From the NCBI RefSeq assembly GCF_001306415.1, contig NZ_LDJX01000006.1, positions 248,001 to 312,000 of the forward strand: a stretch of DNA of 64,000 nt, written 5' to 3'. Under the pieces are notes generated by a model. The model did no database searches, had not been told where the DNA came from, and saw only the letters and a list, made by a program, of their open reading frames with translations. The DNA is from Croceitalea dokdonensis DOKDO 023. Its GTDB lineage: Bacteria; Bacteroidota; Bacteroidia; Flavobacteriales; Flavobacteriaceae. The translations under genes were made by a program, and so were the position numbers. This document shows, one piece after another, positions 1 to 64,000 of this stretch (positions within the stretch are counted from its first letter, which is position 1; the number at the start of each line of letters is the position of its first letter).

Positions 1-440
1 GAGCGGTTATCCAATAATCCGCCATATTCACGGGCAAAAGGAACTCCTTGCGCCACGCACTGGTCAATAATATTGGTGGAAACCTCTGCCAGGCGATGCA
101 CGTTGGCCTCCCTTGAACGGTAATCACCCCCTTTTACCGTATCGTAAAAAAGTCGGTAAACGCTATCACCATCACCCTGATAATTTTTAGCGGCGTTTAC
201 ACCACCCTGGGCCGCAATGGAGTGGGCTCGCCGGGGTGAGTCTTGGTAACAAAATGTTTTTACATTATAGCCCAGTTCCGCCATGGTAGCGGCAGCGGAG
301 CCGCCGGCCAATCCCGTGCCCACCACGATAACGTCTATGTTCCGTTTGTTGGCTGGGTTTACCAATTCAATTTCATTTTTATGTTTTGTCCATTTATCGG
401 CCAATGGCCCGGATGGAACTTTAGAATCCAATACTCCCAT
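1..440 (-). CDS. sdhA: Succinate dehydrogenase/fumarate reductase flavoprotein subunit (N-terminal part; runs off the window)
   Basis: Reading leftward from an ATG at 440, the frame stays open to base 1. It gives the N-terminal ~146 residues of the FAD subunit, which oxidises succinate to fumarate at the inner face of the membrane. Visible signs are the dinucleotide-binding motif [11 protein letters not shown] (about residues 40-50) and [13 protein letters not shown], whose His73 is the expected covalent FAD attachment site. The start lies 2 bases after the sdhC stop, so the two genes are one operon; sdhB is presumably next, outside the window. The family is clear and the truncation is only the window edge. 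Confidence 0.95.
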
Positions 441-442
441 AA

Positions 443-1111
443 TTAGTGTGTTATTGGGTTAAGGTGATGGTAAACGGCGATAAATGCAAATGCCAATGGT
501 ACCAACACTGCAAATAATTTTGTAAACGTTTTTATTCCCGAAGTGTATTTGTTGTTTACGCCCATACTTTGAAAGGACGATTGAAAACCATGCCATAAAT
601 GAAGGCTTAGAAGAACAAAGGACACTACATAAAGAACGGTCCTCCAAAAAGGTGCAAATTTCTCCACGGTTTCTGCATAATATCGGGTTGGGTCCTCTGG
701 TTTGGCCTCCACATATTTGTACACCATTTCATGTACCCAAAAATCATAAAAATGGAGTCCTAAGAAAGCAAGCACCACAAGTCCTGAATAAATCATGTTT
801 CTTGAGACCCAAGGCGCATTTGCACTTCCTTGATACTTGGCATAGCTCACGCCCCTGGCGGCACGGTTTTGATACTCTAGCACAAATCCCATTACAAAGT
901 GCACAATGACCCCGAGAATCAATATAGGCTGCATGGCATATTGTACTATAGGGTTATAGCCCATAAAATGCGAAGCCTCATTAAAAAACTCCGGGGAGAT
1001 GACAGAGGCCAAGTTAATGGTAACATGTAAGACCAGAAAAATGACAAGAAAAAGACCGGATAGGGCCATTACAAATTTTCGGGCCAAAGAAGATGAAATA
1101 ACTCCACTCAT
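443..1111 (-). CDS. sdhC: Succinate dehydrogenase cytochrome b subunit (b558 family)
   Basis: This 222-residue integral membrane protein anchors the succinate dehydrogenase catalytic subunits and passes electrons to menaquinone. Five hydrophobic helices are visible (about residues 12-34, 55-80, 105-125, 155-178 and 196-216). Histidines sit inside or at the edges of the first four (His29, His71, His120 and His171 or His174), the pattern expected for a di-haem b558-type subunit as in Bacteroidota and Bacillus. It is the first gene of the sdh operon, with sdhA 2 bases downstream. A good promoter lies just upstream at 1131-1162. Length is normal for the family. Confidence 0.93.
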
Positions 1112-1130
1112 TACTAGTTGGTTTTATCTT

Positions 1131-1162
1131 CAAAGTTACGGCAGAACCTAGGTTTTAACAAA
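1131..1162 (-). promoter_or_regulatory. Promoter for sdhC-sdhA, Bacteroidetes type
   Basis: On the minus strand the -7 box is TAACTTTG (1138-1131), an exact TAnnTTTG match. A TTTG -33 box lies at 1162-1159, with a 20-base spacer. Predicted transcription starts about 10-15 bases before the sdhC ATG. Both boxes and the spacing match the known consensus, making this one of the two best promoters in the window. Confidence 0.6.
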
Positions 1163-1366
1163 CTTTCAATATTGCAATCAATCTTATTTAGAACCATTTT
1201 GATCAAGCTAAAAAAACGTTTCATAAACTGTGTTAAAAACCCGCTGTAAAACCCGTAAACACTCAACAAAAAAATGCTGTAGAGGTAATAAATTTAGTTT
1301 GGTTCTGCCTTAAAATCCTTTTTTTAAGCGATATTGAACCTTTAAAATCTGTTAGAAACCCAAATT

Positions 1367-2260
1367 ATGGATATTGCCCTACTCTCTGTGAGTTTAAACG
1401 TGCATTCTACTCGAAGGATTGCGGAGGAAGCGGAAAAAGCAGGGCATTATGTGGAGTTGATAGACCATACCAAATGTTCCGTAAAACTGGGGGATGGCAC
1501 GCCAAAAATATTTTTGGGAGAAGAAGATGTTACTAATGAGTTTGATGCCATCATCCCAAGAATTGGAACCAAAGTAACGCGGCATGGGGCGGCCATTGTT
1601 AAGCAATTTGAAATGAACGGCGTTTTCAGTACCGCACGGTCCTTGGGTATCACCCGCGCTAGAAACAAGGTGAGGACCTTGCAGATTATGGCCAGAAAGG
1701 GCATTGCCATCCCGCAGACCCTTTTTTCCATAAACCCAGATAATATTGGGGAGCAAATTAGGCTTTTGGGCGGTCCGCCGGTAATCATAAAAATTCAGGA
1801 AGGTACACAAGGCATCGGGGTTATCCTGGCCGAAAGCAAACAGTCTGCGAAATCTATTATAGATACGTTTTATAAGATGGACACCAGTATTCTCTTACAA
1901 GAATACGTGAAGGAGGCCAATGGGGAAGATATTAGGATAATCGTGGTAGGAAATAAAATAGTGGCCAGTATGAAACGCAGTAGTGAGTTGGGGGAATTCC
2001 GATCCAACGTGCACCGAGGAGGACGGACCTCTGCAATAGAAATTACCGCGAATGAGCGAAAAATGGCCTTGCACGCCACCAAGTACCTAGGCCTTGGTGT
2101 GGCCGGGGTAGACCTCATGCGTTCCAAAAAAGGCCCTGTGCTTTTGGAGGTAAACGCATCACCGGGACTCAAAGGAATTGAGGGAGCGACTGGCGTAAAT
2201 GTTGCCAAACACATTGTAGCTTATGTTGAAAAAAATGTTGGAAAAAAACGAAGAAAATAA
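1367..2260 (+). CDS. rimK: RimK-family alpha-L-glutamate ligase (ATP-grasp)
   Basis: This 297-residue ATP-grasp ligase resembles RimK, which adds glutamate residues to the C-terminus of ribosomal protein S6. The N-terminal preATP-grasp segment is followed by the ATP-grasp fold. VIIKIQEGTQGIGV supplies the nucleotide-binding Lys and Gly-rich loop, and LLEVNASPGLKGIE is the typical metal-binding C-terminal motif. Length matches the family (about 300). Its end overlaps the next gene by 38 bases, so translation is probably coupled. Whether the substrate is S6 or another acceptor cannot be read from sequence. A near-match to the -7 box (TTAGTTTG) lies about 70 bases upstream. Confidence 0.88.
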   Translation: MDIALLSVSLNVHSTRRIAEEAEKAGHYVELIDHTKCSVKLGDGTPKIFLGEEDVTNEFDAIIPRIGTKVTRHGAAIVKQFEMNGVFSTARSLGITRARNKVRTLQIMARKGIAIPQTLFSINPDNIGEQIRLLGGPPVIIKIQEGTQGIGVILAESKQSAKSIIDTFYKMDTSILLQEYVKEANGEDIRIIVVGNKIVASMKRSSELGEFRSNVHRGGRTSAIEITANERKMALHATKYLGLGVAGVDLMRSKKGPVLLEVNASPGLKGIEGATGVNVAKHIVAYVEKNVGKKRRK

Positions 2261-3203
2261 GATACTGCACATCGGTGGAAAGGAGATAGCTCCAGGGGAG
2301 CAAAAATTGGTGAGTATAGAAATATCCAGATTGCCCACTGGCACCTTAATTGATATTCCGGTTCATGTGTTTAATGGGAAAGCCGCAGGACCTACCGTTT
2401 TGGTCCAAGCAGGGCTTCATGGAGATGAGATAAATGGTGTGGAAACCTTGAGAAGGATGTTGGAACAACGGTTGTTCCAAATCAATAGTGGGGCCGTAAT
2501 CGTGGTGCCCATTTTAAATGTTTTTGGATTTATCCATTTTTCTAGGGATGTCCCTGATGGTAAAGACGTGAACCGAAGTTTTCCAGGCAACAAAAATGGC
2601 TCTTTGGCCAGCAGGATGGCCTATCACTACCTGCATGAAATTTTACCCCAGATAGACGTTGGGATCGATTTGCACACCGGAGGTGGACAACGACATAATT
2701 ACCCGCAGGTGCGCTTCACTGCGGAAGATGCCATGAGCAAAGAACTGGCCGAAGTTTTTGCGGCACCCTTATTTTTCGCTTCAACATTGATTAGGGGCTC
2801 CTTTAGGAAAGCCGCCTTTGATATGGGCAAGCCCATCATAGTGTATGAGGCCGGAGAGAGCATGCGTTTTGATGAATTTGCCATAGCCATTGCCATGGAA
2901 GGTGTCGGTAGGGTTTTACAATATTTAAACATGCTTCCGGAGACCAAGCCAGTAGCGCCCAAAAGCGCTATCTTATTGGAAAAAAGACGTTGGGTACGTG
3001 CGTCACGGGCCGGGATGTTTATTCCTAAAGTGGACAATGGCAGCGCAATTAAAAAAGGGCAACTAATGGGTTGGGTCACAGATACTTTTGCAAAACGAAG
3101 TAAAAAAATAAATGCTCCCATGGACGGTTATGTGTTTTGCGTAAACCATCAGGCCGTGGTCAATCAGGGCGATGCCCTATTTCATGTAGGACAGATTGTT
3201 TAG
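2223..3203 (+). CDS. Succinylglutamate desuccinylase/aspartoacylase-family zinc hydrolase
   Basis: This is a 326-residue M14-like zinc deacylase/carboxypeptidase of the COG3608 type. Metal ligands are visible in GLHGDEINGVE (His66, Glu69) and in the later GIDLHTGG histidine. The C-terminal domain (about 250-326) is beta-rich and resembles the barrel seen in this family. The frame opens inside rimK; the ATG at 2223 or the in-frame ATG at 2235 are both possible starts. Pairing with RimK suggests an enzyme that removes or trims the added acyl or glutamyl group, but that is inference. The substrate is unknown. Confidence 0.82.
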   Translation: MLKKMLEKNEENKILHIGGKEIAPGEQKLVSIEISRLPTGTLIDIPVHVFNGKAAGPTVLVQAGLHGDEINGVETLRRMLEQRLFQINSGAVIVVPILNVFGFIHFSRDVPDGKDVNRSFPGNKNGSLASRMAYHYLHEILPQIDVGIDLHTGGGQRHNYPQVRFTAEDAMSKELAEVFAAPLFFASTLIRGSFRKAAFDMGKPIIVYEAGESMRFDEFAIAIAMEGVGRVLQYLNMLPETKPVAPKSAILLEKRRWVRASRAGMFIPKVDNGSAIKKGQLMGWVTDTFAKRSKKINAPMDGYVFCVNHQAVVNQGDALFHVGQIV

Positions 3204-3212
3204 CACATTGGC

Positions 3213-3653
3213 TTAGTGTTTGGGGCCCTTTGTTTTTTCTCCGTGGTCCTTCAACTGCTCAAGACTCCAGCTTATCGCTTCTTCCAAGTCTGTAAATTGT
3301 TTGATGGATTTTTTAAAAAACATACGCTCCATTACTAGACTGGCAAAACTTCCTGTAGTATGGCCCACAACGGAGTAAAAATTTAGCTGATTACGATTGG
3401 CATAAAACTTGGCCCAGTCTGCAGGCACTACGTGATATTCATTAACACGGTTTGAAATGTAGGCAATGGGCATATCCTTTCCAAACACATCCTGCGCCGC
3501 CTCAATGGCCCTTTTCGCCATTTCCCAACCAAAGGTTGCCCCTGCATTGATTTCTGCAATCACTAGGCCATCAAAAAAATAAAAGGCACCAAATTGGTAT
3601 TCCCGTATTTCTTTTATGTTTTTAAAGAAAGGGATATCCTTAACCCTTTTCAT
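3213..3653 (-). CDS. Conserved hypothetical protein, SpoIIAA/STAS-like
   Basis: A 146-residue cytoplasmic protein without signal peptide or membrane helix. It alternates predicted strands and helices, and resembles flavobacterial proteins usually labelled STAS/SEC14-like (SpoIIAA fold). Typical phrases are FFDGLVIAEINAGATFGWE and the C-terminal helix with EAISWSLEQL. That family generally senses or scaffolds rather than catalyses, and no catalytic motif is evident. It converges with the deacylase gene, leaving 9 bases between their ends. The function is unknown and the fold assignment is moderate. Confidence 0.7.
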   Translation of the reverse strand: MKRVKDIPFFKNIKEIREYQFGAFYFFDGLVIAEINAGATFGWEMAKRAIEAAQDVFGKDMPIAYISNRVNEYHVVPADWAKFYANRNQLNFYSVVGHTTGSFASLVMERMFFKKSIKQFTDLEEAISWSLEQLKDHGEKTKGPKH

Positions 3654-3823
3654 GATTGTGGTTCGTTAGTTTCATCTGGGAATATAAGCATAAATTCCTA
3701 GCAACCAAGGCTATTAAGCCCATAAGGTACGTCAACTAAAAACCGACCAACGTTCAACCTGTTAATCATACTTAAGACAATTTGGTTTTGTATAGGAACG
3801 CTATTTCCGTGCTATCTGGCCGG

Positions 3824-5164
3824 CTATCCCTTTAAAATCTTTGCTTTTTCAGTATTAAACTCCTCCTTGGTAAGGATATCGGCATCCAACAATTCCTTTA
3901 AATCCAATAATGCCTGTTTTTTGCTTAACGGAGCAGCCTTTTTTTCAACATCCTTAGTATGGGTTTTAGCCCGAGAAGTGGGAGGTTTTGCGCCTTTGGA
4001 TTCTAGGATAAGTGCCGTTATTTCATTAAATCCTTTGATGTTGGAGTAGTCTATGGCCAATTGTTCCTTGGCATTGATCTGGTTGACATCCGCACCTTGT
4101 TTCAATAAATAGGCAACTACGTCTTTTTTGCCATTGGCAGCGGCATAGTGCAATGGTGTATTGCCGCTTTCGTCTTGTATGTCTATATTGGCGCCACGGT
4201 CCAACAGCAGTTGTACCATACTTAAATGCCCACTCTTGGTGGCTACATGTAATAGGCTTTCACCGCCAAGGGTATTGGATACGTTTAGACTATAACCAGC
4301 TGTCACGGAAATATCGTTGGCAGTTTCCACCCAATCCAAATAGGAACCCATGCTGCTTTCGTTGCCATTAGCTGGTTTGCCATAATTGACATCTACACCG
4401 TTGTCCAAGAACAAGGTGACAATGTTTTTTTGATTGGCACTACAGGCATACCAAATAGGGGATAATCCATTTTGTCCAGATATGAGCATGTCGGCACCGC
4501 GATCGGCCAATAATTTAATGAGCATACGGTGGCCGGCTTGGCAAGCCAATAACAAAGGGCTTTGCTCTGCATGGTTAACCCCATTGATATCGGCACCTTT
4601 ATCCAATAATAAGGTGACAATGGGAATATTCTTAGTGTTTATGGCAAGTAATAACGGAGTGTTCCCATTTTTATCCGTAGCCGTAAGATTCGCACCATGC
4701 TCCAAAAGCAGCGCTACCAAGGTTTTGCTTCTACCAGCGGCTGCAAGTAAAAGCGGGGTTTGCGCCTCGTTATTTTCAATGTCCACGGGCATGCCCTTCT
4801 CCAATAAGGCCCTTGCTACCTCTGTCTGTCCGTTTCTCGCCAAAAGGTGTAACAAGCTGTTGCCCTTGTAGTCCTTAATGTCAAAATTTGCCCCATTTTC
4901 CAGTAAGAAAAGAGCCGTTTGCTTTTGCTTTTGTAAACAGGCAAAATAGAAAGGGGTTTCCCCGGAATGGTCTTCATAATCCAGTTCCGCACCTTGCTCC
5001 ACAAGAATTTTGCAAAGGTCTAAGTAGCCACGGTGTGCCGCATAGTGTAGGGCAGTTCTTCCTTTTTCATCCGTATAACCAACCTCTACCTCATTATTTT
5101 TTAACAGGATTTCGGCTATTTTTCTCTTTCCACCTTCACAGGCAGTTATAAATGACATTGACAT
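3824..5164 (-). CDS. Ankyrin-repeat protein with C-terminal SHOCT domain
   Basis: The 446-residue protein carries about ten 33-residue ankyrin repeats, recognisable by phrases such as GRTALHYAAHRGYLDL, GNTPLLLA and GNTPLHYAAANGKKD. The array is interrupted around residues 260-300 by a non-repeat insert (GNESSMGSYLDWVETAND). After a basic linker (about 385-410) the last ~35 residues (LLDLKELLDADILTKEEFN) form a SHOCT motif, usually a short oligomerisation or membrane-association helix pair. No signal peptide is present, so it is probably cytoplasmic and mediates protein contacts. It starts 6 bases after the preceding ankyrin gene, so the two are cotranscribed. Confidence 0.9.
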   Translation of the reverse strand: MSMSFITACEGGKRKIAEILLKNNEVEVGYTDEKGRTALHYAAHRGYLDLCKILVEQGAELDYEDHSGETPFYFACLQKQKQTALFLLENGANFDIKDYKGNSLLHLLARNGQTEVARALLEKGMPVDIENNEAQTPLLLAAAGRSKTLVALLLEHGANLTATDKNGNTPLLLAINTKNIPIVTLLLDKGADINGVNHAEQSPLLLACQAGHRMLIKLLADRGADMLISGQNGLSPIWYACSANQKNIVTLFLDNGVDVNYGKPANGNESSMGSYLDWVETANDISVTAGYSLNVSNTLGGESLLHVATKSGHLSMVQLLLDRGANIDIQDESGNTPLHYAAANGKKDVVAYLLKQGADVNQINAKEQLAIDYSNIKGFNEITALILESKGAKPPTSRAKTHTKDVEKKAAPLSKKQALLDLKELLDADILTKEEFNTEKAKILKG

Positions 5165-5170
5165 AGGTTT

Positions 5171-6319
5171 TTATTTTTTATGGGACAGTAGAAGCTCCAC
5201 AGTCTTTGTTTTTAGATTATCCTTAGCGGCCAGCATCATGGCAGTTTCCTCATTATCATTGGTAATATCAACATCGGCCCCGGCTGCTATCAATAGCTTT
5301 ACTATTTTATAGATTTCTTTTGCCCGTTTTTCTTCATTTATGGTTTGTCTGGCGCATACTTTATGCAAAAGGGTATTCCCATGGTCGTCCTGTCTATTGA
5401 CCTCAAATTGATCACAAGCTATTGCAATTTCAACAAATTCAGGAGCGTTTGTAGCAAGTGTATCCAACTTGGATAAGGTTTTGCCATAAGTGTCTTTAGA
5501 GGTTTGGTACAAATCTGCACCATCTTCTAAAAGCAGCTTAAGATGGTTTAGGTCCGCGGCGTAAAAGAGGGTTTCTCCGCGCGTATTTACGTGGCTAAAA
5601 TCTGGAGTATTAAACTGCCGCATCAACTCATATTTTTCCGTACCACCGCCTTGGCTGGTAGCTATGAAAATGGGAGATTCACCTTGTTTGTTTTGCAGGT
5701 TGGCGTTGGCTCCGTTTTCCATAAGCCATTGTATGTAGGGAATTCTATGCTCACGCACTGCAATGTGCAATGGCGTGTCCATTACCACATTGGGTTTATC
5801 CACATCCACACCTTCCTGATATAAAAATTGCAGGTAACGCAGCCCATTGTCAAACTTACGGGTGTATTTTTTTACAATTTGATGGATTAAGTTGTTATCC
5901 GAACGGTCAATGGTATGAGTATCGCAACCATGCTCCACAAGCACTTGGATAAGTTCCAAGGCAATCTCATTCTCCAATGCGAAACTGAGTAATGTTTTTC
6001 CTTCCAGCTCGTCATTCAGGCTATCCAATCTTGAGATAAAACTACCTAAAAATTCCTGGGAGGCTTCATCATTGGGGAGATACCTTACAATACTCTGGAA
6101 AATAGTGTTGTTAAAACTATCATATTCATAAACATCGGTTGCAATGGTTCCATCATCCATAAAAAGAAAAATCAGTGCGAATTCTTGATGCTGAACCAGA
6201 CCATCTAAAATGGAAGTAAACTGATGGCTTTTTAGATCGGCGGGTAATTTTTCACCAGCTTCCAATAGTTCTTTTGAAGTAGCGTAATCTCTTTTTTGCA
6301 GCGTTTTATGTAGCGTCAT
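5171..6319 (-). CDS. Ankyrin-repeat protein
   Basis: A 382-residue soluble protein with more divergent ankyrin repeats than its downstream partner. Clear units are TPLHIAVREHRIPYIQWLMENGAN, split by weaker ones, and the C-terminal GNTLLHKVCARQ and EETAMMLAAKDNLK. The first ~100 residues are helical, with no obvious repeats. It has no signal peptide, membrane helix or catalytic motif. It is encoded with the 3824-5164 gene, 6 bases apart. Co-encoded ankyrin proteins may act together as a binding scaffold, but no partner can be named. Confidence 0.85.
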   Translation of the reverse strand: MTLHKTLQKRDYATSKELLEAGEKLPADLKSHQFTSILDGLVQHQEFALIFLFMDDGTIATDVYEYDSFNNTIFQSIVRYLPNDEASQEFLGSFISRLDSLNDELEGKTLLSFALENEIALELIQVLVEHGCDTHTIDRSDNNLIHQIVKKYTRKFDNGLRYLQFLYQEGVDVDKPNVVMDTPLHIAVREHRIPYIQWLMENGANANLQNKQGESPIFIATSQGGGTEKYELMRQFNTPDFSHVNTRGETLFYAADLNHLKLLLEDGADLYQTSKDTYGKTLSKLDTLATNAPEFVEIAIACDQFEVNRQDDHGNTLLHKVCARQTINEEKRAKEIYKIVKLLIAAGADVDITNDNEETAMMLAAKDNLKTKTVELLLSHKK

Positions 6320-6381
6320 GATTCCTGTGGTGTATGTACCTAACGTTTATAATTATGTGGTATTGCAATAGCTTCAAGGAA

Positions 6382-6389
6382 CAAAAGTA
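6382..6389 (-). promoter_or_regulatory. Candidate -7 promoter box for the ankyrin gene pair
   Basis: TACTTTTG on the minus strand matches TAnnTTTG exactly, about 60 bases before the ATG at 6319. No TTG-type -33 box stands at the expected distance, so only the -7 element is supported. Confidence 0.35.
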
Positions 6390-6443
6390 GCTACTGGGGC
6401 TTCCTTGTGAATCACGGTAAACAGGGGTTTGCTGTCCGGTGGG

Positions 6444-6860
6444 CTAACTAGAGGTGTTGGTATCGTCTTTTGAAGAGGACATACTTTTTAACTGAATCCC
6501 AAGCGCTTTGGTGGACAGCTGCACTTCAATCAAAGAAAGTACCAAGCTCACCATTAGAAAAACCAAACTGATGCCAAAGATAATATTGGCCCAAAGGGAG
6601 AGCTCCACGTACACCAAGAACATGCTCACTGCGGCCAAAAGAAAACTAACAATAGCGGTGGCCTGCATATTTTTTATGATTTCCAGGCGCTTTCGTAGCG
6701 AGCCAATTTGTCTCTTAAGTGGCGTCGCTTCTGTTTCTTGAAACTGTTTGTGAAGTTGACGAATGAGTCCGGCGATGGCCAAATAGCGCGCATTGTAGGC
6801 TAACATGGTCAAAGAAATGGCGGGAAAGAGTAGGGCGGGAATACTGAGGGTCAATTGCAT
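6444..6860 (-). CDS. DUF2721 family membrane protein
   Basis: A 138-residue protein with an N-terminal hydrophobic segment (about 3-25), a charged helical stretch (30-65) and two further membrane helices (about 66-88 and 92-112). The tail is Ser/Asp-rich. This layout and the phrase ALLFPAISLTMLAYNARYLAIA fit DUF2721, a family of small inner-membrane proteins of unknown role. It begins 6 bases after the zinc-ribbon gene, within a leftward run starting at 9979. No function is known. Confidence 0.78.
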   Translation of the reverse strand: MQLTLSIPALLFPAISLTMLAYNARYLAIAGLIRQLHKQFQETEATPLKRQIGSLRKRLEIIKNMQATAIVSFLLAAVSMFLVYVELSLWANIIFGISLVFLMVSLVLSLIEVQLSTKALGIQLKSMSSSKDDTNTSS

Positions 6861-6866
6861 GTTGCG

Positions 6867-7109
6867 CTATTTTTTCTGATGGTTTTGCCAAAGTTCCTGA
6901 TGGTTGGCAACGCTAAAAGTAGTATGCCCACAAGAACCGCAGACCGTTGCTTTAAGTTGGTGTTTTGTGGTTCCTTTAAAAAGCAGGGCATCTGGATTTT
7001 TATAGGATTCAATGGCTAATGCATATTTTGTGTTGCTCTCGCCTTTGTCCACGATACTAAGATTTTTCATTATTCGGTTAGAACCACAAGCAATACAAGT
7101 ATCGTTCAT
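6867..7109 (-). CDS. Small zinc-ribbon protein
   Basis: An 80-residue protein with two Cys pairs, CIACGS near the N-terminus (Cys5, Cys8) and CGSCGH further on. These could form one four-Cys zinc ribbon. The segment between is polar and may form strands. There is no signal peptide. It lies 2 bases downstream of the large BNR gene and 6 bases upstream of the DUF2721 gene. Proteins of this shape are usually nucleic-acid or protein binding; nothing more specific can be said. Confidence 0.75.
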   Translation of the reverse strand: MNDTCIACGSNRIMKNLSIVDKGESNTKYALAIESYKNPDALLFKGTTKHQLKATVCGSCGHTTFSVANHQELWQNHQKK

Positions 7110-7111
7110 TA

Positions 7112-9979
7112 TTATTTAATTTTAAATGCAACAGTTGCAATTTTTCCATCATTACGTACCCCAACTTCATAGACCCCTTTGGGCAAATAAGTTTTTCCGT
7201 TTTTGGCAGCGGTGAGCTTCATCTTGTTTTTCCTTAAAAACGCATGGAGTCCCTTTTTACTAAAACTAAGATTGTAGGGGACACGGTTTAGGCCAATCTC
7301 AGACCTTAGCTGCATGGTATTTACAAGGGTGCCATCTGTAGCTTTTATGGCAATATCCAGGGTGCTGGCTCTGGCCGTGTATATGGTGATTGGCTGTTCT
7401 GGCGTATTGGATTCCATCCATTGGCTCCAACGATTGCCCCAATTAGGGCTATGTTTAATGTCTTCCAAAGCAAAAACGTGCACTTCCTTCTTCAGTAGTT
7501 CAGCATCCATTTGTTGGAGTGCCGCAATAGCTACCTTGTAAATACTACGGCCGTGGGTACCCACGATCAAATGTTTCGCTTTTGGTTGGATCACTAGATC
7601 ATGCACGGCAACATTGGGCATGCCGTTTTGCATGACCTCCCAAGATGCTCCGCGGTTTAAGGAAACGTACAAGCCGTTGTCCGTACCCACAAAAAGCAGG
7701 CTTTGGTTTAAGGGGTCTTCTATGATAACGTTTACGGGCGCGTTGGGCATATTGGACGCAATAGGCTGCCACGTTTGTCCGTAATTTTCACTGGTGTGCA
7801 AATAGGTGGTAAAATCATCATTGCGGTAGCCACTGAGTGCCACATAGATGCGTTCTTTTTTGTGGCTCGAAGCCAAAACCGTACTCACCCATAGGTTTTT
7901 GGGTAGGCCATCGGTGATATTCAGCCAGCTTCCACCTCCATTTTTTGACAACTGCACCAGCCCATCATCGCTCCCGGTATACAAAAGCCCAAATTGCAAG
8001 GGCGATTCGGAAATTGTGGTCAAGGTACCGTAGGGTACGTTTCCTTTTTTTCCGCCCGCGGTCAAATCTGGCGAAATGGGGGTCCAATCATTGCCTTGGT
8101 TCATGGACCGCATTAATTTATTGGTGCCAAAATAGAGGATGTCTTGATTATGGGTCGATAAAAGTATGGGCGATTCCCAATTGAACCGATACGGGGATTC
8201 GCCAAGCTGGTGCTTTGGCCGGATAAAAGTGCGCTCATCATTTTCCAGGTCTATTCTGGAATAGTACCCAAACTGGGAACCAGTATAAATGATATGTGGA
8301 TTTCGGCTGTCTATCTGAATCTGCATACCGTCCCCGCCGGCGATTCCTTTCCAAGGGTGATGACCGGTTTGTTGCCAGCGCCTATCCATTTCAGCATCGT
8401 GCGGCCCCATCCATACTCCATTGTCTTGTAATCCCCCATAAACGTTATAGGGTTCTTGATCGTCTACATTAATGGCGAAAAAGGTACCCACCGATTCGGA
8501 ATTATTCTTGATCCAGGTTTCACCATCATCATAAGAGATATTTACGCCACCATCATTGCCATTGATCAAGTGCCCCGGCGTATTCGGGTTTACCCAAAGT
8601 GAATGGTGGTCCACGTGCACATTTTCTTTTTGGATAGAGGTATAGGTTTTGCCCCCGTCATCGGATTTGATGATGGGCACGCCCAAGAGGTAAATTTTAT
8701 TCTTGTTGTTGGCATCTACCCGCACCTGTGCAAAAACATAGCCATAACTATAAAAAAGATCGTCTATATAATCCTTATTTCGTCTTGTCCATGTAGTTCC
8801 GCCATCATCGCTGCGGTAAACCTCGGCGCCCACTACTTCCGTGTCATAGCTTGTTGCATTTGGGTTGGTAAGATAACGGTATATGTCCTCAGGCTCAATG
8901 ACACCTTGGCTTATCATTTGCTTCACCTTTTCCGCGGTATATTGCTTGGGAAACCGATTACTTTTTAAAAAAGCGTTGAGCTGTTTATTGGACAAGGCCT
9001 TAACATCCGCTTTGGACATGGTTTTAAAATCCGTCTTTTGTAGGGCTGTGGCATCTGTGTTTTCTCTGGGTGTGGCAGGTCTTCGAAATTGGCTATCATG
9101 GACCGCGTACACCGTACGATCATCATAAACGGCCAATCCAATCCGTCCTACCGCTTGGCCCGTGGGAAGACCACTTTCTGGAGTGGACAGTTTTTTCCAT
9201 GTTAAGCCCGCATCCGTACTTTTATAAATACCAGATGCGTTTCCATTCCCGGTAAAATCCCAAGCTTTACGATCTTTTTGCCAAGCTGCCGCATAAAGGG
9301 TATTGAAATTACTGGGAGTGGCGGCTACATCGATGATTCCCGTGGTCTCATTTATGAAAAGGGTTTGTTGCCAGGTGGTGCCGCCATCAGTGGTTTTGTA
9401 TATGCCCCGTTCCAAATTTGGGGTATATAAATGCCCGGTCACGCCAACCACTATATGATCAGCATTGTTGGGGTCAATTAAAATTCTGCCAAAATGATGG
9501 GCATCTGTCAAACCCATATTTTGCCATGTTTTACCACCATCGGCAGATTTTAAAAGTCCCGTCCCCGCATAAGAGGAACGGGAGGAAATGTTTTCTCCGG
9601 TACCCACCCAGATAGTCCCAAGGTTCCAGTCAACTGCAATATCCCCAATGTTTATAGTTTCCGCATTATCCATAATTGGGGTGAAGGAGGTGCCGTTGTT
9701 TTTGGTATGCCAAAGTCCCCCAGAAGCGTAGCCTACATAAAATTCGGTTGGATTATCTGGATTTACCTCTATGTCCGCCACCCTACCGCTCATGATGTTA
9801 GGTCCAATATTTTTTAATGGGAGGTTTTTTACCAAGGAAGTAGCAGCGAGCTGTTGTTTTTTGCGGAGATCAGCCTGTACATTACTTGCAGGAGTGGCCC
9901 TTTGTTGGGTAAATCCCATACCGCTCAATAAAAGGCAGCATAGTATGCCAAAACATCTTAAGTGTGCGCTTGTTTTCAT
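7112..9979 (-). CDS. Exported sortilin/BNR-repeat propeller protein (glycosyl-hydrolase-like annotation)
   Basis: About 955 residues starting at the ATG at 9979, where a good signal peptide begins (MKTSAHLRCFGILCCLLLSG). An in-frame ATG at 10015 would add a 12-residue polar extension ahead of it and is less likely. The body is beta-propeller, with many Asp-box/BNR motifs of the form SxDxGxTW (SADGGKTWQN, KTTDGGTTWQQ, SDDGGTTWTR). A charged helical insert near residues 310-370 (MSKADVKALSNKQLN) splits the propeller. The last ~120 residues look like a separate beta domain. Such proteins are often labelled glycosyl hydrolase or VPS10-like, but no catalytic residues are evident. A paralogue lies at 13140-16292. 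Confidence 0.85.
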   Translation of the reverse strand: MKTSAHLRCFGILCCLLLSGMGFTQQRATPASNVQADLRKKQQLAATSLVKNLPLKNIGPNIMSGRVADIEVNPDNPTEFYVGYASGGLWHTKNNGTSFTPIMDNAETINIGDIAVDWNLGTIWVGTGENISSRSSYAGTGLLKSADGGKTWQNMGLTDAHHFGRILIDPNNADHIVVGVTGHLYTPNLERGIYKTTDGGTTWQQTLFINETTGIIDVAATPSNFNTLYAAAWQKDRKAWDFTGNGNASGIYKSTDAGLTWKKLSTPESGLPTGQAVGRIGLAVYDDRTVYAVHDSQFRRPATPRENTDATALQKTDFKTMSKADVKALSNKQLNAFLKSNRFPKQYTAEKVKQMISQGVIEPEDIYRYLTNPNATSYDTEVVGAEVYRSDDGGTTWTRRNKDYIDDLFYSYGYVFAQVRVDANNKNKIYLLGVPIIKSDDGGKTYTSIQKENVHVDHHSLWVNPNTPGHLINGNDGGVNISYDDGETWIKNNSESVGTFFAINVDDQEPYNVYGGLQDNGVWMGPHDAEMDRRWQQTGHHPWKGIAGGDGMQIQIDSRNPHIIYTGSQFGYYSRIDLENDERTFIRPKHQLGESPYRFNWESPILLSTHNQDILYFGTNKLMRSMNQGNDWTPISPDLTAGGKKGNVPYGTLTTISESPLQFGLLYTGSDDGLVQLSKNGGGSWLNITDGLPKNLWVSTVLASSHKKERIYVALSGYRNDDFTTYLHTSENYGQTWQPIASNMPNAPVNVIIEDPLNQSLLFVGTDNGLYVSLNRGASWEVMQNGMPNVAVHDLVIQPKAKHLIVGTHGRSIYKVAIAALQQMDAELLKKEVHVFALEDIKHSPNWGNRWSQWMESNTPEQPITIYTARASTLDIAIKATDGTLVNTMQLRSEIGLNRVPYNLSFSKKGLHAFLRKNKMKLTAAKNGKTYLPKGVYEVGVRNDGKIATVAFKIK

Positions 9980-10137
9980 AGAGGGAAAGGTAGGAATAAG
10001 AGCGGATAGCCGCAAGCCCTAATAATAAGGCTAAAAAGCACAAATATTTGACAATAAGATAATTAATTGGCAAAAAAATTGAAAAAACAATAATAATATT
10101 GTTTATTTATTGCTTAGTAACCATTAAAACTAAAATT

Positions 10138-10419
10138 ATGGAAGAGTATTTACCATTGATCATTCAGTTGGTATCTGGTGCTGCCGGCGGAAACGTAGCA
10201 GGTAAATTGTTGCCAAAATTAAACTTGGGAACTTTAGGTAACTCTATAGCCGGGATTTTAGGTGGCGGCTTGGGCGGTACCCTTTTGGGTATGCTTGGGC
10301 TAGGCACCGACGGCGGTATGGACCTATCCGGTATTTTGGGCAGCGTTGCAGGTGGTGGTGTTGGCGGTGGTGTGATTATGGCCATTATAGGCGCCATAAA
10401 AAGCGCTATGTCCAAATAA
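10138..10419 (+). CDS. Small glycine-rich membrane protein
   Basis: A 93-residue protein starting at the ATG at 10138. The frame extends upstream, but that extension (codons from 10099) is not convincing. It is hydrophobic and extremely Gly-rich (GGGLGGTLLGMLGLG, GSVAGGGVGGGVI), consistent with two or three tightly packed membrane helices with glycine-zipper motifs. It stands alone between a divergent gene and its own terminator at 10443-10467, so it is a single-gene unit. Similar short proteins occur in flavobacteria without known role. A glycine-zipper membrane peptide is the best description. Confidence 0.75.
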   Translation: MEEYLPLIIQLVSGAAGGNVAGKLLPKLNLGTLGNSIAGILGGGLGGTLLGMLGLGTDGGMDLSGILGSVAGGGVGGGVIMAIIGAIKSAMSK

Positions 10420-10442
10420 AAGAATCACCAATTGTAAACTTT

Positions 10443-10467
10443 AAGGGCGCAAGTAAGCGCCCTTTTT
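10443..10467 (+). terminator. Rho-independent terminator after the glycine-rich gene
   Basis: GGGCGC (10445-10450) pairs with GCGCCC (10457-10462) around a 6-base loop, extended by two A-T pairs and followed by a run of five T. It lies about 25 bases after the stop codon at 10419. Confidence 0.85.
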
Positions 10468-10520
10468 AATAATAACAATTTTTCCAAATCAGGACGTATT
10501 TGTACTTCCAGCTATTTTGA

Positions 10521-10715
10521 TAAGTTAACCCGTTATGCATTTTGGATGCTTTTTAGATTTAAACCCGTCAGTTCGAGTTTTTTCTGGAAGAAAAAGTATC
10601 GAGAACACGGTTTCAATGCTAAAATTCTGATTCTCGATACTATTTTCCGATACTTCGGATCAAAAAATCACTCGAATTGACGAATTTTCGTCAAGATGCA
10701 CAATGGGTTAAGTTA
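10521..10715. repeat. Palindromic intergenic element with terminal inverted repeats
   Basis: This 195-base element fills most of the 442-base gap between the glycine-rich gene and the histidine kinase. The outer arms TAAGTTAACCC (10521-10531) and GGGTTAAGTTA (10705-10715) are inverted copies with one mismatch, extended inward by TGCAT/ATGCA. Inside are CGTCAGTTCGAG (10566-10577) against CTCGAATTGACG (10671-10682), and perfect 10-base arms GTATCGAGAA (10596-10605) and TTCTCGATAC (10631-10640). It carries no coding capacity. The inner parts recur at 16401-16500. It looks like a REP or MITE-type non-coding repeat. Apart from this and the terminator I see nothing else in the gap. Confidence 0.75.
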
Positions 10716-10861
10716 GTATGATAAACGGTCTGGGTAAAGTATCTCATCCGTAGATGGTCCATATCATTATATATAAATATTCTTACATATACACTAATGT
10801 AATTCTTACAACGTTTTATAGTACTTATTATCTCTTTTTTAAACTGTAAAAATTATGTTTT

Positions 10862-12184
10862 GTGGGTCAAGCAACAGATGATAAAGCAATGGCTGCCAGG
10901 GATAACATGGCTCAGCTAGAAAAAGATGCCATTATCAAAAGGCAATTACGTTTCCAGGAACTCTTGATTCAGATATCTACCAAATATATCAATTCAGATT
11001 TGGTGGATATAGACAAACTGATCAACGATTCTTTAAAACAGATAGGGGTGTTTGTAGAAGCGGATAGAAGCTATATTTTTTCTTACGATTTTAGCACCAA
11101 TACTACTTCTAACACCTATGAATGGTGTGCAGATGGTGTTACCCCAGAAATAGGGAACTTACAAAATGTTCCAATAGATTTTATCCCACAATGGTTGGAA
11201 GCGCACCAAAAGGGCCTCCCCTTTTATGTAGAGAATGTGGGTAGCTTGCCACTAGACGGGGAGCATGGTCTCAGGGCTATTTTAGAGCCACAGGGCGTAA
11301 AGAGCTTAATTACCATTCCAAAAATAAAGAACAACCAACTTATTGGTTTTATTGGGTTTGATTCGGTTCAAAAACTAAACACCTACACAGAGCACGAGAA
11401 AGATATCCTGTTTGTGTATGCTAGTATGTTGATCAATGTGATCCAGCGAAAAGAAAACGAAGAACGCTTACAAGAACAGGAAAGAAAAAAAGAAGAACTA
11501 TTGGCTCATTTATCCAAACAAAATGAGGAGCTTAATGAGTATGCCCATGTGGTTTCGCATGATTTAAAATCGCCCCTTACCAACGTACATACCTTAGTGA
11601 ATTGGTATATGGAAGAGCGAAAGGATAGCCTTACCCAAGAAGATAGAGAATCATTGGACCTTGTGCTATTCAATGTGGAAAAAATGGATTTGCTGATCAA
11701 GGGAATTTTGGAATATTCTACCATTGATAGGTTAGAGGAGGCCAATCATCAGATAGACCTTAACGTTTTGCTTATGGAGCTTTGGCAAACCATATCTATC
11801 CCAGACCATATGACCATTACCGTTCAGGAATCCTTACCAAGCATTTACGGGAATCCATGGCGATTTAAACAACTTTTTCAAAACCTCATCGTAAATGCCA
11901 TTGTTTACAATGATAAAGAACAGGGTTTGGTAGAGGTAGGGTATATGGAGAAGGAGCAATACTATGTGTTTTTTGTGAAGGACAATGGTAAGGGAATTAA
12001 GAAATCCTATCACGACCGGATTTTTAAAGTCTTTGGAAAACTGGAGAGTACCAGTTCTTCCAGTGGCGTGGGCCTTTCTATCGTAAGAAAAATAGTCCGG
12101 TATTACCAAGGGGATATTTGGTTGGAAAGCCAAGAAGGCGTGGGCACCACTTTTTATTTTACGCTTCCAAAACAGCAGGCGTAA
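10862..12184 (+). CDS. GAF-domain sensor histidine kinase
   Basis: A 440-residue soluble kinase. Residues about 35-195 form a GAF sensor (ADRSYIFSYD, LITIPKIKNNQLIGFIGFD). A short coiled coil (195-225) leads into the HisKA helix with phosphoacceptor His233 in VVSHDLKSPL. The ATPase domain has an N box (FQNLIVNAIVYN), a G1 box (DNGKGI) and a G2 box (GVGLSIV). No membrane helix is present, so the signal is probably cytoplasmic. No response regulator is adjacent, so it is an orphan. The start is uncertain: GTG at 10862, or ATG at 10889 or 10907. It may end at the hairpin at 12344-12379. Confidence 0.9.
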   Translation: MGQATDDKAMAARDNMAQLEKDAIIKRQLRFQELLIQISTKYINSDLVDIDKLINDSLKQIGVFVEADRSYIFSYDFSTNTTSNTYEWCADGVTPEIGNLQNVPIDFIPQWLEAHQKGLPFYVENVGSLPLDGEHGLRAILEPQGVKSLITIPKIKNNQLIGFIGFDSVQKLNTYTEHEKDILFVYASMLINVIQRKENEERLQEQERKKEELLAHLSKQNEELNEYAHVVSHDLKSPLTNVHTLVNWYMEERKDSLTQEDRESLDLVLFNVEKMDLLIKGILEYSTIDRLEEANHQIDLNVLLMELWQTISIPDHMTITVQESLPSIYGNPWRFKQLFQNLIVNAIVYNDKEQGLVEVGYMEKEQYYVFFVKDNGKGIKKSYHDRIFKVFGKLESTSSSSGVGLSIVRKIVRYYQGDIWLESQEGVGTTFYFTLPKQQA

Positions 12185-12343
12185 TTTTTGATGTTCACCA
12201 AATTATTAGGCCTTTCCAATAGCGTGTATTTTCTATTAATCCGTATTTAAAAGGGATAAACGCGCATAAAGAAAGCAACTAAGCTTGTTTTTGGTTCACG
12301 CGATACTTAAAGTAAATCGTTATTTCATGATTTCCGTTAGCAG

Positions 12344-12379
12344 AAACTAGATTGCGAATGTTCATTCGCAATCTAGTTT
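12344..12379. terminator. Perfect 16-bp hairpin between convergent genes, probable bidirectional terminator
   Basis: AAACTAGATTGCGAAT (12344-12359) and its exact inverted copy (12364-12379) are separated by a 4-base loop. T residues follow on the plus strand. The minus-strand gene 12362-12904 has its stop codon in the loop and right-arm edge, so the hairpin overlaps its last codons. It lies 160 bases after the histidine kinase. Confidence 0.6.
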
Positions 12380-12904
12380 TCCTTCGTTATCCTTCAGTCC
12401 ATTCCAAGAAAGGGATTCTAAGTATTTGTAGTCTGCTATTTTTGGCTCAGGCAAATCCTTATAATACGTATCGTAGTTTTTAGTTGCAACCTTGGTAGGA
12501 TTTTCATATCCATAATTTTGCAGGTATTGTTGTAATACCCTGATGGATTGAACAGCACCATAATGTTCAACCACAGAAAGGAAAAAGGTTTCAACTCTGT
12601 TGGGGGGCACGGCCAACTGTATTGCAAATTCTGAGATTCTATCATTTTGAATAGTTACTCCAGTTTCAAGAACCGGCTCCTCTAGAAACATATAAGAGTT
12701 GGATTTAACAAACTCATGCATGTAAAAGGTCTTAAAAATCATAAAACCGGGAGAACCATAATCAATTTGGGGACTTTTAACGACAATTTCGTCTTTGGCT
12801 CCTCCAACAAAATTTTCATTGATAGTAAACATTATTTGCTGTTTTATCTCCATTAGAGACATTTTCAAAATAAAAATGATAGTTATAATTAATCTAACAA
12901 GCAT
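12362..12904 (-). CDS. Hypothetical protein
   Basis: I do not recognise this 180-residue protein. The first 14 residues (LVRLIITIIFILK) are hydrophobic and could be a short signal or anchor, but an internal ATG at 12862 or 12853 would give a soluble protein starting MSLMEIKQQ or MEIKQQ. The rest is mixed alpha/beta with many aromatic residues (FMIFKTFYMHEF, NYDTYYKDLPEPK) and no Cys cluster or catalytic motif. It is AT-richer than its neighbours and stands alone, facing the histidine kinase. The 3' end lies inside a perfect hairpin. Confidence 0.6.
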   Translation of the reverse strand: MLVRLIITIIFILKMSLMEIKQQIMFTINENFVGGAKDEIVVKSPQIDYGSPGFMIFKTFYMHEFVKSNSYMFLEEPVLETGVTIQNDRISEFAIQLAVPPNRVETFFLSVVEHYGAVQSIRVLQQYLQNYGYENPTKVATKNYDTYYKDLPEPKIADYKYLESLSWNGLKDNEGKLDCE

Positions 12905-13139
12905 CCTTCAATCTTTCCATCATATCTTTGATTGTAAAGATTTCACAGTCCAAAAATCAGCGTAATAATTTTATGATTTTGAAACTCTAAGCGGCTGGTA
13001 AAATTTTAATAACGTTTGAGTTCAAGTAAGAGCTAAACCCGCGGCCATATTTTTTATCTTAGTCTTTATGGTTTTACAATTATCGATTACTATAAACTTT
13101 CTAAATCCGGAAAATACCCAAAATCTTATCTATTCTGAT

Positions 13140-16100
13140 TCAAGACTTTATCTTTTTCCCAAACTCCAGTTGAAGTTCACTCTTTTTTAGTTGCTCGTTA
13201 AGACGTTCCACTTCCACTGCAATAAAGGATCTAAATTTTTTCTCGGCATTTTTTAGTCGCGTATTCAACACTTCATAAACGTCCCGCTGCTGGTCGGTGG
13301 GTTTAAAATCGACGCCAAAACCACCAATGTCGCTGGCCAAGGCACTTAAGCGACCGTATAATTTCATGGGCGAACGGAACGCATCTTCCCTAGCACCCGT
13401 TAAATGGATATCATACAGGGCAGCGGCAATGTTCTTTGATTTTTTAATGAGGTCATCGGCAGTTTTACTGTCTTTTCTTGATCTGAGCTGTGGCTTAACT
13501 TCTTCCAGTTCTGCCCTGATTTCTTCAATATCATTGATCATGGTGACCGCAAGGTTCATCGCATCGCGCAGCGCTAAGGAAAAGGCCACTTGTTCTTCAA
13601 TATCTTCTACAGTGCCGGTGGTGCTGGAGTCTTTGAGCACGGTAAAATCCCTTACAAATTCTTGTTCCCCAATGACCAATTTGGCCTTGTAATTGCCCGG
13701 CACCACACGGGGGCCATATTGTCCGCGCCAAAGGTCTAGATCCCAGGTTACCAATGGTCGCCAACCTTCCCCATTGAGCTGTACCCAGGGCCTGCCCGGT
13801 GGGGTGGTCTGTAAACGGGGCTTGTAGGTGGGTTCATAACGTAAGTCCCAAATGGTACGATGCACCCCCGCTGAGGTTTCTCCTTTTAAGGTACGCACCA
13901 ATTCATTGGATGCCGTTAGTATGTGTACCTCCACTTTCTGGTCCGTACTATCTTTTAAGTAGTAATTGACATACGCCCCATAAGCCGGATTTTGGCCGGA
14001 GTTCATGCTAGGACCATCGGTTTTAATGGCTTGTTGGTCTTGGAATCGGTAAGCCTCCCTTATACTAAAGAGGTGGGCCTTTTTGCCTTTTGCTTCGTCA
14101 TATTCGCGTAGGGCAGAAATATCATCCAAAATGTAATAGCCCCTCCCATAGGTGCCTACCACCAAATCATCAAAGCGTTCTTGGACTTCTAGCCAGTAAA
14201 CGGGCGCAGGGGGTAGATTGTTACGCAAACGCATCCAATGTTCCCCATCGTTATAGGTGATGTACAGTCCATTATCTACCCCTAGGTATAACATGCCCTT
14301 CCGTTTGGGGTCCTCTTTAATGACATGCGCAAAACTGTGTACTGATTTTGGAACAGAGGCACTGATCAATTTCCAAGATTGCCCATAGTCTTCTGTTTTG
14401 TATACGTAAGGGTCAAAATTGCCCATTTGGTGCAAATCTACCGTGATATAGACTGTTCCTTTTTTATATCGGGAAGGCTCAATATTGGCGATGGTACCCC
14501 ATTTGGGCAAATTGGGAATATTACCGGTTACATTGGTCCAGTTTTCTCCGCCGTTTCTGGTCAATTGCACCTGACCATCGTTACTTCCCGTCCAAATAAC
14601 TCCCGGTTCCAAGATTGATTCTTCGATACTGAATAGCGTAGCGCCATCAAAGGTCATTAAATTATCAATGGCAATGCCCCCGGAATTCTGTTGGTGGGTC
14701 TTATCGTTCAAGGTCAGGTCTGGACTGATCACCTGCCAACTCTGTCCGTTGTCATCGCTTTTATGCACAAACTGGCTGCCCACATAAACGCGGTGCTTGG
14801 TATGGGGCGAAAAGGATAAGGGAAAGTTCCAATGCCAACGGTATTTTAATTTTCCAGGTTCCCAGCCGTATCCAGCTTCTGGCCAAACACGTACATCACG
14901 GGCATGGCCGGTCCTGGCATCATAACGTTGCAAGCCACCATCATAACAGCCAGACCAAACAATGTTGTTGTCCAAGGGGTCAGGTTGGGCAAAACCACTT
15001 TCGCAACCGCCCACACCTTTCCATAAGCCCAATGGGATATAGCCCTGCCTGCTGTTGCTCGGACCTTTATAAGAATAGCCATCTTGCCTATTGCCATAAA
15101 CATTATAAGGTACTTGGTCATCTACCGAAACGTGGTACATCTGTGCAATGGGCAATACAATACGTTGGTAGGTTTTACCGCGGTTTAGACTAATACTGGC
15201 GCCACCATCGTGTGCCACCATGATACGGTTGGCATTGGTGGGATCTACCCAAATATCATGGTTGTCCCCTCCTGCACTGTAGCCCGATTTGTAGGTTTTG
15301 CCCCCATCTTTGGAAATACTATATTTAACGGATGCAACGTAAATTTCGTCTGGATTATCTGTGGAAACCGCCATACGGGTATAATAGGGCGCACGCTCAT
15401 TAATGTCATGGTTTCTGGTCTGGAGCGTCCAAGTTTCACCAAAATCTTCCGAGCGATACAGGGCGGGACTATCAATTTCGAACAAGGCGTACACAATATT
15501 TGGGTTGGAATGTGAGATGCCAACTCCGGTTTTCCCTACAGGATTGTCCTTTCCTCCTGGCAAGCCGTTTTCATTCAAATTTTTCCAACTTTTACCACCA
15601 TCCATGGAACGATAGATGCCGCCACCCGGTCCCCCGCTACGCAAGCCCCAGGTATTGATATGGATGGACCACATGCCCACCAACAATTGTTCTGGGTTTT
15701 GGGGGTTTAAAGCAATGTCCGCTGCGCCTGTATGTTCATCAACAAAAAGGATACGTTCCCAACTGTTGCCCCCATCAACGGTTTTGTACACTCCTCGGTC
15801 TTGCTGGGGGCCATAGGTATGCCCAAGGGCAGCAACGTAGACAATATCCGGATTGGTGGGGTGTACCACAATTCTGCCAATGCGCCCCGTTTTCTCCAAG
15901 CCCATGTTTTTCCAGGTCATTCCGGCATCCTCTGACTTGTAGATGCCGTCGCCCATGGCATGGGCAGGGCGAATGATAAAAGTTTCCCCAGTACCCGCCC
16001 ATACGATATCTGAATCTGTAGGGGTGATGGCCACTGAACCAATGGAAGAAGCCTCTTGGTCGTCAAAAATGGATTTCCATGTGACGCCGCCATCCGTGGT

Positions 16101-16292
16101 TTTCCATAGTCCACCAGATGCTGCACCGATATACGTGATCATAGGGTCTCCCGCTACGCCAGCAATGGCTATGGTGCGGTTTCCCTCTGGACCAATAAAC
16201 CGAAAGTTAAAATCTTTGAAATCAGATAAGTGGTCTTGACCCAACAGCGAGAAGGTCATTACCAAAAACAGAATGAGCAGCCTTAATTTCAT
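13140..16292 (-). CDS. Exported sortilin/BNR-repeat propeller protein, second paralogue
   Basis: 1050 residues with a clear signal peptide (MKLRLLILFLVMTFSLLG). The N-terminal ~700 residues are a BNR/Asp-box beta-propeller: TTDGGVTWKS, SEDAGMTWKN, TVDGGNSWER, SMDGGKSWKN and SEDFGETWT. A beta domain (about 740-860) with GVHRTIWDLRYEP follows. The C-terminal ~170 residues are helical and charged, possibly coiled coil. It shares its core with the 7112-9979 protein but has a different tail. Related proteins are called glycosyl hydrolase or sortilin-like, and no catalytic residue can be identified. It is monocistronic. A role in binding or processing secreted material is inference. Confidence 0.87.
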   Translation of the reverse strand: MKLRLLILFLVMTFSLLGQDHLSDFKDFNFRFIGPEGNRTIAIAGVAGDPMITYIGAASGGLWKTTDGGVTWKSIFDDQEASSIGSVAITPTDSDIVWAGTGETFIIRPAHAMGDGIYKSEDAGMTWKNMGLEKTGRIGRIVVHPTNPDIVYVAALGHTYGPQQDRGVYKTVDGGNSWERILFVDEHTGAADIALNPQNPEQLLVGMWSIHINTWGLRSGGPGGGIYRSMDGGKSWKNLNENGLPGGKDNPVGKTGVGISHSNPNIVYALFEIDSPALYRSEDFGETWTLQTRNHDINERAPYYTRMAVSTDNPDEIYVASVKYSISKDGGKTYKSGYSAGGDNHDIWVDPTNANRIMVAHDGGASISLNRGKTYQRIVLPIAQMYHVSVDDQVPYNVYGNRQDGYSYKGPSNSRQGYIPLGLWKGVGGCESGFAQPDPLDNNIVWSGCYDGGLQRYDARTGHARDVRVWPEAGYGWEPGKLKYRWHWNFPLSFSPHTKHRVYVGSQFVHKSDDNGQSWQVISPDLTLNDKTHQQNSGGIAIDNLMTFDGATLFSIEESILEPGVIWTGSNDGQVQLTRNGGENWTNVTGNIPNLPKWGTIANIEPSRYKKGTVYITVDLHQMGNFDPYVYKTEDYGQSWKLISASVPKSVHSFAHVIKEDPKRKGMLYLGVDNGLYITYNDGEHWMRLRNNLPPAPVYWLEVQERFDDLVVGTYGRGYYILDDISALREYDEAKGKKAHLFSIREAYRFQDQQAIKTDGPSMNSGQNPAYGAYVNYYLKDSTDQKVEVHILTASNELVRTLKGETSAGVHRTIWDLRYEPTYKPRLQTTPPGRPWVQLNGEGWRPLVTWDLDLWRGQYGPRVVPGNYKAKLVIGEQEFVRDFTVLKDSSTTGTVEDIEEQVAFSLALRDAMNLAVTMINDIEEIRAELEEVKPQLRSRKDSKTADDLIKKSKNIAAALYDIHLTGAREDAFRSPMKLYGRLSALASDIGGFGVDFKPTDQQRDVYEVLNTRLKNAEKKFRSFIAVEVERLNEQLKKSELQLEFGKKIKS

Positions 16293-16400
16293 GGGTGATA
16301 TGCTTTGGTTGATTATAGTTCTTAAATTTACGCAACCTAAAACTTTTTTCCAGAAAAGCTAGGTGATATGTTAATTAGAGTGATTTTTAATTGATTGAGC

Positions 16401-16500
16401 TAGTCAGAAATCTACCAAAGATTTTATCAAAAATCTTTTGGAAATAGATGCTTCTCGATACAAATTTTCGCATTCGTCGAAAATCGACTCGAAGTGACTA
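16401..16500. repeat. Palindromic intergenic element related to the one at 10521-10715
   Basis: TAGTCA (16401-16406) and TGACTA (16495-16500) bound a 100-base element. Inside are a CCAAAGATTTT hairpin (16415-16441, one bulge) and a perfect ATTTTCG/CGAAAAT hairpin (16464-16484). It shares CTTCTCGATAC and ACTCGAAnTGAC with the element at 10566-10682. It sits 38 bases before the aminopeptidase gene, in a 245-base gap with no other visible feature. Confidence 0.6.
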
Positions 16501-16537
16501 CATTTAGCTAGTAAATAAAAATGAAATAGCAACCTCC

Positions 16538-17830
16538 ATGAAATACGATGTATTACCAAATACCTTATTTGTTAAGAACCGCAAAAAGTTTACCACCCAA
16601 ATGCGTCCTAAAAGTATTGCGGTGTTCAATTCCAATGATATTTATCCCATAAGTGCAGATAGTACAATGCCCTTTGAGCAACACAGTGATATCTTTTATT
16701 TAAGCGGTGCGGACCAAGAAGAGACCATTTTAGTTTTGTTTCCGGATGCGATGGACACCAAGCACAAAGAAATCCTTTTTGTGCGTGAGACCAATGACCA
16801 TATTGCGGTTTGGGAAGGAGCAAAGTTGACCAAAGCACAAGCTACTAAAGTATCCGGCATAGAAACCATTTATTGGCTTTCTGATTTTGATAAGGTATTT
16901 TTTGATTTGATGACGGAGGCCGATACTATTTATTTTAACACCAATGAACATTACAGACAGGCCGTAGAGACAGAAACCCGGGAAGACCGTTTTATAAAGA
17001 AGTGCAAGCAGGATTTTCCGGCGCACCAATGGGCAAAAAGCAATCCTATCCTCCAACGGATACGTGGGGTAAAAGAACCTGAGGAACTAGAGCTAATGCA
17101 GATGGCCTGTAATATTACGGAGAAGGGGTTTAGACGATTGTTGGGTTTTGTGAAACCCGGCGTTTGGGAATATGAAATTGAGGCAGAGCTTTTGCACGAA
17201 TTTGTAAGGAACCGCTCAAAAGGATTTGCCTATACCCCCATAATTGCTTCAGGCAACAACGCCAATGTGCTCCATTATATAGAAAATAACCAGCAGTGTA
17301 AGGATGGGGATTTAATTTTGATGGATGTGGCCGCAGAGTACGCCAATTACTCCAGTGATTTAACCCGCACCATACCCGTTAATGGAAAATTTAACAAGCG
17401 CCAAAAAGAGGTGTACAATGCCGTGTTGCGCGTAAAAGATGAAGCAACCAAATTATTGGTGCCAGGCACTCTTTGGGCAGAATATCATAAGGAATGTGGA
17501 AAATTAATGACCTCAGAATTATTGGGATTGGGGCTTTTGGATAAGGCAGATGTCCAAAATGAGAACCCCGATTGGCCTGCGTATAAAAGATATTTTATGC
17601 ATGGTACCAGTCATCATATAGGTTTGGATACCCATGACTACGGCGAATTAAAAACTCCGATGAAAGCCAATATGGTCTTTACCGTGGAACCAGGTATTTA
17701 CATCCCTGATGAAGGTTTTGGGATACGATTGGAAGATGATGTGGTGATTCAAGAAAGCGGAGAGCCATTTAATTTGATGGCAAACATTCCGATTGAAGCG
17801 GAGGAGATTGAGGAGTTGATGAACAGTTGA
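16538..17830 (+). CDS. pepP: Xaa-Pro aminopeptidase (M24 family)
   Basis: A 430-residue metallopeptidase that removes an N-terminal residue preceding proline. The N-terminal domain (1-170) is the creatinase-like lobe. The C-terminal pita-bread domain has the five metal ligands: Asp263 and Asp274 in MDVAAEYANYSSDLTR, His355 in HGTSHHIG, Glu384 in TVEPGIYIP and Glu399 in IRLEDDVV. There is no signal peptide, so it is cytoplasmic. The length fits aminopeptidase P (about 430-440). It may be cotranscribed with the small membrane protein 67 bases downstream. Confidence 0.93.
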   Translation: MKYDVLPNTLFVKNRKKFTTQMRPKSIAVFNSNDIYPISADSTMPFEQHSDIFYLSGADQEETILVLFPDAMDTKHKEILFVRETNDHIAVWEGAKLTKAQATKVSGIETIYWLSDFDKVFFDLMTEADTIYFNTNEHYRQAVETETREDRFIKKCKQDFPAHQWAKSNPILQRIRGVKEPEELELMQMACNITEKGFRRLLGFVKPGVWEYEIEAELLHEFVRNRSKGFAYTPIIASGNNANVLHYIENNQQCKDGDLILMDVAAEYANYSSDLTRTIPVNGKFNKRQKEVYNAVLRVKDEATKLLVPGTLWAEYHKECGKLMTSELLGLGLLDKADVQNENPDWPAYKRYFMHGTSHHIGLDTHDYGELKTPMKANMVFTVEPGIYIPDEGFGIRLEDDVVIQESGEPFNLMANIPIEAEEIEELMNS

Positions 17831-17897
17831 AATTTGAAATTAAACAGACATTTGGAACTGTCATATCCAGCGCAGTTGAGATAAAAGTGAGAAACCT

Positions 17898-18080
17898 ATG
17901 TTTAATAAAATGCTTTTATTGTTTTTACAACAACCCGATATCGAAAAAAAGATGGAGGAAGCCCCCAATAGTGCTTATGAAACTGGGGTGTTGATTGGCA
18001 CGTATTTGCCCTTTGTGGTCTTGGTGATTATTGCTTATGCTATTTATTACTATTCAAAGAGGCGAAGGGAAACCAAATAA
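17898..18080 (+). CDS. Small single-span membrane protein
   Basis: A 60-residue protein. A short N-terminal hydrophobic stretch (MLLLFLQQ) precedes a polar linker and one strong membrane helix (about residues 31-52, GTYLPFVVLVIIAYAIYYY), then a basic tail KRRRETK, giving a probable N-out, C-in orientation. An alternative start is the Met at residue 5. No family is recognised; small proteins of this shape are common in flavobacteria. It ends 6 bases before the palindrome array, so the array forms the 3' flank of this transcript. Confidence 0.6.
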   Translation: MFNKMLLLFLQQPDIEKKMEEAPNSAYETGVLIGTYLPFVVLVIIAYAIYYYSKRRRETK

Positions 18081-18086
18081 CTTCAT

Positions 18087-19268
18087 GTCCTGCTGAGGCA
18101 CGAAGCATCCCTCGTTTGAGTGAGCAGGTGGCCGTGAGCAAGTGACCGTGGGATTCTTCCCGATGGTCAGAATGACAATATCATTGAACCAAAATACAAA
18201 TGTCCTGCTGAGGCACGAAGCAACCCACGTTTGATTGACCAAGTGTTCCGTGAGCGAGTGACCGTGGGATTCTTCCCTATGGTCAGCATGACAAAATGCT
18301 GTTACTTTGTCCTGCTGAGGCACGAAGCATCCCACGTGTGAGTGAGCAGGCGGCCGTGAGCAAGTTGGTGTGGGATTCTTCCCGATGGTCAGAATGACAA
18401 ACCGCTGTTCCTTTGTCCTGCTGAGGCACGAAGCATCCCTCGTTTGAGTGAGCAGGTGGCCATGAGCGAGTGACCGTGGGATTCTTCCTGATGGTCAGCA
18501 TGACAAACCGCTGTTCCTTTGTCCTGCTGAGGCACGAAGCATCCCCTCGTTTGAGTGAGTAGGTGGCCGTGAGCGAGTGAACGTGGGATTCTTCCCTATG
18601 GTCAGAATGGCAGTATCGTCGGAACAAAACATTCATGTCCTGCTGAGGCACGAAGCATCCCTCGTTTGAGAAAGCAGGTGGCCGTGAGCAGCTGATGGTG
18701 GGTTTCTTCCCGATGGTCAGAATGACAAAATGCTGTTACTTTGTACTGCTGAGGCACGAAGCATCCCTCGTTTGAGTGGCTAAGGGTTTCGTGAGCAGCA
18801 GGTAGTGGGATTCTTCCCAATGGTCAGAATGGCAAACCGCTGTTCCTTTGTCCTGCTGAGGCACGAAGCATCCCTCGTTTGAGAAAGCAGGTGGCCGTGA
18901 GCAAATGACCGTGGGATTCTTCCCGATGGTCAGCATGACAAACCGCTGTTCCTTTGTCCTGCTGAGGCACGAAGCATCCCTCGTTTGAGAAAGCAGGTGG
19001 CCGTGAGCAAGTGACCGTGGGATTCTTCCCGATGGTCAGAATGACAAACCGCTGTTCCTTTGTCCTGCTGGGTCACGAAGCAACCCTCGTTTGAGTGAGC
19101 AGACGGCCGTGAGCAAGTGACCGTGGGATTCTTCCCGATGGTCAGCATGACAAACCGCTGTTCCTTTGTCCTGCTGAGGTACGAAGCATCCCTCGTTTGA
19201 GTGAGCAGGTGGCCGTGAGCAAGTGACCGTGGGATTCTTCACTTCGCTGCGCTACATTCAGAATGACA
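18087..19268. repeat. Tandem array of 11 imperfect-palindrome units (106-116 bp each)
   Basis: Eleven near-identical units begin GTCCTGCTGAGGC at 18087, 18202, 18309, 18415, 18521, 18637, 18743, 18850, 18956, 19062 and 19168. Each unit reads as left arm, centre, right arm, linker. The left arm (TGTCCTGCTGAGGC...ATCCC) and the reverse complement of the right arm (TGTCATTCTGACC...AATCCC) are diverged copies, so each unit can fold into one long stem. The centre is a 14-base direct duplication (GTGAGCAGGTGGCC, GTGAGCAAGTGACC). Linkers are of two kinds, giving 106-107 or 115-116 base periods. The last unit ends in a variant CTTCGCTGCGCTACATTC. Open frames within it are periodic by-products. It fills the whole gap between 18080 and 19300. 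Confidence 0.95.
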
Positions 19269-19299
19269 AAAAGAACTTTCCGACTATTGAAAATGTGAA

Positions 19300-19614
19300 T
19301 CACTGAAGAAATGAACCTTCTAAAAATTCTAAATTAGGATTGGTTGATTTGATTAAATCTACTTTTTTTACTCGAAGCCAACCCTTGATTTCCTTCTCAC
19401 GGCTTATAGCCTCTTGAACCCAACTATACCTTTCATAATATAATAGGTGTTTACATTTATACTTAGCAACAAAACTTTTTGAATTTAAGCTAATCGCATT
19501 TTGATGTTCTCTTAATCGTCTATGCAAATTGTTAGTCATGCCTGTATATATGACCGTTCGATTTTTATTGGTCAAAATATAAACGTAATAATTGTGCCAA
19601 CCTTCTTTAGACAT
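19300..19614 (-). CDS. GIY-YIG nuclease family protein lying between two palindrome arrays
   Basis: A 104-residue single-domain GIY-YIG protein of the small, YhbQ/UPF0213-like kind. YYVYILTN (9-16) and VIYTGMTNNLHRRLREHQ (21-38) give the GIY and YIG strands with the catalytic Arg. SREKEIKGW (71-79) gives the metal-binding Glu and following Lys, so the active site looks intact. The gene is AT-richer than neighbours. It is flanked by array 1 (ending 19268) and array 2 (starting 19827), with no other gene in between. Family members cut or process DNA, sometimes structured DNA; any action on the palindromes is inference. Confidence 0.88.
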   Translation of the reverse strand: MSKEGWHNYYVYILTNKNRTVIYTGMTNNLHRRLREHQNAISLNSKSFVAKYKCKHLLYYERYSWVQEAISREKEIKGWLRVKKVDLIKSTNPNLEFLEGSFLQ

Positions 19615-19826
19615 AAATTTAAGATACTAAAAGATTCTTAATCTAATCACACATTGCCTCTCCCTTTTTTAGGCGATGTGAAGACAACAAGTATCCTAAG
19701 AGTGAATGATTTTAGGTGGCGAGTAGGGTTTTCTGGACTATGATGTTAATTAGGTTGTGAGGAGTTTCTTGTCTGCCAAAAGGCAGGCGGGTTCCTTTAG
19801 TTTAGTTGGACAAAACGTATGATTTT
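19615..19826. other. Intergenic spacer between the GIY-YIG gene and array 2
   Basis: This 212-base AT-rich stretch lies upstream of the GIY-YIG gene. It contains a small perfect hairpin, CTGCC-AAAA-GGCAG (19773-19786), followed by GCGGG. No open frame or exact TAnnTTTG box for the nuclease was seen. Confidence 0.5.
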
Positions 19827-20150
19827 GTCCTGCTGAGGCACGAAGCATCCCGCGTATGAGTGGCCCAGGGTTCCGTGAGCAGCAGGTGGTGGGATTCTTC
19901 CCGATGGTCAGAATGACAAACCGCTGTTCCTTTGTCCTGCTGAGGCACGAAGCAACCCTCGTTTGAGTGAGTAGGTGGCCGTGAGCAAGTGAACATGGGA
20001 TTCTTCCCGATGGTCAGAATGACAATATCGTTGGACCAATTAACTTCATGTCCTGCTGAGGCACGAAGCATCCCTCGTTTGAGTGGGCAGGTGGCCGTGA
20101 GCAAGTTAGTGTGGGATTCTCTACTTCGCTGTGCTACATTCAGAATGACA
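19827..20150. repeat. Second array of 3 palindrome units, same family as 18087-19268
   Basis: Three units start at 19827, 19934 and 20050 in the same orientation as array 1. The second-to-third interval is 116 bases, using the long linker (ATATCGTTGGACC). As in array 1 the last unit ends in the variant CTTCGCTGTGCTACATTC before CAGAATGAC. Together with the 19615-19826 spacer it accounts for the gap to the AbiH gene, apart from about 40 bases. Confidence 0.93.
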
Positions 20151-20189
20151 AAACAAAACTATGGGCACTCAAGATAGAAGTGAGAAATC

Positions 20190-21452
20190 TCAATTATCTT
20201 TTTTCTGAAAACGAATATTTTGAGGTAAGGGTTGACAAAGTGATTTATTGACCACCTTGGCACGCATCATTTTTTTGTCATTAAAATGGCGAGACATATT
20301 TTGGATGATTTCGGTAAAATTATCCGTGCCATCTTCTCTCTGATAATAAAATACTTTTATAGAACGACAATTATCATGTTCAAAAATTGTATTAAGTAAT
20401 GTTCGATCAGAAAGGCCACAAGAATGCCCCATGACATACACTTGAAATTTATCAGAATCTATATAATCGAGAAGGTTTTTGTAATTGGAATTTTGAGAAT
20501 ATTTAAAGGATTTAAAGTTTTTTAGGTATTCATTATCATTGAGGTTTTCAATTGATTTATAATCCCCATCCATTTCATCTCCAAAACCAAAATTTACAGG
20601 GTTGTTCATCTTATTTGATAAAATACCATGAATGTTGTTTTGTAAACTTTGATATTCTTGTTTATCTATCTCAAATAAATATTGACTGGTAGTCAAAGTG
20701 TAATTGAAATTTAGAACATAGGTTCTTGTAAGATGTCGTTCACCTTTTTTCTCTTTTTCAAGGAGAGCGTCGATATCTGTTTTGTCTTCTTTAGCATTAA
20801 ATTCATCAAGTAATTTTGATTGATTATTCAAAAGTGAAATTGGTTTTAAAAACTCGTACATTTTAATCCATTCTCTATTAGCGAATTTGTTGAAATAATA
20901 TTTATCAGAAACATTTGTTATTAGATAATCTTCAAATAAGTCTCTAATCTCTGCAAATTCAGAATTTAGCCTTTCAATGCTTTTTTTGTTTTTCTCTATC
21001 TGATTTTGTTCAAAATCTTCTTTTGTTCCGGAATAGTGTGAATCTTTTCTTTTTGAAATTCTTTTGAGCTCTTGATAATATTCATTTTCAATGTCTACCC
21101 AATTATTTGTGCATATTACATTTAGCCTTTTGAAAAATTGATTTTTGAATTCAAATACAGTAATTGTATCTCCCCTTTCATTTTGAGTCTCAATAATGAC
21201 TAATTCTTTATTATATCGATATTTAAAACGCTTAGATTGAGATTCAAAATTTTCTTTTAGGGTTTTGAAATCTTTATGTCCTTGATTAATTAATCCGATG
21301 TGTTTGGGACTTATGTAGACTAACTTATTTGTTAATACATCTTGATATGAATTTATAAGATTGACCCAAAAGTGATTTATGAAATGGGAGTATGATGTTG
21401 GTAATCCATGCGCCAAATCAAAGCCGTTGCCTAGTATTATAAGTTTGTTCAT
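20190..21452 (-). CDS. AbiH-family abortive phage infection protein
   Basis: A 420-residue protein matching the AbiH family by its N-terminus (LIILGNGFDLAHGLPTSYS), a nucleotide-binding-like Gly-rich start. The shared later motifs are VLNFNYTLT, NIHGIL and YVMGHSCGLSDRTLL. AbiH proteins abort phage infection; their biochemical action is poorly known. The length is normal and no frame break is seen. The gene is markedly AT-rich, with Lys/Asn/Ile-heavy codon use unlike the brnQ and suf genes, which suggests horizontal acquisition. It stands alone between palindrome array 2 and brnQ. Family assignment is strong; activity here is inferred. Confidence 0.88.
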   Translation of the reverse strand: MNKLIILGNGFDLAHGLPTSYSHFINHFWVNLINSYQDVLTNKLVYISPKHIGLINQGHKDFKTLKENFESQSKRFKYRYNKELVIIETQNERGDTITVFEFKNQFFKRLNVICTNNWVDIENEYYQELKRISKRKDSHYSGTKEDFEQNQIEKNKKSIERLNSEFAEIRDLFEDYLITNVSDKYYFNKFANREWIKMYEFLKPISLLNNQSKLLDEFNAKEDKTDIDALLEKEKKGERHLTRTYVLNFNYTLTTSQYLFEIDKQEYQSLQNNIHGILSNKMNNPVNFGFGDEMDGDYKSIENLNDNEYLKNFKSFKYSQNSNYKNLLDYIDSDKFQVYVMGHSCGLSDRTLLNTIFEHDNCRSIKVFYYQREDGTDNFTEIIQNMSRHFNDKKMMRAKVVNKSLCQPLPQNIRFQKKDN

Positions 21453-21499
21453 GACTTAAAGTTAACTGAAAAGAAACAGATTTCTCAGCCTCCATATAG

Positions 21500-22774
21500 C
21501 TATTGGGATTTCGTCGAAAGGATATTTGTAATCAAAAAAACCAAAAGCGCAGGCAGCACCCAACCCATTTGAAATTCACTTAAGGGTATCCATTTTACAA
21601 AATCTTGGGTAGCTTCACCAAGACCTATACTTCCTAAAAAATCAGGAACACTAAAAATGATTGTTGTTACCACTACCCATTGAAATACTTTTTTTGAGGC
21701 ATACTTTTCCGGCAATACATTCAGAAGAATCAACACAATGGTAATTGGGTAAATAAACATAAGTGCTGGTAATGCAACGGCAATGATATACCCCACGTTA
21801 AACTGTCCCATGACCACTCCCAAAACGCAACCAATCACAGCTGTGATCAGGTATGCCCTTTTAGTATTTTGGAATTGTGCCTTCACAAAATCGGCAGTTC
21901 CAGTAACAATGCCCACCGCAGTGGTAAAACAAGCTAAACCCACTAAAATGCTCAAGAACAGGTTTGCCGTATTCCCCAATGTCTTTAGGCTTATGCCGCT
22001 AAGCAGGGCAGTCCTGGAAATCCCATCGTCAAACTGCCCATGGAATAAGGCACCGGTAAGCACCAGCCCCGTGTAGATAAAGAACAGTCCAAGACCGGAA
22101 AATAGGCCTGCTTTGGAAATTGCCCTCTTCTTGTCCCGATATGGAATTTGGTCATTTTTTAGGTTAATGGAAATAATAATTACCCCTCCCACCACAACGG
22201 CACCAATGGCATCAAAGGTTTGATAACCCTCTAAAATACCGCTGCTAAACGGATTTTCTAACTGGTTTTTACCAAAATCGAATTCATATCCAAACAGGGC
22301 CCGGAATATCATGCAAACTAGAATTAGAATGATGGCCGGCGTCAGCACCTTTCCCAAAGCATCTAAAATTTTGGATCTATTGATGACAAAAAGAAAGACA
22401 AGGCCAAAATAGATAACACTCGTTAAAAGGGATGAAGTTTCAAAAAAAGGGGCTATTCCCATTTCATGGGTAACCGAAGCCGTTCTTGGTGAGGGCAAAC
22501 CAATAGAGATGGCATACACCAAATAACAATAGATCAAACTAAAGGTAGGGGACACTTTTTTTCCAAAGTCAAAAAGGGTTCCCTGCAATTTGGCGTGGGC
22601 AACAATCCCCAAAATAGGAATGAAGACGGCAGAAAGACAAAAACCCAAGGTCACCAACCACCAAAAATCCCCAGACCTAAAACCAAGTTGTGGCGGTAGA
22701 ATAAGATTCCCAGCTCCAAAAAACAAGGAAAAAAGTGCGAATGAGACTACAAGAAGATTCTTTTTTGTAATCAT
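21500..22774 (-). CDS. brnQ: Branched-chain amino acid transporter (LIVCS family)
   Basis: A 424-residue inner-membrane carrier with about twelve hydrophobic helices, taking up leucine, isoleucine and valine with sodium or protons. The N-terminal FFGAGNLILPPQLG motif is characteristic of BrnQ, and a second Gly-rich stretch (GLPSPRTASVTHEMG) also fits. The length matches the family (about 430). It is transcribed alone. The 260-base upstream gap to the next gene holds a CGATAA/TTATCG inverted repeat near 22857 but no exact -7 box. Confidence 0.93.
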   Translation of the reverse strand: MITKKNLLVVSFALFSLFFGAGNLILPPQLGFRSGDFWWLVTLGFCLSAVFIPILGIVAHAKLQGTLFDFGKKVSPTFSLIYCYLVYAISIGLPSPRTASVTHEMGIAPFFETSSLLTSVIYFGLVFLFVINRSKILDALGKVLTPAIILILVCMIFRALFGYEFDFGKNQLENPFSSGILEGYQTFDAIGAVVVGGVIIISINLKNDQIPYRDKKRAISKAGLFSGLGLFFIYTGLVLTGALFHGQFDDGISRTALLSGISLKTLGNTANLFLSILVGLACFTTAVGIVTGTADFVKAQFQNTKRAYLITAVIGCVLGVVMGQFNVGYIIAVALPALMFIYPITIVLILLNVLPEKYASKKVFQWVVVTTIIFSVPDFLGSIGLGEATQDFVKWIPLSEFQMGWVLPALLVFLITNILSTKSQ

Positions 22775-23034
22775 AAACTAAAAATCTTTGGAAAGATAGG
22801 TCAAATCTGTATATTAGACATCAATGCGTTTCGTCGTTTTTTTGTAGCATTACGTCGATAATATGTAGTTTATCGAATAATTGAAAAAAAAAGTGTGTCT
22901 AAAGAAATAAACAAAACATTTGCGGCGTTGCCTTTTAAACAAAGCTTGCAGTATCTAATTCGTTTTCAGATAGTAAGCGGCGAACCATTAAAAATCAACC
23001 CCAAGTTGAACTTAAATGACCAAAACCTTAACGT

Positions 23035-23304
23035 ATGAGCAAAACAATTACCCCCGACGGCAACAAACTTACCGGTCTTTTTTGTAACTTTTTTGGACAT
23101 CATTTTGTGGTTTCCAAACGCGTTACGGAACACATTAACGAGTACCGTTGCATTCATTGCCAAAAACAGGTTTCTACGGACGAGAGAGGAAAGTTATCTA
23201 CCTTAACTCCCCAAATCCAAGAAATAAACAATACCCTGGAAGACATGTACCAAAAGCGAAATCGTAGATCGGTGCGGAAGACAGTGCCTAAATCTGTTGC
23301 TTAA
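23035..23304 (+). CDS. Small conserved protein with a Cys/His metal-binding motif
   Basis: An 89-residue protein. FCNFFGHHFVVSKRV followed by YRCIHCQKQV gives one Cys, two His and a CxxC, enough for one zinc site. The C-terminal third is basic (QKRNRRSVRKTV). It has no signal peptide. The pattern recalls small DUF1660-like proteins, but I would not assign it firmly. Its stop overlaps that of thiL by 4 bases in tail-to-tail orientation. A nucleic-acid-binding role is possible but not shown. Confidence 0.65.
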   Translation: MSKTITPDGNKLTGLFCNFFGHHFVVSKRVTEHINEYRCIHCQKQVSTDERGKLSTLTPQIQEINNTLEDMYQKRNRRSVRKTVPKSVA

Positions 23305-24341
23305 AAAGAATTCCAGCCCCGTGCCTTTATAGCAATCTTGGTATTGTCCCTTGTCACTAAATGCTCTCCTTCAGTAGCGGCGGTCATATGGCCAATTACC
23401 GTTAAGTTGGGATTGCCCTTAATTTTTGGAAAATCTGTTTGGGCAATGGTAAAGAGCAATTCATAATCTTCCCCACCGCTAAGCGCAATCATGGTGCTAT
23501 CTATTTTAAACTCTTCTGCCGTGGAAATTACGGTTGGATCCAAAGGTATCTTATCTTCATAAAGGTTACAACCTACACCGCTTTGCTTACATAGGTGCAA
23601 CACCTCGGAGGAAAGCCCATCGCTAACGTCTATCATTGAGGTTGGTCTTACCTCCAAATTATGCAATAATGAGATAATATCTTTTCTGGCTTCTGGTTTT
23701 AGTTGTCGTTCCACAATGTAACTGTAAGGTTCCAAATCTGGCTGGTTTTGTGGGTTTACCTTAAATACTTCTTTTTCACGCTCCAACACTTGTAGGCCTA
23801 AATAGGCTCCGCCAATATCACCTGTAAGCACCAAAAGGTCGTGTTCTTTAGCTCCTGAACGGTATACTACCTTATCATTGTCCACAACGCCCAATGCCGT
23901 AATACTTATCAACATCCCTTTGTTGGAAGAAGTGGTATCCCCACCAATTAAATCAACCCCATATACCTTGCAGGCCATGGCCACACCGTCATAAAAGTCC
24001 TGCAATGCTTCCAGTGGAAATCTATTGGAAACGGCAATGGAGACCGTAATCTGTGTAGCTTCTGCATTCATCGCGTAAATATCAGAGAGATTTACGATCA
24101 CTGCTTTGTATCCCAAGTGTTTTAAGGGCATGTAACTTAAATCAAAATGCACTCCTTCAATCAACAAATCGGTAGAAACCACCGTTTTTTTTGTTCCAAA
24201 GTCCAACACCGCAGCATCATCACCAATACCTTTTACGGTAGATTTTTGATGAACCCCAAAGTTCTTTGTCAAGGTTTCAATGAGCCCAAACTCACCTAAA
24301 TCGCTTAAAGCGGTACGGGCTTGATTTTTATCTTCTATCAT
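23301..24341 (-). CDS. thiL: Thiamine-monophosphate kinase
   Basis: A 346-residue enzyme that phosphorylates thiamine monophosphate to the active cofactor thiamine diphosphate. It shows the ThiL/PurM fold: GIGDDAAVLDFG (about 37-48) and STDLLIEGVHFDLSYMP bind Mg-ATP, GGDTTSSNKG is the central loop, and SMIDVSDGLSSEV and ALSGGEDYELLFT complete the site. The gene is single and convergent with the small Cys/His gene. An exact TATTTTTG box lies only about 5 bases before the ATG, suggesting a very short or absent leader. Confidence 0.95.
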   Translation of the reverse strand: MIEDKNQARTALSDLGEFGLIETLTKNFGVHQKSTVKGIGDDAAVLDFGTKKTVVSTDLLIEGVHFDLSYMPLKHLGYKAVIVNLSDIYAMNAEATQITVSIAVSNRFPLEALQDFYDGVAMACKVYGVDLIGGDTTSSNKGMLISITALGVVDNDKVVYRSGAKEHDLLVLTGDIGGAYLGLQVLEREKEVFKVNPQNQPDLEPYSYIVERQLKPEARKDIISLLHNLEVRPTSMIDVSDGLSSEVLHLCKQSGVGCNLYEDKIPLDPTVISTAEEFKIDSTMIALSGGEDYELLFTIAQTDFPKIKGNPNLTVIGHMTAATEGEHLVTRDNTKIAIKARGWNSF

Positions 24342-24345
24342 ATGG

Positions 24346-24353
24346 CAAAAATA
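24346..24353 (-). promoter_or_regulatory. Candidate -7 box for thiL, implying a leaderless transcript
   Basis: TATTTTTG on the minus strand ends 4 bases before the ATG at 24341. If used, transcription would begin at or next to the start codon. No -33 box is obvious. Confidence 0.35.
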
Positions 24354-24435
24354 AGCCGATTACTTTAAAAACGTATCTTTACTGCATAATCAAGCTAAAA
24401 AGTTACCGCCCAATAGGCTTGATGTAAAACCGCTA

Positions 24436-26370
24436 ATGTTGATGCCCATGGTACTCCGTTTTTTTGCAGTGATTTCAGTATTCTTATTGCTTTCCTGTGG
24501 TGGCGATGATGAACCGGAAAATCAAATGACCACAAGCGTAACCGTGGCTTTTTTAGCACAGGAAACCACGGGCAGTGAAGCCTTGGGTAACAATCTACCT
24601 TCCGTATCGGTGCGCGGAACCGTGGCAAGCGAAGTTTCCGTTTCGGTTTTGCTTACAAATACGGGAACGGCTACCCTTGGGGAAGACTTTTCCTTTGCCT
24701 CCCCAACGGTTATTTCCATTCCCATTGGAAATTATGATGGTACCGCGCTCACTGCTATCCCACTTCCAGGGCTTTCTATTTTGGATGATACGGTCCAAGA
24801 AGGTTTTGAGACTATTATTTTTAGCTTAGATAATCCAACGGAAGGGGTTAATCTGGGAGACGTGGCTACAACTACGTACACCATAAATGATGATGAGACC
24901 GTACAGGTGGGGTTTTCGCAGGCCATGGCTTCGGACAGGGAAAATGTGGGCGGCAACCTCCCCACACTATTTGTGACCGGCACCCTATCTGAGGATAAAA
25001 CAATAACGCTTACGGCAGTTGATAGTGGCGATGCCACCTTGGGACAAGATTACAATGTGGCCTCACCTCTTGTGGTGACCATCCCCGCGGGCACTTATGA
25101 TGGTACTACAGCAACTGCATTGACCATCCCTGCTTTGGCAATTATTGATGATACTGTGCCAGAGGAATCCGAAAGTTTTGAATTGACCTTGAGCGACCCG
25201 TCCAATGGGTTATTGCTCAATGAATTGGACAGGACCATGTATACCATAGAGGGTGTGGCACCCTGTGAAAATGGCAGAGCCAACGGTTTTCCCTGTAATG
25301 GCTTTGATTTGCTTGCTCGCATGGAACACAGCACCTTCTCCAGCACCCAAGGAAATGATATTTGGGGTTGGACGGACACGGCAACAGGGCATGAATATGC
25401 GTTAGTGGCTTTAAACAATGGCACTGCCTTTGTGGATATCACCGCAGATGACCCGGTTTACCTTGGTAAACTGCCCTCGGCAACGGGATCAAGTGTTTGG
25501 CGTGATGTAAAAATTTATGGAAATCACGCCTATATTGTTTCAGAGGCATCGGGCCATGGGATGCAGGTATTTGATCTTACGCGGCTTAGAAATGTCGCCA
25601 ATCCACCTACGGACTTTACCCAAGACGCTAGGTATACAGATATTGGTAACGCACATAATGTAGTTATTAATGAGCAAAACGGTTTTGCCTATCCCGTAGG
25701 TACGGCAAGAAATGACACTTTTAACGGAGGGGTGCATTTCGTTGACATTCAAAACCCCACAAGCCCTACCGCGGCGGGGGGTTATGGAGACAACGGGTAT
25801 ACCCATGACGCGCAAGTAGTGAATTATGAAGGTCCAGATGCCGACTATACCGGCCGTGAGATTTTCATTGGCGCCAATGAAGACCAGATTGCCATTGTGG
25901 ATATCACGGACAAGGCCAACCCTACGGAAATAGCCACGATTACCTATGGCAACCTTGGATACACCCACCAAGGCTGGTTTACGGAAGACCAACGTTTTTT
26001 CCTTTTGGGCGATGAGTTAGACGAAATTGATTTTGGATTCAACTCCAGGACCCTGGTGTTTGACCTCCAAGATTTGGACAACCCAGTGCTGCACACCACC
26101 TATTTAGGGCCTACCGCTGCCATTGACCATAATGGTTATGTACATGGAGATGAATTCTTTTTGGCGAATTATACGGCCGGGGTCCGTGTATTGGACCTGT
26201 CTGATATTGAAGGGGGAAACCTGACGGAAATTGGATTTTTTGACACCTTTCCTGATAATGATGTGGCCAGTTTTAATGGGGTATGGAGCGTTTATCCCTA
26301 TTTTGAAAGTGGAAAAATTATCGTGAACGATTCAGATACCGGGTTTTTTATCATCCAGAAATCCCAGTAA
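24436..26370 (+). CDS. Choice-of-anchor B family lipoprotein with two Calx-beta-like domains
   Basis: A 644-residue exported protein. The N-terminus is a lipoprotein signal (VLRFFAVISVFLLLSCGG, Cys at about residue 20). Residues about 30-270 hold two Calx-beta-like repeats, each with DATLGQDYN- or TLGEDFSFA-type strands and YDGT...IPIL. Residues about 275-640 form a beta-propeller of the choice-of-anchor B type (YALVALNNGTAFVDI, HNVVINEQNGFAYPVG, GVRVLDLSDIEGG). It is probably surface-exposed, binding calcium or protein. A terminator at 26373-26400 separates it from the next lipoprotein gene. The start could also be the Met at residue 3 or 5. Confidence 0.85.
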   Translation: MLMPMVLRFFAVISVFLLLSCGGDDEPENQMTTSVTVAFLAQETTGSEALGNNLPSVSVRGTVASEVSVSVLLTNTGTATLGEDFSFASPTVISIPIGNYDGTALTAIPLPGLSILDDTVQEGFETIIFSLDNPTEGVNLGDVATTTYTINDDETVQVGFSQAMASDRENVGGNLPTLFVTGTLSEDKTITLTAVDSGDATLGQDYNVASPLVVTIPAGTYDGTTATALTIPALAIIDDTVPEESESFELTLSDPSNGLLLNELDRTMYTIEGVAPCENGRANGFPCNGFDLLARMEHSTFSSTQGNDIWGWTDTATGHEYALVALNNGTAFVDITADDPVYLGKLPSATGSSVWRDVKIYGNHAYIVSEASGHGMQVFDLTRLRNVANPPTDFTQDARYTDIGNAHNVVINEQNGFAYPVGTARNDTFNGGVHFVDIQNPTSPTAAGGYGDNGYTHDAQVVNYEGPDADYTGREIFIGANEDQIAIVDITDKANPTEIATITYGNLGYTHQGWFTEDQRFFLLGDELDEIDFGFNSRTLVFDLQDLDNPVLHTTYLGPTAAIDHNGYVHGDEFFLANYTAGVRVLDLSDIEGGNLTEIGFFDTFPDNDVASFNGVWSVYPYFESGKIIVNDSDTGFFIIQKSQ

Positions 26371-26372
26371 AT

Positions 26373-26400
26373 TCCCTAAGGCAGGTCCGTTAGGGATTTT
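26373..26400 (+). terminator. Rho-independent terminator after the choice-of-anchor B gene
   Basis: TCCCTAA (26373-26379) pairs with TTAGGGA (26390-26396) around a 10-base loop, followed by TTTT. It begins 2 bases after the stop codon. Confidence 0.6.
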
Positions 26401-26466
26401 ATGGCAACAACAACGTATTTTAGTGCAGGTCCTGTGTCTATTAAATCCAAGGTATCCTCTAAAAAA

Positions 26467-27819
26467 ATGAAAAAGACCGTTTTGTTTTTAGTGTGCATAT
26501 GCCTTTTCTCCTGTTCTACGGAGGATGGCAATGGTACAAGCAGCAATAGTACCGTAGACCAAGTAACAACAGCCAAAGAAATCACCTGGATCAAAAACTT
26601 TGGCGGTTCAGGGGATGATTCGCCACGTTCCATTGTCCCAACGCAAGATGGTGGTTTTGCCGTTTTTGGCTTTACCAATAGCATTGATGGGGATTTGGCT
26701 GGCAAAAGCCTTAACGTAAATGATTATTGGTTGCTAAAGTTTGATGCTTTAGGGAACCTAGAATGGAATACAACCTATGGGGGCAGCAAGGATGATAGGG
26801 GCCAAAAGGCCATCCAAACCGCAGATGGTGGCTATGCCATTACAGGCTATGCCATGAGTGATGACGGTGACGGTTCCAATAATGAGGGGTTTCATGATAA
26901 TTGGGTACTCCGTTTAGATGCCAATGGCGAGATACTATGGGAAAAAAGTTTTGGATTTTCTGGTCATGACCATTCCTATGACATTATTGAAACGGTAGAC
27001 GGCGGTTTTTTCTTCTCAGGATTTTTGGATGTCACCTCATCCAATGGTGAAGGGAGCACCAACAAAGGAAGTGGACATACCGCCCATGGTGTAGGGGAGT
27101 TTTGGGGCACCCGGTTGGATGCGGATGGCAACATGTTGTGGAGAAGGTATTTTGGGGGAACCAATAACGACCGTGCTTTTGGGGTAGTCCAAGCCAATGA
27201 TGGGGGTTTTATCTTATCTGGCTCCTCGGAGAGTACGGATTTTGATGTTTCCAATCCAAAGGGGAGCTATGATTATTGGGTGGTTAAAGTGGACAAAACC
27301 GGGAATTTAGAATGGGAAAAATCATTTGGTGGCACAGGGATAGACCAATCCCAAGATATTGCCAAAACACCCGATGGCGCTTATGTCATTGTGGGCAATA
27401 CCTTTAGTACGGATATTCAGGTGAGCCGTAATTATGGACAATCCGATGTTTGGTTGGTGAAGTTTAACGATAACGGTGACCTGCTTTGGGAAAAGAATTT
27501 TGGCGGCCCTGCCTTTGATGCGGCACACAGCGTAACAGTGACCCAAGATGGTGGATTTTTAATTTCTGCAAACTCTAAAAGTTATGGTAACGACCTGACG
27601 GCCAATTTTGGAGAAAACGACCTTTGGTTAATCAAAACTAACTCAGAGGGCAACATCCAGTGGCAAAAGGCCCTTGGCGGCACAGGGTTGGATTTTGGGT
27701 TTGATGCCATAGAAAGCCCAAACGGGTCCATCTACTTTATAGGAGATACGGCCAGCAGGGATTTTCCGGATATTGAACCTAAAGGTGGGCTGGATCTGGT
27801 GTTGATAAAATTAAAATAA
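26467..27819 (+). CDS. Lipoprotein with bacterial beta-propeller-like repeats
   Basis: About 450 residues from the ATG at 26467, which opens a lipoprotein signal (MKKTVLFLVCICLFSC). The open frame back to 26401 adds a non-signal leader and overlaps the upstream terminator, so it is not the start. The mature part has about seven repeats of 50-60 residues with the phrases WLLKFDALGNLEWN, GGSKDDRGQKAIQTADGGY and ITGYA, typical of propeller-forming surface lipoproteins. No catalytic motif or T9SS tail is seen. It probably sits at the cell surface as a binding protein; the ligand is unknown. Confidence 0.82.
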   Translation: MKKTVLFLVCICLFSCSTEDGNGTSSNSTVDQVTTAKEITWIKNFGGSGDDSPRSIVPTQDGGFAVFGFTNSIDGDLAGKSLNVNDYWLLKFDALGNLEWNTTYGGSKDDRGQKAIQTADGGYAITGYAMSDDGDGSNNEGFHDNWVLRLDANGEILWEKSFGFSGHDHSYDIIETVDGGFFFSGFLDVTSSNGEGSTNKGSGHTAHGVGEFWGTRLDADGNMLWRRYFGGTNNDRAFGVVQANDGGFILSGSSESTDFDVSNPKGSYDYWVVKVDKTGNLEWEKSFGGTGIDQSQDIAKTPDGAYVIVGNTFSTDIQVSRNYGQSDVWLVKFNDNGDLLWEKNFGGPAFDAAHSVTVTQDGGFLISANSKSYGNDLTANFGENDLWLIKTNSEGNIQWQKALGGTGLDFGFDAIESPNGSIYFIGDTASRDFPDIEPKGGLDLVLIKLK

Positions 27820-27977
27820 TCGCTTTTATCAATGTTGCGGTTGGTTTTTCACATTCAACAGCTACGATGGTCAAGGTAATCATCACATTACCTATAAATT
27901 TCCAGCTTTTTAGACACCATAAAAACTGTTTAACCTTTCTATAGAAAAAGTTTATCAAAACATACGTTATAAAAATG

Positions 27978-27995
27978 TTAGAGACCATGCTCTAA
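27978..27995. promoter_or_regulatory. Inverted repeat upstream of the suf cluster, candidate operator
   Basis: TTAGAG (27978-27983) and CTCTAA (27990-27995) flank a 6-base centre. It ends 13 bases before the -7 box at 28009, so a bound protein would cover the -33 region. Which regulator would bind is not known. Confidence 0.35.
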
Positions 27996-28008
27996 ACAGC
28001 TTAAAACC

Positions 28009-28016
28009 TATATTTG
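28009..28016 (+). promoter_or_regulatory. Promoter -7 box for the first suf transcript
   Basis: TATATTTG matches TAnnTTTG exactly, 29 bases before the ATG at 28046. There is no good -33 match; the inverted repeat occupies that region. Confidence 0.5.
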
Positions 28017-28045
28017 TATGCTATTTAGATTAAATCTTGGTAATC

Positions 28046-28375
28046 ATGATAAAAGTATCTGATACTGCTAAACAAAAGGTGGTCACATTAATGACCGAGT
28101 CCGGCTTTAATGCGGAGACCGATTACGTCCGTGTAGGCGTCAAAAGTGGCGGTTGTAGCGGCTTGTCCTACGAACTGGATTTTGATAAAAATATTGGGGA
28201 GACCGATAAGGTTTTTGAGGATAATACTGTACGTATCATTGTGGACAAAAAAAGCTTCCTTTACCTAGTGGGCACTACTTTGGAATATTCCGGTGGCCTC
28301 AATGGCAAAGGCTTTGTGTTTAATAATCCCAATGCGCAGCGCACCTGTGGGTGTGGAGAAAGTTTTTCTTTATGA
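28046..28375 (+). CDS. A-type Fe-S carrier protein (HesB/IscA family)
   Basis: A 109-residue A-type carrier that receives Fe-S clusters from the SUF scaffold and passes them to target proteins. It has the three conserved cysteines: KSGGCSGLSYELDF (first Cys), and the C-terminal TCGCGESFS pair. The true ATG is 28046; an upstream TTG at 28037 would add three residues. It is the first gene of the suf cluster, 136 bases before sufB, with a promoter box and an inverted repeat upstream. It could be called sufA or erpA. Confidence 0.92.
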   Translation: MIKVSDTAKQKVVTLMTESGFNAETDYVRVGVKSGGCSGLSYELDFDKNIGETDKVFEDNTVRIIVDKKSFLYLVGTTLEYSGGLNGKGFVFNNPNAQRTCGCGESFSL

Positions 28376-28511
28376 CGTAATTATCGTCCAAAGGGAATTT
28401 TATCCTTTTTAGGCCAAAAAACAGGAATGGCAGCAACATAGAAGGGTTGGCCAAGAAAATAAAAGAACAGTAAGATTATCAATTCTCCCACCGGGGGATA
28501 AAAGGAGACTT

Positions 28512-29957
28512 ATGGCATATACTGAAGAAGAATTAAAGAAAGAACTCGAAACCAAAGAATACGAATACGGGTTTTATACAGAATTAGACGCGGACACTTT
28601 TCCAAAAGGGTTAAGTGCAGATATCGTAAGGGCGATCTCCAAAAAGAAGAATGAGCCAGAATGGATGACGGAGTGGCGTTTGGATGCTTTCCGTATTTGG
28701 GAAAGTATGAGCGAGCCAGAGTGGGCCAACGTACGTTACAAAAAACCGGAGTTCCAAGATATCAGTTACTACTCTGCTCCCAAAAAAGCAGACCCCACTA
28801 AATCTTTGGACGATGTAGATCCAGATTTGCTGGAAATGTACCGCAAGTTGGGGATTTCTGTAGATGAACAAAAGCGGCTGCAAAACGTAGCTGTGGACAT
28901 TGTGGTAGATTCTGTCTCCGTGGCCACCACGTTCCAAAAGACTTTGGAAGAAAAAGGAATTCTGTTCATGCCCATTTCGGAGGCCATACATAAGCATCCG
29001 GATTTAGTGAAAAAATATATGGGTACCGTGGTGCCCAAAAAGGATAATTTCTATGCTGCGCTAAATTCTGCGGTATTTACGGACGGCTCTTTTTGCTACA
29101 TTCCCAAGGGCGTAAAATGCCCTATGGAACTTTCTACCTATTTTAGGATCAATGAAGGCGGAACAGGCCAGTTTGAGCGTACCTTGGTCATTGCCGACGA
29201 GAGCAGTTACGTAAGCTACTTGGAGGGCTGTACCGCGCCCTCAAGGGATGAGAACCAATTGCATGCCGCGGTGGTGGAGCTTATAGCATTGGATGATGCA
29301 GAGATCAAATACTCTACAGTACAAAACTGGTTTCCCGGAGACAGTGAGGGCAAAGGTGGGGTCTACAATTTTGTGACCAAACGTGGCCTTTGTGAAAAAA
29401 ACGCCAAAATATCCTGGACGCAGGTAGAGACGGGTTCCGCCATAACCTGGAAGTATCCTTCCTGTATTCTTAAAGGCAATAATTCCGTTGGGGAGTTTTA
29501 TTCCATCGCGGTTACCAATAACCATCAGCAAGCGGACACGGGCACCAAAATGGTACATTTGGGGAAGAATACCAAAAGCACCATCATTTCCAAGGGAATA
29601 TCGGCAGGGAAATCACAAAATAGCTATCGAGGCCTTGTGCAAATCAATTCCCGAGCAGAAAATGCACGAAATTTTTCACAGTGCGATTCCCTCCTAATGG
29701 GCAATGAATGTGGCGCTCACACCTTTCCCTACATAGAAGCCAAAAACAAATCCGCACAGGTAGAACACGAGGCCACCACCAGTAAAATTGGTGAGGACCA
29801 AATCTTCTATTGCAACCAAAGAGGAATTGATACGGAAAAAGCCATTGCTTTGATCGTAAACGGCTTTAGCAAGGAAGTGCTCAATAAACTGCCCATGGAA
29901 TTTGCCGTGGAGGCGCAAAAATTATTGGAAATCAGTTTGGAAGGTTCCGTAGGGTAA
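28512..29957 (+). CDS. sufB: Fe-S cluster assembly scaffold SufB
   Basis: A 481-residue subunit of the SufBC2D scaffold on which clusters are built. The C-terminal right-handed beta-helix contains the expected conserved phrases ([55 protein letters not shown]). Length matches SufB in other bacteria. It lies between the A-type carrier and a lactonase-like gene, with sufC and sufD beyond, so it belongs to one operon. Confidence 0.96.
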
Positions 29958-29991
29958 TTTGCAATTCAGAAAAGGCAATAACAACGTAAAA

Positions 29992-30870
29992 ATGAAACAC
30001 GCAGGTCTCTTTTTTGTTCTGATGGCAATGCTATTTTCTTGCAAAGAGGCAAAGAAGGAAGCTTCCCAGGCAATTGTACTAGCTGAAAAAGAACAGGATG
30101 TAAAAGTTAAACTCTATACGTTCGATGGTGGCACGGTACAGGTGAATCAATTAGAACTGTTTTCCCAGGACACTACCTATACCGGGCAGACCAAAGTATT
30201 TTCCGATGCCTTTTACGTTATTGAACACCCTAAAGGGACTCTTATGTGGGATGCTGGCCTCCCAGAAATGCTGGTAGGCATGCCAGAACCCTATACAGAC
30301 CCTAGTGGAGCTTTTACGGTTTCGCGCAAAGATTCTGTGGAGGCACAGTTGGCCACCATTAACATGACCCTTGATGACATTGATTATTTGGCCCTTTCGC
30401 ATACCCATTTTGATCATAGCGGCCATGCAGAAAAATTGACCAAGGCCTTATGGCTGGTCCAAGAAGCGGAGTATGATTTTGTAATGAGTGAAGAAGTACG
30501 GAAAAACAATGCGGATGTCCATAATGCCGTAAACGACCTTACCAATGTTAAAAAATTAAATGGCGACCATGATGTTTTTGGAGATGGTACCGTGGTCATT
30601 AAATCCATGCCGGGGCATACGCCCGGGCACCAAGTACTTTATTTGGAACTGGATGAACACGGACCCTTATTGTTAACGGGAGATTTATACCACTTTTATG
30701 AAAATAGGGAATACAAGCGCGTTCCCATTTTTAACCATGATGTAAAACAGACCATGGAAAGTATGGCAGCCTTTGAGGCATTCGCCGTGGAGAAAGGAGC
30801 AAAAGTATATTTACAACACGCCAAGGGTGATTTTGACAAGTTGCCCAAGGCACCAAACTACTTAAAATAG
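29992..30870 (+). CDS. MBL-fold metallo-hydrolase, N-acyl homoserine lactonase-like lipoprotein
   Basis: About 292 residues from the ATG at 29992, which starts a lipoprotein signal (MKHAGLFFVLMAMLFSC). The metallo-beta-lactamase fold is clear: SHTHFDHSGH carries the HxHxDH metal site, MPGHTPGHQVL the third His, LLTGDLYHF the bridging Asp, and VYLQHAKGDFDKLPK the last His. The order and spacing match AttM/AiiA-type lactonases. It is placed between sufB and sufC, 5 bases before sufC, so is cotranscribed with Fe-S assembly. Lactone hydrolysis is family inference; the substrate is unknown. Confidence 0.85.
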   Translation: MKHAGLFFVLMAMLFSCKEAKKEASQAIVLAEKEQDVKVKLYTFDGGTVQVNQLELFSQDTTYTGQTKVFSDAFYVIEHPKGTLMWDAGLPEMLVGMPEPYTDPSGAFTVSRKDSVEAQLATINMTLDDIDYLALSHTHFDHSGHAEKLTKALWLVQEAEYDFVMSEEVRKNNADVHNAVNDLTNVKKLNGDHDVFGDGTVVIKSMPGHTPGHQVLYLELDEHGPLLLTGDLYHFYENREYKRVPIFNHDVKQTMESMAAFEAFAVEKGAKVYLQHAKGDFDKLPKAPNYLK

Positions 30871-30874
30871 AACG

Positions 30875-31627
30875 ATGTTAGAGATTAAAAATTTACACGC
30901 CAGTGTTGAGGACAAAGAAATACTTAGGGGAATCAACCTAGTTGTGAACCCAGGAGAGGTACATGCCATTATGGGACCCAACGGCTCAGGTAAAAGTACC
31001 TTGGCATCCGTAATTGCAGGGAAAGAGGAATTTGAGGTAACCCAAGGTTCCGTGTCACTGGATGGGGAAGATTTGGAAGATGTTGCACCGGAAGAAAGGG
31101 CGCACAAAGGCGTTTTTCTTTCCTTTCAGTACCCTGTGGAGATACCTGGGGTATCGGTGACCAATTTTATGAAAACGGCGATCAATGAATCTAGAAAAGG
31201 ACGGGGCTTGGAAGACATGCCAGCCAACGAAATGCTGAAGTTGATCCGTGAAAAATCAGAATTGTTGGAAATTGATCGCAAGTTCTTGTCCCGTTCCTTG
31301 AACGAAGGGTTTTCCGGAGGTGAGAAAAAGCGTAATGAGATTTTCCAAATGGCCATGTTAGCGCCTAAAGTGGCCATTTTGGACGAAACGGATTCTGGTC
31401 TGGATATCGATGCCCTTAGGATTGTGGCCAATGGCGTCAACAAATTAAAGAGTAAGGACAATGCAGTTATCGTAATCACCCATTACCAAAGGTTGCTGGA
31501 TTACATTGTCCCAGATTTTGTACACGTATTGCACAATGGAAAAATCGTAAAGTCTGGCTGCAAGGAGCTGGCCATGGAACTAGAGGAAAAAGGATACGAT
31601 TGGATCAAACAAGAAGCTGCGGTTTAA
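30875..31627 (+). CDS. sufC: Fe-S cluster assembly ATPase SufC
   Basis: A 250-residue ABC-type ATPase that powers the SufBCD scaffold. It shows Walker A GPNGSGKS (34-41), the signature GFSGGEKKR, and Walker B VAILDETDSGLD. The length is typical. It starts 4 bases after the lactonase-like gene and is followed by sufD after 69 bases. Cytoplasmic. Confidence 0.97.
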   Translation: MLEIKNLHASVEDKEILRGINLVVNPGEVHAIMGPNGSGKSTLASVIAGKEEFEVTQGSVSLDGEDLEDVAPEERAHKGVFLSFQYPVEIPGVSVTNFMKTAINESRKGRGLEDMPANEMLKLIREKSELLEIDRKFLSRSLNEGFSGGEKKRNEIFQMAMLAPKVAILDETDSGLDIDALRIVANGVNKLKSKDNAVIVITHYQRLLDYIVPDFVHVLHNGKIVKSGCKELAMELEEKGYDWIKQEAAV

Positions 31628-31696
31628 AAAATAAGTACACAGTTGCGGCAAGCCGATGCTGTAAACCGAGAACTGTTTACTGAAAATGATAAAAAC

Positions 31697-33013
31697 ATGA
31701 GTTTAAAAGAGAAATTAATTTCTTCCTTCATGGCTTTTGAGAACAATGTGGATGTTGACCATCCTGTACATGATGTTCGGACAGAGGCCATCAAGAATTT
31801 TGAAGCCAAAGGTTTTCCCACAAAAAAAGAGGAAGCTTGGAAATACACCTCGCTTAACAGCCTACAAAAAGTGGATTTCAGCATTTTTCCAAAGCAACAG
31901 AATGCTTTGGAGTATAAGGATGTTAAAAAGTATTTTTTACATGAGATCGACAGTTATAAAATTGTATTTATTGATGGCATTTACAGTTCTTTTCTCTCAG
32001 AAACTACCCATGACGGGGTAGATATCTGTTTGATGAGCTCTGCGCTCACCAAGCCCATGTACAAGCAAATCATTGATGTATACTTTAACAAGGTAGCTTC
32101 CAAGGACGAATCATTGACCACACTGAACACGGCTTTTAGTAGGGAAGGTGCCTATATCTACATCCCAAAGAACAAAATGCCCAAAAAACCTGTGGAAATC
32201 GTGCATTTTGCAACCGGGAACGAGGCCGCTTTGATGTTACAGCCCCGCAACCTTATCATCGTTGAGGAAAATGCAGAGGTGCAGATTATAGAACGTCATC
32301 AAAGCCTTACCAGCAATGAGGTCTTAACCAACAGTGTTACCGAGATTTTTGCCGCAGAAAGTGCCATTGTTGATTACTACAAGATTCAAAATGACAATGC
32401 TACGGCCTCGTTGATTGATAATACCTACATCAACCAAAAAGGGAAAAGCAACGTAAATGTACATACGTTCTCGTTTGGTGGTAAATTAACGCGGAACAAC
32501 CTCAACTTTTTCCAGAATGGGGAGTATATGGATTCTACGATGAAGGGAATCACTATTTTAGGAGAAAAACAGCACGTTGATCACCACACCTTGGTACATC
32601 ATATTGAACCCAATTGTGAAAGTCATCAGGATTATAAAGGTATCTATGGGGAAAATTCCACTGGGGTGTTCAATGGTAAAATCATCGTGGATAAAATCGC
32701 ACAGAAAACCAATGCCTTTCAGCAAAACAATAATATTCTAATTAGTGACAAAGCAACAATAAACACCAAGCCACAACTGGAGATTTTTGCAGATGACGTA
32801 AAATGTTCCCATGGCTGTACCATTGGCCAGTTGGACGAGGATGCGATGTTTTACTTGCAATCCAGGGGCATCCCAAGAAGAGAGGCCCAAGCACTGTTAA
32901 TGTATGCCTTTGCCAATAATGTCTTGGAAAGTGTTAGAATCCCTGAACTAAAGACTAGAATCAACAAGCTCATCGCCAAAAAACTTGGTGTTAACCTCGG
33001 ATTTGACTTGTAG
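31697..33013 (+). CDS. sufD: Fe-S cluster assembly protein SufD
   Basis: About 438 residues from the ATG at 31697 (MSLKEKLISSF); the frame back to 31643 lacks conservation. It is the SufB paralogue that completes the SufBC2D scaffold and is needed for iron entry. The C-terminal beta-helix region contains VDHHTLVHHIEPNCESHQDY and KCSHGCTIGQLDEDAMFYLQ, typical SufD motifs. It lies downstream of sufC, and the outer-membrane barrel gene begins 1 base after its stop. Confidence 0.96.
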   Translation: MSLKEKLISSFMAFENNVDVDHPVHDVRTEAIKNFEAKGFPTKKEEAWKYTSLNSLQKVDFSIFPKQQNALEYKDVKKYFLHEIDSYKIVFIDGIYSSFLSETTHDGVDICLMSSALTKPMYKQIIDVYFNKVASKDESLTTLNTAFSREGAYIYIPKNKMPKKPVEIVHFATGNEAALMLQPRNLIIVEENAEVQIIERHQSLTSNEVLTNSVTEIFAAESAIVDYYKIQNDNATASLIDNTYINQKGKSNVNVHTFSFGGKLTRNNLNFFQNGEYMDSTMKGITILGEKQHVDHHTLVHHIEPNCESHQDYKGIYGENSTGVFNGKIIVDKIAQKTNAFQQNNNILISDKATINTKPQLEIFADDVKCSHGCTIGQLDEDAMFYLQSRGIPRREAQALLMYAFANNVLESVRIPELKTRINKLIAKKLGVNLGFDL

Positions 33014-33014
33014 C

Positions 33015-33686
33015 ATGGACAAAAAGCCGTGGCACCCTAGAAAGCTTGTTTATAGCGGTGTGCTGCTTTTTGTGCTGCTGTTCCAGTGGAACGTTTCTGC
33101 GCAGCTAACCCGCGTTGGCATTAAGGGGGGACCTAATTATTCTTCCATTGTTGGAGACCTGACAGAAGGGTTAAAATTCCGCTTTTCCGGTCATGTCGGA
33201 GTATTTGCTGAAGTTGATTTGTCTTATACATTAAAGTTCCAGCCAGAGCTTCTGTATTCATCCCAAGGATTTCAATTCAGTACGGATTTAGCTTCAATTG
33301 AAAATGGAGGAGGTTCCGTTGCTGGTGAAAATGATTTCAGAAACAACGTTCAGCTGAATTATTTAACGGTTCCCTTGATTATGAAGTTTGCCCTAAATGA
33401 AAAAGTTGATGTGGAGTTTGGTCCCCAATTCGGGTTTTTGCTCAATCAAGTAAATATCATTAAAAACTTGGATGAAATTGATGGAACGGATTTGGCACGG
33501 CGTACCTCCATTTCAGGCGATTTTCAGTTAGATTATGGAGCAGCTCTGGGCCTTGGTTTTATCCTGACGCAGAACATTTCCATTTCCCCAAGGGCCTATA
33601 TTGGTCTTCGGAACCGATTAAACGCCCTAGGCGGCGCACAAAACTATAATGTCGCTTTACAATTGTCCTTGAACTATCTTTTTTAA
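33015..33686 (+). CDS. Outer-membrane beta-barrel protein (PorT-like porin family)
   Basis: About 223 residues from the ATG at 33015, one base after the sufD stop, so it is part of the suf transcript. A signal peptide (residues about 10-30, VYSGVLLFVLLFQWNVSAQ) precedes amphipathic strands starting LTRVGIKGGPNYSSIVGD. It ends NVALQLSLNYLF, with the terminal Phe typical of barrel proteins. The family (small outer-membrane barrels of Bacteroidota) has varied and mostly unknown roles. The frame open from 32985 overlaps sufD and is not the start. Confidence 0.82.
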   Translation: MDKKPWHPRKLVYSGVLLFVLLFQWNVSAQLTRVGIKGGPNYSSIVGDLTEGLKFRFSGHVGVFAEVDLSYTLKFQPELLYSSQGFQFSTDLASIENGGGSVAGENDFRNNVQLNYLTVPLIMKFALNEKVDVEFGPQFGFLLNQVNIIKNLDEIDGTDLARRTSISGDFQLDYGAALGLGFILTQNISISPRAYIGLRNRLNALGGAQNYNVALQLSLNYLF

Positions 33687-33896
33687 TAAAGATGTGGCAT
33701 AACTCTGTTTGAAATCACCAGTACCAGTTGTTTTTTCCCGTTTTGTCCTCTCCAATACGGATCATACGGTATTTGCTTTTGCATCCAAGGTGTCTGTACA
33801 ATTTTAAATGATAATTTCGGAAGAACTAAGACCAATCTTGACTGCTTGTTTTCGGTTTTAATGGAACATGGCTAGCTAATACTTTAGGATAGTAAG

Positions 33897-33904
33897 TATC
33901 TTTG
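33897..33904 (+). promoter_or_regulatory. Promoter -7 box for sufS
   Basis: TATCTTTG matches TAnnTTTG exactly, 18 bases before the ATG at 33923. The 236-base gap upstream (33687-33922) contains no reliable gene. No -33 box is evident. Confidence 0.5.
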
Positions 33905-33922
33905 TAATTCAACTGAATTGCT

Positions 33923-35137
33923 ATGTTCAACGTTTCAAAAATAAGAGCCGATTTTCCCATACTGAATCGTGAGGTTAACGGGAAACCGCTGGTTTACCTA
34001 GATAATGCAGCAACATCCCAAACCCCGAAGCAAGTAATTGACGTCATCGTGGATTACTACCAAAGGCTCAATGCCAATATCCACCGTGGAGTGCACACCT
34101 TGTCCCAAGAAGCCACGGACGCCTATGAACAGGCGAGGCTTAAAATTCAAGCACACTTTAATATTGCCAAATCCCATGAGGTTATTTTCACTTCAGGAAC
34201 TACCCATAGCATCAATTTAGTGGCCAATGGATTCACCTCACTGCTTAACAAAGGGGATGAACTTTTGGTCTCTGCGATGGAGCACCACAGTAATATTGTG
34301 CCATGGCAAATGTTATGCGAACGCACTGGAGCGGTGCTGAAGGTCATCCCCATGAACGAGAACGGTGAATTGTTGATGGCGAAATTTGATGGGTTACTGT
34401 CCCATAAAACCAAACTCGTTTTTTGTAACCACGTCTCCAATGCATTGGGGACGATTAACCCTATACAAGAAATCATCCAAAAAGCACATGCCGTAGGGGC
34501 GGCAGTATTGATTGATGGTGCGCAGGCATCGCCACATATTAAAGCGGATGTTCAAGAGTTGGATGTTGATTTTTATATCATCTCAGCGCATAAAGTATGC
34601 GGGCCAACCGGAGTTGGAATGCTCTATGGTAAAGAATCTTGGCTGAAAAAACTACCTCCTTACCAAGGAGGTGGTGAGATGATAGCAGAAGTCACCTTTG
34701 AAGAAACCACTTATGCAGATCTACCCCATAAATTTGAGGCAGGCACGCCCAATATCTGTGGAGGGATTGCTTTTGGGGCGGCTTTGGATTATATGAACGC
34801 CATTGGTTTTGATGCCATTGCTTCCTATGAAAATGAGTTGCTCGATTATGCGACTCAAGAATTGCTTAAGATTCAGGGACTCAAAATCTATGGGACGGCA
34901 GCAAACAAGACATCAGTGATCTCCTTTAATATACAAGGCATCCATCCCTACGATATCGGAACTATACTGGATAAATTGGGCATTGCCGTGCGCACTGGCC
35001 ACCATTGTGCACAGCCTATTATGGACTTCTATAAAATCCCCGGTACGGTACGGGCAAGTTTTAGTTTTTATAACACTAAAGAAGAGGTGGATGTATTGGT
35101 GGAGGGAGTAAACCGCGCCAAGGCGATGTTGCTCTAA
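33923..35137 (+). CDS. sufS: Cysteine desulfurase SufS
   Basis: A 404-residue PLP enzyme that takes sulfur from cysteine for Fe-S assembly. The PLP lysine is Lys224 in SAHKVCGPTGVGML and the persulfide Cys is Cys362 in RTGHHCAQP, the SufS (group II) form rather than the NifS/IscS form. LVYLDNAATSQTPK near the N-terminus is also typical. It has its own promoter box and precedes sufE, its sulfur-transfer partner. Confidence 0.97.
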   Translation: MFNVSKIRADFPILNREVNGKPLVYLDNAATSQTPKQVIDVIVDYYQRLNANIHRGVHTLSQEATDAYEQARLKIQAHFNIAKSHEVIFTSGTTHSINLVANGFTSLLNKGDELLVSAMEHHSNIVPWQMLCERTGAVLKVIPMNENGELLMAKFDGLLSHKTKLVFCNHVSNALGTINPIQEIIQKAHAVGAAVLIDGAQASPHIKADVQELDVDFYIISAHKVCGPTGVGMLYGKESWLKKLPPYQGGGEMIAEVTFEETTYADLPHKFEAGTPNICGGIAFGAALDYMNAIGFDAIASYENELLDYATQELLKIQGLKIYGTAANKTSVISFNIQGIHPYDIGTILDKLGIAVRTGHHCAQPIMDFYKIPGTVRASFSFYNTKEEVDVLVEGVNRAKAMLL

Positions 35138-35229
35138 TGATGACCACTTTTAAGTTGGTGCACAAGGACAACCTCACCCAGAATCATAGTTGCCTATTTT
35201 TTTATCCTTGTTATCCTTTTCTTAAAGCA

Positions 35230-35260
35230 TTGAAATACAATTAACGTTATCGTATTTTTG
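35230..35260 (+). promoter_or_regulatory. Promoter for sufE and downstream genes, Bacteroidetes type
   Basis: -33 TTG at 35230-35232 and exact -7 TATTTTTG at 35253-35260 are separated by 20 bases, which fits the consensus. It lies 15 bases before the sufE ATG at 35276. One of the two best-matched promoters in the window. Confidence 0.6.
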
Positions 35261-35275
35261 CCATAAACCTATGGC

Positions 35276-35698
35276 ATGACCATTACCGAAATACAACAAG
35301 AAATTATTGATGAGTTTAGCATGTTTGACGACTGGATGCAACGCTACGAATATATGATTGAACTGGGCAAATCGCTGCCTTTGATAGCGGAACAGTACAA
35401 AACTGATGATAACATCATAAAAGGTTGCCAAAGCAAAGTGTGGGTGCATGCAGAATTGGAAGAGGACAAGCTGCTGTTTACCGCAGACAGTGATGCCATT
35501 ATTACCAAGGGTATCATTGCCATTTTAATCCGCAGCTTTAGCAATCAAAAACCACAGGACATCATTGATGCCAATACGGATTTTATAGATAAGATTGGAT
35601 TAAAAGAACATTTATCGCCCACACGGGCAAACGGTTTGGTAAGTATGGTAAAACAAATAAAATTGTATGCCATTGCCTACCAAACACAATTGAACTAA
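35276..35698 (+). CDS. sufE: Sulfur acceptor protein SufE
   Basis: A 140-residue SufE that accepts persulfide sulfur from SufS and passes it to the scaffold. The acceptor is Cys51 in IIKGCQSKVWVHA. The fold-typical start (FDDWMQRYEYMIELGK) and length agree. It is the first gene of a compact four-gene unit; its stop is 1 base before the next start. It is separated from sufS by 138 bases that include the promoter. Confidence 0.96.
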   Translation: MTITEIQQEIIDEFSMFDDWMQRYEYMIELGKSLPLIAEQYKTDDNIIKGCQSKVWVHAELEEDKLLFTADSDAIITKGIIAILIRSFSNQKPQDIIDANTDFIDKIGLKEHLSPTRANGLVSMVKQIKLYAIAYQTQLN

Positions 35699-35699
35699 C

Positions 35700-36029
35700 A
35701 TGAGCGAAGAAACTACTATTGACACTGCGGAACTGGGCGATAAAATCGTGAGGGTGTTAAAGACCATTTATGACCCTGAGATTCCCGTGGACATTTATGA
35801 GCTTGGATTGATATACGATGTATTTGTCAATGAGGATAATGATGTAAAGATTTTAATGACCTTAACCTCCCCCAACTGTCCCGTGGCAGAATCCTTGCCC
35901 GTAGAGGTAGAAGAAAAGGTAAAATCCTTGGATGCGGTAAAGGATGCGGAGGTGGAGATTACTTTTGATCCTCCATGGACGCAAGACCTGATGAGCGAAG
36001 AGGCAAAACTGGAATTGGGCATGTTATAA
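35700..36029 (+). CDS. sufT: SUF-associated DUF59 protein (SufT/PaaD-like)
   Basis: A 109-residue DUF59 protein of the kind found in suf operons, thought to assist cluster maturation or transfer. It shows PEIPVDIYELGLIYDV and SPNCPVAESLP, whose Cys is the conserved one of the family, then FDPPWTQDLMSEEAK. It starts 1 base after sufE and 7 bases before the PspC-domain gene. The symbol follows usage for this family and is not certain. Confidence 0.88.
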   Translation: MSEETTIDTAELGDKIVRVLKTIYDPEIPVDIYELGLIYDVFVNEDNDVKILMTLTSPNCPVAESLPVEVEEKVKSLDAVKDAEVEITFDPPWTQDLMSEEAKLELGML

Positions 36030-36036
36030 CCTGCAT

Positions 36037-36252
36037 ATGGAAAAACAACAACTTACCAAGTCCAACGACCGCGTTCTTTTGGGCGTTTGCGGAGGAATAG
36101 CAGAGTTTATTGGTTGGCCAAAACTAACGGTAAGGGTGTTATGGGTGCTATTTACTTTTATGTTCTTAGGTATTTTTGCCTATCCCATCTTAGCTTTTAT
36201 TATGCCATCAGCCCCCAAAAAATTTAATTTGGATGAATTCCGTAAAGAATAA
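36037..36252 (+). CDS. PspC-domain small membrane protein
   Basis: A 71-residue protein consisting of one PspC domain. DRVLLGVCGGIAEFIG is the diagnostic start, followed by one or two hydrophobic segments (about 28-55, VRVLWVLFTFMFLGIFAYPIL) and a charged tail. PspC proteins sense envelope stress in other bacteria, but isolated PspC domains in Bacteroidota have no proven role. It lies in the sufE unit, 7 bases after the DUF59 gene, so it is probably cotranscribed. Confidence 0.88.
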   Translation: MEKQQLTKSNDRVLLGVCGGIAEFIGWPKLTVRVLWVLFTFMFLGIFAYPILAFIMPSAPKKFNLDEFRKE

Positions 36253-36276
36253 TAGTACCTGTAATGCTTGTGATTC

Positions 36277-36783
36277 ATGGAAAAGGAAATTGTAAATAAG
36301 GTCGCAAAAAGCAAATTAATCACCTTTGATTTAGAAGAGCTTTATCCGGAAGGGGAGCGTAAGGTGCTGGACATCAAAGACTGGCTTTATGAAGGGGTTA
36401 TTCTCAAGGAAAAAGAATTTCGGGCTTTTGTCCAAGCACATGACTGGGCACAATATCAAGACAAGTATGTAGCCTTATGCTGTAGTTCCGAGGCCATTAT
36501 CCCTGGTTGGGCCTTTATGCTGGTGGCCTCAAGAGTATGTCCTTATGCCAAAAAAGTGGTTCAAGGCAACTTGGAACAACTGGAATCCGCTATTTATCAG
36601 CCTATCTTGGAGAAGTTGGATGTTTCCCAATTTCAGGACAGGCCGGTCATTATCAAAGGCTGCGCGCACAAACCCGTGCCCCAAAATGCATATTTACAGG
36701 CCATGGCAAAAATACAGACCGTAGCTAAAAGTGTAATGTACGGGGAAGCCTGCTCCTCAGTCCCATTATTCAAGAGAAAGTAA
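36277..36783 (+). CDS. DUF2480 family protein
   Basis: A 168-residue protein with no signal peptide. It matches DUF2480 by its start (NKVAKSKLITFDLEELYPEGER) and the Cys-bearing conserved phrases (ALCCSSEAIIPGWAFML, VIIKGCAHKPVPQNAY). This family is regularly encoded beside suf genes in flavobacteria, so a link to Fe-S assembly is likely. Its biochemical function is unknown. It follows the PspC gene by 24 bases and ends the unit. Confidence 0.88.
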   Translation: MEKEIVNKVAKSKLITFDLEELYPEGERKVLDIKDWLYEGVILKEKEFRAFVQAHDWAQYQDKYVALCCSSEAIIPGWAFMLVASRVCPYAKKVVQGNLEQLESAIYQPILEKLDVSQFQDRPVIIKGCAHKPVPQNAYLQAMAKIQTVAKSVMYGEACSSVPLFKRK

Positions 36784-36793
36784 TATTTTATTC

Positions 36794-36821
36794 TTGCAAA
36801 AGGTGACAATTACTACATTTG
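36794..36821 (+). promoter_or_regulatory. Promoter for the DUF3078 gene
   Basis: Exact -7 box TACATTTG at 36814-36821 with a TTG at 36794-36796, 17 bases upstream (a little short of the usual 19-21). It lies 31 bases before the ATG at 36853. Confidence 0.5.
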
Positions 36822-36852
36822 CGGGTCTTATACACTAAACATTAAAACACAA

Positions 36853-37758
36853 ATGAGAAAAATCGTATTTGCTTTAGCATTCCTGTTCACTGCTGTAACG
36901 CTTACGGCACAAACAGAAGAAGAATTGAAAGCCACTTTGGCCACCAAAAAAGACTCTATTTCTGCAATTCAAGGAAGAGCCGATGCCATACAGGCTCAAA
37001 TAGATGCCCTGCCAGGTTGGAAAAAAGGTGCTTTTGGAACCATTGGAGGCTCACTTTCCAACTTTAATAACTGGTTTGCCCAGGGCGCACCAAACAACAG
37101 CTCAGGTAATATTACCATTACAGGTAACGCCTTTGCCAATCTTAAAAGGGAAAAGTATTTCTGGAACAATTCCCTGAACCTTAACCTAGGTTGGGTAAAA
37201 TTGGACAATAAGGACATTGCAACGGATTCAGAGGACTTTGAAGCCTTAACGGATGTCTTCCAAATCACATCTTTGTATGGTTGGAGACTGTCCGATAAGT
37301 TTGCCATTTCTGCCCTTGGAGAGTACAGAACCACCTTGTTGAATAATTTTAATGACCCAGGATATCTAGATTTAGGGGTTGGTGGTACATGGACACCTAT
37401 TGATAATATGGTAGTGGTGATCCACCCTTTGAACTACAATTTTGTCTTTGCGGAAAACGATGCCGTTTTCGCAAGTTCTTTAGGTGCTAAAATCGTGGCC
37501 GATTACACAAGACAAATCGGCGCCGTTGCGTTTAAGTCCAATCTTTCCGCATTTATGAGTTATGAAGGTAGTGAACTGAGCAACTGGACCTGGACCAATA
37601 ACTTTTCCTATACCCTTTGGAAGGGTATTGGTGTTGGTTTTGACTTTGGTCTAAGAAATAGCCAGCAAGAGGCCGCCAATTTTCAAGGTGTTGCCCTTGA
37701 GGATGCGGACAATTCATTACAATCCTTTTATACGGTGGGCTTGAGCTATAATTTCTAA
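36853..37758 (+). CDS. DUF3078 domain outer-membrane protein
   Basis: A 301-residue exported protein. A signal peptide (MRKIVFALAFLFTAVTLTAQ) is followed by a short helical, charged region (about 21-55) and a beta-barrel-like region with repeating amphipathic strands, ending FYTVGLSYNF. The sequence from WKKGAFGTIGGSLSNFNNW matches DUF3078, a family confined largely to Bacteroidota and probably in the outer membrane. It is monocistronic, with its own promoter and a strong terminator at 37781-37814. The function is unknown. Confidence 0.85.
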   Translation: MRKIVFALAFLFTAVTLTAQTEEELKATLATKKDSISAIQGRADAIQAQIDALPGWKKGAFGTIGGSLSNFNNWFAQGAPNNSSGNITITGNAFANLKREKYFWNNSLNLNLGWVKLDNKDIATDSEDFEALTDVFQITSLYGWRLSDKFAISALGEYRTTLLNNFNDPGYLDLGVGGTWTPIDNMVVVIHPLNYNFVFAENDAVFASSLGAKIVADYTRQIGAVAFKSNLSAFMSYEGSELSNWTWTNNFSYTLWKGIGVGFDFGLRNSQQEAANFQGVALEDADNSLQSFYTVGLSYNF

Positions 37759-37780
37759 GCTGTTGCATAACCGCAATAAA

Positions 37781-37814
37781 AAAGCCCTTGATGACAGCAT
37801 CAGGGGCTTTTTTT
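37781..37814 (+). terminator. Rho-independent terminator after the DUF3078 gene
   Basis: GCCCTTGATG (37784-37793) pairs with CATCAGGGGC (37798-37807) with one G-U pair and a 4-base loop. A run of seven T follows; the matching A run on the left would also allow leftward termination of hflX. Confidence 0.85.
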
Positions 37815-37965
37815 ATCGTTAAGTTCTTTAGGTAACAAGAGCCTTGGGGAAAGCCATTGTTTTCTGACGTAAATATAAAAGTGGGTTTTGGTTTTTCTAT
37901 TTTTTTGATGTCAAACTGGTAAAAGCTGTTGGGAGCGGGCAACCTCTGTTTTTCTGACAGAAACG

Positions 37966-39177
37966 TTAATATTCGTCCAAATGCTCAGGATAAAGAAAGT
38001 TGTTGTAGGGAAAGCGGGTCACGTGGATGTCACGGACTTCGTTATAGACACGCTTTCTAAAGTCGTCAAGGTTTTCTTTGTTCAAGGCCGATATGAACAG
38101 GGCGCGGTCTCCTAGTTTATGGTACCAGGTCTGGCGCCATTCCTCCAAGGTAAAATGGATTTTGGTTTTTTGGGTTACCAAGTCGTCTTCATCGATGGTC
38201 TCGGGATGGTACATGTCTATCTTATTAAAGACCATGATGGTACTTTTATCCGCGCTTTCTATTTCGTCCAAAATTTTGTTGACCGATGCGATATGCTCTT
38301 CAAATTGTGGATGGGAAATATCAACCACATGCAGAAGAAGATCTGCTTCACGAACCTCATCCAAGGTGCTTTTAAAGCTTTCCACCAATTGTGTGGGCAG
38401 CTTTCGGATAAAACCTACGGTATCACTTAACAAAAATGGGAGGTTGCCCAAGACCACTTTCCTCACGGTAGTGTCCAACGTGGCAAACAATTTGTTCTCC
38501 GCAAAAACCTCGCTTTTGCTGATAACGTTCATTAAGGTAGATTTTCCCACATTGGTGTAGCCCACAAGGGCAACCCGGACCAAGGCCCCACGGTTACCTC
38601 TTTGGGTTTCCATTTGGCGATCGATCTTGGTCAATTTCTTTTTGAGCAACGAGATACGGTCACGTACTATACGCCTATCCGTTTCAATCTCGGTCTCCCC
38701 GGGCCCACGCATTCCAATTCCCCCTTTTTGTCTTTCTAGGTGGGTCCATAGCCCCGTCAACCTGGGCAGCAGGTATTGGTATTGCGCTAATTCTACTTGG
38801 GTTCTTGCATAACTTGTTTGGGCGCGTTGCGCAAAAATATCTAGGATAAGACTCGTTCTATCAATAATCTTGCAGCGTAATAATTTCTCTATATTTCTTT
38901 GTTGTGCTGGGCTTAGCTCATCATCAAAAATGGCAGAGCCTATATCATTTTCCTTTACGTAGGCAGCAACCTCCTCAATTTTTCCACTACCTAACAGCGT
39001 TTTTGGGTTGGGCACGTCCATGCGTTGCACAAAACGTTTTAGCACTTCCCCACCGGCCGTATAGGTCAAGAATTCCAATTCATCCAGATATTCCTCCACC
39101 TTGGTCTTGTCCTGCTCTTGGTTAATGATACCTATTAGAACCGATTTTTCGTATTCCGTTGTTTTCTTTTCTAGCAT
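37966..39177 (-). CDS. hflX: Ribosome-associated GTPase HflX
   Basis: A 403-residue GTPase that splits stalled or dormant ribosomes. The N-terminal HflX domain (1-170) is followed by a helical linker rich in basic residues (RRIVRDRISLLKKKL, about 175-190), then the G domain. There, GYTNVGKST is Walker A, SDTVGFIRKLP is G3 and VFNKID is G4. It is transcribed alone, facing the DUF3078 gene. A -7 box lies upstream at 39194-39201. Confidence 0.96.
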   Translation of the reverse strand: MLEKKTTEYEKSVLIGIINQEQDKTKVEEYLDELEFLTYTAGGEVLKRFVQRMDVPNPKTLLGSGKIEEVAAYVKENDIGSAIFDDELSPAQQRNIEKLLRCKIIDRTSLILDIFAQRAQTSYARTQVELAQYQYLLPRLTGLWTHLERQKGGIGMRGPGETEIETDRRIVRDRISLLKKKLTKIDRQMETQRGNRGALVRVALVGYTNVGKSTLMNVISKSEVFAENKLFATLDTTVRKVVLGNLPFLLSDTVGFIRKLPTQLVESFKSTLDEVREADLLLHVVDISHPQFEEHIASVNKILDEIESADKSTIMVFNKIDMYHPETIDEDDLVTQKTKIHFTLEEWRQTWYHKLGDRALFISALNKENLDDFRKRVYNEVRDIHVTRFPYNNFLYPEHLDEY

Positions 39178-39193
39178 AAAAAGATTTAAAAGA

Positions 39194-39201
39194 CAAAGTT
39201 A
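39194..39201 (-). promoter_or_regulatory. Candidate -7 box for hflX
   Basis: TAACTTTG on the minus strand, an exact TAnnTTTG match, 16 bases before the ATG at 39177. No -33 box was found at standard spacing. Confidence 0.4.
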
Positions 39202-39255
39202 CACATTGTTTGCTCGTCCTTTTTTGTATTTTTCAAATCCGATAAAGGAAAAAGT

Positions 39256-40035
39256 ATGGCTAAAAAGTTCTTTGCAAAAAGGCATGAAGTTTCCCCAGAT
39301 GGATTTAGATATCGGGGTTTGACAAGTTCCCGATTGGAAAATTTAACAGACGCTATTTTTGGCTTTGCCATCACCTTATTGGTCATTGCCTCGCAGGTAC
39401 CAACCACCTATGTGGAATTACAAGTTTCCATGCATGGCTTTTTGGGCTTTATCTTCTGTATAATGTTACTCCTTGGCCTTTGGAACAATCATAGTAACTT
39501 CTTTCTGCATTATGGTTTGCAGGACAAGGCAACTAAGGTGCTCAATTTTCTTTTCTTATTTGTACTGCTTTTTTATGTGTACCCTTTAAAGTATCTATTT
39601 TCATTTTTGGGTACATCCATTTATAGCATAATCAAATATAAAATGGGAGACCGTTCGGAAGCATTAATGCAAGTGATGAATGAGGTAGGTAAAGCAGATT
39701 TGAGTGGCGACCAATGGGTAGATATCATGATTAGGTTTGGCCTCGGTTTATTTTTTATGTACTTGTTTTTACTGCTGATGCACCTCAATGCCTATAGGAA
39801 AAGAGCTGTTTTAGAACTCTCTTCCAAGGAAGTGTACCTTACCAAAAGTTTTATACAGTCCTATACTATCTTATTGGCCGTATGTATGCTATCTATGTCA
39901 ATTGTGTTGGTTTTTGGAGGCAGAAGTGCTGCAATATCAGGAATGGTCTACATTTTTATTGCGTTTTTACTTCCTTTGAACCGTAGACGTAGAAATAAAA
40001 AAATGAAAATTAGGTTTAACGGCGAAACGGAATAA
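39256..40035 (+). CDS. TMEM175-family (DUF1211) potassium channel-like protein
   Basis: A 259-residue membrane protein with about six hydrophobic helices. The first carries RLENLTDAIFGFAITLLVIAS, the family's signature region (in many members RxxxFSD). Bacterial TMEM175 proteins are potassium-permeable channels. This one has the usual six-helix unit and a basic tail (RRRRNKKMK). The gene ends exactly where the next begins (40035/40036), so the two are cotranscribed. Family membership is fairly secure; ion selectivity is inferred. Confidence 0.82.
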   Translation: MAKKFFAKRHEVSPDGFRYRGLTSSRLENLTDAIFGFAITLLVIASQVPTTYVELQVSMHGFLGFIFCIMLLLGLWNNHSNFFLHYGLQDKATKVLNFLFLFVLLFYVYPLKYLFSFLGTSIYSIIKYKMGDRSEALMQVMNEVGKADLSGDQWVDIMIRFGLGLFFMYLFLLLMHLNAYRKRAVLELSSKEVYLTKSFIQSYTILLAVCMLSMSIVLVFGGRSAAISGMVYIFIAFLLPLNRRRRNKKMKIRFNGETE

Positions 40036-40986
40036 ATGGCGGAGGAACAAGAATATACCATAGCCTTTTACAATCTTGAAAATTACTTTGATACCACGAA
40101 TGACAATCACGTTCTGGACGATGATTTTACCTCTAGGGGATTTAAAAAATGGGACCATAAACGTTTTGAATGGAAAACCAAGAAACTGGCCAAGGCCATA
40201 AGCGCCATTGGTGAAGAAGACCAACAGTTGCCCCCAGTACTTTTGGGTATTGCAGAGGTAGAAAATGCCAAGGTCATAGAAAAGCTATTGGCGGCAAAGA
40301 ACCTGCGGGACATCAATTACGGTTATGTGCATTTTGATTCCCCCGACGAACGCGGTATAGACACCGGGCTAATTTACCATAGGGATTATTTTGAGGTTTT
40401 GCGTGGCGAGGTAGTTCCTTTGTTGGTAGCCAATACGGACGGTCATCGTGACCTCACCCGAGACATTCTATATGTATGCGGTAAACTAAACGGTGAAACG
40501 CTCCACATTTTTGTGAACCACTGGCCATCCCGTCGCGATGGAGAGGAGGCCACGGCCTATAAAAGGCTGGCAGCTGCAAAGGCAATTATAAGTAAGGTGA
40601 ATCAACTAAAAGAGGAGGAAAAGGCACCCCATATTATTATCATGGGCGATTTTAATGATGACCCAGATTCTGCGAGCATCAAATTGATAATGGAAACAGG
40701 GCTTTTTATCAATCCTATGAAAAAATTGTTATCTCCGCATACCGGCAGTGCCAATTATAGGGGAGAATGGAGCCTGTTTGATCAAATCATCCTTTCCCAT
40801 AGTTTTATCAATGTGGCACCGGGAACGCATAGCTTTCAGAAAGCCGCTATTTTCTCGCCCAAGTTCCTGAAAGAATGGAAAGGCCGTTATCAAGGTAATC
40901 CATACAGAACCTATGCGGGCAAAAAGTACATAGGAGGATATAGCGATCATTTTCCCGTATACGCGATCTTAAAATTCCACCCATAA
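40036..40986 (+). CDS. Endonuclease/exonuclease/phosphatase-family protein
   Basis: A 316-residue cytoplasmic protein of the EEP superfamily, cleaving phosphodiester or phosphomonoester bonds. Catalytic motifs in order are YTIAFYNLENYFDT, LLGIAEVENAKV (the metal-binding Glu), VNHWPSRRDGEE, IIMGDFNDDPDS (the Asp/Asn pair) and GGYSDHFPVYA (the Asp-His pair). There is no signal peptide. It starts directly after the TMEM175-like gene with no gap. The substrate (DNA, RNA, lipid or sugar phosphate) cannot be read from sequence. Confidence 0.9.
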   Translation: MAEEQEYTIAFYNLENYFDTTNDNHVLDDDFTSRGFKKWDHKRFEWKTKKLAKAISAIGEEDQQLPPVLLGIAEVENAKVIEKLLAAKNLRDINYGYVHFDSPDERGIDTGLIYHRDYFEVLRGEVVPLLVANTDGHRDLTRDILYVCGKLNGETLHIFVNHWPSRRDGEEATAYKRLAAAKAIISKVNQLKEEEKAPHIIIMGDFNDDPDSASIKLIMETGLFINPMKKLLSPHTGSANYRGEWSLFDQIILSHSFINVAPGTHSFQKAAIFSPKFLKEWKGRYQGNPYRTYAGKKYIGGYSDHFPVYAILKFHP

Positions 40987-41054
40987 AAAGAAAGAAATAT
41001 CTTACACAACGAAAATTAAACTGTTCACAACAAGCGAATAGGTAATAAGCTGCC

Positions 41055-41084
41055 TTTCATCGAAATAAATGCATTTTTCATCGA
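41055..41084. repeat. Direct repeats upstream of the subtilase gene, candidate operator
   Basis: TTTCATCGA occurs at 41055-41063 and again at 41076-41084, 21 bases apart, about two helical turns. The second copy is followed by TG, making a small ATCGAT palindrome. They lie 20-50 bases before the -7 box. Confidence 0.3.
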
Positions 41085-41103
41085 TGTTATTTTGATTCTC
41101 AAA

Positions 41104-41111
41104 TATATTTG
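41104..41111 (+). promoter_or_regulatory. Promoter -7 box for the subtilase gene
   Basis: TATATTTG matches TAnnTTTG exactly, 26 bases before the ATG at 41138. No standard -33 box; the direct repeats lie just upstream. Confidence 0.45.
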
Positions 41112-41137
41112 TAGTCCAAATCTTACTTATTTGAACT

Positions 41138-43333
41138 ATGAATTGCATTTCAAATACCCAGAAATATAGTATCTTTTTACTCATCCTCATATGTTTTGGA
41201 AGTGTTTTGTCATTAAAAGCCCAGACTTTTAGAGAAAAACAGGAAATCAAAAAGAACACCAACCAAATGCAATTACAGGCACTCATCCAAGATTTTGAGA
41301 AAGAACAGGGTCAACTCCGCTCCAAGCTAATTGCCTCAGGAATGGAAAACGATTGGAAGGCCAACCAAAAGGTACTGGATGGAACCGTAGTAGCACCCAA
41401 CGGTTTGGAACCGGATGGGACCTTGTTGTATTACAGCACACAGCTTAGCCATAGCGGAGAGGTTACCCGTGCCAACCAATTGTATAGCGGTGGTTCCCTA
41501 GAAGCAGCGGTTACCGGTAAGGGAATGCAAATTGGGATTTGGGACGCGGGTGTTGCCCTAGAGACCCACCAAGAATATAAAGGACGCCTCCAAAATGCAG
41601 ACCAAAGTACGCTGGTAGACCCTCATGGCACCATGGTAACAGGGGCCATTCTTTCTGTGGGGATACAACCAAAAGCACAAGGCATAGCCTTTGATGCAAA
41701 CGCATTGGGACATGATTGGACCCGTGATAAGATTGAGGTGGCGGAGGCCGCTGCCAATGGCCTTTTAGTATCTAACCACTCCTATGGCATTGCCACGGAT
41801 CGGGTGCCAGATTGGTACTTTGGCAGCTATATAAAAGTGGCGCAGGATTGGGACAACATCATGTACCATGCGCCCTACTATCTTATGGTGACCGCAGCGG
41901 GCAACGCCCAACGCTCCAAAGACAATGAAGTACCCAACTACGGAAAATCGGTCGATGGTTTTGATCTACTGGTAGGTTTTACCACGGCTAAAAATGGTTT
42001 GGTGGTTGCGGCCGCCGATACGGACATAGACACTAGTGGGGATTTAAAACGTGCCATTGTAAGCAATTACAGTAGTCTGGGCCCAGTAGATGATGGCCGT
42101 ATAAAGCCCGATATTGCAGGTGATGGCGGCATGGTAATGTCTACGGCAGCAACAGGTGACCAAAATTATCATAGTGCCATGGGAACGTCCATGGCGGCCC
42201 CAGGCGTGTCCGCCACCTTACTTTTGCTCCAACAGTACCATAAGGAACTCCATAACGGCTATATGCGCGCCGCCACCCTAAAGGGGCTCGCGTTGCACAC
42301 TGCTGACGATGTTGCCTCCCCAGGTCCCGACTATAATATGGGCTGGGGGGTCATCAATGCCAAACAAGCAGGGGAAGTACTTAAAAACAAGGATTTTAGC
42401 TCCCTCATACGGGAGCAATCTATTGATGACGGCAAAACACTGTCCTTTAAGGTAAAGGCCAATGGGAAAGAACCGTTGTCCATTTCCCTTTCTTGGACCG
42501 ATGTTCCCGGAGAAGTGGTGGCCCGTGGTGCCGTGAACAACCCAGCTCCCGTTTTGGTCAACGATTTGGATGTCCGGGTAGTCAAAGAAGGAGAGACCTA
42601 TTATCCTTGGAAATTAAATCCTATGGACGCTACCAAGGCTGCAGTAAAGGGGGATAATAAGGTGGACCCTTATGAACGCATAGATATCCCAGAGGCCAAT
42701 GGGGAGTATACCGTTATTGTTTCCAACAAAGGACGTTTGGCCAAGGGCACCCAAGATTTCTCCCTTATTGTTTCTGGAGTTGCCGTTACCGCCTGTACCT
42801 TGGATGCCCCCCACAATTTTAAGCTAGGTGAGGCTAATATGGAAAGCTTACAGTTGCAATGGGATGGCCTCCCAGAAACCTTATATGAAGTTCAAGTACA
42901 ATCCATAGCTTTTGATGAATGGCAAACCTTTTACACCTGGGACACCTCCTATGAATTGGATGCTTTAGAACTTGGGGAGCGCTATGCGGCCAAAGTACGT
43001 GCGGTCTGTACTCCTAATGTAGTTTCTACATTTACGGAAACCATACATTTTGAGTTCAAGGGAGATGTTACCGAGGCAGAAACATACCAAACCTATACAG
43101 CGGAAGAATCCCTTAGGCTCCAAGTTTTTCCCAATCCTGCCATGAATGAACTTTATATTGATAGCACAATTGCGCCCAACAGTCCATACCAGATTACCAA
43201 TACCAGTGGCGGTACGGTTGCCCAAGGTATGCTAAACGGCGGCATTGAGGTCTCCAATTTGGCAACAGGGCTGTATACCCTTGCCATTGGTGATGGACAA
43301 AAGCTTAGACGGGCTAAGTTTATTAAAAGATGA
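41138..43333 (+). CDS. S8-family serine peptidase with T9SS sorting domain
   Basis: A 731-residue secreted subtilisin-like protease. A signal peptide (about 10-30) and a short prodomain precede the catalytic domain: Asp136 in GIWDAGVAL, His163 in DPHGTMVTG, Asn in TAAGNAQ, and Ser351 in GTSMAAPG. After a beta domain (about 420-560) and a fibronectin-like segment (LEANMESLQLQWDGLP region, 560-640), the last ~80 residues (VFPNPAMNELYI...LATGLYTL) are the type A T9SS C-terminal signal, ending FIKR. It is therefore exported across the outer membrane and probably degrades external protein. Its own promoter box lies upstream. Confidence 0.93.
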   Translation: MNCISNTQKYSIFLLILICFGSVLSLKAQTFREKQEIKKNTNQMQLQALIQDFEKEQGQLRSKLIASGMENDWKANQKVLDGTVVAPNGLEPDGTLLYYSTQLSHSGEVTRANQLYSGGSLEAAVTGKGMQIGIWDAGVALETHQEYKGRLQNADQSTLVDPHGTMVTGAILSVGIQPKAQGIAFDANALGHDWTRDKIEVAEAAANGLLVSNHSYGIATDRVPDWYFGSYIKVAQDWDNIMYHAPYYLMVTAAGNAQRSKDNEVPNYGKSVDGFDLLVGFTTAKNGLVVAAADTDIDTSGDLKRAIVSNYSSLGPVDDGRIKPDIAGDGGMVMSTAATGDQNYHSAMGTSMAAPGVSATLLLLQQYHKELHNGYMRAATLKGLALHTADDVASPGPDYNMGWGVINAKQAGEVLKNKDFSSLIREQSIDDGKTLSFKVKANGKEPLSISLSWTDVPGEVVARGAVNNPAPVLVNDLDVRVVKEGETYYPWKLNPMDATKAAVKGDNKVDPYERIDIPEANGEYTVIVSNKGRLAKGTQDFSLIVSGVAVTACTLDAPHNFKLGEANMESLQLQWDGLPETLYEVQVQSIAFDEWQTFYTWDTSYELDALELGERYAAKVRAVCTPNVVSTFTETIHFEFKGDVTEAETYQTYTAEESLRLQVFPNPAMNELYIDSTIAPNSPYQITNTSGGTVAQGMLNGGIEVSNLATGLYTLAIGDGQKLRRAKFIKR

Positions 43334-43371
43334 CCACTAAGGAGGACTATTGATAGAAGCAGGTTTCCCCG

Positions 43372-44085
43372 CTACACTTTTTTAATGGCATCATGGGGCA
43401 GGAGCGCATCACCACGTAAACGCAGAAAGACCTGTGCGGTGGTCACTACGTCTAACTCGCAATAAGTAATGATCCTGTCAATATCCCCTTCCTCATAATA
43501 GACCTGTCTTACCATGCTGCCTTCCATATCATCTTTGGGAGAAGGGATACCCAACACATTTGCCATAAGTTTTAATGAGGTATAATGCTTGTAATCTCCA
43601 AACTTCCATAGCTCCATGGTATCCAAATGTGGAATTTCCCATGGTTTTTTGCCAAATAAGTCCAGTTTATAGGGCAGTTGAATGCCGTGGATAACCATCC
43701 GCCTTGCGATATAGGGAAAATCAAATTCTTTTGCATTATGGCCACAGAGCAGGTGCTTGGGTTGGTTAAAATGGGTTTCCAGTAGCTGTTTAAATTCCTT
43801 GAGTAGTTTGTCTTCCTCCCCATAAAAGGTAGTCACCCTAAAATTTCTGTTTTCCCCGGTATAGGTTAGATATCCAACAGAAATACAGACAATTTTACCA
43901 AACTCTGCCCAGATTCCCGCCCGCTCATAAAATTCAGCCGGTGTAAACTCATCTTTTCTGGCATACTTGGTTTTCTGTTCCCAAAGCAATTGCTTTTCTT
44001 CAGAAAGGGCATTAAAGGCCTCCTTTTCCGGTACGGTCTCTATATCTAGAAAAAGAATGTTGGAAATGTCTAAACGATAAAGCAT
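43372..44085 (-). CDS. 3'-5' exonuclease (PolB-like, RNase H fold)
   Basis: A 237-residue predicted 3'-5' exonuclease of the DnaQ/PolB type. Exo I is ILFLDIETVPE, with the Asp and Glu metal ligands; the exo II region is LLCGHNAKEFDFPYIARRM with its conserved Asp; exo III is IDRIITYCELDVVTT (Tyr and Asp). The length and motifs fit the predicted 3'-5' exonuclease family (PF10108). It stands alone, convergent with the subtilase gene and divergent from the next lipoprotein gene. It may take part in DNA repair, but no partner gene is present. Confidence 0.87.
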   Translation of the reverse strand: MLYRLDISNILFLDIETVPEKEAFNALSEEKQLLWEQKTKYARKDEFTPAEFYERAGIWAEFGKIVCISVGYLTYTGENRNFRVTTFYGEEDKLLKEFKQLLETHFNQPKHLLCGHNAKEFDFPYIARRMVIHGIQLPYKLDLFGKKPWEIPHLDTMELWKFGDYKHYTSLKLMANVLGIPSPKDDMEGSMVRQVYYEEGDIDRIITYCELDVVTTAQVFLRLRGDALLPHDAIKKV

Positions 44086-44150
44086 ATTACAAAATACAAA
44101 TTCAATTTCATTTGCTGCACATTAGCATTTAATATGTATATTCAAGGGCT

Positions 44151-45269
44151 ATGAAAAAACACTATCTCCCATGCCTATTGACATTTGTAATCTTGGTTTC
44201 CTGCGCCGGGGACGACACTGACTTTGAATTTGCAGAGGAAGCGACCCTACCTAGTTTTGTTGCCATTGGTGAGGACTTGGAAACCGTTTGGCAGCTCAAT
44301 TATAACGGAGCCTCCCAAAATGCCCAAATAGAAGATATTGGCACCCAGTTAGCTATTGATCCAAATTACCTGACCCTAAGGCAGACCGGCAATCAGTTGT
44401 CTTTTTATTCGTTCGATTCTGGTTTTTTTGATCTTTCCCAGAAAGATGTGGTGACGGGGGACATTCAAATATTCGACCGGTTTTACCAAAATACGGACCA
44501 GCGTTCCGTGGTCTGGGGCATCAATAATGAGACCCAGGTGTTTTTTGGTTTTTTTGCGCCATTAGGGAGTACAAATTTGGCTATTCGGCAAATTGGACTC
44601 CAAGATTTGCAAGGACAAGACCTTTTATTGGAAGCGGACATCACAAGGTTATACCAACCAGTATATGAACGGAACAAGCTATTTATACCTTATGAAGATG
44701 GAAGTAATATCTTTAAGGTGGGCGTGTATGAGACCAACACCCAACAGCTTAGGGTCACCCTAAATTTTGGTACGGCGAGACCAAGTATTTTTATGAATGC
44801 CGATGGTAACCTGGCCGTATTAAAGTTCGATTCCAATACTGGGCTTTCGCTGGATATTTTTGATTTTGACAGCATTCAGTTGTTGCAGACCACTCCTTTG
44901 GATTTAAACCAAGTCTTCCCCGTAGGTGCCCTTGAGGCAGAACTGCAGGGCGATGCGCTTTATTACGAATATACTTTTGTACAGCCCTCTGCACTAAATT
45001 CCGGTCCTGCCATATTTAATTTGGGCAGCCAACAAAACCAAATTTTGGACCTCAGGGGCATTATTGAACAATTGGAAACGGAACCTACCAACGATTTCAC
45101 CCTAACCACTCAGCGGTTTAGCCCAAAGGATAATGTGTTTTATGTTGGCTACGCCAATCTTGCGGAGAACAGAACGGATGAGGGTGGGATACTCATTTTA
45201 TCTAGGGAAGGGGAGCTACTGCAAGACATAAGGTTGGACTTTGTACCTACCTATATCCTTAAGGATTAA
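44151..45269 (+). CDS. Hypothetical lipoprotein
   Basis: A 372-residue protein with a lipoprotein signal (MKKHYLPCLLTFVILVSC, Cys18). The rest is beta-rich with a repeating pattern that could form a propeller or sandwich, and phrases such as LEGGILILSREGELL-like near the end (actual: GGILILSREG). No recognised family, repeat consensus or catalytic motif is evident, and there is no T9SS tail. Its stop overlaps the ogt stop by 4 bases in tail-to-tail orientation. Probably an outer-membrane lipoprotein of unknown role. Confidence 0.75.
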   Translation: MKKHYLPCLLTFVILVSCAGDDTDFEFAEEATLPSFVAIGEDLETVWQLNYNGASQNAQIEDIGTQLAIDPNYLTLRQTGNQLSFYSFDSGFFDLSQKDVVTGDIQIFDRFYQNTDQRSVVWGINNETQVFFGFFAPLGSTNLAIRQIGLQDLQGQDLLLEADITRLYQPVYERNKLFIPYEDGSNIFKVGVYETNTQQLRVTLNFGTARPSIFMNADGNLAVLKFDSNTGLSLDIFDFDSIQLLQTTPLDLNQVFPVGALEAELQGDALYYEYTFVQPSALNSGPAIFNLGSQQNQILDLRGIIEQLETEPTNDFTLTTQRFSPKDNVFYVGYANLAENRTDEGGILILSREGELLQDIRLDFVPTYILKD

Positions 45270-45736
45270 AATAGGCTTTGCTGTTTTGCTGGGCTTTCAT
45301 GCTCCAATAGCCATTTTTTTCGGTGAAGCCCTCCGGCATATCCGGTCAACCCGCCATTGCTGCCAATCACCCGATGACAGGGAACCACAATCCATAGTGG
45401 ATTTTTACCATTGGCCGCAGCTACGGCGCGTATGGCTTTAGGATTTCCCAGCGTTTTGGACAGTTCTAGGTAGGAACAACTTGTGCCGTACGGAATTTGC
45501 AGAAGTGCCTCCCAAACACGTTTTTGAAAATTGGTCCCTCTAGGGTTTAATTTTAGATTGAATCGGGTTCGTTTTCCCTCAAAATATTCTTGAAATTGGG
45601 CAACAGCATCCTTTAGCACCTCAGGAACCATATCTATCGGCTGTTCCTCATCATGCACGGTAACGGAGACTAGGCCGTATGCATCCCCTTGCAGGTGGGC
45701 ATACCCAATAGGGGTTTTGATGTAGGTGGATTCCAT
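45266..45736 (-). CDS. ogt: Methylated-DNA-protein-cysteine methyltransferase
   Basis: A 156-residue suicide repair protein that takes the methyl group off O6-methylguanine. The acceptor Cys120 lies in VVPCHRVIGSNG; YGTSCSYLELSK and the helix AIRAVAAANGKNP are the DNA-binding helix-turn-helix and Asn hinge. The length matches Ogt, without an Ada regulatory domain. It lies 3 bases downstream of the CNNM/CBS gene and is probably cotranscribed with it. Confidence 0.94.
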   Translation of the reverse strand: MESTYIKTPIGYAHLQGDAYGLVSVTVHDEEQPIDMVPEVLKDAVAQFQEYFEGKRTRFNLKLNPRGTNFQKRVWEALLQIPYGTSCSYLELSKTLGNPKAIRAVAAANGKNPLWIVVPCHRVIGSNGGLTGYAGGLHRKKWLLEHESPAKQQSLF

Positions 45737-45739
45737 AAG

Positions 45740-46861
45740 TTACTCCACCTCATTAGAGCCTTCAATAATGCCCAATCTTTTGGCACGCGACTCCCAATTT
45801 TTACGGGCCAGTACTTGTAGGTCTTCCACGTTATCGGACTCGTCCATGATTTCAAGGCCCAAAAGGGTTTCAATCACATCCTCCATGGTCACCAGGCCGC
45901 TAACGGAACCGTATTCATCCACCACCAAGGTAAGATGTTCGTTTTTCTCCACAAATTTGGCCAAAAGCTCTGGAATGGGCTTAGATCTGTTGGTCACCAA
46001 AATTTCGCGCTTGATGGAACCTAAAGTTTCGGAGCCATTTTTATTGATGATGGCCTCCAACATTTCATCCTTGAGCACAAAGCCAGTAATGTTATCTGCA
46101 CGTTCATGGAAAACCGGTATCCTAGAAAAACGCAGCGGCCTATTGGCCTCAAAAAAGTCTTTGATCAAGGTTTCCTCCGAGGCAATTTTCATCACCGTTC
46201 TTGGCGTCATAATGTCCTTGGCCTGTATCTCATCAAAAGAAAGTAAATTGCGTATTACCTTGGATTCCGATTCTTGGAACACCCCCTCTTCTTCCGCAAT
46301 GTCTGTCATTGCCGTAAAATCTTCTCGGCTTAATACACTTCCATGCCCTCCTTTTTTACCGATCAGTTTGGTGAACAACTGCAAAATCCATAACAAGCCC
46401 GTCCATCTCATAAAGAAGACCATGGCATTTAAGGCTTTTGCCGTAAAATTAGATAGTTGTTTCCAATACGTAGCCCCAATGGTTTTGGGAATAATTTCTG
46501 AGGCCACTAATATTAAAACGGTCATTACGGTAGACACCACACCTACCATAAGGTCTTCTGTGAAAGTAATGCCAAGAACCGTTTTTGTTTCACTGCCATA
46601 CAGTTCTGCATAGGCCACTTTTGCCTGGACCCCCACCAAGATGGCACCAACGGTATGGGCTATTGTGTTTAAGGTTAAAATGGCAATTAATGGCTTGTCC
46701 ACATCCTTTTTAAGTTCCTCCAATTCCTTTGCGTAGGCCTTACCCTCATTTTTTTTGACATTTAAAAACGTTGGGGTTATACTTAAGAGCACCGCTTCCA
46801 AGATGGAACACAGAAAAGAGAAGAAGATGGAGATTACCGCATAAAAAATAAGAAGTCCCAT
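45740..46861 (-). CDS. CNNM/CBS-domain membrane protein (hemolysin family), lacking the CorC_HlyC domain
   Basis: A 373-residue protein with an N-terminal CNNM/DUF21 domain of about four membrane helices (1-180) and a pair of CBS domains (about 200-330, IMTPRTVMKIASEETL and VDEYGSVSGLVTMEDVIE). Family members are linked to magnesium or other cation efflux. The usual C-terminal CorC_HlyC domain is missing: the protein ends soon after the second CBS domain (RLGIIEGSN). The related gliding protein GldE is longer, so that name is not justified. The first gene of the pair with ogt. A -7 box is at 46900-46907. Confidence 0.85.
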   Translation of the reverse strand: MGLLIFYAVISIFFSFLCSILEAVLLSITPTFLNVKKNEGKAYAKELEELKKDVDKPLIAILTLNTIAHTVGAILVGVQAKVAYAELYGSETKTVLGITFTEDLMVGVVSTVMTVLILVASEIIPKTIGATYWKQLSNFTAKALNAMVFFMRWTGLLWILQLFTKLIGKKGGHGSVLSREDFTAMTDIAEEEGVFQESESKVIRNLLSFDEIQAKDIMTPRTVMKIASEETLIKDFFEANRPLRFSRIPVFHERADNITGFVLKDEMLEAIINKNGSETLGSIKREILVTNRSKPIPELLAKFVEKNEHLTLVVDEYGSVSGLVTMEDVIETLLGLEIMDESDNVEDLQVLARKNWESRAKRLGIIEGSNEVE

Positions 46862-46899
46862 AGGTTATATCTAGTGCATACTAAGGTAAACAATACCCG

Positions 46900-46907
46900 C
46901 AAAACTA
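46900..46907 (-). promoter_or_regulatory. Candidate -7 box for the CNNM/CBS-ogt unit
   Basis: TAGTTTTG on the minus strand is an exact TAnnTTTG match, 38 bases before the ATG at 46861. No clear -33 box. Confidence 0.35.
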
Positions 46908-46987
46908 AACAAACTATTATTCAAGGGCTTGGAAACAAACATTTGATTGGTTTTTGGATACTGGTAAATTTAAGTGGAGTTGCGTTG

Positions 46988-47977
46988 TTAAGACATTAAC
47001 GCTACCGCTTCTTTGGCAAAATAACTGGCTATAATGCTGGCCCCCGCCCTTTTAATGCTGATCAATTGCTCCATCATCACGGAATCATGGTCCAGCCAGC
47101 CTTTCTCTGCGGCTGCCTTTAGCATGGCATACTCCCCCGATACCTGGTACACTGCAACCGGAACATCCACTTCATTTCTAATTTCCCTCACGATATCCAA
47201 GTAGGCCAATCCTGGCTTTACCATCACAATATCTGCGCCTTCTTCAACATCCATTTGGGTTTCCCTTAGGGCCTCAAAACGGTTGGCGGCATCCATCTGG
47301 TAGGTTTTTTTGTCCTTGGGGACGTCAAGGGCATCAACCGGGGCAGAATCCAGGGCATCCCGGAAAGGGCCATAAAAAGCACTGGCATATTTGGCGCTAT
47401 AGCTCATGATGCCAGTATCCGTAAACCCCTCGTCCTCCAAAGCTTCACGGATGGTCAAAATACGTCCATCCATCATGTCGCTTGGTGCCACAAAATCAGC
47501 CCCTGCCTTGGCGTGGCTTACGCTCATTTCAGCGAGCACTTCTGAGGTTTCATCATTTAGAATGGTACCCGCACCTACAATGCCATCGTGGCCGTAGCTG
47601 GAATAGGGATCCAAGGCCACATCGGTCATTACCAACATATCTGGACAGGTATTTTTTACCGTCTTAACGGCACGTTGCATCAATCCATCCTTATTGAGGG
47701 CCTCGGTACCTTTGTTGTCCTTTAGGTTGTCCGGTACTTTTACAAAAAGGAGTACGCCGCAAAGTCCCATGCCCCAAAGTTCCAAAACTTCTTTTTCCAA
47801 TTGGTCCAAACTCATCCGGTAATAGTTGGGCATGGACGGAATTTCTTCTTTAATGCCTTTACCCTCTACCACAAACAAAGGCACCAAAAAATCACTCGGG
47901 GTTAAGATGGTTTCCCTGACCAAATGCCTAATGGCATCGTTCTTACGTAATCTTCTATTTCTGATTAGTGGGTACAT
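46988..47977 (-). CDS. hemB: Delta-aminolevulinic acid dehydratase (porphobilinogen synthase), magnesium-type
   Basis: About 329 residues from the ATG at 47977; it condenses two aminolevulinate molecules to porphobilinogen. The Schiff-base lysines are in MSYSAKYASAFYGPFR and DIVMVKPGLAYLD. The metal loop reads DVALDPYSSYGHDG, with Asp/Ala where zinc-type enzymes have three cysteines, so this is the magnesium-dependent form (as in plants and Pseudomonas). The in-frame TTG at 47998 lies within the -7 box at 47996-48003, so the ATG at 47977 is preferred. The gene is separate from the hem cluster at 52-58 kb. Confidence 0.95.
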   Translation of the reverse strand: MYPLIRNRRLRKNDAIRHLVRETILTPSDFLVPLFVVEGKGIKEEIPSMPNYYRMSLDQLEKEVLELWGMGLCGVLLFVKVPDNLKDNKGTEALNKDGLMQRAVKTVKNTCPDMLVMTDVALDPYSSYGHDGIVGAGTILNDETSEVLAEMSVSHAKAGADFVAPSDMMDGRILTIREALEDEGFTDTGIMSYSAKYASAFYGPFRDALDSAPVDALDVPKDKKTYQMDAANRFEALRETQMDVEEGADIVMVKPGLAYLDIVREIRNEVDVPVAVYQVSGEYAMLKAAAEKGWLDHDSVMMEQLISIKRAGASIIASYFAKEAVALMS

Positions 47978-47995
47978 TGTCCTGAATCTTTGTAG

Positions 47996-48003
47996 CAAAG
48001 ATA
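47996..48003 (-). promoter_or_regulatory. Promoter -7 box for hemB
   Basis: TATCTTTG on the minus strand is an exact match, 18 bases before the ATG at 47977. It covers the alternative upstream TTG, ruling that start out if this promoter is used. Confidence 0.45.
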
Positions 48004-48069
48004 AAATAAGGTAAAGAATAGCTCGCGTGGTTTTACGTATTCTTTTATTTTAGTAGCACACAATAACCC

Positions 48070-50727
48070 GTGGAAAAAAAGACCTCACCACCTCTATTAA
48101 GTGCGTTAAATTTTTCGCTGGTTTGGCGGGACTATCAGCAGCGGTTTTTAGCGCACTTTAAGGAACACATAACGGACAACCACCTGCATGTGGTTGCGCC
48201 ACCGGGTTCTGGCAAGACCATTTTGGGTCTGGAAATGCTGCTGCGCATCGGTGAGCCAACCTTGGTGCTGGCTCCAACGCTTACCATAAGGAACCAATGG
48301 AAGAACAGGCTCATAACCTTTTTTAACCAAAACAGGGAATATTCAGGGATATCCTTGGATATCAAAAAACCAAATCTACTTACTTTCTCAACATACCAGT
48401 CGTTATTTTCATTACATAAGTCTTTTGGTGAAGCTGCGGACCAACAACTGTTGGCCTACGTGAACCAACACAACATCAAAACTTTAGTGCTAGATGAAGC
48501 GCATCATTTAAAGAATGGCTGGTGGAAATCTTTATTTGCCCTTAAGGCAATACCTAACCTAACCATTATTGCACTTACCGCAACACCGCCATACGATAGT
48601 TCTGCACATGAAATTGAACGTTATTTTAAACTTTGTGGTCCCATAGATGATGAAATTGCCGTTCCTGACCTGATAAAGAATGGAGATTTATGCCCGCATC
48701 AAGACTACATCTATTTCTCAAGACCACAAGAGTCGGAAATACGATATATTGTTGCATATCGGGAAAAAATCATGGTTTTTTTAAACGGTATTTTAGAGCA
48801 TAGGGGTTTCATCGAGTTTATTAAAAATATGCCCATGTTTATTGATCCCCAGAATCATTTGGAGGAAATCTATAAGGACCCTGCTTTTTTTTCAGCAATT
48901 CTGATTTATTTAAAAGATGCAGGTGAGGTCATACACGAAGCAAAATTGGAATTGCTTGGATTTGGTAAGGATGATGTAAGCTTTCCGAGCTTTGGTTATG
49001 AATGGGCAGAGGTATTGTTGCAAAAAATCGTGGTAGATGACCGTGAATCTTTTGCAACTAGGGAAACTTTGCTGGAACCGATTGAAAAAAACCTTCGTGC
49101 TATTGGTGTTTTGGAAAAAAACCGAATCAATTTTATCGGGGATGCCAACCTTTATAGAAATTTGGCAAGTAGCCCTAGCAAATTTGAAAGTATTTACGCC
49201 ATACTGGATGAAGCGTCCACCAGTTTACAATCGGATTTAAAAGCTGTGGTATTGACAGATTTTATAAGGAAAGAGTACCTAACGTTTAAAGGAAAAGATA
49301 CTAGTGGCTTAAGTAAAATAGGGGTGGTATCCATATTCCAATATCTTTTGGCCAAGAGCCAATTAGGGCATCAGTGCGCCGTGCTTACCGGCTCCTTGGT
49401 GATTTTGCCCAATGCTGCAATTACCTATTTTAAACAGTGTCTTGGAAACGAAGGCTTAAAGTTGGATGGTGTTGTTTCCAGTGAGGCACACCAAAGTATT
49501 AGGGTACGGTCCGGTATTAAAAATAAAATGGTGGCGGCGGTGACCAAATTGTTTGAGGAAGGCAAAATAAGAATATTGATAGGCACCAAATCATTATTAG
49601 GGGAAGGATGGGATGCCCCAAGCATCAACACGCTGGTGTTGGCATCTTGTGTGGGCTCTTTTGTCTCTTCCAATCAGATGCGGGGCCGTGCGATACGGAT
49701 AGACCCAAACACAAAACAAAAAGTGGGTGCCATTTGGCATTTGGTATGTCTAGATCCTACAGTAAAAGATGGTGGTAGGGATTATGCGATGATGAAGCAA
49801 CGCTTTCAGGCTTTTACTGGGGTTTCCCTACAAGGCAAACCTTATATTGAGAATGGTATATCACGTATGCAACTACCAGAAAAATGGGATGATGTATCGG
49901 ATGTTTCCAACATGAACAATAACATGCTTTACATAGCAAAAGCCCATTACAATCTTAGACAACGTTGGCAAACTGCCATTGCAAATGGTGAGTATTTAGT
50001 GCAGGAACTAAGGGTGCCTTTCGCTAGGGAAACTTCCTTTGGGAAAAGAAATCGATTAAATGCGGTAAATATTGTCAAATACTTATTAGTTCAGATTATA
50101 GCTGGGATTGGACTGTTCTTGCCAGAAGCGATGGTAAAAAACTGGACCGTTTTGCTGCGTAAGGGTTGGTTGGGTATGGTATACATTATTCTGGCCGGTA
50201 TATTTTTAGGTTTTGGCCCTGCCACTTTTAAAGCCCTAAAAACTTATTTCCTATTTGGTAATCAATTTAAGCGATCAAGGAAAATCGCCTCAGTACTTTT
50301 TAACTATCTTAAAGCATCTGGGCAGTTCACTTCAGTTGATACCATAACTGGCATTGTGGCAAATCAAAAGACCAACGGCACCTATTCCATTTATTTGGAT
50401 GGTGCCAACCAGCATGATGGAAGTCTATTCATTTCTTATCTTGAAACTATTATAGCACCAATAGACAACCCGCGATATCTTATTACAGTAACCAGTTTCT
50501 TTAAACGTTTTTTAGGATATCGAAATTACTATCCCGTACCTCAAGAAATCGGAAGAAACAAAAAGGAGGCTTCCACTTTTTTTAAATTATGGCAACAAGA
50601 GATAGGAGGTTCCAAATTGTGGTTTACCAGAACAGTGGGGGGCAGAAAATTATTGTTAAAGGCACGGTTCTCGCACGTGCGCTATCTTTTTGAGGAAAAA
50701 CCGGAAAAGACCAATGCTTGGAAGTAG
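48070..50727 (+). CDS. SF2 (DEAD/DEAH-type) helicase with two C-terminal membrane helices
   Basis: An 885-residue protein starting at GTG 48070. The helicase core has Walker A APPGSGKT (43-50), DEAHH (142-146), motif III ALTATPP (168-174), motif V LLGEGWDAP (508-516) and motif VI QMRGRAIR (about 535-542). A long region without recognised motifs (about 200-440) lies inside the core. Two hydrophobic helices follow (about 670-686 and 700-717), then a soluble C-terminal domain to 885. A membrane-anchored SF2 helicase is unusual. It may belong to a restriction or defence-type helicase lineage, but no nuclease or methylase is adjacent. The function is unknown. Confidence 0.85.
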   Translation: MEKKTSPPLLSALNFSLVWRDYQQRFLAHFKEHITDNHLHVVAPPGSGKTILGLEMLLRIGEPTLVLAPTLTIRNQWKNRLITFFNQNREYSGISLDIKKPNLLTFSTYQSLFSLHKSFGEAADQQLLAYVNQHNIKTLVLDEAHHLKNGWWKSLFALKAIPNLTIIALTATPPYDSSAHEIERYFKLCGPIDDEIAVPDLIKNGDLCPHQDYIYFSRPQESEIRYIVAYREKIMVFLNGILEHRGFIEFIKNMPMFIDPQNHLEEIYKDPAFFSAILIYLKDAGEVIHEAKLELLGFGKDDVSFPSFGYEWAEVLLQKIVVDDRESFATRETLLEPIEKNLRAIGVLEKNRINFIGDANLYRNLASSPSKFESIYAILDEASTSLQSDLKAVVLTDFIRKEYLTFKGKDTSGLSKIGVVSIFQYLLAKSQLGHQCAVLTGSLVILPNAAITYFKQCLGNEGLKLDGVVSSEAHQSIRVRSGIKNKMVAAVTKLFEEGKIRILIGTKSLLGEGWDAPSINTLVLASCVGSFVSSNQMRGRAIRIDPNTKQKVGAIWHLVCLDPTVKDGGRDYAMMKQRFQAFTGVSLQGKPYIENGISRMQLPEKWDDVSDVSNMNNNMLYIAKAHYNLRQRWQTAIANGEYLVQELRVPFARETSFGKRNRLNAVNIVKYLLVQIIAGIGLFLPEAMVKNWTVLLRKGWLGMVYIILAGIFLGFGPATFKALKTYFLFGNQFKRSRKIASVLFNYLKASGQFTSVDTITGIVANQKTNGTYSIYLDGANQHDGSLFISYLETIIAPIDNPRYLITVTSFFKRFLGYRNYYPVPQEIGRNKKEASTFFKLWQQEIGGSKLWFTRTVGGRKLLLKARFSHVRYLFEEKPEKTNAWK

Positions 50728-50740
50728 AAAAAAGTGCGTA

Positions 50741-51529
50741 TTAAATTTCAATCTCCCCCTTCAAATAAAGTGCGGCCTGCCCAGAAATCTTTACCCGTTC
50801 TCCCAAATAGGTGCATTTAAGGGTCCCTTTTCGTTTGGATAATTGCATGGCCGTCATGCTGGCCTTCCCCAATTGGCGCGCCCAATAAGGAATCAAGGTC
50901 GTATGTGCGGAGCCTGTGACCGGGTCTTCTGGGATACCGCATTGGGGCGCAAAGAAACGGGATACAAAATCTACTGAATCCCCTGGTGCTGAGACAATAA
51001 TGCCGCGGCAGTCCAATTGATGTAAGAGGTGGAAATTAGGACTAATTTTCTCAATCTCAAGCTGTGAATTGTAAATTAAAAGGTAATCCGTCGCGCCCTT
51101 GTAAATCCTATTTGGTATTAAACCTATAGCTTCAATAAGCGCTGTATCTTCTTTAACTTGAGAAATATGGTCCGATGGAAAGTCTAAGGTGAGCCAGCCA
51201 TCTTGCTCTTTTGTTACCCTAAGCTCACCACTTTGGTTTGAAATAAAACGAACGGTATTTGTATTGTACTTAAAGTAGTTGAAAAGTACAAAGGCCGATG
51301 CTAGGGTTGCATGCCCACAAAGGGCTACTTCTACTTCCGGGGTAAACCATCTGATGTGGTAACCATCGCCATGTGGTATTACAAACGCTGTTTCGGCTAG
51401 ATTATTCTCTTGGGCAATACGCTGCATCAATCCCTCCTCCAATGTATGGTCTAATATACACACAGCTGCGGGGTTGCCCCCAAATACCTCAGCGGTAAAG
51501 GCATCTACCTGATAAAGGGTTAATTTCAT
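50741..51529 (-). CDS. PhzF-family isomerase/epimerase-like protein
   Basis: A 262-residue protein of the PhzF family, pseudo-symmetric relatives of diaminopimelate epimerase. VDAFTAEVFGGNPAAVC at the N-terminus and the second-half equivalent GIPEDPVTGSAHTTLIPYW are characteristic. The PhzF catalytic Glu is present in NNLAETAFV. Natural substrates of most members are unknown. It is preceded by a lipoprotein gene at 51548, 18 bases upstream, so the two may share a transcript. Confidence 0.92.
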   Translation of the reverse strand: MKLTLYQVDAFTAEVFGGNPAAVCILDHTLEEGLMQRIAQENNLAETAFVIPHGDGYHIRWFTPEVEVALCGHATLASAFVLFNYFKYNTNTVRFISNQSGELRVTKEQDGWLTLDFPSDHISQVKEDTALIEAIGLIPNRIYKGATDYLLIYNSQLEIEKISPNFHLLHQLDCRGIIVSAPGDSVDFVSRFFAPQCGIPEDPVTGSAHTTLIPYWARQLGKASMTAMQLSKRKGTLKCTYLGERVKISGQAALYLKGEIEI

Positions 51530-51547
51530 GATGGGATAGATACTGGC

Positions 51548-52144
51548 TTAAAAGTTAGGTTGGGTGCTGCCCCGGAAAACAATACTATCATTTTTAAAAT
51601 GTTTTGGATGGGACAATTCCTTTGCCAAAAATTCCAATAGGGTACTCCTATTGTCTTTGATAGCAACGGAATCAAGACTTACCTCGGTATTCCCTACGGT
51701 AATATGGTCCTGTAACTCCTCTAAGGTTTTGCTGGATGCAACAGTGGTAAACAACGCCTTGTTGTACCCATAAAGTAATAGGCTGGAATCATTCAGGAAT
51801 TTGCCGTAGACCAGTGATATTTCCCGTTGTCCATCCTCCCAAGAGGTGATTTGTATAAGTCGTTTATCATGCGCCACCTTTTTGGTCCTGATGTATATAG
51901 GAAGGTCTTTTTCGGTTTTTGGATACGAATCCATCAACCAAATTTTTTGTTGTCTTCCTTTTTTAAAACCCCTGAATTCAAGGATGCTTCCGCCTTTTTC
52001 GTCCAGTTCCGCCGATTGCCAATAACGGTATTTTGGGGCAAAAAGGTCTGCATTATCATCGGTAAGCATGTAATCCCCAGTAGTAACTGTATTGCAGGCG
52101 GTAATCAACACGATAAAAATCAAATATAAAGCTGCTTTCTTCAT
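51548..52144 (-). CDS. Hypothetical lipoprotein
   Basis: A 198-residue protein with a lipoprotein signal (MKKAALYLIFIVLITAC, Cys17). The mature part is beta-rich (YRYWQSAELDEKGGSILEFRG, QISLVYGKFL-like stretches) and has no catalytic or repeat motif I can name. It lies between hemF, 31 bases upstream, and the PhzF gene, so it could be cotranscribed with the haem genes. Likely an outer-membrane or periplasmic lipoprotein. Confidence 0.75.
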   Translation of the reverse strand: MKKAALYLIFIVLITACNTVTTGDYMLTDDNADLFAPKYRYWQSAELDEKGGSILEFRGFKKGRQQKIWLMDSYPKTEKDLPIYIRTKKVAHDKRLIQITSWEDGQREISLVYGKFLNDSSLLLYGYNKALFTTVASSKTLEELQDHITVGNTEVSLDSVAIKDNRSTLLEFLAKELSHPKHFKNDSIVFRGSTQPNF

Positions 52145-52175
52145 AAGGCATAGGGTTTTCCTTAAAGTTAGGGGT

Positions 52176-53081
52176 TTAAACCCATTCCCGTGGTGTTTTT
52201 AACACCTGCAACAAGGTATCCTCTTCGCTTCCCTTCTCTGGGTGGTGGTCATACCTCCATTGCACATGTGGTGGTAAGCTCATTAAAATGCTTTCTATAC
52301 GTCCATTGGTGCGTAAACCAAACAAGGTGCCTTTATCGTGAACCAAGTTAAACTCCACATAGCGACCCCGCCTTATTTCTTGCCAATTGCGTTGTTCTTG
52401 GGTAAAGCTAAGGCCTTTTCGTTTTATAACAATCGGTATATAGGCGTTTAAAAAACTATTGCCCACTTCAGATACAAACTTGAACCAAGCTTGCATATCC
52501 ATCTCCTCGTTGGCTTTGCAGTAGTCAAAAAAGAGTCCTCCAATACCCCGGGCCTCTTGGCGATGTGTGTTCCAAAAATAGTCGTCGCAGCGTTTTTTAT
52601 AGGTGTTGTAAAACTGGGGATGGTGCTTGTCACAAGCCGCTTTACATACTTGATGGAAATGTTGGGCATCCTCTTTAAAAAGATAGTAGGGCGTTAGATC
52701 CTGCCCACCACCAAACCATTGGTCTACAATGGCCCCTTCTTTATCATACATTTCAAAATAGCGCCAATTGGCGTGTACGGTAGGTACAAAAGGATTTTTA
52801 GGATGTAAAACAAGGCTAAGGCCGCAGGCAAAAAAATCGGCATCCTTAACCCCAAAATAGTCCTGCATGCTTTGCGGGAGTGCTCCGTGGACCGCAGAAA
52901 TATTCACCCCACCCTTTTCAAAAATATTCCCGTTTTCAATGACACGGGTCCGTCCGCCGCCGCCTTCGGGCCTTTGCCAAATATCTTCTTGAAATGTAGC
53001 GAGGCCATCAATCTCTTCCAATTTGTTGGTAATCCTGTCCTGTAATTGTTGGATATAGGTGTAAAAAGTGTCTTTCATCAA
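52176..53081 (-). CDS. hemF: Oxygen-dependent coproporphyrinogen III oxidase
   Basis: A 301-residue enzyme that decarboxylates coproporphyrinogen III to protoporphyrinogen IX using oxygen. Typical motifs are present: VEKGGVNISAVHG-like GGVNISAVHGALP, NPFVPTVHANWRYFE, WFGGGQDLTPYY, RGIGGLFFDY and RRGRYVEFNLVHDKGTLFGL. The length is standard. Its start overlaps the upstream DUF6973 gene by 4 bases, so it is translated as part of the hem run. Its presence implies an aerobic lifestyle. Confidence 0.97.
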   Translation of the reverse strand: MMKDTFYTYIQQLQDRITNKLEEIDGLATFQEDIWQRPEGGGGRTRVIENGNIFEKGGVNISAVHGALPQSMQDYFGVKDADFFACGLSLVLHPKNPFVPTVHANWRYFEMYDKEGAIVDQWFGGGQDLTPYYLFKEDAQHFHQVCKAACDKHHPQFYNTYKKRCDDYFWNTHRQEARGIGGLFFDYCKANEEMDMQAWFKFVSEVGNSFLNAYIPIVIKRKGLSFTQEQRNWQEIRRGRYVEFNLVHDKGTLFGLRTNGRIESILMSLPPHVQWRYDHHPEKGSEEDTLLQVLKTPREWV

Positions 53082-53569
53082 TCGTCCTTTAAATGCACCA
53101 ATGCATTAGGGTGCCTTGTCGTTTCCATTACTGTTCTTATTCTTACGGATTGGGCCGTCATTTTCAAAAGTAGTTCCAGGATATTGTCCAGGGAACTGGT
53201 GCGATGTTCCTTAAATAAGGCCCTTCCTATGGCGTTGTTATGAAAATCCATCACTCGCGCCATTTCACGGTTCCTAAACGCATTTTCATGCCAATCGGTT
53301 ATCAGTTTGGTCCATTGTAGAATTCTGTCCTCATTTTTAGACCAATAGGTACATTCTTTGGCGATGGCATAGTTCCAATAGGCATGTCTAAAGGCATTGG
53401 CTTGCCCATTCAGATAGTGTTTTCTGTCAAAATATGCTGTTGCCGTTCGCATACATTTCTTGGTCGCTTTATATGTTGGGTACAAAAAAAGTGGATGTTG
53501 CACCCCTAAGGTAAGCAATAACCAAAAGGCCTTGACATCTATTCGTTTGAGGGTCTTTAGGATATTCAA
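53078..53569 (-). CDS. DUF6973-like protein encoded within the hem operon
   Basis: A 163-residue protein. YLNGQANAFRHAYWNYAIAKEC and MDFHNNAIGRALF match the DUF6973 type, whose conserved His residues hint at a metal site. An N-terminal hydrophobic stretch (about 13-30, FWLLLTLGVQHPLFLY) may anchor it. It overlaps the GNAT gene by 4 bases upstream and hemF by 4 bases downstream, so it is translated in the haem operon. A direct role in haem synthesis is not shown. Confidence 0.7.
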   Translation of the reverse strand: MNILKTLKRIDVKAFWLLLTLGVQHPLFLYPTYKATKKCMRTATAYFDRKHYLNGQANAFRHAYWNYAIAKECTYWSKNEDRILQWTKLITDWHENAFRNREMARVMDFHNNAIGRALFKEHRTSSLDNILELLLKMTAQSVRIRTVMETTRHPNALVHLKDD

Positions 53570-54114
53570 ACTGTGATGTTGGATTTATAACGTTGGTACA
53601 ACTGCATATTCACCAGCTCACCATTAAACCTCCTATGGGATTTGGGCAATTCTTTCTGATAAACAAAACCGTTCTTTTCCGCAATACGGATACTGGCCGT
53701 ATTGGTTTCATGGGCGATGATCTGCAAGGCATGTAGTCCTAAATCGTTAAAACTCCAGGCGGTAATCTCTGAAACCACCTTAGAAGTGATGCCTTTTCCT
53801 TCATGGTCATAACCGATGCAATACGCCAATTCTCCTTGGCCTTTTACCTTGTGAAGCTCCTTCACGTACACCAGACCAATAATGGCACGATTGGTATTTT
53901 CCTTGACCGTAAATAGAAATTCTGTTTTGTTTTGAAAAGAATTCACCTGGTCATTGACAAAAATCCGAGACAAGGTAGGATTTAGGTTTTGCTTTAAGGT
54001 TTCAGGAAAATCTTGTTGAAACCTACGTTCATTGGCCACCATAAAATCACATAAGCGCCATGCATCTTTATGATGAATAGGGGCAATGCTATAGTTGTCA
54101 AAAGCTATTTGCAT
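53566..54114 (-). CDS. GNAT-family N-acetyltransferase
   Basis: A 182-residue GNAT acetyltransferase of the RimJ/RimL type. The acetyl-CoA segment is GYDHEGKGITSKVV (about residues 100-113), and LHALQIIAHETNTASIRIAEKNGF is the C-terminal motif of this group. No signal peptide. It overlaps the DUF6973 gene by 4 bases and is followed by hemF. It is unrelated to haem chemistry by family, so it is probably a passenger of the operon. The substrate is unknown. Confidence 0.87.
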   Translation of the reverse strand: MQIAFDNYSIAPIHHKDAWRLCDFMVANERRFQQDFPETLKQNLNPTLSRIFVNDQVNSFQNKTEFLFTVKENTNRAIIGLVYVKELHKVKGQGELAYCIGYDHEGKGITSKVVSEITAWSFNDLGLHALQIIAHETNTASIRIAEKNGFVYQKELPKSHRRFNGELVNMQLYQRYKSNITV

Positions 54115-54202
54115 ATATAGGGCTTTGGTGGCCAGTGCTGTGTATTGTTGAAGTCTTGGTTTAAGAAGGTCTAAGCACTACTTTGGTTAATGGAACTTAT
54201 AT

Positions 54203-55228
54203 TTATTCCTTAAACTCCTTTACCGCTTCTACAAATGCGCCTGCGTTTGCTATAGGGATATTGGGCAAAATCCCGTGTCCTAAATTTACAACATACCTAT
54301 CTTTCCCAAAAGCCCTAATCATATCATGGACCATTCTTTTGATTTCAGCAGGTGGGGAGAGTAGTCTGGAAGGGTCAAAATTACCTTGCAGGGTAATGTT
54401 GCCACCACTTAAATACCTCGCATTTTTTGGAGAGCAGGTCCAGTCTACCCCTAAGGCAGAGGCTCCTGATTTGGCCATGTCTCCCAACGCAAACCAACAG
54501 CCTTTACCAAAAACGATAACGGGTACCTGCTCTTTAAGGGCATCAATGATTTGCTGAATGTATTGAAAAGAAAATTCTTGATAATCAGTGGGAGATAGCA
54601 TCCCGCCCCAAGAATCAAAAACTTGGACGGCATTGACGCCGGCCTTTACCTTGGCTTTTAGATAGGCAATGGTGGTGTCCGTAATCTTTTGTAGCAGTTG
54701 GTGCGCTGCTTTTGGCTGCGTAAAGCAGAAGCCTTTGGCCAAATCAAAATTTTTGCTGCCCTGTCCTTGTACACAATAACATAGAATGGTCCAAGGGGAG
54801 CCAGCAAAACCAATTAGGGGAATGTCATCGTTTAGTTTTTCCTTGGTCATGGCAATGGCATCCATTACGTAGCCCAAAGTGTCCTGGATGTCCGGAACTA
54901 TGACCCGGTCTACATCTTTTTGGCTTCGGATGGGCGCAGGAAGGTAAGGCCCAAAATTGGGTTTCATCTCTACGTCTATAGCCATGGCTTGGGGGATTAC
55001 CAAAATATCACTAAAGAGTATGGCGGCATCCATCCCATACCGGCGTATGGGCTGCACCGTTATTTCAGAGGCCAGTTCTGGGGTTTGACATCTTGTGAAG
55101 AAATCATATTTGGCCTTTATCTCCATGAACTCTGGCAAGTAACGCCCTGCTTGGCGCATCATCCAAACGGGAGGCCGTTCCACGGTCTCTCCTTTTAAGG
55201 CTCTTAGAAATAGATCGTTTTTAATCAT
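54203..55228 (-). CDS. hemE: Uroporphyrinogen decarboxylase
   Basis: A 341-residue enzyme that removes four acetate carboxyls from uroporphyrinogen III. The N-terminal [13 protein letters not shown] and the central [12 protein letters not shown] are signature motifs, and the late [11 protein letters not shown] completes the active site. The length fits. It stands between hemD, 37 bases upstream, and the GNAT gene. Cytoplasmic. Confidence 0.97.
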
Positions 55229-55265
55229 AGGTTGATATTTTCATGGTTCACGGAAGTAGAAAAAT

Positions 55266-55955
55266 TCATGGGTTTTTAGCTGTACTAGAATACTTTACCG
55301 CTTGTACAATGACATTTTCCACCGTTGGTTTTGTTGCTTGTATTACCTTATGGGTATATTTTTTTGCTTCTGCCAAAGTGGTAGGCCCAATACAAACAGC
55401 GGTGGTGTTCGCCAGAGCGTTCAGGGCTACATAGCTTTGCACCCCACTGGGGCTGTAAAACAGGATGGCATCAAATTTTCGTTTAAATAGCCTTGGCCGT
55501 AAAGTGGTTTCATATGCTACTACTTCTTTATACCGAATGTTATGTTTTTGAAATAAACAAGGCAAGTACTCCCGCCTTAAATTTCCACATACAAATAAAA
55601 AGGAAGTATCTGGAAACTTTTCTAAAATAAGTTGCCCTAATGTTTTGGCATTCGCTGCGCTGGCCAGCACTTCCACTCCATTCCGCTCCAGTAACAAGGC
55701 TGTTTTTTCACCAACGCAAACGGCCCTATTCCCAACTGTCCCTTTTAAGGTGGGTGTTGCCAATTTCTTACGTCTTACATAGCTTAGAACCGCATTTTGG
55801 CTGGTAAAGACAAGGCAGTCATATTGGCCATTGAAATTAAAATCCACCAAGCGAATGTGTATGGCGTCATATTCCACTAAACCTAGGTTTCCGTGGAGCA
55901 CCAATTCTTTTTGCGCTAGGCTCAAGCGTTTAGTGGACAGTATTGTTGAGCTCAT
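55266..55955 (-). CDS. hemD: Uroporphyrinogen-III synthase
   Basis: A 229-residue enzyme that closes and inverts ring D of the tetrapyrrole. Sequence conservation in HemD is low, and the assignment rests on the two-lobe pattern (FTSQNAVLSYVRR in the first lobe, ILFYSPSGVQSYVA and CIGPTTLAEAKKY in the second) and on position. It overlaps hemC by 26 bases and precedes hemE. Length is typical (about 230-260). Confidence 0.92.
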   Translation of the reverse strand: MSSTILSTKRLSLAQKELVLHGNLGLVEYDAIHIRLVDFNFNGQYDCLVFTSQNAVLSYVRRKKLATPTLKGTVGNRAVCVGEKTALLLERNGVEVLASAANAKTLGQLILEKFPDTSFLFVCGNLRREYLPCLFQKHNIRYKEVVAYETTLRPRLFKRKFDAILFYSPSGVQSYVALNALANTTAVCIGPTTLAEAKKYTHKVIQATKPTVENVIVQAVKYSSTAKNP

Positions 55956-56853
55956 TTTTTATGTCTTCCATCAATTGTTTGCCACCGCGCTCCAATACCT
56001 CATAGGCACAGCTTTTGCCAAAACCAGCTACCTTACCCAATGGGCGTTCTTTAATGACCTCTACAAAGGTACTGCCATCCAGTGCGTGAAGGCATCCCTT
56101 AAAATATACCGTATCGTCTTTTATAGTGGCCAAAGCCCCAATAGGTGCCGTACAGCCACCTTCCAGGGTTCTTAAAAATTCCCTTTCTATGGCAGTGGCG
56201 ATGTCACTGGCTGTATGGTTGAGGCTAGCGGTGGCTGCTACAACTTCAGTGTTCTTTTCCAGTGCTACCACCAACATGGCACCCTGCGCGGGTGCGGGTA
56301 CCATCCAATCCAGGGCAACTGCGTCCTTGGGCAATAGTTTTATGCGTTCTAAACCTGCCTTGGCAAAGATGGCTCCGTTCCAATCATTTTCAATGAGTTT
56401 AATCAAACGGGAATTTACATTGCCCCGCAAATCTACCATTTTGTGTTTTGGATATTTGGCTAGCCATTGTGCTTTTCTTCTAAGGCTACCTGTAGCAATG
56501 GTGCCCTTTCCTTCTAAAAAATCCGTTCCCTTATGCACCAAGATATCGGTGGATACCGCGCGTTCCAAAACAGCGGTCTTCACCACTCCTTTTGGGAGTT
56601 GGGTAGGGACATCCTTCATGGAATGGACGGCGATGTCAATATCACCCTTAAGGAGCGCAATATCCAAGCTTTTGGTAAAGATACCGGTGATTCCCATGTC
56701 ATAAAGGGGTTTGTCCAACACTAAATCCCCAGCGGATTTTACCGGAACCAAGGTGGTATTGTGCCCAAGTGTTTCTAACTTTTCCTGTACGGTGTTGGCC
56801 TGCCACAGCGCCAATTCGCTATCGCGTGTACCTATACGAATCACCTTGCTCAT
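55930..56853 (-). CDS. hemC: Porphobilinogen deaminase (hydroxymethylbilane synthase)
   Basis: A 307-residue enzyme that links four porphobilinogens on a covalently bound dipyrromethane cofactor. RIGTRDSELALWQA at the start is the signature. LRRKAQWLAKYP and VDLRGNVNSRL hold the conserved arginines, and the cofactor Cys lies in LEGGCTAPIGAL. The length is standard. It overlaps hemA by 4 bases and hemD by 26 bases. Confidence 0.97.
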   Translation of the reverse strand: MSKVIRIGTRDSELALWQANTVQEKLETLGHNTTLVPVKSAGDLVLDKPLYDMGITGIFTKSLDIALLKGDIDIAVHSMKDVPTQLPKGVVKTAVLERAVSTDILVHKGTDFLEGKGTIATGSLRRKAQWLAKYPKHKMVDLRGNVNSRLIKLIENDWNGAIFAKAGLERIKLLPKDAVALDWMVPAPAQGAMLVVALEKNTEVVAATASLNHTASDIATAIEREFLRTLEGGCTAPIGALATIKDDTVYFKGCLHALDGSTFVEVIKERPLGKVAGFGKSCAYEVLERGGKQLMEDIKNELNNTVH

Positions 56854-58106
56854 TTTTCTTGAAGTTCTAATTGAAATACCCGTTGTATCAGTGCCAAACT
56901 ATCTTCTGTGTCCATTTCGGAAGTGCGTAGGTGATTGGCAAATTGTTTGGTTATCTTTTGGATGATGCGCTCAGAGACCAATGCGGCCTGTTCTTCGTTA
57001 AAATCTTGGAGCTTTTTGGACTGAAAATCCAACTCCTCATCCTTCATTGTCATTAATTTGGCCTTTAGTGCATTGATTACCGGTGCAAATTTTCTGGTTT
57101 CCAGCCATTTTACAAAATCTGTTTTCACATCTTCAATGATGGCTCGCGCTTTGGGGATATAGGCTTTGCGTTTTTTTAGATTGTTATCCGTAATTTGGGA
57201 AAGCTCGTCTAAATGTACCAAGGAGACATTGGGTAACTCCCTCACGTCGTCGGAAACGTTTTTTGGAATGGAGAGGTCTAAAATCAACAAAGGTTTTTTG
57301 GTATGGAGCAGGGATTTGGATACCGTTGGCAGCTGCGCTCCCGTTGCGACCACTAAAATATCCGTTTTGCGTATCTCTGTTTGTAAATCCCCGTAATCCT
57401 TAACGATCAATTTAAACTTCCCTGCAATGGCCTCTGCTTTTTCCTTGGTTCTATTGATGAGGGTAATATGGGAATTATCTGTATGTTTTACGAGGTTTTC
57501 ACAGGTGTTTCTGCCTATTTTGCCCGTCCCAAACAACAAAATGTTCTTTTTGGACACCTCCTGTACTTCATTGAGGATATACTTTACAGAAGCAAACGAT
57601 ACCGAGGTTGCGCCGGTAGAGATTTCCGTCTCGTTTTTAATGCGTTTACTGGCTTGTATGACAGAGTTGCAAAGGCGTTCTAAAAAAGGGTTGGTCATCC
57701 CATGTTTTTTGGAGCGTGAAAAACTTTGCTTGATTTGACTGATAATCTCAAAATCTCCCAAAATCTGGCTGTCCAAGCCGGTACCCACACGGAATAAATG
57801 GTCTATGGCGTCGTGGTTTTTGTAAATGTAGGCAACATCCTGAAATTCTTCCACAGACCCTTGGGTGTGATCGCACAGTAATTTGATAAGTTGGTAAGGA
57901 TGCTGGGCAAAGGCAAACAATTCGGTTCGGTTACAGGTAGAAATCGCTAAGAGTCCTTCAATTCCCTTGGCTTTGGCGTCCTGTATGATGGCATCGATTT
58001 TGGGCACGTCAAGGCTAAACTTTCCGCGCACATCCGCTTCTGCCTTTTTGTAACTTAGTCCCACAGCAAAAAAGGAACTATGTCTAGAAAGGTTATAATT
58101 CTTCAT
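56850..58106 (-). CDS. hemA: Glutamyl-tRNA reductase
   Basis: About 418 residues from the ATG at 58106 (MKNYNLSRHS); the frame open to 58139 contains the -7 box region and is not favoured. It reduces glutamyl-tRNA to glutamate-1-semialdehyde, the first committed step of haem synthesis by the C5 route. The active-site Cys lies in STCNRTELF. The NADPH domain has FGTGKIGRNTCENL, and the C-terminal helical dimerisation domain follows. It heads the leftward hem operon, divergent from an AraC regulator. Confidence 0.97.
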   Translation of the reverse strand: MKNYNLSRHSSFFAVGLSYKKAEADVRGKFSLDVPKIDAIIQDAKAKGIEGLLAISTCNRTELFAFAQHPYQLIKLLCDHTQGSVEEFQDVAYIYKNHDAIDHLFRVGTGLDSQILGDFEIISQIKQSFSRSKKHGMTNPFLERLCNSVIQASKRIKNETEISTGATSVSFASVKYILNEVQEVSKKNILLFGTGKIGRNTCENLVKHTDNSHITLINRTKEKAEAIAGKFKLIVKDYGDLQTEIRKTDILVVATGAQLPTVSKSLLHTKKPLLILDLSIPKNVSDDVRELPNVSLVHLDELSQITDNNLKKRKAYIPKARAIIEDVKTDFVKWLETRKFAPVINALKAKLMTMKDEELDFQSKKLQDFNEEQAALVSERIIQKITKQFANHLRTSEMDTEDSLALIQRVFQLELQEK

Positions 58107-58124
58107 TATACTCAAACCTGATTG

Positions 58125-58132
58125 CAAAAATA
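58125..58132 (-). promoter_or_regulatory. Promoter -7 box for the hem operon
   Basis: TATTTTTG on the minus strand is an exact TAnnTTTG match, 18 bases before the ATG at 58106. No obvious -33 box. It also argues against the longer hemA start at 58139. Confidence 0.45.
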
Positions 58133-58174
58133 GAAGCAACGAAATTTAAAAAATAACGCTTGCGGTACAATTTG

Positions 58175-58218
58175 TATCATGATAAGGATGAACGGGCTAT
58201 TTTTTGGAAAAATAGCCC
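58175..58218. promoter_or_regulatory. Palindromes in the hemA-araC divergent control region
   Basis: TATCATGATA (58175-58184) is a perfect 10-base palindrome. GGGCTATTTTT (58194-58204) and AAAAATAGCCC (58208-58218) are perfect 11-base arms around a 3-base loop. Neither is followed by a T run placed like a terminator. They lie between the hemA promoter and the AraC gene and could be operators or an RNA hairpin in the araC leader. Confidence 0.4.
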
Positions 58219-58309
58219 TAAAACCTTATGTTTATTGTCTTTAAACAAAATATGGAGTACTGTTTAGAGCGATTCTAAATAGCTTCCTCCGTAGTAAACA
58301 AATACGGTT

Positions 58310-59191
58310 ATGAAAGAAAATGTCGTTATCGGTTCTTACGAGGAAATATTGGTGGATGATGGCTTTTATGTGCTTAAGATTCAAAACGATACCCAGGATA
58401 CCGATAAGTATGTTAGGGATATTGATAGCTCCTACATCCAATTTCATTTTTCCCTCAAGGGGAAGGCTAGATTTTTGTTCAATAATGGGGCATACGCGTT
58501 GGAAGTCTCTGAGGAAAATTCGCTCCTGTTGTACAATACCCAAAAAGATTTACCCCTAAATCTGGTATTGCAACCCAATTCCTGGATGCTTTCCGTGGTC
58601 ATGTCCATCAGGAAATTCCATTCGCTCTTTTCCAAAGAGGCCTCCTATATTCCAATATTAAGTGATGTCTCCGGGGAAAAGAAATACTATACACAAGAAG
58701 TGCTGTCACCGGCCATGGCTGTGGTGTTGAGCCAGTTAATGAACTACAACCTGCACCCTTCCATCAAAACCCTTTATGTCAAGGGAAAAATTTATGAATT
58801 AATTTCCCTCTACTTCAATAAAACGGAGGACGCCGATATTGAACAATGTCCCTTTTTGGCGGACGAGGATAACGTAAGGCGTATCCGCAAGGCCAAGGAA
58901 ATTATTATCTCCAGAATGGCAGAGCCCCCTACCTTGGCAGAGCTTTCTGAGGAAATTGGTTTGAGCCTTAGAAAACTAAAAGAAGGTTTTAAGCAGATTT
59001 ATGGGGAATCTGTTTTTGGTTTTTTGTTTGATTATAAGATGGAATATGCCCGGAATATGTTGGAAACCGGCAAGTATAATGTAAATGAGGTGGGGTTAAA
59101 AGTAGGCTACAGCACGGCCAGCCATTTTATAGCCTCCTTTAAAAAGAAATACGGTACAACCCCCAAAAAATATTTAACTTCAACCAATTAA
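58310..59191 (+). CDS. AraC-family transcriptional regulator divergent from hemA
   Basis: A 293-residue regulator. Residues about 1-180 form an effector or dimerisation domain without clear homology. Residues about 195-290 are the double helix-turn-helix: TLAELSEEIGLSLRKLKEGFK and VNEVGLKVGYSTASHFIASFKKKYGTTPKKYL. The second matches PchR-like regulators of siderophore and haem genes. Divergence from the hem operon, separated by a 200-base palindromic region, suggests it controls haem synthesis or iron-linked genes. It is cotranscribed with the ThuA gene 11 bases downstream. Confidence 0.92.
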   Translation: MKENVVIGSYEEILVDDGFYVLKIQNDTQDTDKYVRDIDSSYIQFHFSLKGKARFLFNNGAYALEVSEENSLLLYNTQKDLPLNLVLQPNSWMLSVVMSIRKFHSLFSKEASYIPILSDVSGEKKYYTQEVLSPAMAVVLSQLMNYNLHPSIKTLYVKGKIYELISLYFNKTEDADIEQCPFLADEDNVRRIRKAKEIIISRMAEPPTLAELSEEIGLSLRKLKEGFKQIYGESVFGFLFDYKMEYARNMLETGKYNVNEVGLKVGYSTASHFIASFKKKYGTTPKKYLTSTN

Positions 59192-59202
59192 ACTATAGTT
59201 CC

Positions 59203-59970
59203 ATGCACCTTTTACAGCAATGTACCTTGTTTGTTTTACTGGCCACGTTTACCCTATCTGCCCAAAATTATACAGAACCGCCGGGGCTACCAGTAACGGC
59301 CGCCATACCGGAACTGGTATTGGTTTTTAGCAAAACGGAGGGCTTTAGGCATAAGTCGATAGAAAAAGGGGCGTTGACCTTAAAGCAGCTGGGGCGGGCC
59401 AATGGGTTTATTGCGCTGCGGACAGAAACGGCTTCAGATTTTAATCCAGAAAATCTAAAGAATTACAAGCTCGTTGTGTTTTTGAGCACCACACAAGATG
59501 TACTCAATGAATCACAGCAAAAGGCGTTTGAAAGTTATATCCAAAATGGAGGGAGTTTTTTGGGAATCCACGCCGCCGCAGACACGGAATATGAGTGGCC
59601 TTGGTACGGCAAATTGGTAGGGGGTTATTTTAACGGGCATCCCAATAATCCCAATGTTCGTACCGCGAGTATCCAACGTATAGACAAAACACATGCCTCT
59701 AGCAAACATCTGCCAGATACTTGGGTACGCACCGACGAGTGGTACAATTACAAAAACTTGAACCCTGATATGCAGGTGGTACTTAATTTGGATGAATCCA
59801 GCTATGAGGGCGGCACCAATGGCGATAGCCACCCTATTGCATGGTACCATGAATTTGATGGGGGACGTGCATACTATACAGGAGGCGGGCATACAGAGGA
59901 GTCCTTTGATGAACCAGAATTTCGCCAGCATTTGTTGGGTGCCATTGAGTGGTGCTTAAATCGCGATTAA
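59203..59970 (+). CDS. Exported ThuA-domain protein
   Basis: A 255-residue protein with a signal peptide (residues 1-21, CTLFVLLATFTLSAQ). The ThuA (class I glutamine amidotransferase-like) fold is shown by ELVLVFSKTEGFRHKSIEKG, VVFLSTTQDVLNESQQ, GGSFLGIHAAADTEY and the late RAYYTGGGHTEESFDEP. ThuA proteins in sugar-utilisation loci act on sugars or their derivatives, but no sugar genes are here. It follows the AraC gene by 11 bases and overlaps the end of the convergent DUF1460 gene by 4 bases. Confidence 0.9.
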   Translation: MHLLQQCTLFVLLATFTLSAQNYTEPPGLPVTAAIPELVLVFSKTEGFRHKSIEKGALTLKQLGRANGFIALRTETASDFNPENLKNYKLVVFLSTTQDVLNESQQKAFESYIQNGGSFLGIHAAADTEYEWPWYGKLVGGYFNGHPNNPNVRTASIQRIDKTHASSKHLPDTWVRTDEWYNYKNLNPDMQVVLNLDESSYEGGTNGDSHPIAWYHEFDGGRAYYTGGGHTEESFDEPEFRQHLLGAIEWCLNRD

Positions 59971-60806
59971 CGGGTGGGCCTGGCCACTAGAATGCCAATA
60001 TTGTTTTTTACCTTGTTGAGGTAGTCCACTAAAGGCGCTTCGCTAATTGTCACTTCGCCAGAAATGGATGCATGTAACAAATGAATACGCCCAGAGGGCT
60101 GGCGTATCGCAAAACCGGTATGGGTAACGTCCAAACCTTTTATGGATGTGGCCAATGCTATGATATCACCAGAACGCAATTGGTTTTCCACTGCTATAAG
60201 TTGTGCTGTGGGCAGGTAGCAAAACGGCTCTTTGGCCAGTTCCATTTCTGTTTTCAAAATCTGTCCAAAGTTTTCGTCATTCTGCAGAAAAGGGTACAAC
60301 TCCCGGTGGGTTCCCATGAAATTGATGTTCTTGTCCATTGCATTTCCGCCTAAATCTGTGGTAATATCACGCACCAATCCCTTGGTTTCGTTATTTCTTA
60401 TCCAATCCGTAAAATAATGCAAACGGGAGGCGTAACCGTCTAGAACCCCATTTCTGTACCTAATGGCCCTTAAATTTTTGGTAAAATCGTCAAATGTCCA
60501 GTTCCCTTGTTTTTGAAGCAGCCCAAAGGCCAAAACATTCTCCACAAAGGTGGTGCAGTCCAAACCTTGCAGGTTCACCACCAAGGACTCGGTTTCACCA
60601 ATTTCTAAAGTCTTGGCCACATAGGGCGTCCCCAGAAATGTTTTGGCGATGGTAATGATTCCATCGTTGGTCTCAGCAATATCTAGCTGGTTGAGCTGTT
60701 CTATTTTTTGCAGCACTAGCGCTTTATCCGTATCCGTACAGTTAACTTGGGCCACAAGCAGCATTGGAAAAAACAGAAGAACCAACCCAATGTAATACCT
60801 TTCCAT
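59967..60806 (-). CDS. DUF1460 (NlpC/P60-like) secreted peptidase or amidase
   Basis: About 279 residues from the ATG at 60806, where a signal peptide begins (MERYYIGLVLLFFPMLLVAQ). An upstream ATG at 60893 would put a 29-residue polar stretch before the signal and would cross the -7 box at 60812-60819. The DUF1460 fold is seen in LDCTTFVENVLAFG (the nucleophile Cys), VTHTGFAIRQPSG (the His) and RIHLLHAS. Members are amidases that trim cell-wall peptides. It is a single gene facing the ThuA gene. Confidence 0.88.
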   Translation of the reverse strand: MERYYIGLVLLFFPMLLVAQVNCTDTDKALVLQKIEQLNQLDIAETNDGIITIAKTFLGTPYVAKTLEIGETESLVVNLQGLDCTTFVENVLAFGLLQKQGNWTFDDFTKNLRAIRYRNGVLDGYASRLHYFTDWIRNNETKGLVRDITTDLGGNAMDKNINFMGTHRELYPFLQNDENFGQILKTEMELAKEPFCYLPTAQLIAVENQLRSGDIIALATSIKGLDVTHTGFAIRQPSGRIHLLHASISGEVTISEAPLVDYLNKVKNNIGILVARPTR

Positions 60807-60811
60807 AGCAT

Positions 60812-60819
60812 CAAAGTTA
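60812..60819 (-). promoter_or_regulatory. Promoter -7 box for the DUF1460 gene; decides the start and implies a leaderless mRNA
   Basis: TAACTTTG on the minus strand is an exact match and ends 5 bases before the ATG at 60806. Transcription would start at or next to the ATG. It excludes the longer frame from 60893. No -33 box was found. Confidence 0.45.
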
Positions 60820-61066
60820 TCTATTTCACCATAATAAAAGTTATTCCATTCCTTAAAACCAAAATGGGAGCCATATCGTAACTTTGCACCCAAATGGGGT
60901 CAACGGTTTTGGCTTAAGGTGAACAGAACTATTTTTTTGATGGTTCCCGGTCTTTTTTCGCTTTTTCAGCAAAGGTTACGGAAGGATAAAAGGCCGATAT
61001 TTAGTTGAAAGATCCAACTTTTTAACCTGCACCAAACAACGTACCATTTCACCTAAAATATTTGCT

Positions 61067-62101
61067 GTGAAAAAAGGAGTATTACTGGTCAATTTGGGCT
61101 CACCGGACAGCCCTACCGCTAAAGATGTAAAGCCATATTTGGATGAGTTTTTAATGGATGGACGTGTTATAGACGTGCCGCCCTTGTTACGAAATCTATT
61201 GGTTCGTGGAATTATCCTACAAACACGACCCAAAAAGTCGGCTAAAGCCTATGCCAAAATTTGGTGGGAGGAAGGCTCTCCTTTGATCGTCATTTCAGAA
61301 CGCTTTGCGGACAAGGTTAAAAAGCATACGGAGCTCCCAGTGGCGCTTGGCATGCGCTACGGCAGCGGTAGTATCAAGGAAGGTCTGCAACAATTGGCTG
61401 ACCAAAATGTGGATGAGGTGCTATTGGTACCGCTCTATCCGCATTATGCCATGTCTTCTTATGAGACGGTGGTGGTGAAGGCCATGGAAGACCAGCAAAA
61501 GTATTTTCCAAAGATGCGTATGACCACCATGCCCGCTTTTTATCGTAGTCCAGACTACATTAAAGTATTGGGGGATAGCATTGCCGAGGGATTGGAAGGT
61601 TTTGCCTATGACCATGTACTGTTTTCATACCATGGGATTCCCGAACGCCATATCCGCAAATCCGACCCCACCAAATTCCATTGTAAGATAGATGGCAGCT
61701 GTTGTAGCATCAATTCAGTGGCCCACCATACCTGTTACAGGCACCAATGCTACGACACCACAGAATTGGTGAAAGCCTATTTGGGTCTGCCCGATGACAA
61801 GGTAAGTAGCTCTTTCCAATCCAGATTGGCAGGTGACCCTTGGTTAAAACCATATACCGATTATGAGTTTGAACGTTTGGCCAAGGAAGGAAAGACAAAA
61901 TTGGCCGTGATTACGCCAGCTTTTGTTTCTGACTGTTTGGAAACCTTGGAAGAAATTGCCATGGAGGGCGAAGAGGAATTTAAAGAAGCGGGTGGGGAAG
62001 AGTTTAAGCACATCCCTTGTTTGAACGACCGTGACCAATGGGTGGCCCTAATGGCAAAGTGGATTAAAGATTGGCAAGACAAGGCCATGTTGCCAGTGTA
62101 A
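61067..62101 (+). CDS. hemH: Ferrochelatase with a Cys-rich internal segment
   Basis: A 344-residue enzyme that inserts iron into protoporphyrin to make haem. The start is GTG at 61067 (KKGVLLVNLGSPDSP). FSYHGIPERHIRK is the active-site His motif. A distinctive segment carries five cysteines (Cys206, 212, 213, 223, 228), a pattern that in some bacterial ferrochelatases binds a [2Fe-2S] cluster. It is followed after 39 bases by a DUF3050 gene and stands apart from the other hem genes. Confidence 0.96.
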   Translation: MKKGVLLVNLGSPDSPTAKDVKPYLDEFLMDGRVIDVPPLLRNLLVRGIILQTRPKKSAKAYAKIWWEEGSPLIVISERFADKVKKHTELPVALGMRYGSGSIKEGLQQLADQNVDEVLLVPLYPHYAMSSYETVVVKAMEDQQKYFPKMRMTTMPAFYRSPDYIKVLGDSIAEGLEGFAYDHVLFSYHGIPERHIRKSDPTKFHCKIDGSCCSINSVAHHTCYRHQCYDTTELVKAYLGLPDDKVSSSFQSRLAGDPWLKPYTDYEFERLAKEGKTKLAVITPAFVSDCLETLEEIAMEGEEEFKEAGGEEFKHIPCLNDRDQWVALMAKWIKDWQDKAMLPV

Positions 62102-62140
62102 TATAAAACCTGTGTAATAACTATTAAAAGGTAGAATAGA

Positions 62141-62923
62141 ATGATGCTCGATAAAATCAATAATGAACTAGCGGGTCTCCGTGCCGAAATCAAGAATCAT
62201 AAGGTTTATCAAGAACTTCAAACAGTGACTGATATCACCGTGTTTATGGAAAGCCATATCTATGCCGTCTGGGATTTTATGTCATTGTTAAAAGCACTAC
62301 AATTAAAGTTGACAGGGCAAACACTGCCTTGGAAACCGGTTACCAATGCAAATACGGCCCGCTTTATCAATGAAATAGTTCTTGAAGAAGAGACAGACAT
62401 TGATGAACAAGGGTTGACTAAAAGTCATTTTGAGATGTATCTTGACGCCATGAATGAGGTTGGCGCAGACACAAGACCAATTCATGCGTTCTTGCAATCC
62501 GTTTCGGACGTGAACACCATCAATAAAGCGATTAAAAAAGCAGGGCTGCCAGAATATATCGCTGATTTTTTGAATTTTACCTTCAGCATCATTAGTACTG
62601 GTGAGCCACATAAAATAGCGGCTGCCTTCACTTTTGGTCGTGAAGATGTCATACCTGACATGTTTTTGGGCATTCTAGAAAAAAGTAATAAAAATTATAG
62701 GACTGACTACCGCAAATTGACCTACTATCTGCAACGGCATATAGATTTGGATGGGGAGGAACATGGACCTTTAGCATTAAAAATGATTCAGGAACTCTGT
62801 GGGAATGATACTAAAAAATGGGATGATGTACTTATTGTAGCGAAACAAGCCTTAACCTCCAGGATTAAATTGTGGAATGGAGTTTATGACAACATTGCAA
62901 AAGAAAAACTAGAGACCGCATAA
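62141..62923 (+). CDS. DUF3050 family protein (haem-oxygenase-like fold)
   Basis: A 260-residue soluble, mostly helical protein. TDITVFMESHIYAVWDFMSL is the DUF3050 signature and resembles the haem-oxygenase-like helical fold, with a conserved His. The later EHGPLALKMIQELCG also fits. The family's reaction is unknown. It is placed 39 bases after hemH and 23 bases before the MATE gene, probably in one transcript, so a link to haem or iron handling is worth considering. The start could be 62141 or 62144. Confidence 0.85.
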   Translation: MMLDKINNELAGLRAEIKNHKVYQELQTVTDITVFMESHIYAVWDFMSLLKALQLKLTGQTLPWKPVTNANTARFINEIVLEEETDIDEQGLTKSHFEMYLDAMNEVGADTRPIHAFLQSVSDVNTINKAIKKAGLPEYIADFLNFTFSIISTGEPHKIAAAFTFGREDVIPDMFLGILEKSNKNYRTDYRKLTYYLQRHIDLDGEEHGPLALKMIQELCGNDTKKWDDVLIVAKQALTSRIKLWNGVYDNIAKEKLETA

Positions 62924-62946
62924 TGGCGCCATAGAGGTAATACCGT

Positions 62947-64000
62947 ATGCCTAACGTATCATCAGAACAATTGGGCACCGCGCCTATAGGAAAACTGCTT
63001 GTAAAACAGGCCGTACCCGCTTCTATCGGCATTTTGGTGATGTCTCTAAACGTGTTGGTAGATTCCATTTTCGTGGGCAATTGGATTGGTTCCATTGCCA
63101 TTGCGGCCATTAATGTGGTCTTGCCGGTCTCCTTTTTTATCGCTGCCCTAGGAATGGCCATCGGCATTGGTGGGTCCAGTATTATATCCCGGGCATTGGG
63201 TGCCGATAACAAAGAAAAGGCCCTTCACACTTTTGGCAACCAGATTACCTTAACGCTTTTGGTCACTATAAGTATGGTCTTTGCGGGACTATATTTTGTG
63301 AATGCCCTTATTCCCGCATTTGGTGGTAAAGGAGCCATTTTTGAACCAGCCAAGGTGTACTATACCATTGTGCTGTACGGAGTCCCTTTTTTGGCCCTTT
63401 GTATGATGGGTAATACCGTGATTCGCGCAGAGGGCAAGCCCAGATTTGCCATGATTGCCATGATCATTCCATCTGTGGGCAACTTATTTCTGGATTACCT
63501 TTTTATTTATGTCTTTGATTGGGGCATGCACGGTGCCGCTTGGGCTACCACAGCCGGATACCTGCTTTGTCTGGCTTATATTACCTATTTCTTTCTGTCC
63601 AAAAACTCTAGCTTAACCCCTAATCTCTCTCATTTCTCGCTAAAGCTGCCCATTCTAAGGGAAATAGCCTCCTTGGGTTTTGTTACCTTGGCAAGACAAG
63701 CGGTGACCAGTGTTATTTACCTGTTGTTGAACAATATTTTATTTGGTCTTGGCGGCGAGGCGCTGGTAGCGGTCTATGCCATTATAGGTCGTATGTTGAT
63801 GTTTGCCTTGTTTCCAGTGTACGGTGTTACCCAAGGTTTTTTGCCCATTGCCGGCTATAATTATGGCGCAGCAAAGAAACAACGGGTAAAAGCATCCATT
63901 TACACCGCTATCAAATACGCCGCCCTCGTGGCTACCATGGTATTTATCATCCTAATGGTGTTTCCGGCAGAACTGGCCGGTCTGTTTTTAAGTGACCGTG
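62947..64000 (+). CDS. MATE-family efflux transporter (5' part; runs off the window)
   Basis: An open frame from ATG 62947 to the window end gives the first ~351 residues of a multidrug and toxin extrusion transporter. About nine hydrophobic helices are visible. LLVKQAVPASIGILVMSLNVLVDSIF-like first helix (start of family), VGNWIG and RAEGKPRFAM are MATE motifs. It follows the DUF3050 gene by 23 bases. The substrate is unknown and the end is missing only because of the window edge. Confidence 0.92.
   Translation, partial: MPNVSSEQLGTAPIGKLLVKQAVPASIGILVMSLNVLVDSIFVGNWIGSIAIAAINVVLPVSFFIAALGMAIGIGGSSIISRALGADNKEKALHTFGNQITLTLLVTISMVFAGLYFVNALIPAFGGKGAIFEPAKVYYTIVLYGVPFLALCMMGNTVIRAEGKPRFAMIAMIIPSVGNLFLDYLFIYVFDWGMHGAAWATTAGYLLCLAYITYFFLSKNSSLTPNLSHFSLKLPILREIASLGFVTLARQAVTSVIYLLLNNILFGLGGEALVAVYAIIGRMLMFALFPVYGVTQGFLPIAGYNYGAAKKQRVKASIYTAIKYAALVATMVFIILMVFPAELAGLFLSDR

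Follow-up and report, generated by a model that had tools for sequence, protein, structure and literature searches.

The GIY-YIG gene lying between two palindromic arrays in the window (the whole 64-kb stretch of DNA analysed in this work) is probably the dedicated nuclease of the repeats around it, and gene and repeats together would amount to a minimal REP-type mobile system that resembles the RAYT systems while being unrelated to RAYTs. This reading draws on frequent bracketing of such genes by inverted palindromes, type-for-type matching of nuclease and repeat, discrete ends in a clean case, polymorphism at the insertion sites, purifying selection on the gene, and the lack of a Y1 match in the window genome. 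The features of the locus are collected in Table 1.

Table 1. Features of the window locus, with positions counted from the first letter of the window.
Feature	Position	Strand	Basis or remark
GIY-YIG nuclease gene, single domain, 104 aa, ATG start	19300..19614	-	ORF, Pfam and fold model
Left array with 11 palindromic units (TGTCCTGCTGAGGCACGAAGCATCCC ... GGTCAGAATGACA), mostly at steps of 106-107 bp	18086..19268	+	
Right array with 3 palindromic units of the left array's family	19826..20150	+	
Putative left-arm remnant of the element, AAGAATCT, located 17 nt before the ATG	19632..19639	-	short
Small ORF of 60 aa bordering the insertion on its left	17898..18080	+	
AbiH-type abortive-infection gene, neighbour directly beside the right array	20190..21452	-	

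The window protein matched PF01541 with 59.2 bits against a curated cut-off of 22.6. Its only Pfam matches were GIY-YIG, GIY_YIG_2, and T5orf172, and it gave no match to PF01797 (Y1_Tnp), which sets it apart from the RAYT and IS200-IS605 proteins. In an alignment with 22 relatives, 15 columns were invariant, among them Y12, Y23, G25, T27, R33, H37, E73, and K74, while E61 was nearly invariant across the 22 sequences; we take the invariant tyrosines, arginine, and glutamate to fit the GIY-YIG catalytic pattern. The AlphaFold2 model of the protein had a mean pLDDT of 93.3, and a Foldseek search of the PDB with this model returned a single match at E ≤ 0.001, the UPF0213 protein 1zg2 (E 3.8e-4), followed by chains of Slx1 with E values from 0.012. 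UPF0213 (1zg2, 1ywl) is also the nearest family by sequence profile; in predicted fold, UPF0213 and Slx1, a nuclease that acts with Slx4, are the closest. The ratio dN/dS was 0.03-0.19 in 12 of the 13 pairs of GIY-YIG genes tried, with dS above 1 in several of them (the pair L085/L091, which contains a stop, was left out), and the gene is, judging from these coding sequences, under purifying selection.

Both the fold and the selection would also suit a role in genome maintenance, in which a nuclease like Slx1 or UPF0213 resolves extruded cruciforms and the repeats are its substrate rather than its cargo. However, an enzyme acting in trans need not sit between its repeats, and the up to 9 GIY-YIG matches per genome, as well as the presence of the gene in some relatives and its absence from others, argue against such a role, which we regard as highly improbable.

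The Pfam match and the conserved residues bear out the intact-looking active site that the sequence-only reading had noticed in this gene. Its description of the surroundings, with arrays of one family bracketing the gene (11 units before and 3 after) and no other gene between them, holds as well. The pattern TGTCCTGCTGAGGCACGAAGC, searched with up to three mismatches, had 14 matches in the window, all on the + strand and split 11 and 3 by the gene, against a chance mean of 0.00. We found no further convincing gene between array and gene, the open reading frames inside the arrays being mechanical readings of the repeats, and an Rfam scan of positions 16000-22000 of the window, which also served as the search for host introns, gave no match at the gathering thresholds. 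Counted from start to start, successive units within the arrays are 106-107 bp apart in 9 of 12 cases and 115-116 bp apart in the other three. The last unit of the left array ends in a variant right arm, TTCACTTCGCTGCGCTACATTCAGAATGACA, and much the same variant ends the last unit of the right array. In relatives with an intact left arm (compare L036-L039, L043, L047, and L051), the end of that arm, GAAGAATCT or GAGGAATCT, lies 13-17 nt upstream of the ATG, and the left arm of the window gene seems, from its sequence, to be reduced to the remnant listed in Table 1, an assignment that is only tentative because the remnant is short.

The insertion site of the window is variable within the genus. 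The M24 peptidase gene that neighbours the insertion is present in 7 of 8 genomes of the genus, the window genome included, and in the six other congeners that have it the junction contained neither a GIY-YIG match nor a copy of the window array. Downstream of the peptidase gene, a branched-chain amino-acid transporter gene follows directly in L209 and L210, and the gap between the two genes is occupied by other repeats in L208, by another gene in L206, and in L211 by a homologue of the small ORF (76% identity), after which the transporter gene comes almost directly. In L207, the AbiH gene comes after the peptidase gene with no array or GIY-YIG gene between them; the view of this locus ends 1.5 kb from the peptidase gene, and the far side of AbiH lies beyond that point. 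We do not think that the AbiH-type gene is part of the element.

Elsewhere in the window genome, the same pattern was found 11 more times at three places, giving 25 matches in total. The 3-kb loci around these three places contained no GIY-YIG match, and proximity to the gene is therefore not obligatory. Two of the same-family arrays (G000:C1 297.4 kb, L012, and C12 50 kb, L016) have other internal sequence and spacings of about 144 and 172 bp. Because the spacing within arrays is nearly constant and both spacing and internal sequence differ among the arrays of this genome, tandem arrays such as those of the window look like later local duplications, a kind of growth that, by the look of it, would need no transposition.

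To examine the bracketing of the gene, the 250 nt before each gene were matched as an inverted repeat against the 250 nt after it. A score of at least 20 was reached at 60 of 106 loci compared with 30 of 1185 control positions at the same loci; three of the 109 loci were skipped, L044 and L109 because of N runs and L122 because it is short. The score stayed below 20 at the other 46 loci, including that of the window gene (score 16), whose copy is bracketed by arrays. Among the 21 nearest relatives, many have a left arm (e.g. TGTCATTCCGAGGCACGAGGAATCT) some tens of bases ahead of the start codon, with a complementary right arm just past the stop. The termini TGTCAT/ATGACA occurred at least twice within 250 nt of 88 of 109, 35 of 84, and 23 of 28 genes as against 2%, 13%, and 7% of control positions, in three sets that overlap in part and of which the 28-gene set comes from 198 Bacteroidota-wide genomes. 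Some Flavobacterium loci carry palindromes downstream only. The gene is often found inside a split palindrome, and the RAYT-like organisation of a gene between two inverted REPs holds for the class, not for every copy. The two arms of a gene also vary together: in the 34 of 200 genes that are cleanly bracketed, the gene's own left and right arms are 0.66 identical, compared with 0.49 for permuted arms and a maximum of 0.56 in 5000 permutations.

The type of repeat tracks the nuclease subfamily and not the host. This was examined in 83 genes out of a set of 84 different GIY-YIG genes, drawn from 35 genomes with one genome per genus and with the distant L128_2467 left out; the genes came from 30 matches taken as loci and 60 further stretches, a part of all matches. 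Because some clusters share neighbouring genes, pairs in which any of the flanking ORFs were alike (108 of 3306) were dropped. In the remaining pairs, a flank repeat was common to 46 of 67 different-genus pairs with at least 70% protein identity, compared with 3 of 1196 pairs below 40% (73 of 94 and 7 of 1222 before dropping). Between genera, flanks grow more alike as protein identity increases, and the Mantel-type correlation after dropping was 0.352, a value reached by none of 1000 free permutations and by none of 1000 permutations in which flanks were swapped among paralogues within one genome. Seventy of the 83 genes fell into 11 clusters (displayed from two genes upward, with at most 9 members each), most of which have their own palindrome at the gene ends; one cluster departs from this in having two palindrome types, and two clusters do so in having similar palindromes. 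Shared insertion hot spots or an inherited neighbourhood could also bring REPs and gene together, given that some clusters have neighbouring genes in common and that the repeats are mostly intergenic. Yet the signal survives when pairs whose neighbouring ORFs resemble each other are removed, and it does not extend to paralogues within one genome, among which only 3 of 87 pairs with less than 60% identity had a flank repeat in common; we consider this origin of the association extremely improbable.

The same matching was seen at the level of whole genomes in a sample of 120, one per genus. A pattern like the window's repeats (D) was present in 34 of them and a second pattern (B, GTCAYSCTGAACTNGTTTCAGSRTC with one mismatch) in 42, while the reversed control patterns were present in 0 for both. 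Genomes were assigned a D-type gene by a best match at E ≤ 1e-30, a cut-off chosen after the list had been seen, and a B-type gene by membership in a cluster at ≥ 60% identity, with genomes from which no genes were retrieved counted as lacking it. All 8 genomes with a D-type gene have D repeats and 3 of them B repeats; all 11 genomes with a B-type gene have B repeats and 4 of them D repeats. The two repeat families doubly dissociate with the two gene families. In G032 (D) and G098 (B), the only pattern matches are the gene's own arms, and the co-occurrence is therefore not fully independent of the bracketing. A second gene cluster (G009, G024, G061, and G115) likewise has the B pattern beside it, so the matching is not strictly one to one. 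Seven of the 34 D-positive genomes gave no GIY-YIG match at E ≤ 1e-10, among them G094 with 53 repeat copies, and these genomes may have lost the gene or may possess a more divergent one.

The sequence-only reading had likened this GIY-YIG class and its palindromes to RAYTs and REPs, and had named as checks whether the nuclease subfamily co-occurs with the repeat family and whether the repeats follow the phylogeny of the gene. Both checks come out in favour of the link, in the genome sample and in the sharing of flank repeats. The likeness stands to that extent, and what had been named as evidence against it, repeats abundant where the nuclease is missing, is seen in part, namely in the seven repeat-positive genomes just described. 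G094 itself is a candidate for either an orphan REP population or a diverged enzyme.

A further candidate for spreading the repeats is a Y1 transposase of the RAYT type, to which the GIY-YIG gene would be incidental. RAYTs are associated with GTAG REPs (PMC2817692, PMC3733652, as far as the accessible excerpts of both papers go). However, the Y1_Tnp profile (PF01797) had no match in the window genome and, over the 120 genomes, showed no association with the D or the B repeats (one-sided p 0.31 and 0.21), and the accessible excerpts of PMC3733652 state that no tyrosine transposase gene is flanked by CGTC repeats. We rejected RAYTs as the mobiliser on the Pfam results and give the idea virtually no credence.

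The gene together with its arms behaves as a discrete mobile unit that comes and goes at fixed junctions. Flavobacterium pokkalii has two copies of it (L060 and L066), 196 kb apart, which are aligned over ~430 bp ending at the arms with 86% identity; in the 600 nt on each side, only further REP arms match. The proteins of the two copies differ with dN 0.042 and dS 1.216, and the 27-nt left arm is identical. This comparison is the one clean case of terminal inverted repeats with discrete ends. The unit lies beside a glycerol-3-phosphate dehydrogenase gene in L066, L053, and L071, whereas with 31 genomes of the genus sampled only 1 of 30 loci, that of F. pokkalii itself, had it at this junction. 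At a class-II tRNA synthetase gene, 1 of 30 loci of relatives had the unit. A further junction, in 11 syntenic Flavobacterium loci, is that of a radical-SAM gene (the 601-aa gene, so identified by Pfam) and an MBL-fold gene. Two of these loci have the GIY-YIG gene between the two genes (in L337 it is disrupted), three have it beyond the MBL gene, and one has a different insert in its place. In the remaining five, it is on neither side within the DNA examined, and the radical-SAM and MBL genes nearly abut.

Beyond Bacteroidota, the sufB-sufC junction of Azospirillum lipoferum is occupied by a REP pair, the gene, and another REP pair, all of which are absent in four congeners. At one Sphingobium junction, the gene with its arms is present in TYG46, a solo palindrome in TYG74, and no such palindrome in TYG72 and TYG65. 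A target-site duplication was not readable at the asnS site, the radical-SAM/MBL junction, sufB-sufC, or the junction of fnrL and a response regulator, where the flanks are too diverged, and a search of plasmid records for empty sites with a Rhizobium CIAT894 query returned no informative record. At L366 and L375, GIY-YIG-REP units with differing REP types lie between sufB and sufC, in Azospirillum (annotated) and apparently in Shinella PSBB067, whose unannotated record matches the sufB and sufC stretches, raising the possibility of repeated insertion at this junction.

These junctions bear on the main rival explanation, homing of the gene into existing REPs. In this scenario, the REPs spread by other means, and a free-standing GIY-YIG homing endonuclease cuts gene-less REPs and is copied in by break repair, being specific for a REP type without mobilising it. 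GIY-YIG is a class of homing endonucleases, and those of the I-TevI and I-BmoI type share with the window gene the GIY-YIG catalytic domain and the appearance of a selfish insert; in contrast, the window protein is just about 100 aa long and lacks a separate DNA-binding domain, and the genes of its kind often have inverted REPs as flanks. Homing would fit the many loci where the gene lies within a split palindrome, the orthologous Sphingobium site with REP-gene-REP in TYG46 and a solo palindrome in TYG74, and the genomes that have repeats and no detected gene. It fits less well with the element copies at unrelated sites of one genome (F. pokkalii) and with junctions at which relatives are missing the whole unit of gene plus REPs and retain no such REP. 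No alternative mobiliser was found, Y1_Tnp having no match in the window genome and no association with the repeats, and type-for-type matching across phyla would presumably require repeated re-targeting of the endonuclease. We think homing rather unlikely. The solo palindrome of TomTYG74 (L382), set beside the REP-gene-REP of TomTYG46 (L374), could have arisen from gene loss by collapse or could be the pre-insertion state expected for homing.

We also looked at how the repeats fold. Each unit of the window is an imperfect palindrome whose stem has, by direct reading, 5 perfect pairs (ATTCT/AGAAT) followed by a GA/GA step and a loop of at least 5 nt, a shorter perfect stem and a longer loop than in the published CGTC-REP consensus with its 8-9 bp stem, as this is given in the accessible excerpts of PMC3733652. 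When three of the units were folded as single-stranded DNA, two scored as shuffles do (z -0.28 and -1.10) and one moderately better (z -2.10). Among five other arms, three folded far better than shuffles (z below -4), and two no better, a D-like arm (z -1.03) and one of a further family (z 0.05). Stems of 8 bp with loops of 4-5 nt were found in 3 of these 5 arms, and many arms from the plasmid records described below fit this geometry too. In 111 distinct D-type arms, one variable pair of the stem is complementary in 98 (46 expected) and the other in 107. The arms are laid out as a TGTC or CGTC head followed by the stem-loop, and an unpaired CGTC, TGTC, or CCTC head with a hairpin was found in several Bacteroidota families; the exception is one gene cluster whose palindromes have no TGTC head (ATTCCTGC...GCAGGAAT).

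Searching a plasmid collection with two relatives of the protein gave 32 and 33 records, several of them chromosome-sized. We took 16 loci from 15 of these records, leaving out most near-identical strains, and these comprise 11 from alpha-, 1 from beta-, and 2 from gamma-Proteobacteria, 1 from a cyanobacterium, and 1 from Bacteroidota. A strictly defined REP with head and hairpin lies within 250 nt of the gene at 14 of the 16 loci, compared with 22 of 320 base-shuffled flanks, which are a weak control; the other two loci have TGTCAT...ATGACA palindromes of the longer-loop type. Inverted matching reached a score of at least 20 at 13 of the 16 loci (not at L370, L371, and L372), compared with 35 of 240 swapped pairs and 0 of 16 reversed controls. 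One record of Sinorhizobium meliloti contains two GIY-YIG genes, each with a REP type different from the other's. At a Neisseria locus, CGTCATTCCCGCGCAGGCGGGAAT is present on both sides of the gene, and we take it to be dRS3, judging by the dRS3 consensus. In the Planktothrix agardhii plasmid p1 (L362), a GIY-YIG gene with TGTCAT palindromes lies between the gene of an MmeI-like enzyme and drmA, the DISARM helicase gene.

The palindromes, as far as their sequences tell, largely fit the published CGTC-tagged REPs. According to the accessible excerpts of PMC3733652, these have a head of CGTC, TGTC, or CCTC, a stem of 8-9 bp starting with AT, a loop of 4-5 nt, and a short tail, occur mostly as head-to-head pairs, and are found in Proteobacteria, Chlorobi, Bacteroidetes, Spirochaetes, and Thermotogae; the same excerpts include Neisseria dRS3, with which the neisserial CGTC-1 is equated, and Rickettsia RPE-4/-6 in the superfamily. 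The repeats beside the GIY-YIG genes share with them the head, a stem that often starts with AT, and the short tail, and the taxa in common are Neisseria, Sinorhizobium, Azospirillum, Novosphingobium, Sphingobium, and Bacteroidetes. What differs is the GIY-YIG gene alongside, since the excerpts of that paper report no dedicated enzyme and conclude that CGTC-tagged REPs 'apparently lack a dedicated transposase' (Di Nocera 2013, PMC3733652).

The comparison with REP/REPIN and RAYT systems, which are IS200/IS605-like, is similarly close. RAYT genes are flanked by inverted REPs and the two have matching phylogenies, as described in the accessible excerpts of PMC2817692, and the likeness to this organisation consists in a small nuclease gene between inverted REPs with a repeat type matched to the enzyme. 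It extends to a short head with a hairpin, to paired and clustered copies, and to copies elsewhere without the gene. Unlike RAYTs, the enzyme has the GIY-YIG fold and not Y1/HUH, and the head is TGTC or CGTC and not GT(A/G)G. In the open-licence PMC literature, which is the scope of our search and leaves preprints outside, we found no report of a link between GIY-YIG nucleases and REPs, and a prior report elsewhere is possible. In Moraxella, a RAYT and a GIY-YIG endonuclease are named as separate clade-specific genes, with no connection drawn between them, in the accessible excerpts of PMC9465073.

We lean, if only slightly, towards a wider proposal, in which the whole CGTC/TGTC REP superfamily, Neisseria dRS3 and the REPs of alpha-Proteobacteria and Bacteroidota among it, would owe its mobility to single-domain GIY-YIG nucleases as its missing enzymes. 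They would then constitute a second, independently evolved class of REP mobilisers in parallel to RAYT/GTAG, and their elements, at about 430 bp, would rank with the smallest bacterial mobile elements that are autonomous.

If the gene is indeed the dedicated nuclease of its repeats, the autonomous unit would be an inverted REP, the GIY-YIG gene, and a second inverted REP, about 430 bp in the clean case, and the non-autonomous copies would be short REP pairs without the gene, from which local tandem arrays could have grown. The single-domain, UPF0213/Slx1-like enzyme would recognise its own REP type when the hairpin is extruded, either on a single-stranded lagging strand or in a cruciform, and would cut at the base of the hairpin or at the head. 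Host repair or strand transfer would then copy the REP, or REP-gene-REP, into a new intergenic site. Recognition of the hairpin, its cleavage, and cleavage as the step that drives the copying are what we infer to be most likely from the combined analyses.

REPs are abundant in many bacterial genomes, and those of the GTAG kind have the RAYT as their enzyme. The type-matched GIY-YIG gene makes the question of an enzyme for CGTC-REPs cheaply testable, the materials being a protein some 100 aa long and a hairpin of 26 nt. Should our reading be correct, a group of small GIY-YIG genes would have its explanation, two unrelated nuclease folds would have converged on a hairpin-based spread of repeats, and the enzyme might serve as a very small DNA cutter guided by structure.

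Other GIY-YIG loci were observed as well. Three tandem GIY-YIG cassettes (L002, L003, and L005, at G000:C9, about 356 kb) lie downstream of tRNA-Phe, and at the two joints between the cassettes there is an apparent piece of the tRNA 3' end containing a GC-rich hairpin; these cassettes are possibly a second, tRNA-targeted GIY-YIG element. Similar GIY-YIG genes are located at two contig ends (L008, C9:105-242, and L010, C3:75973-76128), of which the L010 gene adjoins tRNA-Arg and the L008 gene a tRNA-like piece, possibly a repeat at an assembly break. At L007 (C1:4850-5065), cas2 and cas1, identified by Pfam, enclose a disrupted GIY-YIG gene that has copies of another palindrome (CTCGACTGCGCTCGACCTGACA) on its flanks; palindromes of this type were seen elsewhere beside a similar GIY-YIG subfamily.
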